From Mycteria americana (taxonomy: Eukaryota > Chordata > Aves > Ciconiiformes > Ciconiidae): a DNA stretch of 64,000 bases. Shown piece by piece: positions 1-64,000 of this stretch. The number at the start of each line of letters is the position of its first letter. The stretch's first letter is position 1. Below the pieces are notes generated by a model. That model made no database searches. It was not told the DNA's origin and was given only the letters and a program-made list of their open reading frames with translations. The stretch covers positions 107,246,062 to 107,310,061 of the forward strand of contig NC_134367.1 in assembly GCF_035582795.1 (NCBI RefSeq), written 5' to 3'. The position numbers were made by a program, and so were the translations under genes.

Positions 1-3000
1 TTCTGCAAAAATAACACCTTTGCACCAGAGCTGGCTCCTCTGCAGAGCTGCTAGGAGTCCTAGGAAGGGAAGGTACTGCAGAAGCTCCCAAGTGTACCCC
101 AAAAGCTCAGGTAGTAGGAGCAGAGCTTTGGTAGTGCTTTTTGACTGCTCCACCCTCCATCCTCAAGGCTTCGTGGTGTTTCACCTGCGCTTGTCTGTGA
201 AAGAAAAGCATTTGCTCCGCAGGCATTAACTCTGTCTGGCAACAAGCATATAGCTCTGGTAAGGTCAGTGTATACTCAAGGGACGCCATCACTTTGGGAG
301 CCAGGAAAAGGGATTGAGAACATCCCAGGCAGCTCTTCTAGAGCCAGGTGAAACAGGGATTGCCCACAGCTTCTGATTTGGGCTATTCCCAACAGCAAAC
401 ATGTCCACATGCCGAGCATCATGACAGTACATTGAGGGAAGTCAGCACCTGTGGGAGGCCATGACCCCTAGAAACCTCATCTTCTCCCGACGAGCACCTT
501 GGAAGATGGTGAAATAGATTAAAAACTTGCCAAGGTCTCACAACAACCCTTGCTAATGCCTTTCCTTCTATCTGTAATAGAAGTGCTTTCAATATTTAGT
601 GGAGCATGGGCTAAAACCTGGTTCTCCCAGATGCTCGCCATTGGGAAGCATTGGTTCCCAGGCTGTTTGGTCATTCTCACCCAGGAAGCATTTAAAGAAA
701 ATTTTAATGGGTAAAATTTTGGTTTCTTTCTACAAATGCTTACAAACAATAGAACATGCTAGTGAATGAGGGCTTAGCCTCTTCCAGTTTTAGATTCAAG
801 GTCTTGGTCTGGTTGACACAGTCACATTCGGATGATAGTAACTGCCCAGTAGCAATGTCAAGCGAGGGTGCTTTACAGGCACGATAATTACAGCAGTTAA
901 TTATTTGCACAGCGTCATAGGTGAGCATAGCAATACATCGTTTAGACAATTCCCTACCCCAAGGACTTTACAGTCTAATCTGGCTGGACACAGTATAGAT
1001 AATTAAAGAATGACCCACGGAAGCAAGAGCAGAAACGAGTCGAATTTGAGTTCGTCTACGATTATGACTGTGGGACATGTTTACCCCTCTGACTAGCTAA
1101 TGTTATTGCCAGATTGGCTTTCCAAAGGCGTGGCAGGCCCAGCAGCTGTTGCAGCCCGGGAGGATGGCGGCAGCAGCACATCTCCGTTACCGAGGTTCTG
1201 GTGCCCTCCTGCGGCCACTCCATTTCGTCCACTTGGCATTGACAAACGTCCCAGTCCACCCTTCTGTTTATGAATGTTACTGATATTTATGTTTATGTGG
1301 CATCCTGCAATCCCCATTATTATTCCTCTGCCAGCTGAGGTAGCCCTTACCTTTTGTGTGTCTCAGATAATGAAATATTTCCCCGCCAGAAAGTATAATT
1401 TACTGCTGTTTCCTTCAGAGCATAAGGTGATCATGAAGAAAAGGGGTAGAGAAGTTCGGGCCATGTTGATACTGTGTGGTCAATAATACGTACTGACACA
1501 GAGACAAACCAACACCCACAGCAAAACCATGAACTTCTGGAGATGTTAGCTACATTACAATGCAGGCTTACATTAACCATTTAAAATAAAATAAACAGCA
1601 TTCCCAGGCCAGAGGAGGAGGGTTAGCTGTTAGGAAACTCAAAAGCAGATTCTCCACTGACTAGTAATTTCCCAATTTCAAAACCAATCTTTTTTTGTAA
1701 GAATAATATTCCCTCTTTTTTTATTATTATTATTTGTTTACGTTTCCAGGCCTGCCTAACGTCTCCAGTTTTCACTGGGGACTAGAAATAACAGTACCAT
1801 CCTGCAGAGGAGGAAGGTGACTCCTGCCGGTTATCCAGCCTGTATCCCCAGTACGGTGGAAGAGAAACCTTTACAGCCTTGGTGCACCCACTCCTGAAAG
1901 GCTCTTCTGAACCCACACATCCCTCCTTCTGCGAGCTGAACAAGAACACCCTCCTCCATCTATTTAAATGTATCCTTTGATTATGTACTTAGGTACAAAT
2001 GCCAACATCATCTTGTGGATTTTAAAGAGTTCACTCTGAAAAGCAGAAAAGCTGCATGAATGAAGAACTGAAGCAGCCCTCAGCAAATGAGGAAAAAGAG
2101 TTTGAAGGCCTTGGGAAGACTTCTTGTAGGAAATAGGAAATAGGAGCAAGAACAGCCACAGAATTAGTATTTTGCCAGGGAAATCTTCCCTGTTTCCTAT
2201 AAGCACCCCTGACAAAGTTTTTATAGGACCACAAAGAATTCTTGCTTACATTTCCATGAAACAAAAAAAAAAATTTACAGAGACCAAACAGGTCCTTTGT
2301 CCATGCATATGCCCAGTAAATGACATTTCAAAAATGTCATCTGGGATAACCCTGTCACACAGCTCAAAGGAAGAGAAGAGCAGGGATGCCCTAGCCAGCT
2401 GAACAGCAAGTGTTTATTGCATAAGAAAATTGTGGTGGTGTAAATATTATTAGGTTGCCAAGGAAATTGTAAAAAACTTCACACCCTCCATAAATGTCCA
2501 CACGTCCTTGGACAAAGACATGTCTATGGCTTTGGGACAGAATATGAGACATGCTGAGCCTTAAAATATGCTTCAAAGTGTACAGTGTGATATTGGAAAA
2601 TCCAGACTATCCATTAACCTTCTACATATGTATGTATACACGTATTAATACGTGGACAAAACCAGCAACGTGCATAAAGTATTCAGCACCCACTTTACAT
2701 GGACTTTATATGCATACCTATGCTTTAAAAATACATTTTTTCCATTTTTACTGAAGTATACTTTAAATATATGTTTTATAAAATGAATAGCAAAATCATG
2801 TCATAAATATCAGCTACTTAAAAATGAAAGTGTGAGGAAGATACAAATTGTTCCAAACTCAACACAAAAGCATGAAAATACATTTCACTTGCTCAGAACA
2901 AACCAGTATAGGAAATTTCTTGTTACTGTAACAACTCTGTCCATTTCTGTTTCACTTTGATTTTCTTCTACTTCCTCCCCTCAAGACTGTGAGGAAATAT

Positions 3001-5552
3001 TTATATACACATACACTTACTATACTCCTGATTTCTCCAAACCCCAACAGAATCTCCTACAAGCAATTTTTCCAGTTTCCAGAGAAGCTTTCCATAGTTG
3101 TCACACTCCCATTACTTTTACTTTTTTTTTACCCCTTTTTTCTTTGCACCATAGAATGCCACGCTGAACGTTCAAAATTTATTCCTTATTGCTCAAGTCA
3201 AAACTGTACATTTCTTTACCTATAATGGGGACAACAAGAATTGTGACAATTGTTCTTCAGTACGAAGGCAGACTAGATTATGCACTGCATCTCTCAACTT
3301 ACACTGGCACGACATGAATAAAGATGTTCTACATCACCTGACCAAAGCACACCCCAAGCCTGCTTCTACTAAGACTGCATTACAGGCTCATTCTGTGTTA
3401 CATGGGCAATATTAAACAGCACAGAATAACATTGCTCAACTGCAACGTGGATGAAGCTGCAGAACCGAGGCAACAGAAGACAGGGAGTCACGTACGGCTT
3501 CCCATGCAAATTCCAAGAAGGCTGAATCTTTAACTTGATGCTAGTCACAACTGCACCCAATTGTCCTATAAAAATATGCGAAACATCCCAGCTTCCTGAA
3601 CTGTACTCCATCCAGTCATATTTCTAGGAAAGCTACGTTCACACTTCAATTGGCAATTAACTTTTCCCCCATTAAAATATCACCATGTGTCTCTTGGAAT
3701 GCATGCGCCTCATGTTGTGCAATATGCAGAGTAATATCATGCTACAGACACAAGCATTAGCAGTCAACTGCACATCTATGTTACCTTGCCACATAACAAA
3801 AAGACCAGTGTGATCGTACCTGGCAAATCAATATGACCACTTGTGTGGCAACTCATTCCTTTTCGTGATATATTTTAAGATTTGAAGGGTGTAGTTTAAC
3901 AGAAAACAGCCAAAACCAATCTTATGAATACATATGACATGTAACCTAACTTTTCCCAGCCCTTCTATGATTACAGCCAGTTTGAACTCATAGGAAAATG
4001 CTTTACTTTGAAGATAACCCAATTCCAATATGGAATAAAAGTTCAACCATTTGAAATTTTCCTAAAGAATAGAGATTTCCAGTATCTCTTGTTTACAAAA
4101 AAAAAAAAAATTTTGTCTATGAGAAGTAAAGGAATTAGCATTTTTTCCTCCTCTCTCACCCCATTTCCTCAGACAACTCCAGAGGAGAGCTACTTGAGAT
4201 GGGTCCCCAATCCTAAAGCACTGCCAGAAGCCAAGGTCAGCTCAGTATGGTCTTAGAAGAAATTCTGTTTGCTCCTTTGAAGGGTGAAACCAGAAATACC
4301 AAGTGAGGGTTCCCAGCTAAACTGCTGGAAGTCTGGAAGACCTGACACTGTTCTCAAAGCTTTCTGACAAGTCCATGCTGGGGAGCACTGTGATGTACCT
4401 TAATACCAGTGAAGATCCTGAGGTATCACCCCAGCAACATAGTCATCTACTCTGTTTAGGTCAATCACTACACACCAAACCCAGCAGTTCCCAAAAGAAA
4501 AAGCCACATGAAGTCTTAAAGTGTTTGACCATACCTACACCTCATGACTCCATCTATAGATGAAAAAAATCACTGAAAAAAAAAAATCATAGTCAAATAT
4601 AGAGATATTTAGAAGTGTAACTTCCAAACCATTCTCCTCCTTCAAAATTATTTTCATCTTCTTGGATGCTTCCAGCTGAGAAATTAAGCTAACTTGGCAA
4701 CACCAAACTAAATAAATAGCAGATAGTTCATTAAAATCTATTAGGACAGAAATTTGGTTTTGAATTTCCATGCTGAATCTTTGAAGCAGTTGCATTCACA
4801 GCTGTCCTTCAAATGTCCACATCCAAAATGTGGAGGTATCAGGAAGTCAGCTAAGATGTTGATGTTATCTCCCCCAAAACAACCAAAGAACATACCATCT
4901 TATGCAACTTATGTAGCACAAAACTTTCCAGAAGTTGAAAGCGAAAACAAACATAAAAGTGTTTCCAAGAAACATACTTGCAGTCACCTCAAGCAAACGT
5001 TACATTAAAAAGAAAACAGGTTCTACAACAAAAATACAAGCCACTCTCTAGTACAAGTCTACTCATATCAATCATATCCAACCAAATGCATAAAGAGAGC
5101 TCACATGATACAGGGTCTACTTTACAAAAAAATTCAGTATTGCTAACACTCATAATCGTATTTAGACTGTCCCAAAACCAGTAAAAAAACATGTAATCAC
5201 TTTAGCACCATAAACATCAAAATGCCCATCACCTTACAGGGTTACATGTCTGAGGCTGAAATGTTTCTTAAATGACCTGGGAATGCTCTCCACTTATCTC
5301 CTCTGTCAAAGCATAAGTGCAGAATAAGTCTCCATGGGCAACAGGCAGAGAGTTACTATATTGTTGTTGTGGGTAGACTTGCAGACTTGAAAAGAGAATA
5401 TCTATATTCTCATACAAAGACTAAAAATAAGCCCTGGGACTAAGAATTACAACCTTTGCTCATTCTTCAACTGCACTACCACCTTCTGAGTGGCACCTGC
5501 TAACTATACAGAAGCTCACTAATACCTTTCTCAACAAAAAGGTTCCCAAGTA
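1..5552. other. Intergenic, no gene recognised
   Basis: AT-rich, non-repetitive sequence with many stops in all frames. The short open frames present show no family resemblance, no coherent splice signals and no conserved motif that I recognise. I see no tRNA-like cloverleaf and no transposon terminus. By synteny with mammals this would be part of the interval beyond the 3' end of SLC30A10, which is gene-poor. Confidence 0.6.
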
Positions 5553-5641
5553 GAATCATAGAACGGGTTGGGTTGGAATGGACCTTTAAAGGTCATCTAG
5601 TCCAACCCCCTTGCAATAAGCAAGGACACCTTCAACTAGAT
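5553..5641 (-). mobile_element. CR1 LINE copy A, 3'-terminal piece
   Basis: This is the terminal portion of a CR1 non-LTR retrotransposon in minus orientation. On the plus strand it opens with the tail gaatcatagaa, followed by the ggttggaatggacctttaaagg and tcatctagtccaacccc blocks typical of avian CR1 3' ends. It breaks off after caactagatca, exactly where the continuation found at about 6728 would be expected. It is therefore read as one older copy split by a younger CR1. Confidence 0.8.
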
Positions 5642-6727
5642 CACAGAATCATATCGGTTGGAAAAGACCTTTAAGATCATCGAGTCCAACCGTAAACCTA
5701 ACACTACCAAGACCACCACTATACCATGTCCCTAAGCACCTCATCCAAACGTCCTTTAAATACCTCCAGGGATGGCGACTCAACCACTTCCCTGGGCAGC
5801 CTGTTCCAGTGCTTGACAACCCTTTCAGTGAAGTAAAATTTCCTAACATCCAGTCTAAACCTCCCCTGGCACAACTTGAGGCCATTTCCTGTCATCCTAT
5901 CACTTGTTACTTGGGAGGAGAGACCGACCCCCACCTCGCTACAACCTCCTTCCAAGTAGTTGTAGAGAGCCATAAGGTCTCCCTTCAGCCTCCTTTTCTC
6001 CAGGCTAAACAGCCCCAGTTCCCTCAGCCGCTCCTCACAAGCCCTGTGCTCCAGACCCTTCACCAGCTTCGTTGCCCTTCTCTGGACACGCTCCAGCACC
6101 TCAATGTCTCTCTTGTAGTGAGGGGCCCAAAACTGAACACAGTATTCAAGGTGTGGCCTCAGCAGAGCCAAGTACAAGATCACTTCCCTAGTCCTGCTGG
6201 CCATGCTATTCCTGATACAAGCCAGGATGCCATTGGCCTTCTTGGCCACCTGGGCACGCTGCCGGCTCATATTCAGGCGGCTGTCAACCAACACGCCCAG
6301 GTCCTTCTCCGCTGGGCAGCTTTCCAGCCACTTTTCCCCAAGCCTGTAGCGTTGCATGGGGTTGTTGTGCAGGACCTGGCACTTAGCCTTGTTGAACCTC
6401 ATACAGTTGGCCCCAGCCCATTGATCCAGCATGTCCAGATCCCTCTGTAGAGCCTTCCTCCCCTCAAGCAGATCAACACTCCCGCACAACTTGGTGTCTT
6501 CAGCAAACTTACTGAGGGTGCACTCGATCCCTTCGTCCAGATCATTGATAAAGATATTAAACAGAACTTGCCCCAACACAGAGCCCTGGGGAACACCGCT
6601 TGTGACCAGCTGCCAACTGGAGTAAACTCCATTCACCACCACTCTTTGGGCCCAGCCATCCAGCCAGTTCTTTACCCAGCGAAGAGTACACCCATCCAAG
6701 CCATGAACAGCCAGGTTCTCCAGGAGC
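5642..6727 (-). mobile_element. CR1 LINE copy B, 5'-truncated, inserted into copy A
   Basis: A roughly 1.1 kb 5'-truncated CR1 copy in minus orientation. It encodes the C-terminal half of the CR1 reverse transcriptase: the [10 protein letters not shown] block (RT motif region before the catalytic box), an FAEDTKL block where active copies carry the FADDTKL-type catalytic motif, the thumb-like NKAKCQVLH block, and the C-terminal [17 protein letters not shown] segment ending at a stop at 5719-5721. The 3' UTR follows down to the cacagaatcat tail. Short in-frame losses, for example in the [15 protein letters not shown] region, and the D-to-E change in the catalytic box mark it as an inactive relic. 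CR1 elements lack poly-A tails and end in short repeats, as seen here. Confidence 0.85.
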
Positions 6728-6825
6728 TTGCTCAGAGCCCCATCCAACCTGACCTTGAATGTTTCCAGGGATGGGGCATCTACCACCTCTCTGGGCAACC
6801 TGCTCCAGTGTTTCACCACCCTCAT
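5719..6825 (-). pseudogene. Chimeric CR1 reverse-transcriptase relic frame
   Basis: A 368-codon open frame that is not a single gene. Its first about 34 residues ([20 protein letters not shown] and onward) are the C-terminal end of CR1 copy A. The remainder is the RT C-terminal half of copy B, which itself ends with the equivalent [19 protein letters not shown] segment. The same protein terminus therefore occurs twice, at both ends of the frame. The join falls at the nested-insertion junction near 6725 and is in frame by chance. The catalytic box reads FAEDTKL, so no polymerase activity is expected. Confidence 0.8.
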
Positions 6826-6940
6826 TGTAAAAAATTTCTTTCTTATATCTAGTCTAAGTCTACCCTCTTTTAGTTTAAAACCATTACCCCTTGTCCTATT
6901 GCTAAAGACCGTACTAAAAAGTCTGTCCCCAAGTAAACCA
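6728..6940 (-). mobile_element. CR1 LINE copy A, remainder
   Basis: This continues copy A beyond the inserted copy B. On the plus strand it begins ttgctcagagccccatcca and runs through the ctctgggcaacctg block and the ccccttgtcctatt block that in CR1 encode the ORF2 C-terminus. It fades into unique sequence at about 6940. Together with 5553-5641 it forms one 3' end of about 300 bp, older than copy B. Confidence 0.75.
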
Positions 6941-9900
6941 ATACAATCATACCCTTAATCAATAGTCTGCTAAGATAAACTTGCAATCAGTGAAAGCCAT
7001 CCTCTACATTATGCCTAGCCCCAAAGCACAAAGCCACTAAAAAAAAAAAAACCACCCAACTGTTACACAGTTTTAATAATGACATGTAACACCATGGCAT
7101 GAATTCCACCTGTTCTCCAGCTCAAGAACCACCGCATTCCAAAATATCCTCCTGTGTCCCTGCATTTATAACCCATGCCTGCTCTCCACATTGCTGCATC
7201 CCCCAGTAAACACTTCCAGCCTTCCTATCCAAATTACTTACAGCTTCCACAAGTGTAATTCAATCTATGCTAATTTTCCAATTAATTCTGTATTCTGCTC
7301 TCCAACATTCTCACCCCAGCTGACATAAAAAGCAGGCACCCAGTTTTACACCGAGATGGCAGAACGTCTGAATGCCTAATGACCTAAGTAGTTCAATTCA
7401 CTGATGATTAAATCCTAGCAAGGTTTCCAAAGTGAATTGCATGCAGTTTCCCACCACACAAGCTAAATGTGAGACAGTGAACTTTAGTTTAGAATTAGTG
7501 AAAAACTTGCGAGTGTTTGATTTCCTTCAAGGGAAATAGATATTTTCAACAGACTCTAAAAATGCTTTGTTAGAAGTCCTATTAGTCATGCTTTACTCAG
7601 CTAAAACTTAGCCCAAATTGAGTCCGTTTGCTGGACTTCTTTCAGCTACCTACATGGCTGCTCTTCCAAAACTGCCCTGTCTTGAGCCTGCTATTTTCAA
7701 ATCTGGTTCTTCCAATACCATTCAAGTGCTGTGAACCCTTCAAAGACTGGATTGTCACCTGTGCTCAGAATTGCATTACAGCTTTTCATCCTCAACCTTG
7801 CAAACGAACACTCTTGTTCAATGAGAATATTGCCAGGACTTCTAAAAGAAAATAATGTGGAACTAAGCTGATTTTTGTACTTAAAGCCAAAACTTTACCA
7901 GTGCTTCAAAGTCCTCACATCAGGTCCAATTTATGACAACCTTGGGAGCATTTGATGTTTACATTGTTGACATGATTTTAGAAGGCAGGGCACAGAGTTT
8001 TGTGATTGCCAATTACAAGGTTGCACTGCACTCCTAGTTCACTGCAAGGGTATAACCTATAATTAAAAAAAAAAAAACCACACCCACAACCCAACAAAAA
8101 CTCTCAACAGCAGGGAAACCCTGTGGGTGATGTCTTTTGGGGTGGTCTATGGATTCTTTGGGTTGCTCGAGTCAACTGCCTGCCTGAGAGTACATTTGAG
8201 GCATATAACAGCACTCCCCTGAAACCCATGGTCTGTCAGGTCTGATCGCTTAGGCAATCTACATAATTGCATAAATTGCTTTCATTTCCTGTACACTATA
8301 TACAATTCAGATGTTGAAAGAACAGAGATTGGGCATCATTAGCCCATATACTCTATTCCTTAGTGCACACATGTCATTACATTAATTAACATTAATGTTG
8401 ATTACTTAGGGTTGCATAGTACAGTAGAGCAATTAATACTACTACAGAAGTTTGCAAAAATAGATTGTATAGAAGTCAAATTTTGCAAGTCTTAAGATAA
8501 GCAGGCAATGCGTATTCACCAATATTCCCTCTACCTGTCCAAGACAGGGCATTAGGCTTTAATTCCCTGAATTTGAGTGCCAAATACAGAACTAATTTCT
8601 GCAAATGATGCTCACTTCTAAGGAAAATAACAGAGCTACCCACAGACAGCTTCACAGATGGGTTCAATTCTGTAAGAACCTGATCCAGTTCCTTCTAGTG
8701 AAGATGAAAAGGTTGCTACTAAATTTGCACATTTATTAATAGAACAACGACATACAGCCAAATACAGGCAAAACAATAAGGTCTCCACACACAGCAAAGG
8801 AGCCTCTACAAAACCAACGGCCTGTTCCACCTGCGAGCCATGTTCTACTTGGAAGAATCGCTGCAGGATGCCCCTGATTGGAGATGGAGAGAAGAGGTCA
8901 GCTGTGACCCTGCCCAACTGTAAGACTCACTGCTGCCTGAACTTGCATTGTTTTGCTCTCCATGACGTGGAGTATGCTTTTATAGGATTTCTATGAGCAG
9001 CTGAATTCAGCACAATCTCTGGAAAAATGGTTCCCATGAAGTACAGTCAAAACAGTTATGAAAAGCCCTTTGTTTCCATTGCACCTTGAGAAAATCCACA
9101 GACTAGGAGAGAAGAAATCCCAACTTTTTTTAAAAAAGCATCCTCTCTACAAAGAGAGGTGAGTGTGGAACTCCACCAGCACCACTCAGCGGAACTGCAC
9201 TCATGAGTCTTACCAGTGTGTTGAAGTCAAAGCTTGATGGAATATTTTAGTAGTTCTTTGCAAAACAAGTAGTTTTCCACAGACACTTATCTAATGCAAG
9301 ACTGGTGTGAATAGGTGATGCAAACACTTTTTCTGTGATGAATACCCAGAAAGAGCCAATTCCATACATTTCAGTGGTTTCATGCTTTTGTCAAGCAAAC
9401 CATGAACATGACAAACTCCTTTAGTTCAGTCATGATTTCAATCCAAACTAAAATGCCACAAGATAATAACTTAGCATGTGACATCAAGGAAAGTTACAAC
9501 TGTTGTCAAAGCTTCAAACATCTCTGTTCTGAAACATTTAATATGCAATGCCTAACAGTGGAATTCTCCATTGTCTGACAAGGGTAGAACCAGTTTCACT
9601 GTGGCTTAAAACCATGTTACTCCCCTCTCTCTTTTAAATTGCTTTATAATTCCAGGGAACACGAGACTCTATAGTGACACCAAGGCACCACTCAGCCTCA
9701 GGCTGGTGTCAAGGCACTGCCTTTCTTTCCTCACCCTCCCATCGCTTTTTTCTTCTCTCTTCCTGCCCCCAACACACACTAATCTTCATCTAGAGCTTAT
9801 GTTTTGGGAATGTAAAAGAAAGATCATTGCTATGTTAGCCTCCTAATCAGACAGATTCAGTCTCTCAAGGTAAAGAGGAGACCCTCCAATGACAGAGCAC

Positions 9901-12900
9901 AAGGATGTATCTGGAGAATAAAAATATTTGTAGGTTATATATGGAAGCTGCAATATAGATCTGAGGATGGATCCCCTATATTGAAGCTTCATGGAGCAGC
10001 AGCGTGGACAAGCACGATTCTTGAGTAGCACAGCTTATCAGCAGAGACCTTCTGTGTAGCCACACAAAAGGGAATGAAATTGCCACTGTTTGCCTAACCG
10101 GTGCATGAACACCTCCTTTTGGGGCCCTGCCTTTTCTTCTCATATCTCATGAAAAGTCCAGAAACAGATACATTTGAAAATAAAAACACTTGAAACTCTT
10201 ACCTGGAAAAGAGCCATTAGTGATGTGGCTGCATGGCTTGGAAAAGAACAGCTCCAAGAAGTCTACCCTTGGCCAGGCACCCAGCTGGGTTGAGGCAGGA
10301 GCTTACACTGGGTCAGGAACAGGGTGGGTTTTCGTGGCTCGCCTGGTGGAGCAGGCTCCACTGTTTTCCTGGGAGCACCTCAGTGAGGGGGAGGCACAGA
10401 GCGGCTGTGGGATGGAAGACCTGGGGAGGGAAATACTGGAATTAGACATAGGAGAGGATGAAAGAAGATACAACACAAACCCATAAAGAACCAGATTTCA
10501 GGAGCATAACTCCTGTCTACGGCCACCCCTTCTACCACTGAGCTAAGCAAGGGGCTGGCAGCAGGAGCTATGCTCCAGTGGTGGCACAGGGTCACCTGGA
10601 GGCTTACCCAAAAGTTGTCAGGTTTATATTTACACAAAGGAGCACTTCTTGCAACATGGGATTACACCGCTGATCCTCCAGGAAAGCGTAGAGTGATATA
10701 CCACCAGGTCACACAGAGAGGAGCTTGCTGCAGAGGCTGCCGTGGGCTGTTCTGCAGGGGCTTGTCACAGTAGCAGGAACAAAAAAACATTAATTACAAA
10801 TTATTTCTTCAGGGCAGCTAAAGACAATTGACACCTCAGACCTCCATCAGACACTGTCTAGGCATTTCACACATTTCTATGCACAAGCAGAACACACAGC
10901 AGCTTCAGTACACACCCCTATACTAGAAAGGCCAGCAAGCTTGATCTTTTATGCTTTGCTCTTAAGAAGATGTGCTAACAATGAGTAATGATAGTAATGA
11001 AAGGCACATGATGCCTCTGGCCCAGAAGCAGGTGATTAGCCTGCAATGCTTGTTAGAGCACAAAGCTTGACTTTGTTTCTTGGTTGTAAATTGTTTGAAT
11101 CTCTTGGAAGAATCTCTTAAAATCACTTGGAAAAGATTGAAAAATTTAAAAGTTGTTTCAATAAAATATTTATGCCTTCTCCTTGAGGAAGAAATCACAA
11201 CAGATTTTTTTTTCCTGAACATTCAGAAGGTACTTCATAAATATTCAAATCTTTTTCTCTCCAAAGGAGATGATACTTATGATAATACATAAAACACTCT
11301 CATTATTTCAATGAAAAAAAGTCTAAATAAAAGTGCTTTAAAGAGTTTTGCAAAAGTCACTGAACGAGCATTTTGGTGATGCTTATCCCTTCTCATAACA
11401 ATCATCTTAAAATCCTTTTTTAATGGTAAAGTTTAAGAAAGTGTGGCCATCTCTTTTTTTTGTTTTCTTTTCTTTTGTTTTGCCCAATATTGGGCAATTT
11501 TTTCATTCATTCCTTCATTAGGCTTCCTGCATTGCCAAGCAGCAACACCGGTTAACTTTCCCAGTGCCCACTAGAGGGCTTGTTTCCATAGGGCTACAGC
11601 TGCACAGAAGGCCAATCTCTTCATGAGCATCCAAATCCCTGTCAGTCAAACCATGCCACTACGAACACCCATACGCCTTTGTGCTGTTGTGGAGTGTTAA
11701 TGATTCAGCAACAGCTCGGTCACCCGATGCATATTTATTGCCTGAATTATTCGACTCAGTTCTTCAAGCTATTTTACATCTGCAATTAGAATTAATCTCA
11801 GAATAGAAGATTGATACAACCCCGTAACAAAGCACAGTTAAATGAGAAAATAAAAAAAGAAGAAAAGGTGGGATATAAATATATATGTCTAAAGCCCACT
11901 GAAATAAATGGAAGGCTTTTCTGACAAAATGGGATTTAGTTAAGATTGAGGGAGGAGTGAAAATTCACTAAACAGGCAGTAGTTCTTCATCTGGTAAAAT
12001 TCCCAGTCTCCTTCAAGCTGTGTAAAACACAAAAATTAGTCTTACTGCCTAAGCATCCATCCCACAAGGGCATAGAGCTTCTGCTTTCTGGAGGTTAAAC
12101 TGCCCTTAAGGGTCTTGTCCACCTCGCAGCCACGCTAATTTGCAACCAATCACACCTGAATCTCACAAGCTCTCAAGCTGGCTGCTGCTCACGTCGACAG
12201 GAGACACCCAAGAAAGCCCAGAGCAGGACCAGGTGCCGGCATTGTGCCCTGGGAGCACGCACCCATCGCCCGCCCCACGCAGCTCTGCTGAAGGAGCTGG
12301 GCTGGCTTGTGAGCTTGTACAAACCATGGTGCCACCGGCAGGCATCAAATCGTGGCAAGTCTCATGTTGTTGCATGGGTTTATTTAGCCACTCACCTGAT
12401 GAAATCATGGGTGACTTCAGCTTTCATTTGGGAGAAAGGAGGTTTCTAGTGCTCCTGGTGGGGGACAAAAGCAACTGAAAAAGCTGAAGCAAGCATATCC
12501 TGGAGGCTAAGGGATCCTTTCCCCCTCCCCTGTGACTACGTACCTTTGCCAGTGCCAAGAGGCAATGGTCCTTCTCTACAAGTGTTATATATCCCGTGCA
12601 TCCCTTCCCTGCCCACAGCCCACCCGAGAGGTCCCAGGTAGAGGAGGGAGCTGAGAGCCCCTGCTGCCAGCAGCGCGGTTCGTGTAGCTGGGGTCTTTAG
12701 CAAAGGACGAGCTCACTGGGCACCAGTTTCCTCGGTCACCCATGGGGTAGAAGCCCTGCCTTTCTCCTCCCCTCCATCTGTCTTTCTAATGTAAGGTGAT
12801 GGCCTTTATCCCCTAAGAACCACACTCACAATATACCCAAGCGTGCAACACTCCAAACTGCTAGCAAAGAAGCCTGAATCATCTCAAAACAAAAACATAC

Positions 12901-15900
12901 CTTTAAAAAATGAGATCAATGAAAAAGATACAAAAAAAGAAATCGAAAGCAGATAAAAAGTCATCCCAAAGGATGGGTTTTCTCTGAGAGGTGTGAAACA
13001 CCAGACATTCCAAAAAATCTGCCAGTGACTTTGCTGTTGTGAGTGATTTTTCAGGACCTGTGCTCAGAAGCTTTGGTGGAAAGCAGCTGTAAAATGAGAC
13101 AGATAGACAAGTTGTGAGGACTGAGCCTGACCCTTGAGCAGATGACCTTGTTTGTCTGTACAGTGAGAGGTTGATCTCATTCAGGGCGCTGGGCAATGAC
13201 ACAAACGGGAGGCAGGAATGGGCTGAGTGGATGCTGCCGGTGCTCCAGAGGTGACCTGTGTCCTAGGAAGATGAAAAGAGCCTGTGGATGCAGATAGCCC
13301 AGAGGCTGGTGCCTTTGCTCAAGGTGAGCACTGAATGGGCCTTGTTTGCAAAAGCAATGTGTGCACCAAGGGCATACAAGCATTTATAGCATCCAGAGAT
13401 TAACAGAGTTCAGGGTATACAATTCATCTTTACATACAAAGAGCAAATTCTTAAACGGTTGTTAGCCACCTCATATGTGAACTCAAACCATAAGGTGAAC
13501 CCAACAGCTACTAAGAAAGGCTGATAGCAGAGAAGCAAACTCATCGTCACCAGACCGCTCCGATAACTTGCACAAATGGGCTCCAGGATCTGCGTCATCT
13601 GAATCCGAAAACTGCTGTGTAGGCAAAGGTTTTGTCATGGTGTCTTGCTATTTGGTAGAAAGCATCTCATTCTTCCTCCGTTTTATTGCTGTTTTTCAGC
13701 AAACAGTAAGTTGTTGGTTTTTTTTTGAGAAAGACTCTGCAACATTGACTTCTACACCATATCTCCTGGCTACGGTAAAGTAATTCTCCACCCTTTCTCA
13801 GCATTTATCTAGTCAAGTAAGCAATGCTTTCTGCAAAGGAAATCACTTCCACTTGAAACTGGCCCTGATACTACACTAGAGAAAGTTAATGTAGGGAAGT
13901 GTCCTGCAGTGGCAGAAAGAGGAGCTAAATGATTGATCCCCCAGTCTCCATGGAAGACAGCAGTGTTGGCTCGTCCTGCGATCAGAAGACACACATAACT
14001 TGTGTCCAGGACATCCCACTCCTCGCAGGGAAAAGAGGCCATATCTTACATCTGGCCAGCAATACTTCAACCATCTCCAAAGAAAAACAGATATGTCCAT
14101 TGTAGAGGAGAAAGTGCAATTGAAAATTCTTCCCTATTACAGTTATGAGAGTTATTGGGTTCAAACTGCGTTAATTACCCCAGGTGATCTTCTCTTTAGT
14201 TGTCATATCTCTCACTTTTATTTAAAATGCCTCAAACATCAAAAATGCGTGTGGATGCCTGCGTCACAGACATTGCTACCTTTGTGCCAACTGTTGGTAG
14301 CACGCAACGATGATAACAACTAATCTACTATTTTCTAGTTTACAGAACAGAGAAGAAACCAGGACTGTCGCACATATTGGGGAAGAAATGTTTAAAAATT
14401 AATTTCAACAGACTGTAAGAAAAGATTTTTGAAGTACCTTTAATTAAAGGGACTGGGTTTGGGGTGATGGATTGGTCTGGTTTATTCTTTAACTCATAAT
14501 CATGTTGGGCTTTTTGAAACAGCCGAGTTTTGTCCCAGCTCAGAGGTAGAAAGTCCAAAAGAAGATGATTTCCATAAAAGTAAGGGTTGTTTCCTGGCTG
14601 CTTGTGTTTGCCTTTCATGTAGGACTTCATGAAATATTTCTTAAAAAGTATTAATCGAATTATATTGACAACCCAAAATCTACAGAAGAGTATCATCCCT
14701 TGACTGCCACAGGCCTGGGACCAGGGACCACATAACTTCCTTTTGGAATCCACAGGTGAAGCACAAAGCTTGACATAGCTACCAGGACTGGAAGCCAGCC
14801 TGAGCACTCCTGTCAGAGCTGAAGGACTTACTAGCTTCTAGTCTCTTTACTAAGCCTAAGCTATTTATAGAACAACTGAAATCAATGAGTTCTCTGATTA
14901 AAATATATCTACATGCATAAATTCTGATGTACTAGCTCATAACTGGAGCCAACATCACTAAATCTGAAGTCAAGAAGCAACCAAGAAGCAAAAGTTACAC
15001 ATGCTCCTGACATCCCTTTCACCATAGCTAGACTGGCGACTCATACCAAATCCCACCAAAAGCAAGACTCACATCAAAAAAAATCCCCAAATTAGCAGGA
15101 AATTTGAGAACTTGGTCTACATGTTAAACTCTTCAGGCTCAGAAGTGCCTGTGCCTGCTCAGAAGTGCAGAAGTGCTCATTTTATGTTTGTAGTACCTCT
15201 GGCAAAACAGGGCTCTGACCTTCACCTGTTCTCAGGTGCTCTTTTAATAAAGGAATGATTAGTAATATTAAGAGCAATAAACTTTAGGATATTTCTATAC
15301 AGATAAACATTTTTAAACATTTACTCCTTAGTATAGAGTCAAACAAGACTTCAGAGAGTTTCTTTACAATGTTCACCTGGGCAAACAAAATTCAGCCTTA
15401 TTAACATAGTCTTATCATTGAAAGCCTGGGTGGTGGGGGGGACGCAGATTACAAAAAAAAAAGCCTGAGAGGCCAGAGGCATTGGTTCAGCCAGGCAAAA
15501 CAAGCAGCAGTGATGAGTGTCACAGTGGAGGTTCATGAGGTTCAGTCCCACAGCTTTTGCAATACCCATGGTCTCAGTGAAGGTAGAATCACCAGTCTTT
15601 CAAATCAGCAGAACCTCATTTTTAATTAATCCGATTAAAAGGTTAAGTGCCTGGAATCTTTGCTCAAGATCTGTTAGGCTTCTTTCCTTAAAAAGTGTAA
15701 CAGCAGTCAAATTAGTCAGAATTGTTTAATCATTCATACAAGAAAACTTGCCTACCTCAAGAGAAGTGCCCTTGTAATCACTTCTGTAAATACAGTTGTA
15801 TTAATCAGGTATAGGATAACAGGTTCAAAGCTGTAAACCCTGGAAATCTTTTACCATACAAAATGTTACTATAAGCATTAACTCATAATGTCTGCTTGTT

Positions 15901-17769
15901 ATCATGACAGTAGCAGTTCCCTAGGGGTCAGGAGGTTTATGCTAAATCACATAGTGCTGAGTAAAGAGCACATATAAATCTCTATTGTAACTGAACCCAA
16001 AACACCCTCTTTCCTTCCCCGCCCCAAACAATAAATTGAGAACAAGAAACACACGCAGGTGCATCCTTCTTGATTTTGTATTCACCCCAAGCTCTCTAAA
16101 ATGCTTTTGATGTCTTGAGAAAAACCACGCATCAGAAGGATGCTCTGGGTTTTCCCAAGCGCCGCTGTTGGGAGGCAGCGGACCAAGGTGCCAAAGGCAG
16201 AAAGGAATGGGCTGAGCGCAGACCAGCCTCGCGGCAGCCCCATCTGGCTGCAGTCTGGCCAGCCTGGTCTCAAATAAGAAGAAAACCAGGTCTAAAAAAG
16301 AGGTGGTTTGTCGGTGCTGCAGATGGGCAGGACCTCGAGGACGGTCTTGAGGATAGCTGTGGTCTTTGCCAAAGGCAGAGCACTCAGCGACTGGAGGGAG
16401 CTTTGTCTCAGGAGTCACTGCATGACCCTAAAGAAAGCTGCAGAAAATGGTCTAGCCAAATTTTTCCTGTACACCTGAATTTACATGGTTTCCCACAAAG
16501 GCTTTAAGGGTTTACAAATATTTCCTTAAGTAGCAATATTGCAGGCTGTCTTTGTATTGATCCCCTTCTCTAAATTGCTTTAAACGAGTCACCACAGCCT
16601 TTCCTTTTCATGTTGTTGGTAGTAGTAGCAGTATTAAAAAACACTTCTACTTAGTCACAGTAACTGAGCTGAGTTTTCACGTCTTCAAACTTCCTAACCT
16701 CTAACACACCACTTGATAGTGTTCAGTAAAAAAGAGAAAATTGGCCAGCAGTGTATTTTCAACCTCCAGGTCTAGATATAAAATCGAGCAGCAGTTCTAT
16801 AAAGAGTAAGTTAGTTTTCGAGATGGCTGCTCTTTCAAGCCCTAGACCTGGCCACTCTGAACACGTCCCTTTTTGATTTTTTCCAGGACTAAGCTAAAGA
16901 CGACTCGAAGCAGAAAGATAGCAAGCACAAGGTGGCCAGCAGCATGCTGGTGCGGGAGAGATTGGCAGCCCTGGACAGATGGACAAGGAAGAAAGGAGAT
17001 TAGGGAGGTGCTAGGTGACAAGGGAGAAAGCATCTGAGAAGAGCAAGTGGAAGAAAAATTATCAAAGGGATCGGAGGGGCCGGAGTTTGGAGCCCCCAGA
17101 TAGAGTCGGGGTGGAGCAGGACCCGGCACGCTTGAGGAGGGGCAATATGAGCTAGTAGGATTATGGCCGTTCTTGCCAGCCAAAAAACACGCTGCGGTAG
17201 CAACTACCCACTCAATGAAGCAGCAGAAGGACTTTCCCCAGGGAACTGGCTGCATTTGGCCATCCATGACCTGTTCTTTTCTCCCTGTGCATGTCTAGCT
17301 AACTTTTAAAGACCAATTTTGTGCTCCTCTCTGCCCAGATCAACCACAGCAGGGAAAAATCAGCATGAACGTTCCGACAAGGAAAGCCCACTTATTATCC
17401 CTCTGCCCTTTACACAACTTCAGTACCTAGCAGAAAGCTGCCTCACACAGCTGGGATCCACACGGCAGCGCTCATTAATGGTACAGAAAATATATCAAAT
17501 ACACGCAATACCCTGCCGCTAGACCCTGGCAGTTTCTGCCAGGCAGATGCACAACTATTTAAAGGGCAACTATGCAATCCTGACATACTGAATTGGTCCA
17601 ATTTCGAAGTGATAAGCAGGAAGGATATACCAGATAGAAGATACCGGGGATACCCAGCAAGCGGTATTTGTACGGCACTGTGACTAAAGCAAAAACTCTC
17701 ATTTGCTGAATGGTAGTAAATATGGTCATATATAGTCAGCATCGTACACTCATATATATGTCAGTATAT
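6941..17769. other. Intergenic, no gene recognised
   Basis: Unique sequence of mixed composition. None of the open frames looks like a protein family I know. There is a perfect 18-bp palindrome at 11480-11497 and a stretch rich in TAAT and TGATT cores around 11690-11790 that could be a conserved regulatory element, but nothing provable from sequence alone. Poly-A runs at about 7040 and 8065 are not attached to any recognisable retroposed gene. Confidence 0.55.
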
Positions 17770-18052
17770 ATGTGTGTGTGTGTATACACGTGTGTGTGTG
17801 TGTGTGCATGCAAAAATAAATACATGCATATAAGTGTGTGTGTGTGTGAAATAGAAGACATTTCTCCATTTCATCAGACCCTCTCTCCTGACTGCCTTTC
17901 AGGCAGCAGAGCTGCTGCAGGCACTTGCTGTGGAAACAACCTCCATCCTATGAGGGAGACGTGCTCCATCCCTCTCTTCCTTACAGCTCCTTGTCCTGAG
18001 GCCACATTTGCCCAGACTGTTTTTCGCTTTGTGTGTGTGTGTGTGTGTGTGT
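17770..18052. repeat. Clustered TG/CA dinucleotide repeats
   Basis: Three separate (TG)n tracts within about 280 bp: 17770-17806 (interrupted by tatacacg), 17834-17848, and an uninterrupted tract at 18030-18052. They are separated by unique sequence. The open frames reported across them are low-complexity Val/Cys or His/Thr runs and are not coding. Confidence 0.9.
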
Positions 18053-21000
18053 CCCATACAAAGAGGGTTACCCTTACCCACGCAGCAGCGGGCACGGGGC
18101 TGTACGAGAGCTGCTGGATTCAAAGGCGGCACAGGCAAGCTGCCGAACTCCTTGGCCAAGTGAACAACTACTTTGAAAGAGCCCTGTGAGCCAGGCTCCT
18201 CTTTGTTCCCCCGGGTCACCCGTTGCTGCTGCCTCACATGATTACTCTTTGGCCAGGACACAGAGTACTTAAGAGAGACAGTATTTGTCTTTCAGAAGGA
18301 AACATAGCATCAGTGTTAGTGGGGGGTTGCAAATATAATATAATTAGGAGAAGCCCTTGACTTCTACCAGAAAGAATATATAGATATGTGTACAGGAACA
18401 AGCGCCACTGTCAGCGGGGGCGGGGGGTCATTGCCTTATTGCTCCATGGCCCCTGGAGATCCCTATTGTAGCCAGAAAAATAAACTTTCACCCCCTTAAG
18501 GAGACCGCTGAGTTGCTGTGTAACCCCTCCTTGCTGTGCCGGCAGCCCAGTTCCCTGCCACATGGGGAAGAGCAGAGCACAGGGCCAAATTTTCAGCTGG
18601 TGCAAACAGCCAGAACTTCCTTCTAGCCAACACACTCGTGCTCGCTTCCACCAGCAGAAGGGTTTTTCCCGTGTTCCTGCATCAGGAGCTGAATCCTTTC
18701 CTTCTTGGGCCGGCAAAGCTGAAAGAACCGCAAGGACAGGGGTGCTCAGTCTGCCAAAGGCAGGCTTTGGGGGGAGCCTCCACCTCAGCCCCACCACTAA
18801 CCCCAAATGATCAGGCTGCTTTTGGAGGGGCAGTACCCTGCCTTACAACCAGGGGGAAGCATAATCCATTTCCTCGATTATAGAACTTGATAGCCCTTGG
18901 GAGAACTAAACCTTGGAATCCCTGCCTTTGCTTTTTTCTTTCTTTTCAGTGCAGACATACAGCGCCGGCACGTTAGCATTACGGACGAGCCAGCGCTGCT
19001 TTCAGGGGTAGATGGGCTTACTGTGGCTGTGAATGTAAGGAGCTGGTCGGTTAAGATCAGATTTCATATTTCAGATACTAAAGTGCAGAGGCAAAGCAGA
19101 GTTACTGCAAACAAATGAAACAGCTCACATCTGGACACAATGGGAATTAAGGGAAATCGTAAAAAAGCCTCCACGCATTTCCCAGCAAGTCCCCTCCCTT
19201 CGTGTAACAAGCATGCAGGAGCAGGAGGCAGAAGGACGGCGCAGGCACCGCTGCCCACTTCCGGATGGCCTCAGAAACCGCTTGAAGGCACAGCTGGTAT
19301 TCAGAGAAGGGGGTTTCGGGGGCCACCAAGGGAGCCGCATGGGTTCCCACTCTTCCCTCTCCGAAAGCCTCAGCAAATCTTTCCCTGGCAGCAGCTGAAG
19401 TTCATCCCGGGGGATGCACGAAGTCCCTTTGCCGCAGCGCAGCGGCGGGTCTGCTCCAGCACTGCAAGCTGGGGGAGAAGCAGGACCCTCTCGCTCCTCA
19501 GCAGGGGCTGGGCAGCAGCTCCTCTCGGCACTGTGCAAAGGCTCACGATTATTTTGGGGGCCCTGATGATCTCCCTCTGCCCAGACGATTTAGGGCTGAC
19601 CAAACACTCTTAGAAATGACACAGCGCCGGAGACGTTCACAAGGAGAAAGGCGATCCCCTGATGGCAATGTCCCCAAAATCATTGGGTGCAAATGCTTGA
19701 AGCATGCAACAGGCAGCGCAAGAGCTGCAGGTACTGTGCTGCCGGCGGGCGTTTTACCACGGGGTAGACCCTGCACGCTGCTGGGCTCTTAAGCCAGACT
19801 GTGCCAGAAGAAAACACTTTCTGTGAACAATTTAGGCAAGCAAAGGAAACCGGGGTACGCAGAAAGGCTACCATCCCTACTTCACATGGCAATTTTAAAG
19901 ACAAATAGCTAATTAAAGCAAGTGCCGTTCTGCAAGATGTCATGGCACTCGTTGTGCTGATTTCCCACCGTCTGTTGTACTTCTGTTTTAAAACTTGGAG
20001 GATCAGCTCATCCACATCAGATGCTTTTTACAAGATTGATTTTTAAGGTGTATATTGAAAAAAAGGTTGTTTTCTATCTCTTGAATTATGCAATCCCTTA
20101 CTTACAAAACTTTCTGTACGCTAGGCTGTGGACCTACTGTGCCATTTTAATAACTTGTATAATGTCTTTATGGGTTCATTTTCCCATACATACCCCGACG
20201 CCTCTTGATGTAGCTCTGTTTCCATCTCCTCCCAAGAGGGTGGTCAGCAATATGTGGTTAAACAGACACAGAGCTTTATTAAACATGGGTGAATGCTGGG
20301 AATAGAAAAAAAGTACTAGGACTGGAAGGAGGTAAAGCAAAGTGCAACGCCATATCGAACGTGCCACTTGCCTTGCGCCTTTTGTTTCCAGAGCCACGCA
20401 AGCAGCCACGATGATAGCGTTATCTGCTGACAGCACTGCTGATCCAGGCAGCCTTTCCCCTCCCTCCTCGCCCTGCACACTGATACAGCACAGCGTAGGT
20501 GTGGAAACAGAGGAAACCTTTCAACCCCAGATCCCAAGAAATCACCACCAGCTTCATCTCCTTTTCTACGTGCAGGTACTGCTACCTTGCAAAACAGCGC
20601 AGAGGCTCGGGGACCGATGGCCTCATTAATATTAGCAGATTAAATAGTGCCTAGGGATGAATCATGATCCCTGTATTAGTAAGCTGTTCAAGCATTTCAT
20701 GGCCTGTGGCAATTACTGCTCCCCCAAGCCATTCCCAGGCACAGTCCAGAGTCAAGGACCTAATCTCAATTAGCCATCAGCACGGAGCCACCCTCTTTTG
20801 ATGTGGACAGCGTTTTACTAGTGTAGACGCAAGCTCTTCTATGCCAGTTGGTCTCTGTGCCCTGGAATATCCCCAGGTACATTTAATTTACTGCTACAGA
20901 AGTAGTCGATAACGCTTCATGGTTATTCAAATGCCTGCTATCTCTATTGACCGAGACATGTGCTGCTTGCATCAGACAAGCAGCATGTTAGCTACCCTAC

Positions 21001-21430
21001 TAAAAGAAGAAAATAAACCCATCACATCAAGGGACCACACTATAACGGTGTTAAACTTTGACCACGCTTCAGCAGAGACAAGCTCAGCCACAAACCTGCA
21101 GGGCTGCTCTAGTGACTTCTCTGGAGAGCTGAAGGCAAGCGTTACAGTTATAACCTAACTGTTACCGGTTGCACGTGAAAACCATCACAGCAATGCTGCC
21201 CAAGTGGTCCCGGGATTTCTTTTCAAGGAGACAAGATCATGCTTGGATTAATAAGTGTTGAACAATACCACTTTGGGACAAGAAGAAAAAGATTGGGAGC
21301 ATGCAGTTTTAATCCTGACATTAACAAGCTCGCAGGTTAAGAGCAAACTTTACTCATACAAAGGTCTTAAAATTATCCAAACTGACACAAGCTCCCTATT
21401 GCTAACATACATCAAGCTCAGAACAACGGG
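18053..21430. other. Intergenic, somewhat GC-richer, no gene recognised
   Basis: Moderately GC-rich sequence with several overlapping short open frames on both strands, especially 19125-19613. They overlap on opposite strands, lack splice-site support and resemble no family, so they are treated as chance frames. A segment at about 20630-20790 with several ATTAA/TAAT cores could be a conserved non-coding element; this is a guess. Confidence 0.5.
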
Positions 21431-24400
21431 TTTATTGAAAAATACACTTTATTTACAGGACATTCAAACTTCATTTTGAAAAAAAATTAACTGTACATAA
21501 AACTTTAAGTAATTTTTCACTAATAGTTAATAAAACCACAGTGAGATTTTTCCATTCTTTGATTCAACAATCACGGAAATTACGTTGTGGCACATTATTT
21601 AAATCACATAATGAACAGAAAAACTGGAGGAAACTTTTAAGCAACACAACTCCATAAATGTAACAACTTTATACAGTGACATCCTCATATCAAGGTACCA
21701 CTGTTCAAATAAAGTATTTAACACAGAAAGTGCTTCCACTGTACAGCAAAGTAGCAGAACCTATAGAAATCTTCATAGTGTTTGGATTATCTTTTCAGAA
21801 ATGTCCCTTTTATCTGCTTTGCAATTAGTGATCCAAGCTTTCCCCTAAGCTGTTAATGAATGACAAACGAACGCTAGCGATTTCATTGTACCTTCTCAGG
21901 CTTAGAAGCCAACTTTCTTTAAAAAGTTGTTTCAGGTGGAGTGTTTATAAAGAATTTAAATGTATATAAATATATTTATATCTCAGGATGACTACTTAGA
22001 CAACACTTCGACACAGATCACAGGACATAAAATAGTCCTTGGAGTAGCCATCCATAGACCTTGGGTGGTGAGCTTCACTTTGGGGAAAATTTGGATGCCA
22101 GCGTATTCCCTTCAAAGTTCAGAATAAAAGGGAGCATTCAGGACAGTAAGTGTTATAACTGGGTAGAGGCGGGCAGAAAGAATAGGAAGAACTAAACAAG
22201 ATCAAGAAGTAGCTTGCAATGGTAAAGTCTATCACACAGCAAAACCAGAAAGCGAGTGAATTTGAATTAAACGGAGTGCAAAAATTAAACCAGTGCATAA
22301 AAGAGGTATTTCTAAACTGTATTGTAGGTACATCACCGTAACCAGAAGGCTAGCAAAACCATACTGCCATACCACTTTTATTGAAGAGACAAAGAATAAG
22401 AAAAACATTAAGAGGAAAAAAACCATGGCTGTGCTACAAGTCAAAATAAGTATCGCAAAGAACACAAGGAGAAGGAAGTCAACTGAAAATTTGGCAAAAC
22501 AAAGGCAACACTCCTAAAAATAGCATCAGTTATTTTTCTTTACATAGAAAAGCAAAGGCAACATCTGCATTTAGAGAGTTACAGAAGAAGGAAAAATTAA
22601 GTATCAAATTGACATGTTTGGTTAAAGGATAACATATGAAAAGGTGACCAAAAAAATTGAATTCACTTTAAGAAAAGGCCCACGACTGATGAAGGCCAGT
22701 AAATTGCTTTTGCATTCAATGCCATTTTAATTCATTCCAGATTTCACTCTTGCTCCAAAACTATCTGCCAAGGCTAACAAATGTTTCCTTGTCATACAAG
22801 TAGGTCACATGTATGACTGGTTACGGATCAGAGGGCCACATAAGCTGGACACCTGGTTGAAAATCACCCGTGTTTTAAGCAGATTTCCTTTGCTACAGGC
22901 AGTGATGGACAGATAGGGGCAACCACTGCAAGAGAAACTGAATGCCATAATGGTGCAGTCAGAAGGGAGTAATTGAAGAGGAGAGGGTAGCACAATCAAC
23001 CTGCAGTCATCAGAAATTTTACATTACGGAATGGGAGGGGAGAAAAAGCAACTAAGCTAAAGAGGCCAGGAAAGAGATTTTTCAACAGTGCAATACACTA
23101 CAAAACTGAATGTAGAACAAGTGCCCACAGATAAGGGCAAATACTGAAATATACTGTATTTCAAAATGAGGTAAGCTTACTTCAAGAGAATTAGAAGACT
23201 ATGCCAAGAACTGAAGGGAAATAAGCCAATACAAAATACGCATTGATTGGAATGAAGTCTTCTACAGAAGTAGAGAGGGGCCACCCAGTAGAGCCTAGTT
23301 GTGACACACCTAAAACACAGAAGAAAAATATTTTCTTCCAGGACTCAAAAGAAAACAAGGATAGCAGGTCAGAAACCTTAGTTGGATACCCTGAAAGTCC
23401 CTACACAGAAAAAACAAGGTACACCTCAAATAATATAGCTCTGTTGGTTTTGCTTGCTTAAGTAATAAAGCAAATTTTAAATCTGCCTGTTTTCTAGACC
23501 TGAAGATTTCTGTAATCCCTGGTATTTTTCTATTTATTCACAGGCAACAGTTACAGTACATTCAACCAGACAGGAAAAATGTTTAAGAATGTTACTTCAC
23601 TGTATTTTCAGATTACAACACTTTTAAAAACTTAAAAAATAGAAAAGCACAGTTTTAACAGACACTGGAAGGATAAAGAAAAAGATGGTCCATTTTGTCA
23701 AATGCCTCAACGTTACACATACTAGTTTTCTCCAGTTCCAGCGTAAACAATACTGCCATTCCATCTTGCAGCCATTTAATACAATGTAGAGATAAAAAGA
23801 TTACCTGATTTAAGACACAAATGCACAATTATGAAAGGGTGCATGTTTTAGAGGCTATCTGGGAAGCAAGTTCTCCCATTGACTTCATTGTTATTTTGGG
23901 AGCTTTCTATTCCAGTCCTCAAAAAAACCTATAAATATATTTGTTATTTACATCTAAACCCTGACATTTAAACATCATCACAGATGAAAATAAGGAGAAA
24001 AAGAACAGAAGAAAGGGCTGTCTTACTTTATGCCACACGCTTTTAAAAGACAGAGCAATTCTTAAAATGTTTCCTGATTTACATTAATTCGTGCAATAAC
24101 TGCCAAGCAAGATCCTGCTGCTTTCACCTCTGCTGCTGCCAATAGAATCAAACAGACTGGAGGATCAAGCTTTTAATTACACTAACACATCGTTTAATTT
24201 ATAAAATACAAACCTACGATGGAAGGCTATAAAATATATTAATTCACCCAAGAATCTGTTCAAAAGGGGTAACTACAAATCTAGAAATGTGCTATTTAGA
24301 CGGCAATCGCTGCTTCAGTAAATAGTACTTTCCAAGCAGCAAAACAGCCTGCTGTGTGTTTTAATATTCATTGCCTTAATGTAATCATCCTTATTAATAA

Positions 24401-26021
24401 GGAGTTGGCTGCTTTCTAGCCAGCCTTACAAGGAGGTCCTGGTATTTTCCCAGCCCAGGCAGGAAATCAATTTTCCCTTTCTGTTAAGCTGTCACTGAGG
24501 TAGACACCACTATTTTATAGCGGTGTCCCCATAAATAAATGAATAAAATAGCCTGCCCAGGCCACACAGACCACTGAAAGGCTGCTTTTGACAGCAAAAT
24601 GTATTTGCAAGCTTCTGGAGCTGGTCTATATAGCCAGTGAGGCTAAGCACTACGCTCAGCGTGGATTAGATGGTTGAGTTTCCTCTCCCAAACACCTGGA
24701 GAACAGACCTGACCTAAATCCAGCACTGGTGACAGGGCACATCATCTTGTTTTCCTTAAAGCACCCTTGCATGCCTTCAAAAAGAACAAGCAGCAAAGAG
24801 CTAAAGGAACTGCTTCACTAACTACACTCTGAAATACACCGTTGGGCATGGGGAGGAGGGGCAGGGCAGAGGGGAGGGCTTCGACCTTCAAAATAAATCA
24901 GCAAGAAATAATCAAGACTACACAAGGAAAAATTCCCTCTAACTTTTTTTTTTTAAAGCTTCCTCTAAGTGGTAACACTGCATATGAAACGTCAAAGGGA
25001 TTTTCTTAATTAATACGATATTAAATTGTGTCTTAATAATAAAACTTCAGAATTTTAACTCTTCATAACAAACACATTAGCTTATTTATTCAGCATGAAT
25101 AGTGACAGACGCTCAGTGTTAAAGATACTGCAATCATCCCGCACAATGATGAATTAAGACCGTGGCTATTATAATTTCTGTTGTCAGGAGGAAAAAAAAA
25201 AATAAAGAAGACCGAGTTGTACAATCACAACAGTGAACAAGATAAAAGTTAACTGGATGACTGCCTGCATTTCCATTTGCTAGAATCAGTACAGACAACG
25301 TTAGCAAGTATTTCTTCGCTTTCATGACAAGAAGTCTCTTCTTTAGCATACTTATACGTGATTAGGCTAAGACTCCAGTATTACTAGTAGAGAAGCAAGA
25401 CCGGCTTCTGCTCTGTCCCTAAAGACAGGAGTCAATCAAGAAAACAATGCAAGTCAAAATTCCTGAGTGCTTCCCCTCCCCCTTAGACACTCTTAATTTC
25501 CTTCAAACCCCACTGGCCAGAAGCACAAGCGTTACTGTTAAACATGAACTGTCTACGCAAAAATGGGTTTTAAGGATCAGTAAAGCATCTCTACTGAAGT
25601 CCTTTATAAATATACAGTACTTCAGCCCAGTACAATCATGAACTGGCCACAGGGCTTTCAGGAAACAGCTCACTTCAGCAGAAAAGGCCAGAGTTTCATT
25701 CCCAGTGCCACTGGCCATTAACTGCAAGCATCAGTGCAGACAGCAAATACACGCCATCCGCTCTAACAACAGGAATTCACACCTAGTTTGGTAAGGAACT
25801 GGGTTAGGCTGTATCGGAAAAGTCTTAGATGAATGCAACACCCTTTGTGGAAATATTAATCCTTATTTCAGATACAAGGGGCTTTTAGGTGTGTTTTGGT
25901 TTACAGCTAAAGCACAGAAATCTTTTTGCCACACCAACTTCAGCTACAACCACCGAGGACCCCCTTCCCAGCCAGGATACGTTTGTTCTGTGAAAACACT
26001 ACACAGAGCGGAGGGAACTGC
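21431..26021 (-). other. SLC30A10: Probable SLC30A10 3' UTR
   Basis: No further coding sequence follows the SLC30A10 stop at 26022-26024. Downstream on the minus strand the sequence stays AT-rich and frame-poor until two closely spaced AATAAA signals at 21448-21453 and 21431-21436, beyond which composition changes. This fits one long 3' UTR of about 4.6 kb. Nearer AATAAA hexamers also exist, such as one in the ttatttattc cluster around 25083, so shorter isoforms are equally possible. Transcript 3' ends cannot be fixed without RNA data. Confidence 0.4.
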
Positions 26022-26497
26022 CTAAAGTCGTGTACTGCTCAACTGTGATTTGTCATCAGACACGCCACAATTTTTCACGATTTTAATGCTATCCTCTGCC
26101 AGTGGGTATTCGATAGGGATTTCAGTATCATTTTTACTTGAACCATTGTCTTTATGCAGTGCAGAAAGGCAACTATCGTTTTTCTCAGTATAGCCATTAG
26201 TTTTAGCCAGGGGGGGCTCCCGCTGACTGCAGCACAGCTGAGAGTCACAAGCTTTTGAGATGCAGGGTGAGCTGCACAGTAGCTGGGAGGTCTTGTGGTC
26301 AATGTACTCGGGCTGGATGGTCACAGAATGGATCCCTGCTTCGTGGAAAACCTTCCGTATTTTATAAGCAGCATCTTGGTAATCAGTGGGGGTTTGGCAC
26401 TTGATATGAAGAGTAGCAATATTCTTCCCACCTGCAAGCTCCCAGACATGCACCTCATGAAGGCTGCTAACCCCTGGTACATGAGCTAGTCTGTCAG
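26022..26497 (-). CDS. SLC30A10: SLC30A10 coding exon 4 (C-terminal cytosolic domain)
   Basis: 476 nt, 157 residues plus stop. It encodes the metallochaperone-like cytosolic domain of ZnT proteins: SLHEVHVWELAGG, IATLHIKC, YQDAAYKIR, and GIHSVTIQPEY. A tail with LLCSSPCISKAC and SQLCC follows, then a polar Ser/Asn/Asp-rich C-terminus ending SSTRL. Cys positions in the tail match the mammalian pattern (LLCNSPCISKGC, QLCC). The stop TAG is at 26024-26022. Confidence 0.95.
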
Positions 26498-29400
26498 CTG
26501 GAAGACATAAGAGAAAGATATTAGAGGCTTTGGTGCACTGGCTAATTGCTAGCTTTCCCATTAAGAGCCCTATCCAAAAGCAGTAGTCTCCGAATTATCT
26601 TTTAAAAAGAGCTGTACTTAGTAAAATACGTCTACTCCCAGCTGCCTTCAGTTCAGCCTCCAGAGGACCACACGAGCAGGCCACCCTTCCTTTTGGGTTC
26701 ACCCCATCCCTCAGGCTCCCTAACGGCAATTTACCAGCCGTTCATCGAAGCAACGTTAGAGCACCTCTTCCTTGGCCAAGACCCCGCATCTTCTTGTTTC
26801 TTTAGCCCTGAGCATGGTGGAATTCCAGAAATAACCAGTGCTACCCCACAATTAACCAGTGTGAACAGCGCCAGAGAGCTGCAAAATTAACGAACCTTAA
26901 TGGAAATTTCTAAGCTGTTTTGGAAGCCTTTTGGAAGAAGCCGCTGCAGGGTTCGGAAATATTGTAATTCAGTGTTGTTTCTTTCACAAACACCCCGCAC
27001 AAAGCATTAACAGCTCAAGACCTGGTATTTTTGATGTATTGTTGGAGTACCACATTCTCAAAATGCATGCTTTAACTAATCCAGAAAGATTTGAGTCATG
27101 TTGCTAGGACACAGGCATGTGACTATTTCTCACGGTTCTTGAGAATTTAGAGCTATTATGAGTAAATAAGCCAAACATGTCATTCCAGAAATAACATATG
27201 CATCGAAATATATCATTAAAATTAATAGCATTTCAACAACAAATTTTACTTACTCAGTAGTTGCATATTAACACCTTTGGGAACCATCTGCAACAAAATA
27301 ATTGAGGTCTCCTTGATAAGCGGGAATGCAGAAGACAAGATGATGAACACCATAATTATTGTCAGGCTTGGATCGATGTAGCACTGCCAATTACATGGAG
27401 CATTCCCCAGAGGAAGTACATGGAAGATTGTAGCAGCAACTACCACGACCACAGATCCAAGTGCATCTCCCATAACATGCAAAAGAACACCTGAAACAAA
27501 TGGCACAATTTCCATTAGTGGGGGGGGGGTTTGGGGGGGAGGAGAGTAAAGCTGCATTTTTCAAGTCTGTTCTACTTGACATGAAAAACGCAATATTCCA
27601 AGCACTAACATCATAACCGAAGTTTTCAATAACAGCTTTCAGAACAAAACAGCGAGGGAAATACTGACTCTGCACCACAGCTGCTTAAGTGGGATGCATT
27701 ATTAAACATGTAGGGTATGCTAGCAACTGCGGTCCAACTGCAATGCCATGGCAACGTAAAATGTGTTTGCTTAAATGCCTGCAGATTATTAAGAGATCCT
27801 GGCACATTGAATCTCAATTCTCAATTAAAAATTGATGAATAAATCTATCCGTTCTACCCTGGAAGCTAAGAGAGCCACAGACCACCCCCAGTAACAGTTA
27901 TTCTCCTCCATCAGCTTCTATGACACTGTTGAAATCTGAAGAATTACCTATGTGAAACCTAAGCCCATTCCTATGGCTCCAAACGCCCTCAAACTCCAAT
28001 TTTTGGATCAAGCTTGATTACTAGTCATACCCACCAACACTACTAGCCCTCAGACCCCCCAAAAAATTAGGATGTGGTTTGAGAGTTAGTCACATGGATG
28101 CCACGGTTTAATACATGCCTGGTCTACTCTAAATTGAGAGGAACCCTGGGTACCACTTTTTACATCTATAGATATGTTTTTGCACAAAAGGTAAAGCCAC
28201 AAAACAGGCTCTGGTAATAACACATTTTTAGCTGCCCTTTCAACTATAATGACCAAAGTAGTCTTCTTGCTATAAAGTTACAACAAACTAAGAATTCCTT
28301 TTTTCTTCCTATTTTTTAACTGCTTTACATAATCTTCCCCCTTCCCGCCATTGCTCAAATGCACTCCAGTTTTGTCAGTCTTTACTGTTCAGACTCAGAT
28401 TTCATTCGAACCCATGCCTAATTCATAACATCTCTAAATATATGACGTTAATTTCTTTGTCAATATTTTTTATTCCGAGCCTGTGAAAAAATAAAATGGA
28501 CCATCTCCTTTTAACATCCCTACGACAAGCACTTTCAAGAACTTCACTCTGATTTAATCACTTCCTCTGGGCTGGAGAAGCTGTAAAAGGCTCCCTCTGA
28601 AACTCATTAACAACACAGGGAAGAGTTTTGACTCTTTGGTGATGCTGGCCACCGGATGAGACCTAGAGCCACGCCTGTGCTGCCGTTTCTTGCCAGCTCT
28701 TTGCACGAACATTGATCTTCAGTGTGAGAAATGAAGGCAATAACCACTGGAGTTCCTCCAAACCGCTTGGGTCAGATAAGAAAGTACGATCTTCTAGCGA
28801 GTGCAGCTCTTTCTGCTGGAGTCAGGCGTGTTCTGCCCCATTTGGCAAACTCCCACAAGGCTTTACTCCTCCTAACAGTGTTGCAGTGTTTCCTTTTCAT
28901 TTACAAATAATCCCAATTCAGCATGGGCTATCAGCTATTGCATGGACGAGAGGGACAAGCAGGATGCAATTGCCAAGGCAACTAACTAGAGAGCACAGCT
29001 TAAAAAGAACGGGAAAATGTTTCAGAAAGTCTTCTTTTGAATTCCGAAAAAAAAGTAAGCGTGTCAGAATTATGATAAATTATGACTTGAGAATATGGAA
29101 TTTGGAAAACGCTTATTTTACATAATTAACATCATTAGTATGTACATCTTGGTTACACATCACATAATGAGGGTCTAGGCAGAAATGAACCCATTTCCCT
29201 ATAGATCCCCAAAAGCTATGGTTATAAAATAGAATTGAAAATGAATTTTTAGTAAATAAAGTGAGTATGGTAAGACCATAGGTAACGCATAGTTTCCAAC
29301 AGCTTGTGTTGGAAAGTCTGAAATACTCTGCGTATGCTCAAGAAGTAAAAGGAATAATGTTACACTACAGTAATTAACCCAGTCAGGCAGAATGTCTGGA

Positions 29401-32047
29401 TTCCTGTTCCTACCACTTTTAAAAATCAAGGAAACAATTCCTCTGCCAATCCATTTTGTCCAGCCATATTTTTCAGGGAGGCTCCAATTCTATAATGTAC
29501 AGAATTTTCTGCCCAAGTGATTACGAAGAAAGTAGAGCTATGCAACTAACTTACGGCAGCAAAGAAAAAACACAGATTTTGAATCAGAATTTTAAAGACA
29601 CGTATCTGTAACACTGGCTGAAGAAGCAAGGAATATTTGCAAGGAAAATAAAAATAGATTTTGCAAAGATGACATACTAAAGTTAAAGTAGCACTTAAAG
29701 AAAAAGTCTCTTTTTAAAAATCAAAGATGACAGGTATCTTAAAATAACCAATACAAAACTCCTTATCCTTCAGACATTTTTGAAAGTTTCCAGCACCATT
29801 ACGCCTAAGTACTGTCGTTCAGGCGAGTAAGGCCTTCTCTAAAATAATACTCATTGGTTTCTTATCCTTCTCTCCTCCATCCCTGAAAGTGACGGTTTGC
29901 TGTTCCTGCTCCAATAATCTTACCACTATAACGCCATAAAATCCAGTGACACCAATTTCCAGACATTCAGGAGAGTGTTGTGGCTCTAGCACGTGGTTTG
30001 ATTTCCAAAGTGTCTTCCCTTACAGACACATTTGTGTAACTCTGAAAACACTTTTGAAAGACAGGTAGACAGACACACACCAAAAAAACCCCAGGCGCCT
30101 GACTGCCATGTCGACCTCTTTAAGCTGAATTCACGTGATGCCAACTTACACGACTTTGGAGGACTATCAGATACTGATAGGTGACCATAAGAAGCCTGAA
30201 ACTACCATCCTGTTTCAGCTTTCGACAGCCCTTTCCTTGAGGGACAAACTCAATATTTAATATACTCTAAGATACCTGCTTTTGGCTCTGCTCAGAACAG
30301 GTATGTAAACGTGTATGCATATAAACAACTATACAGAGAGGAGAGAGACACCTGGTTAATTTATTCCTAGAAGTAGCTATATAGTTTCACTCTGCAGATA
30401 CCCAGAGACCTGCCAAATTACAACATAAGCCGGGTTGATACTGTCACAGATTCTCTCAGGGACAAGGTTCACGGTTCAAGGACCTGGAAAAACACTGCTG
30501 AAGCATCAGTTTCAGCACTTTTTTCCTCGTGCCGATTACAACACATTGTCAGCCTCAAGATTTAAAGAAATGCTGGTTTCTGCCCAAAAGCATTTTGAAG
30601 TTGAAAACTGCTCAATTACTACCGCAGTGACACTCGAAGAAGCGCCTCACAGGTACCGGCTTTACCTTCCTATAAGCCCTCTAGCAACTTGAGCTTAGTG
30701 CAAGAGGCTTTGCTTTCCAAAAAGTTCAGCTGCACTCTTCTAAAGAATTAAAATCAAAATGTAAAGACACTTGGAGCCAAATCAGCATCACGCTATTTTG
30801 TTATTATCTGTGCTATTTCATACAACCAAAACCTTTCTGCTAACGATAACGGGGTCCCTACACATAGAACAGTCCTGGGCTTTTTCTCCATTTCTTACTG
30901 ACATTTGGAAAAAGAAAAAAATCTGAAATGGAAACCAAAGTGTTTAAAGTTAACACAGTATTAGCAGTATACTCCCGTGCTGTACCTCTGATGTTCAAGG
31001 CTTCAGACTTTCTCTCTTTTTTCTTCTCAGGCCCCTCTTCAGGGCTTTTTTGGTCATTTGGTGAATCACCTGCATTCAAAGAAGAAACGCTGTGTTGTGT
31101 ATAAGTTCTACAAACAGAAAAAACATCATCCTTCTCAAGACCAACTTATTTCAAAGGTGACAAGAAGAAAAAAAGAACAAGCCAAAACATTTTCCATGCA
31201 GCCCTCTGAGCAACGCCTCCCTCCCTCCCGCATCCCGAGGGGATGCCCAGCAGCCCGGCCTGAAGCACAAGGTGAAAGAGGCGGCGGGCGTCCGAGCGAG
31301 CTCAGGGACACCCGCGGGGCCCGGGGGGGGCCGGGGCTCGGAAAGGGCGCGGGGGATGGCTCTGGCAGCTCGGCGGGTCCCGAGGGCAAAGGGAGGGAGG
31401 GAGAGAGGGGACGAGGAGGGACGGGGAAGGGTGCGAGGGGTGGGGAGCGGTGCGGGACGCGAGGGGCAGGCTGGCGGGCGAGGCGAGGCGAGGCGAGGCG
31501 AGGCGGGGCGGCGAGGATGCAGCCGAAAGGCACCTGCTCCATCCGCCTCCCCCGGCGGGGCGCCGGCGGGCGCGGCCCGCAGCGCGGCGGCAGCAGGTGG
31601 CGGGGCGGGCGGGCGGCGGCGGCGGCAGCAGGAGCCCCAGTCCTGGAAGACGAGGAGCCCCAGGAGATTGACGGCGAGGCCGAGGGTGCCGACGATGAGC
31701 ACCAGCTGGGCGTCGTCGATGGGCTCGGGCCGGGCGAGGCGCAGGATGGCCTCCACGAAGATGGTGAAGCAGAGGGCGGTGAGGAAGACGGCGTTGCCCA
31801 GGGCCCCCACCACCTCGGCGCGGCCGTAGCCGTAGGTGGCGCGGGGGCCCCGGCGGCTGCGGCGGGCGATGCGCCCCGTGGAGAGGCCCACGCAGAGGGA
31901 GATGAGGTCCGAGAGCATGTTGAAGGAGTCGGACACCAGCGCGATGGAGTTGCCCAGGTAGCCCGACACCAGCTCGGCCACGAAGAAGCCGACGGTGAGC
32001 ACCAGCATGAAGATGAGGCGGCACGTCTTCCCCGAGTACCGCCCCAT
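26022..32047 (-). CDS. SLC30A10: SLC30A10, zinc/manganese transporter 10 (four coding exons)
   Basis: A cation-diffusion-facilitator (ZnT) family member. In mammals SLC30A10 exports manganese across the plasma membrane and its loss causes manganese overload. The exons, all minus strand, are 32047-31534, 31069-30986, 27490-27254 and 26497-26022. All junctions are AG/GT and every join is phase 1, giving 1311 nt, or 436 residues (human about 485; the difference is mainly a shorter cytosolic loop). The start MGRYSGKTCRL matches the mammalian N-terminus, has a GCCGCCATGG context, and is the first in-frame ATG. Six membrane segments are visible. TM2 carries N43 and D47 and TM5 carries H204 and D208 (the HVMGD motif), forming the family's metal site. 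E25 and N127, which I recall as important for Mn transport in human SLC30A10, are both present. The C-terminal cytosolic domain begins with HEVHVWEL and ends with a Cys-rich segment (CSSPCISKAC, QLCC). Synteny with EPRS1 supports the name over SLC30A1. Confidence 0.95.
26498..27253 (-). other. SLC30A10: SLC30A10 intron 3
   Basis: 756 bp, unique sequence with canonical GTAAGT donor and TTCCAG acceptor. I see no other feature in it. Confidence 0.8.
27254..27490 (-). CDS. SLC30A10: SLC30A10 coding exon 3 (TM5-TM6)
   Basis: 237 nt in phase 1/1. It encodes TM5 with the metal-site motif HVMGD inside LLHVMGDALGSVVVV, an extracellular loop with DPSLT, and TM6 ending PLIKET, then LLQMVPKGVNM leading into the cytosolic domain. 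The acceptor is TTTCAG|GTG and the donor CTGA|GTAAGT. Joined to exon 4 it reads MQLLTDRLAHVPG, aligning without gaps to the mammalian MEELMSKLSAVPG region. Confidence 0.93.
27491..30985 (-). other. SLC30A10: SLC30A10 intron 2
   Basis: About 3.5 kb of unique, AT-rich sequence. No repeat family, RNA gene or additional exon was recognised. Close to the exon 3 acceptor it contains long C runs on the minus strand (G runs at 27520-27529 and 27533-27539 on the plus strand) next to an ACTAAT branch-point-like motif. Confidence 0.7.
30986..31069 (-). CDS. SLC30A10: SLC30A10 coding exon 2 (cytosolic loop)
   Basis: 84 nt, 28 codons in phase 1/1. It encodes the charged cytosolic loop between TM4 and TM5, beginning GDSPNDQKSPEEG and ending KKKERKSEALNIRG. 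The segment KSEALNIRG immediately before TM5 is shared with mammalian SLC30A10. The acceptor is AATGCAG|G and the donor AGAG|GTACAG. The loop has none of the histidine-rich repeats typical of many ZnTs, as expected for SLC30A10. Confidence 0.92.
31070..31533 (-). other. SLC30A10: SLC30A10 intron 1 (short, GC-rich)
   Basis: 464 bp. The exon 1 side is CpG-island sequence with G/A-rich runs. The exon 2 side is AT-rich and ends in ..TTTGAATGCAG. Open frames crossing it on both strands are compositional. Confidence 0.85.
31480..31510. repeat. GGCGA pentanucleotide repeat
   Basis: About five tandem GGCGA units in SLC30A10 intron 1, some 25 bp inside the intron from the exon 1 donor. The surrounding 31200-31530 is strongly purine-rich on the plus strand. 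Confidence 0.9.
31534..32047 (-). CDS. SLC30A10: SLC30A10 coding exon 1 (TM1-TM4)
   Basis: 514 nt encoding residues 1-171 plus one base. It holds TM1 (about 11-31), TM2 (about 36-56), TM3 (about 79-100) and TM4 (about 115-134), followed by a short Arg/Pro/Ala-rich cytosolic stretch (starting SCCRRRRPPAPPP) in place of the longer mammalian loop. The donor is CAG|GTGCCT, a little weak, but its phase matches exon 2 and the joined AGDS matches mammalian SLC30A10. The exon is very GC-rich. A long open frame on the opposite strand is an artefact of that composition. Confidence 0.93.
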
Positions 32048-32250
32048 GGCGGCGACGGCAGCGGCGGCGGCCGGGCCCACCGGCGCCCCTCTCCGCGCTA
32101 GCGCCGGGCCATGCCCCGCCGCCCGCCAGCCAGCGCCGCCGGCCCGCAACAAGTGCGGCCGCCCCGGCCCCTCGCTCCGCCGCCCGCCGCGCCAGGCCCC
32201 GCCCGCCGCCCTGCCCCGCGGGGAAGGCGCCGGCCGCCCGCTCCGCCCCG

Positions 32251-32376
32251 CCCCGCTCCGCCCCACCGGTACCGGCACCGCCGCCGCCCCGCTCCGCCCC
32301 ACCGGTACCGGCACCGCCACCGCCTCCGCCCCGCTCCGCCCCACTGGTACCGGCACCGCCACCGGCACCGCCACCG
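32251..32376. repeat. GC-rich minisatellite in SLC30A10 5' flank
   Basis: Three imperfect direct copies (32251-32286, 32287-32328, 32329-32376). Each opens ccccgctccgccccac and contains ggtaccggcaccgcc; the first two carry a CCGGTACCGG palindrome and the third has CTGGTACCGG. Copy length grows from 36 to 48 bp by addition of accgcc-type steps. The array lies 200-330 bp upstream of the SLC30A10 ATG. Confidence 0.9.
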
Positions 32377-32487
32377 CGCCCCCTGCCCGCGTCCCCGGCT
32401 GCAGGGCTGCGGGGAACCCCCGCTGCCCGCCCCGCCGCTGCGCGGCCCCCGCGGCTCACGGGACGTTAGAAACGGCGGTGGCTTATA

Positions 32488-32523
32488 CGAAATAAATAAA
32501 ATACGAAATAAACGCGAAATAAA
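32488..32523. repeat. Triplicate CGAAATAAA motif at CpG island edge
   Basis: CGAAATAAA occurs at 32488-32496, 32504-32512 and 32515-32523, an AT-rich insert between GC-rich stretches. On the minus strand it reads as TTTATTTCG repeats upstream of SLC30A10. It could be a start-region element or simple slippage. Confidence 0.75.
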
Positions 32524-35500
32524 ACGGCCGTGGGGAGGCGCGGAGCTGGCACGCCGGCTGGAAAAGGGCCCGCTTGGGCAGGCAGAGCCATGCAGGGAAC
32601 ACCAAAAGGCTGCCCGGTGTGCTCGCCGGGACGCCGGGTACCACCACGCCAGCCAAATACGGTGAAGTTTCAGCGCCGGAGCCAATAATTGTACTCCTCT
32701 GGTCCTTTATTGATGGCTTAAGCGCCAAATCAAAGGATAGAGTGCCATCTACTGAAGCAGGTAATTTCCTGCCGCTAGCCTTTAAAAAGGCATGTCAAAG
32801 CAGTACCTCAGCGGGCGTGAATTTATCGTCGGCCTCTGAGAAAAATAGTTTCCTGCGGTTTTTTACCCTACAGAATAATCTATAAGAAGCATAATAAATG
32901 AGCAAACCTCTCTCTTGTACTTGTGGGGGGGGGCTTGTTATGACTTGGGAAAGTGGCACCCCTGCACGCAAACGGAAAAGTGACAGAGCCGGCCTCCTAA
33001 TACAGCATTTCGAGATGATGGGAGCCGCTGGATAAGCAAAGGAGGTGCCGGGAAATTAAGCCATTCTCAAAAACAACTGCTATTGTCACTAGCTTTTCAG
33101 CGACCCCCGACTGAACTTGGGATCATCATACAATTCTTTTTCGTGTTTGACTTCAGAAGTAGGTAAAAAAGAAAATCAGAACTGGGCCCAAGAATAATAA
33201 ACTAAAATAAAAGACATAAGACCTAAAGAAAATAATGGCCTTAAAATTATATCCTGCGAGAGTCTGGAGTATTTAAGTTGGGCGAGAGGCACACCAGCGC
33301 TGGAGGTACTGCCTCAGCAACTACAATTCACGCTGAAGGGCCGCATCAAAAATTTCACCACGCTTGACAAAGCATACATCACTATCAGATAATAAACCAG
33401 CATGGCCGGGGAACACTCTCATGTCCCTCCTACCAAAGGTGGTGGTCTCTACAACCAGAAATTCATTAAGGGCCCCGAGAATGTCCTCTTTAGTCTAACT
33501 CTGAAGCAATTGCATTGTTACTGCTGTTAATTGCGTTTGACCCCGTGCTTGAATACATCTTTTAAATGAGGCCTCTCGATTCCACCGAAATTATGTGTAC
33601 ACAGCCAAAGCCTTTCTTGCATGTAACCCAAGATGTACCTTAACCTCTGGAGCGGGCTTAAGTAGCCATTCAGGGGATAACCTCCCGTGTATCCGCAAGG
33701 ACTAAAATGCACAGCTCCCAATTAACTGGAGATTGTTGTGCATGTCCTTCACCCATTCGATGCCCAAGCAATGAAAGTAACCTGCAATATTCAAATTAAC
33801 AAATGCATAAAAATAAATGTATGAGAAGAACCTTACCATAAAGACAAACACAACAGTGGGAGCAGATAGCATAATTATGTCAACACACATTTCAGCTTTA
33901 ACATTAGGTCTACCAACATATGATGAGAGATTTTAAACAGTAGTGCCAAATACAAAGCAGTGTGACATAGGTAGAACAAAAAGAAGAAAAACATATAAGA
34001 GTTATAGGAAGTTTAACTAGTCTATTAGATAAAAACTTTAAAATGACAGACTGTATCTTCCTTACTATAATTAATGATGGAAAATTCTGCCTCTGGCACT
34101 TCACTTGCAATCAAAAAAATTCACTGAAGCCCAGCTCATTGCACCTGAATAGAACTGAAAAGAATTTCCAATGGTTCTTATTTTAGGAAGATGTATAATA
34201 CAGTAGTTGGAACATCATTAATCCTCCTGTGCAAAATATACATTAATTCTCTTTGAAAAAAAGTAACGTGTCATAGCCCTGGACTCACTTCAAAACCATA
34301 AAAATATCACAGTTATTTTGAAGAAATAGTGCTAAAAATATTATTTTCAGCAAAAAAGGCTGTGACTAAGTCCTCTTACATGGAGCACAATTACAGATGA
34401 CTCACTGAAGAAGTCAGAAGCAGTACGTGTCAGAACCTCAGCTCTGAAGCTGTGTCTGCTGATCCACTGATTCTTCCTTCTTCGGCACGTCAAGCTCACG
34501 CATCTCGATCTGCTTCTCATGATACAGCATCGGTCGCAAAGCCACACGCTGACATGGGGCTTTGCATGTCTGTGAGCAAAGTCTGTGCTGGGTTAGACCA
34601 GAGGTCCATCTCCGAACGACTTCCAGTTCCCATCTACGTCTTCTGGAGATGAGGGAACCAAACCTGCACAGTCTTCAAAACACAGGTCAGCCACAGATTC
34701 ATGCAGAGGCACAGCAAAGGTCCCCGCTGTCTCCTTTACTCCGTTCCCAGTACTGCCTCACATTTGATTCGCTTTCTGTCTTCTGAGCATTTAGCAAACA
34801 TTTTTATGGAACTGATCATTCTCTCCTGCTTTCTGTTTCTCATCTTCTGACCAGTTATTTATCTATGCAAGGGGCCTTTCTCTTCATGCTATGGCTGCTT
34901 AGAAAGCCTCTTGGAAATCCAAGCTTTTGCTCACCCGACTACGCATACAAGCCTCCCTGGCCCTCTTCATCCAGGTACCACTATCACTTCAAGACAAACG
35001 ACTCCTAAAACTGTCACCTGAATGAAGCTACGCTAATCATTCTTGTTCAGTAAGTCATCGCTTTCAATAACAAGAATAATTAATTTAGCTCAATCTTCAG
35101 AATAAAGTGCGTGTTATCCTCGTAGCTCTTTTGCACCTTGATCTTCTTCCACGCAGGCCAAAAGAAAGTCTTGATCCTGCACGTAGGAGGCACCGACCCC
35201 GTTACCAGGGTTTTCGCTCAGGCTCTTCGCCCCTTGTGGGCACTATGGTTGTGCTTGCACCCATCCACCTGCAGTGTCAGAAAGCTTGATCTCAAATCCT
35301 TTTAGAAAGGAACTGTGTTTCTGATTGTTTTGCAGCGTGCTTAGCATCCTTGTGTGTTTTACACTGACTGCAGGCATTCAACGGTATAATGTTACAGTTC
35401 CACCTATTCATCCAGTACTGAGATTGCCTGAGTAAGTTACATACTATTAAACGAAACAATCAACCTAAATATCCCAGTCTCTCTGTTTTTAACTATACTG

Positions 35501-35565
35501 AGTTGAACAAGTCACTCTTACGAGGTTCAGAAAAGGTCGTCCAACACCTTAGTTTTCTGAATTAT

Positions 35566-35624
35566 TTGCCAACTTTAGTTGGCAACTACAGAACAACTGT
35601 AGAACAACTTTAGTTGGCAACTAC
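35566..35624. repeat. Direct and inverted repeat around TTGGCAACT
   Basis: A 9-bp perfect inverted repeat with 2-bp spacer occupies 35566-35585 (TTGCCAACT / AGTTGGCAA). The 19-bp segment 35571-35589 recurs exactly at 35606-35624, with two further agaacaact-like copies between them. Confidence 0.85.
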
Positions 35625-37707
35625 TGCTAGAAAAGCTGTTATTGCAGTTTCCTCACCTTAACAGGAACTGGTAACACTCTTATGAACTGGTAAAATTCTC
35701 ACGAATGAGATGACTTTCTTTCTCAACCCCAAAGATGCAAGGCACTCCTGTAAGCTTCAAGATTTCTGCGCGCCAAGTTTTTAAGGTTCTCTACACGCTG
35801 TTTTTTAACACTTAGCCATTGGCAGTCAGACCCTCTAGCCAACAGGCTATCCCCACCTGTGGCCATAAGGGGATGCTTAGGTAGCAGTAAGAGCAGGGTA
35901 AGTATATATGATACTTTCCCAGAATACTCTTCCAACCTTCAAGTATTTTCAGCTCAAGCGAGTTTCTGAGCTAGGTACCTCTGTATTTAGTAGCTGTCAA
36001 TGGATTACTCTTCCATGTACTCGTCCAGCCTTTCGCTCACCGATGTAGACTTCACCATTGCTTGGCAACAAGCTGCGTGCATCTTCTACTCATGGTGTGA
36101 AGACTCACCTCTTTCTCTTTGTTTTGAACCTGGATCCAGTTAGTTTCATTTGATATATCCTGGTTCTTGTATTAGAGGACAGAACAAACAGTCAACGACT
36201 ACTGACCTTCCCTATGCTACTCTCGGTTTTGCAGACTTCTGTCACACCCTCCTTAAGTTATCCATTTTCAAGGTCACAGGTTAAAATCTACTTAGTTGTT
36301 CCTTGCAGAGGAGCCATTATCAGCCTTTGAAAATAGGATACCTCTGTATTACTGTGAAATATTAGGCAACAGTAACAGCAGTAACAACAGTAATTTTCTT
36401 CCACAGCTGAATGAAGAATGAAACTAAGATCACTCGTTGCCTTGTGGTGCTATAGAATTTGGATAGTGAAAAAAGTCTTGAAAATAAAGAACTAATTCTG
36501 AACGCTATAATTAAGAGAGATCACTCTTCATCCTGCTTTATCAAAGTCCTTTTTAACTTTTTATACTTTTTAACCCATCATAAAAATGATTTACAAAAGA
36601 GATTTCTGGCATGAACTGGAAGAAAGTAGAGAATGAAAGAAACAAATGCCCACACACCACTGTATGTGATAAAGGAGTCATGCCTCTTAAAGAGGTGAAA
36701 AAGATTACGTTGGCACTAAAACGCTCAGGCTGAGCCTAGGCACATTACATTTAAAGGCAGCATCCCTAGCTGTAAGAGCCCGTGGGTGGGTGAGAATGGA
36801 CCTTTAAGCTTGCATTTCTCTTCTTGTACAGAGCCTAAACCGTCTTCATTCCACCAAGAGTGGGTGACAGCCCTGAAGGCTCTCGTGAAGCTTGTTTCTT
36901 TAAATTAGGAAAGCAGGGCCAAATTCATAGCAAACCTAAATTGAAACAATGTGGTTGGCTTCTGCCACAGATAAATTTGACCACAAAGTGAATCGCAAAA
37001 TAAACACCAACCAACCCACTTCATTGTGGAAGATGGTTAGTACAAGAGCACTCTGCGTGCAGTTGGTTTGTTCCTAGCTGTTTGCTCATTTTATTTATAT
37101 CTCCCTCTAATTCTGCTCAGAACCATATCTGCAAGAAGAAGATGGGGTCTCTTGGCATATGCTGAAGGGCGGGAAGGCTGGGAAATCAGTTCATTAGGTC
37201 TGCTTCAATCCAGGGAGCAGAAACCTAAAAGTTAGCCCTCCAGCAAGAGTTCAGCAGTCTGGCTGAAAGTTTTATCAGCATCCTCGGCAGAGTACAGAGG
37301 TGAATGTCTCTGGCTTTTTTAATCGCAGCTGTGACTTTTCGGGACAGTCCTGAAACTGTCCCAGAGAGATACCATGGCTGGACATGGAGAACAGATTTTT
37401 CATGCCCTTCCAAAGAGGGTTTCAATACACTGGTAGGTCAATCTGAAATGATGGACCTGTGGGATTATTTCTTTCCTAGCCTGGAATGTCTTCTTTTTAT
37501 TAGATTTTTTCCTATTTTAAGGTGGTTGTTCAGTTCGTTAGTTACAAGCCACTATTCCCTGCTCTTAGTATCTAGCATAAAGAAACCTTTTGCATACTTT
37601 AAGACATATCCAGCCAATACCTGCTCTACTACCTGGATAGTGCTTCCCTGAATATTTCAACTACTTGATAATTCACTTTTTAAAAAGCATAGTTCTGTTA
37701 AGTTTCA

Positions 37708-37757
37708 CATATATATATACACACACACACACATATACATACATATACATACACATA
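37708..37757. repeat. AT/AC microsatellite
   Basis: Alternating (AT)n, (AC)n and ATAC runs within unique sequence. Confidence 0.9.
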
Positions 37758-39568
37758 CCCATATAACCTTTTCCTACTGGGAGGTAGTGCTGCATATTGC
37801 AAAGAACATGAAGAGGAGAAAGCCAGTCACTACTTTCATCGTTGGAAAATACGTTGAGTCCTACTGGAAAAACTTCATTTTCTATCCCAGCAGCATTTCT
37901 AGACTGAAGCTGATACCAAACCTGTGCCTGTAGCAAACTCTCTGCAGAGCAGCCTTCCAAATAAAACAATTGCAGTTAACGTATATAACATGTCAGCCTT
38001 AAAATCCCTCATTGTATCGAGACTGTTAATGACTTTGAACTCAGTTATCTTACAGTCCTTTTATTTCCTTACAGCTCACCACAGATACCGTGATCGAACT
38101 CAGACAGTCTGTTTATGCCTTTACTATGAAATTCGTTCAAGGTTGAGAGCGAATGCAGTTACCCAAAGTTCAGTGGTACTGGAACTGTTGGAATCTAGGT
38201 TCAGGAGTTTTGACCTTACCTTTATGCTGTTGCATAAACCATTCAGGGATGCTTTGCTTGCTTTACTTATAGACTTAAAATTTTCCTTCTTTTGATTTGG
38301 GCCAAAATCAATTTGGTACTTTTCATTTTGGCCAAAAGGTAGCCCCAAAATCTTTGCTTTTGCTTGTTTTGAGGCAAAATTTTCTCCTTGAAAACAATCA
38401 GGGGAAAGTAAAATGTCTCTCCCTTAGATTAGCTTCTGAGGTTTCTTTTAAGAGAACAAAGCATTAAAAAAAATCTTAAGAAAAATTGGTGAAGCACATT
38501 TCGAAATAGACTTTCAAAGTCTCTTCTCATCTGTCTTGTCTTTCTTGAAGACTCTGGATTAGAGCTTCAGCTAGTATAAGTTAACACAGAACTGGTTACC
38601 TTTGGAGTAGCTGCTCAGAAAAGCTTTGGAAGAATTTGGTGAGGATTATTTGGCACGCTATTCTAAAGAACACCTTCAGAAAAGACATGTGTTCAGCCTT
38701 AGGTATCTGATAAACACTTAAAATTACTTTGAGAGTTTCCCTCGGCCTTTTTATTCTGTTTGAGAGGACTACCTCCGGTAACACTGTAGAAATCAAAGCC
38801 AGAAAATCTAAATATTTGGTTAGAGTGGGCTTTGGTTACCTGCATGCCAACACACTAACACCTCTGGGATTCATGGAAACAAATGCATAAGGCATACGTC
38901 CCTTCATTTATGCATTCTATGCTGGCGAGCGTCGAGGAGCTGGATGCCACGGTGCACTAGACAGGCAGCATAAATCCGTGAGCACGTCCTGTGTGAATGA
39001 AGCGAGTGTCCGTCGGTAAACTCCTGTGCTGCGCGTTCGGCAGTCATCTGCCTGTGAATGCGGTCAGGGGATGAATGGGCATGCAGTGTTTACTGAAGCG
39101 TTGGTGCTTTCGGGGAAAAATAGTATCAACCTGGTAAAGATATACTCGAAGAGAGGTAAAAGAGCGGTAGTAATGCTGATCCTGAGGAAAGGCTTTTGGC
39201 TTGTCAAGTGTGAAAAGCACCGTAAGCCAGAGTTTTGTTGTTTCAGGTGTTACAGCCAGGGTTCCTTCCCGTTCCTTAGAAAGGTCCCAAAACCATCAGA
39301 CTGGCATAGTCTGGCACCCTTTCAGCAGTACATTCGAGAGAGAAACCTGTTCAGACCAGGGAACTTATTCTTCCCTTCTTAAATGCAGGTGAATTAAGCG
39401 ATCATGAAATTCTTCACACTGACAGCCTAAGAAACTGAAATCCTCTGTTCGGGATCTCTAAGCCCCAGAGCACTTTTGTCGCCTGCAGTATAGATTGTTG
39501 GGTCTGTTGAATCCGAGAGCGCCGCTAAAAATACAATTGCTTTTCAATACCTGCACACTTCTGCTCAC

Positions 39569-39659
39569 CAGGTCTCCAGTGGGAAGGTCTATGGCATTAA
39601 GATACAGGTCAAGCAGCCGCTTATCCACATACTTTGGCCTATAAACGCTCCCACTTCCC
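39569..39659 (-). other. Orphan exon-like frame, unassigned
   Basis: A 91-nt minus-strand segment flanked by CCCAG and a strong GTGAGC donor. One frame encodes a protein-like 30-residue stretch including RPKYVDKRLLDLYLNAIDLP. I do not recognise the family. Its acceptor phase (needs two bases) does not fit the phase-1 donor of the exon at 44090, so it is not an obvious part of the zinc-transporter transcripts. The upstream pyrimidine tract is poor. Confidence 0.2.
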
Positions 39660-42600
39660 CTGGGATCAGTAAGTTTGCAATAATAGACATGAAAACTGAG
39701 TTCAGAATATTATAGCAACAAAGCCTTCCCAAGTCACCCGGCCAGTTAAAGCTAGTAGCTCTCCTAATCTCACTTCATTCACACACATATACCCCCAACT
39801 CTCTCCTACTTACAAAAGCCTGGAAAAAGAGATATGCCTCCCAGCAAGCCTCAGAATAAACAAACTCACTCTGCATAAGGCCCAGGAGGAGAAAGAAGGT
39901 ATGTTTTCCACTTATGTGACTACTAGCTTACATGCCACCTCTTTATCTGGGAGGCAGGCTGCTGGTGCACAGTGAGATAAGAGAATCGAGACCCAACAGT
40001 GTCATCACATAAAAAGCTCTCGCACATGCCCGCTAAATTACCAGAATACAAAAGCAAGCCACTTGGCTGCTAACACAGAACGTGTTTTATTTAATGAGTT
40101 GTGAACTGTGCGAAGACCGTGAGGTCTCTCATGAGAAGACTAGGGCTGTTTCTCACAGCCCCAGCCATTTTATGGGTGGCTCAGTATCACACAGGTTGGG
40201 CTAGGTGACATCTGCTTCCTCCCCCCCTCCCCGTACAGAACACAAGAGGACAGGACAAATGTTTTATCCACATTAAATCTTTATTCATTTTCTCAAGACA
40301 AACAACAGAGAAGTACTATCATCAGACTAGCGTGGTGCTTTTCAAACTGTGGTGCCCCTAACACTTTAAAACTGTATATAAATGAGTAGAAGAGACAATT
40401 ACACTCAACTACACAAACAAGAGTAAGCTGATATCTGTGTGCAGTAAAACAGGCTTCTGTATTTTTATGACTGACTATAAAGGGCATGGCCAGTATTAAA
40501 GTTGACTGGTATTTATTATAAGAGCCTGATTTTTTTTTTCAGCTGCTTATTACTTTGCCACATTCTTCATTTTTGTGCCAAAACTTTCCGTGTAAGATAC
40601 AAGACCTCAAAATTGTCAGAAAACTCTGGCTAAAGCTGCTCCTCATTTCCAACAGCAACAGCAAGAAAAGCATTTTGTGAATGTTAACTTCTGGCAAAAG
40701 TTTCTTAGGGAAGCTTTAATAGTCCTGTGTTTTAACAAGTATTTCCTGGATTTTAAGTCAAAGCAATAACTAGTCTGTTCTGCCCTCCGCACTGCTACGG
40801 ATAGCCCAGCTGGCCCAAGTACCTCTACACAGCAGGTCCTTTAGAGAGTGTAGAAATGTTTTATACCTGTAATAGCTGCTCTGGGCCAGCATCAAAAGAA
40901 AGAACAGGGGCACGTCTTCCCCGCACTCTTGCTGACCTCTCCTCTTAGTGCTAACATAGCGTGGGGAACTAGACTGCCCGAATCAAGTGCAAAGATGGAC
41001 CTAGGGGAGCAGAGAGACCTTAATTTAACCTGGTGGGAAGAGATGGGCGCTTACAGCTGGCAGAGGGACCCACGGGAATTTGGACAACAAGCTAGAGAGA
41101 GAGCCAAAGGGGAAAGGCAGTAGATGATGACTTTGGGAGTCGGACACAGAGTAAAAGAACCAGAAAAAAGAGAAGGGGGAGGGAGTGACAGAAGAGTAAG
41201 GGGTGAGAGGCAAAACAAACCCAGCCGATGGGTGGAGGAGGGAAATTGGATCTGCCTGGGTAAGCAGGGATGGCAACTCGGAAAAACGCATTTATACTTG
41301 CTCAGCAAGAATATTTGTACTAAGATGAGAACCCGAGGCGTGGAGGTTGCAATGAGCTACACGAGGAGTACAGAAGTAGAACAAAGGAAAAGGACGTAGA
41401 GCTGGGCTGGCACCTGTGAACACCACCCTCTGTGGCCACTGGATCTCAGACCTGGCTCGTTGTAGGCATGGCTCGCTCTGCCCCTGCTGCCGGCAACACC
41501 CAGGAAACCCACCAGCTAATTTTTCCATCCCTGACAGTAGACCGCACAACAGATGAACGAGATGAACTGTTCACTGCTGCGATTAATCATGGCACTAATA
41601 CACGGGGAAGAATTTGCTTCAGTGGATTTAGATGTTCCCACTGCCCTCAGCACCCACAATACAGCACTACATGACTGAACCGCTCTATTTTTTGCTTTGT
41701 ATTTTTCAAAGCGATGCAAACAATCACATATAAGAGAGAAGAGGGCTGTTTAAATCCATTCCTTACTTGGGGAACAGAGATTTGAAGGCAGCTCTCCCAC
41801 TTCCCAGGAAAGCCTCAGAGGTGGAGGGCTGCTCTTCAAACCTTTACCCTCCAGCGAACCGTCACCGGTGTCAGGAGATCGCTCAGGTGTCACCCAGGGT
41901 ATTGCCTGCGGACGGCTGGATTGCACCAGCAGGATTCAGAGACCACGTTCATCCACTTGAGTTTCTGCTAGTGGTGCTGACGGGCTAGAAAATTTGCCTT
42001 GACTTCCATCTCCAGGAAAGAGTATCTTTTCCTCATACACAGGATGACGAGAGAGAGACATGGAATCCCTCTTTTTTTAATGTTTTTTAATATATACATG
42101 AAATATATATAAAGCATGTAAGTATACTTTTCAGAGTACAGCTATTTGGGGAATGATGCTTCTTTTAAAAGAAATGTAATAAAAATGCCACTCAGGCTGA
42201 ATATAGAGAGAATTAGAGGAAATAAGTGCGAAATTTTACCTAAGTGGGGATTAGAAAATCAAGTCCAGAAGAAAGGAGCATTCCCTCTACGGTATAAAAT
42301 GGCATTGTCTTGCCCATAGGCATTACCACAAGCAGAGAAGAGTCACAGTACCAGAAACAGAGAGGCAAAACCACCGACAAATCTACCGCTGTGCTTATGG
42401 GATGGTACAAAATTCAGTGGCTTATGCAACTGAAATTCAGTTGAAAGCAAAGTGGAGTTGCCAGGCATTCAGACATGAGTCTGTCGGAGGGAGAGGGATG
42501 GCTGTGTTGTCCCAGAGAGTTGGTAGAAGCAGGGTCCTGGAAATTCGGTGAAAATGGCATTTACCCACACAGCTGCCATTAATTTAAGCTAATTCTCTAA

Positions 42601-43205
42601 TTGCTTGACACTCTCCACCTTTGGTTTTAAGTGCTGATGTGTTCCTCCTCCCTGACTTCACCCAGAGGCACAATTTTCTGCTAGGATGAAACCAAGAAGC
42701 CGTCACAAACAGACTGAGACTTTGTCAGGCATTGCTGACAGTTCCTAACATAAAAGCCCATTAAATCCCCCTGCTAATTACATATGACCGCAACTTTTTT
42801 TAAGAGCAGCTCAGATTTTACACAATTGGGTATCTAAACAAACAGGCAGCAAAATAAGTTGTGCATCTGGTTTTAGCGTTATATGCCAGTAAAGTTAAGG
42901 CTTCAATATTGCCTGGAGCTACCTTTAATAACGAACAGAAATATTTTCCACTTTAAGTCCTACAGAAAACACATTAAACCCTGAAATGTAAACTAACAAA
43001 CTTAATTTCTAGCTCCAAAGCCCTGTCCAGCCTGAAAGTCAAATATAAAACTTGCCTCACCTCACCTAGAACAGTACATAACAGCAGCTGCTTTATTAGA
43101 CGGGTTCTCTCAGCTTTCCCCCCAGGATGTCCGGTTAATGCTTTGCAAATATCTGTTTCCTATCCCGACTGAAATATTTCTATTTTGAAGAAATATGTTT
43201 GCATA

Positions 43206-43243
<38 letters not shown>

Positions 43244-43261
43244 GGTACAGAGAGAGAGAGA
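43206..43261. repeat. Compound (TG)(TA)(GA) microsatellite
   Basis: A TG run passes directly into a TA run, then ggtac, then a GA run. Confidence 0.92.
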
Positions 43262-44089
43262 ACACGCATGTATCTTACATCAAATAAAGTGAGATATTTT
43301 CTGCAGGAACGAAAAACCAGCCCCCATCCCTTCTCCCAAATGTAGAAATTTGAAAATCCTATGCTAAGAAAAATAAACTGAAAGGCTAAACCTCTGTGCA
43401 CTCAACAGAACCTCCTGCAAAAGATTTACGTAGACTGTATCACTGTTTCTCCCCTGCCCCTCTCTAAAGCACAGGTTAACAAACACCAGCAAAGAATACG
43501 TCAGCTCTGTATTCACGGGTTTTTCGGTCAGCATTCAAATATTCTCAAAACAGTTGTTTTTTACCCCCAAATCAAGGAAGGCTGAGACTCTCCTTTTGCC
43601 CTTATCTATTCTTTTGTCTCGTACAAACTGTGAACACGTCTCAAAAGATAACCACGTCCTAGACAAAAATTACAGCAGAATTACTAAAGCATGGAGAGTT
43701 ACTGATTGTGGATGATTGGTATTTCAGGATTAGGTATTTCCTAATAAGTATGTCCTTAGGGTGATAGTACACCTTGTCCCGTGTTTGGCCAGCCAGTGGA
43801 TTAGGGAGAAAATTTTTCTTGTAGACCACTGTACTCTTTAGAAAGTCAACGCATACACTACTTAAACATTATTTACTGAGAAACACGTGGTGATAGCTGC
43901 CTTGCAGAACATGCAGGAAACGTGTATAGGTTCAGACATAACATCCATTACCTTTGCTAACAAAAGGATGAAGAAAACTACAACGTTTTACTCGCCCATC
44001 TCAGAGAAGCAGTAAACAGTCTCTAGAAAAGTCATTAAGCAGAAGCGTAGAGGGCTGGGAACGTTGAGCAACTGCGTTAGGTTATTTAC

Positions 44090-44534
44090 CTGTTTCGACG
44101 TCTCCTTGGGGTGCACGACAATAACAGCAGTCCATGAAGATAACGTAGTTGAACACATTGAAGAACAGACCTGCAATCCCAACAATGAGGACGAGCAGGG
44201 CTTTCTCAGTCTTCTGAGGATTGATAAACCTCTTGATTGCCTCAACAAAAATGCTAAACATCAGAGCGGTGGCAAAAACAGAGTTGCCAAAAGCTCCCAG
44301 CACATCTGCCCGGCTGAAGCCGAAAGTGTTAGCCTTGTGCCATCTGATGCGACTGAACCTAACACCGAACAAACCGATGATCATGGAGATCAAGTGAGAG
44401 AAAACAGCAAAGGCATCTGAAGCTAAGGAAAGAGAATTGCCAACGTAGGCCACCGAGATCTCAACGGCAAAAAGCACGAGGCTCACCACGCACATGAGGA
44501 TGAGCCTGCTGCTCCTGCCCGAGTAGCGGCCCAT
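44090..44534 (-). CDS. SLC30A10-like first exon (alternative exon 1 or partial paralogue)
   Basis: 445 nt encoding 148 residues plus one base, starting MGRYSGRSSRLILM and ending before a GTAAAT donor after GDVETG. Hand alignment to SLC30A10 exon 1 gives 25 identities in the first 50 residues and a conserved four-helix layout, with NSLSLASD, SRADVLGAFGNSVF and LLVLIVGIAG matching the parental blocks. The ATG is the first in frame and sits about 90 nt below the expected start of a TATA promoter. The donor phase (1) equals that of SLC30A10 exon 1, so it could join SLC30A10 exon 2 to give a 413-residue protein. At TM2 the family metal residues N43 and D47 are replaced by A43 and H47, while D40, E25 and the TM4 Asn are kept. 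No own exons 2-4 were found in the 11.5 kb downstream. The intact frame and retained promoter argue against a dead fragment. Confidence 0.75.
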
Positions 44535-44650
44535 TCCCCTTGCTCTCTCCCCCGTACCCTGCGGTTCGGCAAGACAGAGGTGCGCGAGAAGCAGCTTGCC
44601 GCCTGTGCTTCTGCCCTTCACCTGTCAGTGCTGCTCACATGCAGGAGCCG

Positions 44651-44658
44651 CTTTTATA
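44651..44658 (-). promoter_or_regulatory. TATA box of the SLC30A10-like exon
   Basis: TATAAAAG on the minus strand, about 117 bp above the ATG at 44534. This predicts a start near 44620-44630 and a short leader of about 90 nt with no upstream ATG. There is no CpG island here, in contrast to SLC30A10 exon 1, suggesting a tissue-restricted promoter. Confidence 0.6.
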
Positions 44659-47600
44659 GGAAGCAGTAAAGCAATAAATCAGTTTAAAGGGCAGTTTAGC
44701 AAGATTCGTCATGTGAAGGCAGCCTGAAGGCTCCTTCAGCCTGTAGGGGTTCCACCCTCAGGAGGGTTTTTTTCTACAAAAAAACAAAAAAGGGAGACCA
44801 CCGGGAGCACCAGCACTTGCTACTCTACCCAACGGCACTGTCCTAAAAAACTGAATAAGGCCCAGACAGGAGAGCGTAAGGGGGCTCAGAATTTTAAGCA
44901 GTTGGAGAAGGCATTTCTTTTGCATAAAACTTCCCTCCGATGTCCGTTTCGGCCATTTCTGTTGCCAGTAACTTTAGTACCGAGAAAACACTACACACCT
45001 GTGGACATTTTAAATGACATTTTAAATCCATGTTGGGTTGAGATTATTTTTAAGAACACAGTCAATGTGAACTGCCTGCGAGGGTAGTTGAACATGTGGT
45101 CCATAGAGCAAGTTTCAAAGAGAACTGAATTGATCTTCCATTTTAGCAACCTAGAGTTCTCAACTGCTTGTACTTTTGGCACGTTTTAACATTGCCCGTG
45201 GATATGGAGCAAAGTTGGAGGCCATTTTCTAAATATACGACCAGTAGACACGGAAGCTGAGCCTTAACAATAAACCCAAAACGCGTCATTTATTTCCCAT
45301 TTAGAAAAGCCTGCCTATCTCAAAATCCCAAAGTAATCCTCAGAGGCTTGCAAGGAAGGGTCAGATCTGGGGAAAGCACAACCAGAGTTAAGGGGGAAAT
45401 AAGAGCTGCAGAAGTCCTAGCTTGTAATTGGTGCCGTTTCTGGAACAGCGTAAGAACCTGAAGCAGTAACTTTTTTTTGTCACTCACTGTAGTACCCGTT
45501 GAGGTCTTGAGTGTAGGCACAGGAGTTTACGCACACTCACAAACCCCAGTGAAGGAAATCTAGCTGCTAATAGCACACTAGGCAATATGGATGATAGGAC
45601 CAGGTGCCTTCCTTGAAAAGTTTGTGATCCAGTTTTTGTTTGAAATGCCCATCTGTGTACCTATATACAAAGTTACTTACAAGATAAAATAGAAGGAAAT
45701 TACATGTGGTACAGCTGTAGAGAGATAAGATAATAATACTGATAACTTGAGCTGACCAACTGTCCCTGCTGGCCCTAGACTTCCCAAGGTGAATTAACTT
45801 TAGGTCAAAAATGCAAACACCCACCCCCAATTTTCTTTTTTTTTTTCTCACAGGTTTTCAACAGCCAAAATATTTATGTTTAAAGTCCAGTCTGTTAGAA
45901 GCCTTGACTGCCAACAGATGTAATTTTTAACATTGGGTTGTTTACCTCCACGCTGCAGCCGCAGCTCTTGAGAGTTCCCTCCCACCACCAGCTTTTAAGA
46001 AGATCACTAACCCTGGTAGGGTGAACTAGTAGAATTAATTACAACATTGAAACTGGTACTTGCTCTTCTTCCTCTTCATCCTCTCCCACCTGTGCTACTA
46101 CTTCTATTCCAGCTATTTTTATGGTGTTTTCTTCCTTCTTGTATTAAAGTAATGTTCAACTACTTATTTATTATCTGAACTACAGAGCATGAAAAGGGAG
46201 AATTTTTTTCAAGAGTTATTCTCCTTTCGATGGAAACAGACCAAGGCCAAACTTCAGAGCTCTCAAAAGACCTGCCTTACGCAAGGTTTCAATTACCAAA
46301 ACATGAGCTCGAGCTACATCAAGCATTGCCTTTGCAGCAGAGCTAAAATGCTCATGTGCTTTCTTTTCTCAATAAGGAGCAGCACCACGTTAAGGCAGTT
46401 CCACTACATCCCACCTTACTATGCTATTTAACCCAAATGTATCGCTATACAACTGTAAGAACTAAGGAACACCAAGAGATTTGCAGTTCCAGTGTAAACA
46501 CAAAGCAGTATCATTTAATCAGCTCTAGTGCGTTACTCTGATTCATATACTTATTTTCCAAGAGACACAATTTATTAAGATTCTGAAAGTTTTTTATACC
46601 AGTATAATTAAGAGTATGGATGTTTCTATAGTGCTTTACAGATAGCTCAGGTTGTGCTTTTGGTGGAAGGATACTCGAGATGGATGTGTCTCTCCCAGGC
46701 AGGCATTAGCCTCTCCTCTGTGGAAGATGACCACGGAGAGGTCTGCAGGTGAGTCATCCATGTTCCGTACACTTCAAGCCCTACCATGATCAGGAAGAAG
46801 CATGCTGGGGAAAAGAATGAAAAACAACAACCAAACAAAAAAAAGGGCTGGGCTTCCGTGAGACCTCTGGCTTCAGACAAACTCATTTGTAGGTTGAGAG
46901 CAACTCATTTCTAAGAGCAGTGCTGTCAACATGTTTACTCATGAATTTGATCCAGTTGACTGGTTGAAGGTTAGCTGTTTGTTCAAACTGATAAGGTTGC
47001 AGCAGTATTAGAGACTGGATTTAGTTTTGCCTTTCCTTTGTTCTGCACTATTAACAGCTTTCGCATCTCAATTTTAAAATACTGACGTTGCAGTGTTTTG
47101 ATGGGAGCTGAAAGTGCTCATCTATTCTTAATAATCTGTTTTGCTCTGGCAAAAAATCTCGGTGATCTTCTGTCTCTCGTGCCTGAGGACATTGAAGATG
47201 CCAGTTACTGCCTCTCCCCTTCCCGCAGCATGAGAGTGCTGCAGTAGGCAATATCTCTGAGGACTAGTCTTAGTTACCCATCATCTGAGGCTGGGAAAAC
47301 ATCCCTCTGGTATTACTACTTACGCTCTTTCTCAAAGTATAATTCCAGTCCGTGTTAGAGACAGCATACCAGGACAGAAAGACCTTAGGGCCACTCCGGT
47401 ATGGCAACAGAAAACAAAAGATGAATGCATGCACTGACATCTCATTCCCCAAATCCTTTACTCATTACTACTCCCCAGACTCTGTCTAGATGGTGAGAAA
47501 ATATCTAGACAGATGAATAAAAGATAGACAATTTCAAGATGCAACTGAAGCAAAACCTTCAGGACTAATCATCATCCGAGGAATATTACAGAGAACTTCC

Positions 47601-48705
47601 AAGTGCTCAAGCATTCTGAGCAAGCTGATCTGAAATATTTAACCATTTCTTCACTTTTCTCTGAAAAACTGGGGCACTATCACAAGGTGCATGATCCTAA
47701 ACTGGACAGACCACTGGTTCAATTTAATATTCAAAATTTTTACTAGAAAGGTTGACCACAGGAACATGGGCAAAAGCAAACATTTTGCATGTTTTTGAAA
47801 AGCAGAGAAATATGAAGATCGGGGAAGAGTACCGCAAGTCTCCTGTATGCTTAAGACTTTTAGACTATTGATGCTACATAAAAATAGGGTTTTGGAAACA
47901 GGCAGCCATGTAGTATCGTCCCAGGAAGAGTTTGGGGAGGATCTTACTGGTCCAACTTTTTAATTGCCAAGTTTTCACTCAACTCTTTTCAGGGAAAGGG
48001 GTTTACATAGATGGCTTTCAAACATACAGGAGAAACAAGGAACAAATTAAGCATGTGTCATCCAAAAGTTATTTTGTGCCAGGACTATCTCATTATTTTT
48101 TTAACTCAACCCTATGTTCAGAGTGGAAGTAATACTTTTTAAAAAATAATTTTGTAACTGCAACATCCAGCCTTCTCTGCTAAAGCAACACATAGTAAGT
48201 GCAGGAAAAGCAAAAGGGTTTTATGGAACATATTACAGGTATAATCACAGCCTAAAATCTTTACACTGAAAATACTTCTCTTCAGATTGCCTTTGTGTTA
48301 CTCATTGCTGTATCACGGTGAGACAGCTATAAAATGCCAGTTTATAAGATAAGAGAAACAGGGCTTTGCAAAACATCTGCAAGAAGGGGCATTCACCTGC
48401 ATCTTGCTAACAATGTGGCATTTAATCTAAGATAGCCTTTCAAACTTGTTTTACAATGGGGTGAAAATATTCCTTGAAACACCCAGCTCCAGAGCAAGTT
48501 TTCAAAAAGGGTAGCATTTACCATGCCTACAAGTTAGCAGCAAGTCTGTACAGAAAATTGAAAAATTTGAAGGCAAAATTAAAAGCAGTTGTTTTGTCTA
48601 TAAAGTTTATGTCGGCACACTAAAGTGTACTGTAGAGCATTTATGACATTCTCTCCAATCTTTCAGGCATTTTCTCAGTGTACAAGAAAATTATGCACCA
48701 AAATG
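44659..48705. other. Intergenic between zinc-transporter exon and EPRS1 3' end
   Basis: About 4 kb of unique AT-rich sequence. No coding exon, RNA gene or transposon end was recognised. Poly-T/A runs occur near 45835 and 46830. Confidence 0.6.
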
Positions 48706-49321
48706 TGTCCTGGTTTTGGCTGGGATAGAGTTAATTTTCTTCCTAGTAGCTGGTATAGAGCTGTGGTTTGGATTTAGTATGAGAATAATGTGATAACACG
48801 CTGATGTTTTAGTTGTTGCTAAGCAGTGCTTATACTAAGTCAAGGACTTTTCAGCTTCCCACTCTGCCAGCGAGGAGGTGCACAAGAAGCTGGGAGGGGG
48901 CACAGCTAGCACAGCTGACCCCAACTGGCCAAAGGGCTATTCCATACCATATGACATCATGCTCAGTATAGAAACTGGGGGGAGTTGGTGGGGGGGCAGC
49001 AACCTCTGCTTGAGGACTGGCTGGGCGTCAGTAGGCAGGTGGCGAGCAGTTGCATCACTTGGTTTTTTTTCCTGGGTTTTGTGTTTCTCTCTCTCTCTCT
49101 CTCTCTCTCGTTGTTTTCCTTTTCATTACAATTTTTTATTTATTATTATTTTATTTTTATTATTATTATATTTTATTTCAATTATTACACTGTTCTTATG
49201 TCAACCCACAAGTTTTCTTACTTTTGCTCTTCAGATTCTCTCCCCCATCCCAGCGGGGATGGGGACGGTGAGCGAGCGGCTGCGTGGTGCTTGGTTGCTG
49301 GCTGGGGTTAAAACCACGACA
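48706..49321 (+). mobile_element. Solo LTR of an avian endogenous retrovirus
   Basis: A 616-bp LTR in plus orientation, bounded by TG..CA and closely similar to the 5' LTR at 62541. Shared blocks are tgtcctggttttggctggga, ctgatgttttagttgttgct, agaagctgggagggggcaca, and the terminal ggttaaa..catgaca-like end. It has no internal region on either side, so it is a recombination-derived solo LTR. Compared with the other copy its CRE-like site is TGACATCA and its TATA region is TATAGAAA. It also holds a (TC)n tract (49085-49109) and an expanded TTATTA stretch. A target-site duplication is not evident. Confidence 0.85.
49085..49109 (+). repeat. (TC)n microsatellite inside the solo LTR
   Basis: About 12 TC units. 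The tract is absent from the corresponding position of the second LTR, so it expanded after insertion or belongs to a variant subfamily. Confidence 0.9.
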
Positions 49322-49398
49322 TGAGCAAAGAATACTTGTCCTTCGCATTGAGCAACACAGAAAAAACAGTCAAGGCATATTACAGCTCACAATACATG

Positions 49399-49404
49399 TT
49401 TATT
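49399..49404 (-). promoter_or_regulatory. EPRS1: EPRS1 polyadenylation signal
   Basis: AATAAA on the minus strand about 195 nt after the EPRS1 stop codon, giving a predicted 3' UTR of roughly 210-220 nt. The solo LTR begins within tens of bases beyond the expected cleavage site. Confidence 0.7.
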
Positions 49405-49596
49405 ATTAGAGATGTTTACAGAAAAGTCTGTGAATTACTGCTAGCCTAAGACTGACAACTGGGGGGGTTATGGTTTATGGCTTTGTTTTTTGAATCATTT
49501 AAAAAGTCGCAAAACTGATTAAGTTTGGGGGCTATTTCAGTCTTATTAAAAAAAGTTCAATTCACAGATAAAGGAGAAGGTGCTTTCACTAGTAAT

Positions 49597-61637
<12,041 letters not shown>

Positions 61638-62540
61638 CTACGGTATTAGAAAAGAACCAGATTTGTGCTGTACAGCATTTAGCAGTGAAATTTATCCTAA
61701 CCTTTTTTCTTTTTTTCTGGGGGAGACAGGGGACGGGACACATGTGATGAACAACAGCAGAAAAAGGGGGGTGTGGAACACAATATTTTAATTTTACTTC
61801 ATAAAGCTAACTTCTCCCAATTTTTTTCCTGACAGTTCAGTATGTATTGACTAAGAGGAATTGCTAGCATTTCCCTACCTTGGCTAACAAGAGTATTTCA
61901 TAAAAACAGTTCTGTTTCTTTTCTACTGTTTTAACCCTTCTAATTCTCACCAGTTGCATCAAAGAACCTCATAATGATGCATTAAAAAGCGCAAGCACCT
62001 CCAATAAGAGCCTAAGACTAACGAGACCTGTGTGTAAGCTGTCTTACTCTTCATTTTAAAAATTTCTTACTTAGCCGGTGGCTACAATTTCAGGAAACAT
62101 ATGCAACTTGAATTCACTATTCATGTGATGTCAGTCACACTGTTCAAGACAAAAAAAAAAAAGACCCTACACCACCAAAATAAAGGTCACTAGTAAAACT
62201 ACAAGATTCTAAAGAAGGCTAAACTCACCAGACTCAAATGACAGTAGACAAAAGTAAAGTTTTTATATCTCTACAAACAGAGAAGTTTTAAAGGTGAAAA
62301 CCACATTTTTCTGGCATAAGTCCTATACAAAATAAGCACATCTCTGTCTCAAACATGTCATTTATGTATCTGAAACACAAAATAAACAGTGCTGCATAAT
62401 ACATGCCATGGAAAGACTTCTAAACTTTCAGGGTGGGAGCAGGAGAGGGGATGCACAGCAATCACCACTGGAGCTTTCCACCATCAACAACAGCAGTGCC
62501 TTGCTCTGGGTTGGGCTACATACTTCTCATGACACTTGCA
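61638..62540 (-). other. EPRS1: EPRS1 intron, proximal part
   Basis: Unique AT-rich sequence above the first PRS exon, up to the LTR. The intron is inferred to continue to or past the right edge, because the next upstream exon was not seen. Confidence 0.7.
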
Positions 62541-63091
62541 TGTCCTGGTTTTGGCTGGGATAGAGTTAATTTTCGTATCAGCTAGTAGCTGATATAGTGC
62601 TGTGTTTTGGATTTAGTATGAGAATAATGTTGATAACACACTGATGTTTTAGTTGTTGCTAAGTAGTGCTTACACTAAGTCAAGGACTTTTCAGCTTCTC
62701 ATGCTCTACCGACTCAGAAGGCTGGAGATGCACAAGAAGCTGGGAGGGGGCACAGCCAGGACAGCTGACCCAAACTGGCCAAACAGATATTCCATACCAT
62801 ATGACGTCATGCTCAGTATATAAACTAGGGGAAAACTGGCCAGGGGGCTGCTGCTCAGGGACTGGCTGGACATCGATTGGCGTGTGGTGAGCAGTTGCAT
62901 CGTGCATCACTTGCTTTGTATATTCTTTTTTAATTATTATTATTATTTTATTTCAATTATTAAACTGTTCTTATCTCAACCCATGAGTTTTCTCACTTAT
63001 ACTCTTCCCATTTTCTCCCCCATCCCAACAGGGGAGGAGCAAGAGAGTGGCTGTGTGGTGCTAAGTCACAGGTTGGGGTTAAATCATGACA
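62541..63091 (+). mobile_element. 5' LTR of an endogenous retrovirus in an EPRS1 intron
   Basis: A 551-bp LTR bounded by TG..CA in plus orientation, antisense to EPRS1. A CRE palindrome TGACGTCA (62802-62809) lies 8 bp upstream of TATATAAA (62817-62824), a compact retroviral core promoter. Followed after eight bases by a primer-binding-site-like sequence, which shows it is the 5' LTR of an element with internal sequence rather than a solo copy. Confidence 0.85.
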
Positions 63092-64000
63092 GTCCTTTTT
63101 GGCACTCAACATGGGGCTCGATGGATTGAGATAACAACAAATCTGACCAGAGCACATTAGAACAAATTTTTTATAAACATTTATTATATTGGTTTGATAG
63201 TCACTGGTCACAGCGTTGATTAATTTGCTCTCAAAGTTATTGTGCTCATTCTCAGTTGTGTTATGTAACACCTCACTTGCACTATATGCTCCCTGTTGTG
63301 CTGTTTATCACCACTGGGAGCTGGGTCAAGATTATCATTTTGCTGTACTTTGTAACACTGGTTTATGATACAAAATGGCTGGTCGTGAGACTAATCCGGT
63401 ATTTGTACTCAGCATTGCCGTCATCTCCATACTTCGGGAACCATCTCTCGGAAACTATTAATAATTACACTGTGTACCTTTTCTCCTCAGACAGCCAGTT
63501 TATGGAGGAGACACCTTCCTTCCCCTTCCCCTTCTCCTCCAGGCTAGTTACAATAGCTCTTGAGAATTCTGAATACCCTTGGGATGTTCAAACTGGCATG
63601 TTCCTGTTACTCCTACTCCTGAATGTGTTTCAGGTCTTGTTTAAAGTTAAACAACTATTTAAGAATATCACCCAGAGATCTACCCCAAGGCTGGACAGTT
63701 ATGAGTGGCAGGGTGTATGCGACAGTATGGGCAAGTACCTAGGACAGTGGGCACCTCCAGTGTTTTGGAACTTCACCCCTGAACAAGTGCAGAATCCTGA
63801 AAAACTAGTTAAGGATTTGCAAAAAGTATGCCGTCACCCTGGCAACTCCAAAGAGATACAAATCACTGCAATGTGCTGGGGCCTGACCCCTGCCTACTGA
63901 GCCCTGTTTAATACTATTCAGTACCCTCAAGGGGAAGAGAAGGTCTCTGGATCTGATGACAAAACGGTAGGCACTGCAGCTACTGCAACCTCTGCAACAG
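63092..64000 (+). mobile_element. Endogenous retrovirus internal region, partial
   Basis: Starts directly after the LTR. Positions 63100-63117 resemble a tRNA-Lys primer binding site (tggcactcaacatggggc), with three differences from the class II consensus, all C-to-T or G-to-A. Leader and the start of a long reading frame follow and run off the right edge. The class II (ERVK-like) assignment rests on the PBS only. The 3' LTR would be outside the window. Confidence 0.75.
63286..64000 (+). pseudogene. Retroviral 5' reading frame (gag position), interrupted
   Basis: First in-frame ATG at 63286. The frame is open to a TGA at 63898-63900 and continues open in the same frame to the window edge, so a single nonsense change interrupts it. 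The N-terminus is hydrophobic (a run of Leu/Ile/Val around 63310-63360), with a second hydrophobic Leu run near 63600. The remainder is polar, ending QITAMCWGLTPAY before the stop. Its position after the PBS suggests gag, but I cannot identify matrix, capsid or zinc-knuckle motifs in the visible part. Treated as a degenerate endogenous copy. Confidence 0.6.

What the first reader, a model, noticed from the sequence alone, without database searches (positions are those of the whole stretch)
44090..44534. Second SLC30A10 exon 1, splice-compatible with SLC30A10 exon 2
Seen: an intact 148-codon exon, clearly homologous to SLC30A10 exon 1, lies 12 kb upstream on the same strand with a phase-1 GTAAAT donor. 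SLC30A10 exon 2 has a phase-1 acceptor and no own exons 2-4 were found between them. Inference: one locus may make two transporters with different TM1-TM4 halves and a shared TM5-TM6 and cytosolic domain, a mutually exclusive first-exon arrangement I do not know from mammals. The alternative is a tandem paralogue that lost or hides its other exons.
Basis: partly seen in the sequence, partly recalled or inferred. Interest (0 to 1): 0.82.

Follow-up and report, generated by a model that had tools for sequence, protein, structure and literature searches.

The report
SLC30A10's second, alternative first exon
A manganese-exporter gene (SLC30A10) in a bird, probably a stork, carries a second intact first exon that fits the same downstream exons, so one gene can make two transporters with different front halves; relatives of this exon occur in amphibians, reptiles, birds and some mammals and carry an altered metal-binding site.

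Summary
Window 44534-44090 (minus) is an intact 148-codon exon, E1', 47% identical to SLC30A10 exon 1 (E1, 32047-31534). Its phase-1 donor fits SLC30A10 exon 2: E1'+E2+E3+E4 gives an open 413-aa transporter, E1+E2+E3+E4 a 436-aa one. No second copy of exons 2-4 was found in the window.

Public gene models already make this join in birds, turtles, squamates, amphibians, two marsupials and pika. In 7 of 8 species with a separate model of each type, the two proteins are identical from the exon 1/2 junction on. One unnamed 2.8-kb contig encodes E1'+E2-E4 without introns, so it looks like spliced RNA. E1' forms one clade spanning amphibians and amniotes.

All 148 E1'-type proteins collected keep E25, D40 and N127, the exon-1 residues tied to manganese; residue 43 is A, T, S or G instead of N, and residue 47 is H (147) or Q (1) instead of D. 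I infer a second, Mn-capable transporter with a remodelled zinc-type site. Activity, promoter and tissue are untested. Ten text searches of an open-access library listed no description.

The parts
44651..44658 (-). TATAAAAG, candidate TATA box of E1' (117-124 bases upstream of its ATG)
   Evidence: Read. Weak alone: 11 TATAAAAR in the window against 9.4 expected. No ATG in the 95 bases between the expected start (about 44629, inferred) and the coding ATG.
44090..44534 (-). E1', alternative first coding exon: 148 codons + 1 base, TM1-TM4, phase-1 donor
   Evidence: Open frame and donor; homology to exon 1; Pfam Cation_efflux; 100% identical to the same region of Ciconia maguari P0002
31534..32047 (-). 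E1, standard SLC30A10 first coding exon, TM1-TM4, phase-1 donor
   Evidence: lies in sequence of 74-81% GC
30986..31069 (-). Exon 2, shared, phase-1 acceptor
27254..27490 (-). Exon 3, shared, TM5-TM6 with the HVMGDALGS motif (H244, D248, S252)
26022..26497 (-). Exon 4, shared, cytosolic domain and stop codon
   Evidence: ZT_dimer domain in the joined product (P0002)

Best explanation
SLC30A10 here has two alternative coding first exons. Upstream E1' and downstream E1 each encode TM1-TM4 and splice in phase 1 to the same exons 2-4 (TM5-TM6 and cytosolic domain). They are mutually exclusive because each supplies its own start codon and E1 is normally a first exon without an acceptor (inferred); E1' probably has its own TATA-type promoter (inferred). 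The E1' product is a full-length CDF transporter. By inference it can still handle Mn2+ (E25, D40, N127 from E1'; D248, S252 from exon 3) but has a remodelled canonical CDF site (N43 to a small residue, D47 to H), so it would be a second exporter with different selectivity, ion coupling, location or tissue use, able to pair with the standard form through the shared dimer domain. Shown: exon, splice fit, shared C-terminal halves, conservation. Inferred: promoter use, transport activity, pairing.
For: Both splice forms open. No other exons 2-4 in the window. E1'-type models in amphibians, squamates, turtles, birds and mammals. Isoform pairs identical over 262-269 C-terminal residues in 7 species, starting at the junction glycine in 6 and two residues earlier in Guaruba. 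P0117: all four exons in one piece on a 2,839-base contig, against 18.5 kb in the window. E1' one clade (92/99; 94% of 200 bootstrap trees). Residues 25, 40 and 127 kept in 148 of 148 E1' proteins; D248 and S252 in 258 of 258 proteins that contain exon 3.
Against: No junction reads were examined. Most bird E1' rows are 'partial' models of one annotation style, so they are not independent. Some models are chimeric or faulty (P0001, P0265, P0026, P0097, P0109, P0266). P0117 could be a retrocopy, and what its source 'lgn' is is my reading; other 'lgn' rows are genomic. The whole genome could not be searched. The changed TM2 pair could mean lost activity.
Confidence: 0.85

Rival explanations
1. 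The E1' form is made but is mainly a non-transporting or weakly transporting partner that pairs with the standard form through the shared cytosolic domain and tunes it, as ZnT6 does for ZnT5 (recalled). Same gene anatomy, different function.
For: D47 is changed in 148 of 148 and N43 in 148 of 148 E1' proteins, and the dimer domain is shared.
Against: The residues that a review ties to Mn export (E25, D40, N127, D248, S252) are kept, which a dead subunit would not need.
Confidence: 0.3
2. E1' belongs to a separate tandem paralogue whose own exons 2-4 lie outside the window, in a gap, or are lost.
For: E1' and E1 are only 47% identical, so the duplication is old; an origin by tandem duplication of the whole gene is possible. 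The whole genome could not be searched.
Against: No other exons 2-4 in the window. E1' models of distant species carry the C-terminal half of the same species' E1 model.
Confidence: 0.04
3. The joined models are annotation artefacts: gene finders linked a conserved exon to SLC30A10 and the models spread by homology.
For: Most bird rows are 'ZNT10 protein, partial'; only 25 of 148 E1' rows are named isoform X2 (names). Several models are chimeric or faulty.
Against: A protein-coding exon kept from frogs to birds must be translated with something; isoform X1/X2 or T1/T2 pairs exist in several species; P0117 sits on a short intronless contig.
Confidence: 0.06
4. E1' is a decaying, unused exon in this bird.
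For: Pika, a different lineage, has a long branch and Q47, so constraint may fade in places.
Against: Open frame, good splice and start sites here; 148 of 148 residues equal to Ciconia maguari and 89% equal to chicken.
Confidence: 0.03

Closest known systems
SLC30A10 (ZnT10), calcium/manganese antiporter, standard isoform
   Same: Exons 2-4 are the same exons; E1' aligns end to end with exon 1 up to TM4 and keeps E25, D40 and N127; nearest solved chain is human SLC30A10
   Different: E1' differs in about half of its residues, including N43 and D47, and the TM4-TM5 loop is shorter (TM5 histidine at 181 against 196 in Gallus, 182 against 240 in Petaurus)
SLC30A1 (ZnT1)
   Same: Next nearest solved relative: about 91 bits to E1'
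   Different: Zinc exporter with H43 and D47 in TM2; separate gene; scores lower against E1' than SLC30A10 does (113 bits)
UGT1A-type loci: several first exons, shared downstream exons (recalled, not tested)
   Same: Alternative first exons supply the variable half and common exons the constant half of the protein
   Different: Here two first exons, and the exchanged half is TM1-TM4 of a metal transporter, with part of the metal site in each half
SLC39A14 (ZIP14) A/B isoforms (review passage)
   Same: A metal transporter gene that makes two isoforms, reported to differ in Mn transport
   Different: Importer of another family; internal exon choice (recalled), not a new first exon

Membership tests
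CDF / SLC30 transporter | Cation_efflux membrane domain plus dimerisation domain | tested here: met
   P0002, the E1' product of a stork: PF01545 at 5e-32 over residues 11-243 and PF16916 at 8e-7
CDF / SLC30 transporter | Canonical TM2 metal-site pair (H/N/D at 43 and D47) | tested here: not met
   Position 43 is A 136, T 10, S 1, G 1 and position 47 is H 147, Q 1 of 148 E1' proteins. The TM5 half H244/D248 is shared.
SLC30A10-type Mn exporter | Mn2+ site D40/N127/D248/S252 and E25 (review passages) | tested here: met
   By sequence only: 25, 40, 127 in 148 of 148 E1'; D248/S252 in 258 of 258 proteins with exon 3, the 9 others lack it
SLC30A10-type Mn exporter | Exports Mn2+ from cells | not testable with these tools
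   Needs an assay
Gene with mutually exclusive first exons | Two first exons with compatible donors and one set of downstream exons | tested here: met
   Both forms open with the same exons 2-4, no second set in the window
Gene with mutually exclusive first exons | Isoforms share an identical C-terminal half in the same species | tested here: met
   7 of 8 species with both types; the exception is a faulty model
Gene with mutually exclusive first exons | Transcripts of both forms | tested here: inconclusive
   One spliced-looking E1' contig, P0117; no reads examined
Gene with mutually exclusive first exons | Separate promoters | tested here: inconclusive
   TATAAAAG upstream of E1', GC-rich region at E1; no start-site data

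The most novel reading that the evidence does not exclude
One gene encodes two metal transporters that differ in TM1-TM4. The ancient E1' form keeps the Mn2+ site but replaces the zinc-type TM2 pair with a small residue plus histidine, giving a separately regulated Mn exporter with its own selectivity or ion coupling that can pair with the standard form. It arose before crown tetrapods and may be fading in some placental mammals.
Probability: 0.5. Interest if true: 0.8.

Novelty: new variant of a known kind. Interest (0 to 1): 0.7.

Why it matters
SLC30A10 loss causes hereditary manganese excess, and which residues set its metal choice is disputed: results on N43 differ between studies (review passages). 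E1' is an old natural experiment that keeps the proposed Mn site and discards the zinc-type pair on the same background, so the selectivity question becomes testable by exon swap. It also means that SLC30A10 expression data from chicken, frogs or marsupials may mix two different transporters.

Tried and rejected
Hidden exons 2-4 of a separate paralogue: tblastn at E up to 100 in the window found only the known copies. The source genome could not be searched, so a distant second copy is not excluded. A bacterial-type promoter scan is uninformative here. The AlphaFold model is too weak for site geometry (mean pLDDT 55.4, pTM 0.41, 36 sequences); its best PDB matches, 9kvy and 9kvx of SLC30A10, have TM-scores of 0.44-0.45 by query length and rmsd 12.7, so I use it only for helix order. 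Origin of E1' from SLC30A1 rather than SLC30A10: not decided; the place of human ZnT1 in the tree is open (the two outgroup rows join in 46% of bootstrap trees; long branches flagged). Fish, human and mouse: no E1' row among those listed, but only the best 120 of 263, 722 and 249 hits were shown, so absence is not shown. Two hen shell-gland papers mention SLC30A10 without isoforms in the passages seen. Ten text searches listed no paper that describes a second first exon; some searches listed only 20 of 2,970, 20 of 688 and 15 of 20 papers. I saw passages of six papers and listings of the rest, and no whole text. In one search the 'turtle' row pairs two species.

Full report
What is there. On the minus strand at 44534-44090 lies an intact exon of 148 codons plus one base that begins MGRYSG and ends in the donor ACAG|GTAAAT. 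It is 47% identical to the first coding exon of SLC30A10, which lies 12 kb downstream at 32047-31534. Pfam finds the first part of the Cation_efflux domain in it. The closest solved chain is human SLC30A10 (113 bits), then SLC30A1 (about 91 bits).

Splice fit. I tested all GT-AG combinations near the exon edges. With exon 2 at 31069-30986, exon 3 at 27490-27254 and exon 4 at 26497-26022, both first exons give open proteins, 413 aa with E1' and 436 aa with E1; a second exon 3/4 join, one residue shorter, is open as well, but the models use the first. The 413-aa product differs at 4 of 413 residues, none in E1', from the ZNT10 model of the stork Ciconia maguari (P0002), so the window is probably from a stork (inference). 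tblastn at E up to 100 finds no second copy of exons 2, 3 or 4 in the window. The whole genome could not be searched.

Is it used? Three protein searches (each lists the best 120 of 263, 722 and 249 hits) gave 267 proteins. By their first 160 residues 148 are E1'-type and 119 E1-type. Of the 148, 119 are named birds, one is unnamed (P0117), and 28 are others: 12 amphibian, 10 squamate, 2 turtle and 4 mammal rows (two marsupials, pika, tree shrew), counted from the tables. Names: 25 of the 148 are called isoform X2 and two 'isoform 2-T2'; most bird rows are 'ZNT10 protein, partial', which may all follow one annotation scheme. The frog P0001 and tree shrew P0265 models run E1' into parts of E1; P0026, P0097 and P0266 contain other odd joins.

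Shared second half. I compared every E1' protein with every E1 protein (148 x 119). Seven species with both types have identical C-terminal runs of 262-269 residues (Gallus, Struthio, Guaruba, Oenanthe, Petaurus, Ochotona, Caloenas). The run starts at the junction glycine in six and two residues earlier in Guaruba, where the residues before the junction agree. For Oenanthe the E1' row is a cluster headed by another species of the genus. Two species of Aegotheles also share a run of 265. An eighth species, Eudromia, does not show the run: its E1' model reads past the donor and omits exon 2, but exons 3-4 agree except for 2 residues. This is what shared exons predict. P0117 comes from a contig of only 2,839 bases in a source called 'lgn', yet encodes E1'-E2-E3-E4 in one piece; in the window that stretch spans 18.5 kb. 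I take it as an assembled transcript, though a retrocopy is possible. Other 'lgn' rows, of the E1 type, run into the intron and look genomic, so the source is mixed.

Age and constraint. In a tree of the exon-1 region (34 rows, chosen from the 267 plus human chains), E1' is one clade (92/99; 94% of 200 bootstrap trees); inside it amniotes (98/96) and mammals (100/97) are clades, while the amphibians are not one group: the newt stands next to the amniotes (85/80). E1 is one clade too (86/68; 84%). E1' in both amphibians and amniotes puts its origin before crown tetrapods. The position of human ZnT1 is open. Between species pairs, E1' averages 76% identity, E1 88% and the last 255 residues 69% (36 pairs among 9 species; the turtle row mixes two species). 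So E1' is under clear constraint, less than E1. Pika has a long branch and Q47.

Metal site, in human SLC30A10 numbering. E25, D40 and N127 are present in 148 of 148 E1' and 119 of 119 E1 proteins. Position 43 is N in 118 of 119 E1 (S in one) but A, T, S or G in 136, 10, 1 and 1 of 148 E1'. Position 47 is D in 119 of 119 E1 but H in 147 and Q in 1 of 148 E1'. D248 and S252, in shared exon 3, are kept in 258 of 258 proteins with that exon; the other 9 of 267 lack it. H244 is kept in 257 of those 258 (L in the caecilian P0248). A 2026 review (PMC13272668; passages only) reports a cryo-EM Mn2+ site of D40, N127, D248 and S252, says that E25, D40, N127 and D248 are needed for Mn export, and describes conflicting results on N43, including a role in calcium coupling. 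A study of SLC30A1 concludes that residue 43 sets zinc against manganese preference (PMC11633486; passages). So E1' keeps each of these Mn-linked residues and changes both TM2 residues of the canonical zinc-type site. The primary structure paper was not held. Against a simple Mn reading: studies that find N43 essential would predict a loss of Mn transport in E1'.

How it most likely works. E1' has a TATAAAAG box 117-124 bases upstream of its ATG (44658-44651), with no ATG in the 95 bases after the expected start; E1 lies in sequence of 74-81% GC. The simplest model is two promoters: transcripts from the upstream one splice E1' to exon 2 and skip E1. The TATA box alone is weak evidence (11 TATAAAAR found, 9.4 expected per window). 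The products differ in TM1-TM4 and in the TM4-TM5 loop (TM5 histidine at residue 181 against 196 in Gallus, 182 against 240 in Petaurus) and share the dimer domain, so mixed dimers are plausible. I put about even odds on an active Mn exporter with altered selectivity or coupling, and 0.3 on a mainly regulatory partner; the 0.85 given for the best explanation is for the gene arrangement and its use.

Structure. An AlphaFold model of P0002 on 36 E1' sequences has low confidence (mean pLDDT 55.4) but shows six long helices in the expected order and the cytosolic fold; the best PDB matches are human SLC30A10, 9kvy and 9kvx. It adds little beyond sequence.

Known or not. The arrangement is present in public gene models, but ten searches of the held open-access library listed no paper on it. 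Subscription papers were not searched. The kind of gene (alternative first exons with shared downstream exons, as in UGT1A, recalled) is known; its use to exchange half of a metal transporter's membrane domain is new to me.

Noticed in passing
31070-31105 (-): The stretch just before the exon 2 acceptor reads YTQHSVSSLNA in frame. 23 of 267 collected models include YTQHSVSSL by read-through, 22 from birds and one from a frog (P0244), so this intron end seems unusually conserved and may control use of the shared acceptor.
   Followed up: partly
exon 3, 27254-27490 (-), in relatives: Three bird models of the E1 type (P0131, P0153, P0194) join exon 2 to exon 4, and P0122 skips exons 2 and 3: a possible exon-3-skipping form without TM5-TM6, or model errors.
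   Followed up: no
32195-32377: GC-rich tandem repeat (periods 36-78) just upstream of the standard exon 1, in its likely promoter or 5' leader.
   Followed up: no
57099-57395 (-): Anticodon-binding domain (HGTP_anticodon), probably the end of EPRS1, a neighbour of SLC30A10 in human (recalled).
   Followed up: partly
5719-6954 (-): Reverse transcriptase frame of 411 aa (RVT_1), probably a CR1-type LINE.
   Followed up: partly
pika P0267: Q47 and a long branch in the E1' tree: E1' may be under relaxed constraint in some placental mammals.
   Followed up: no
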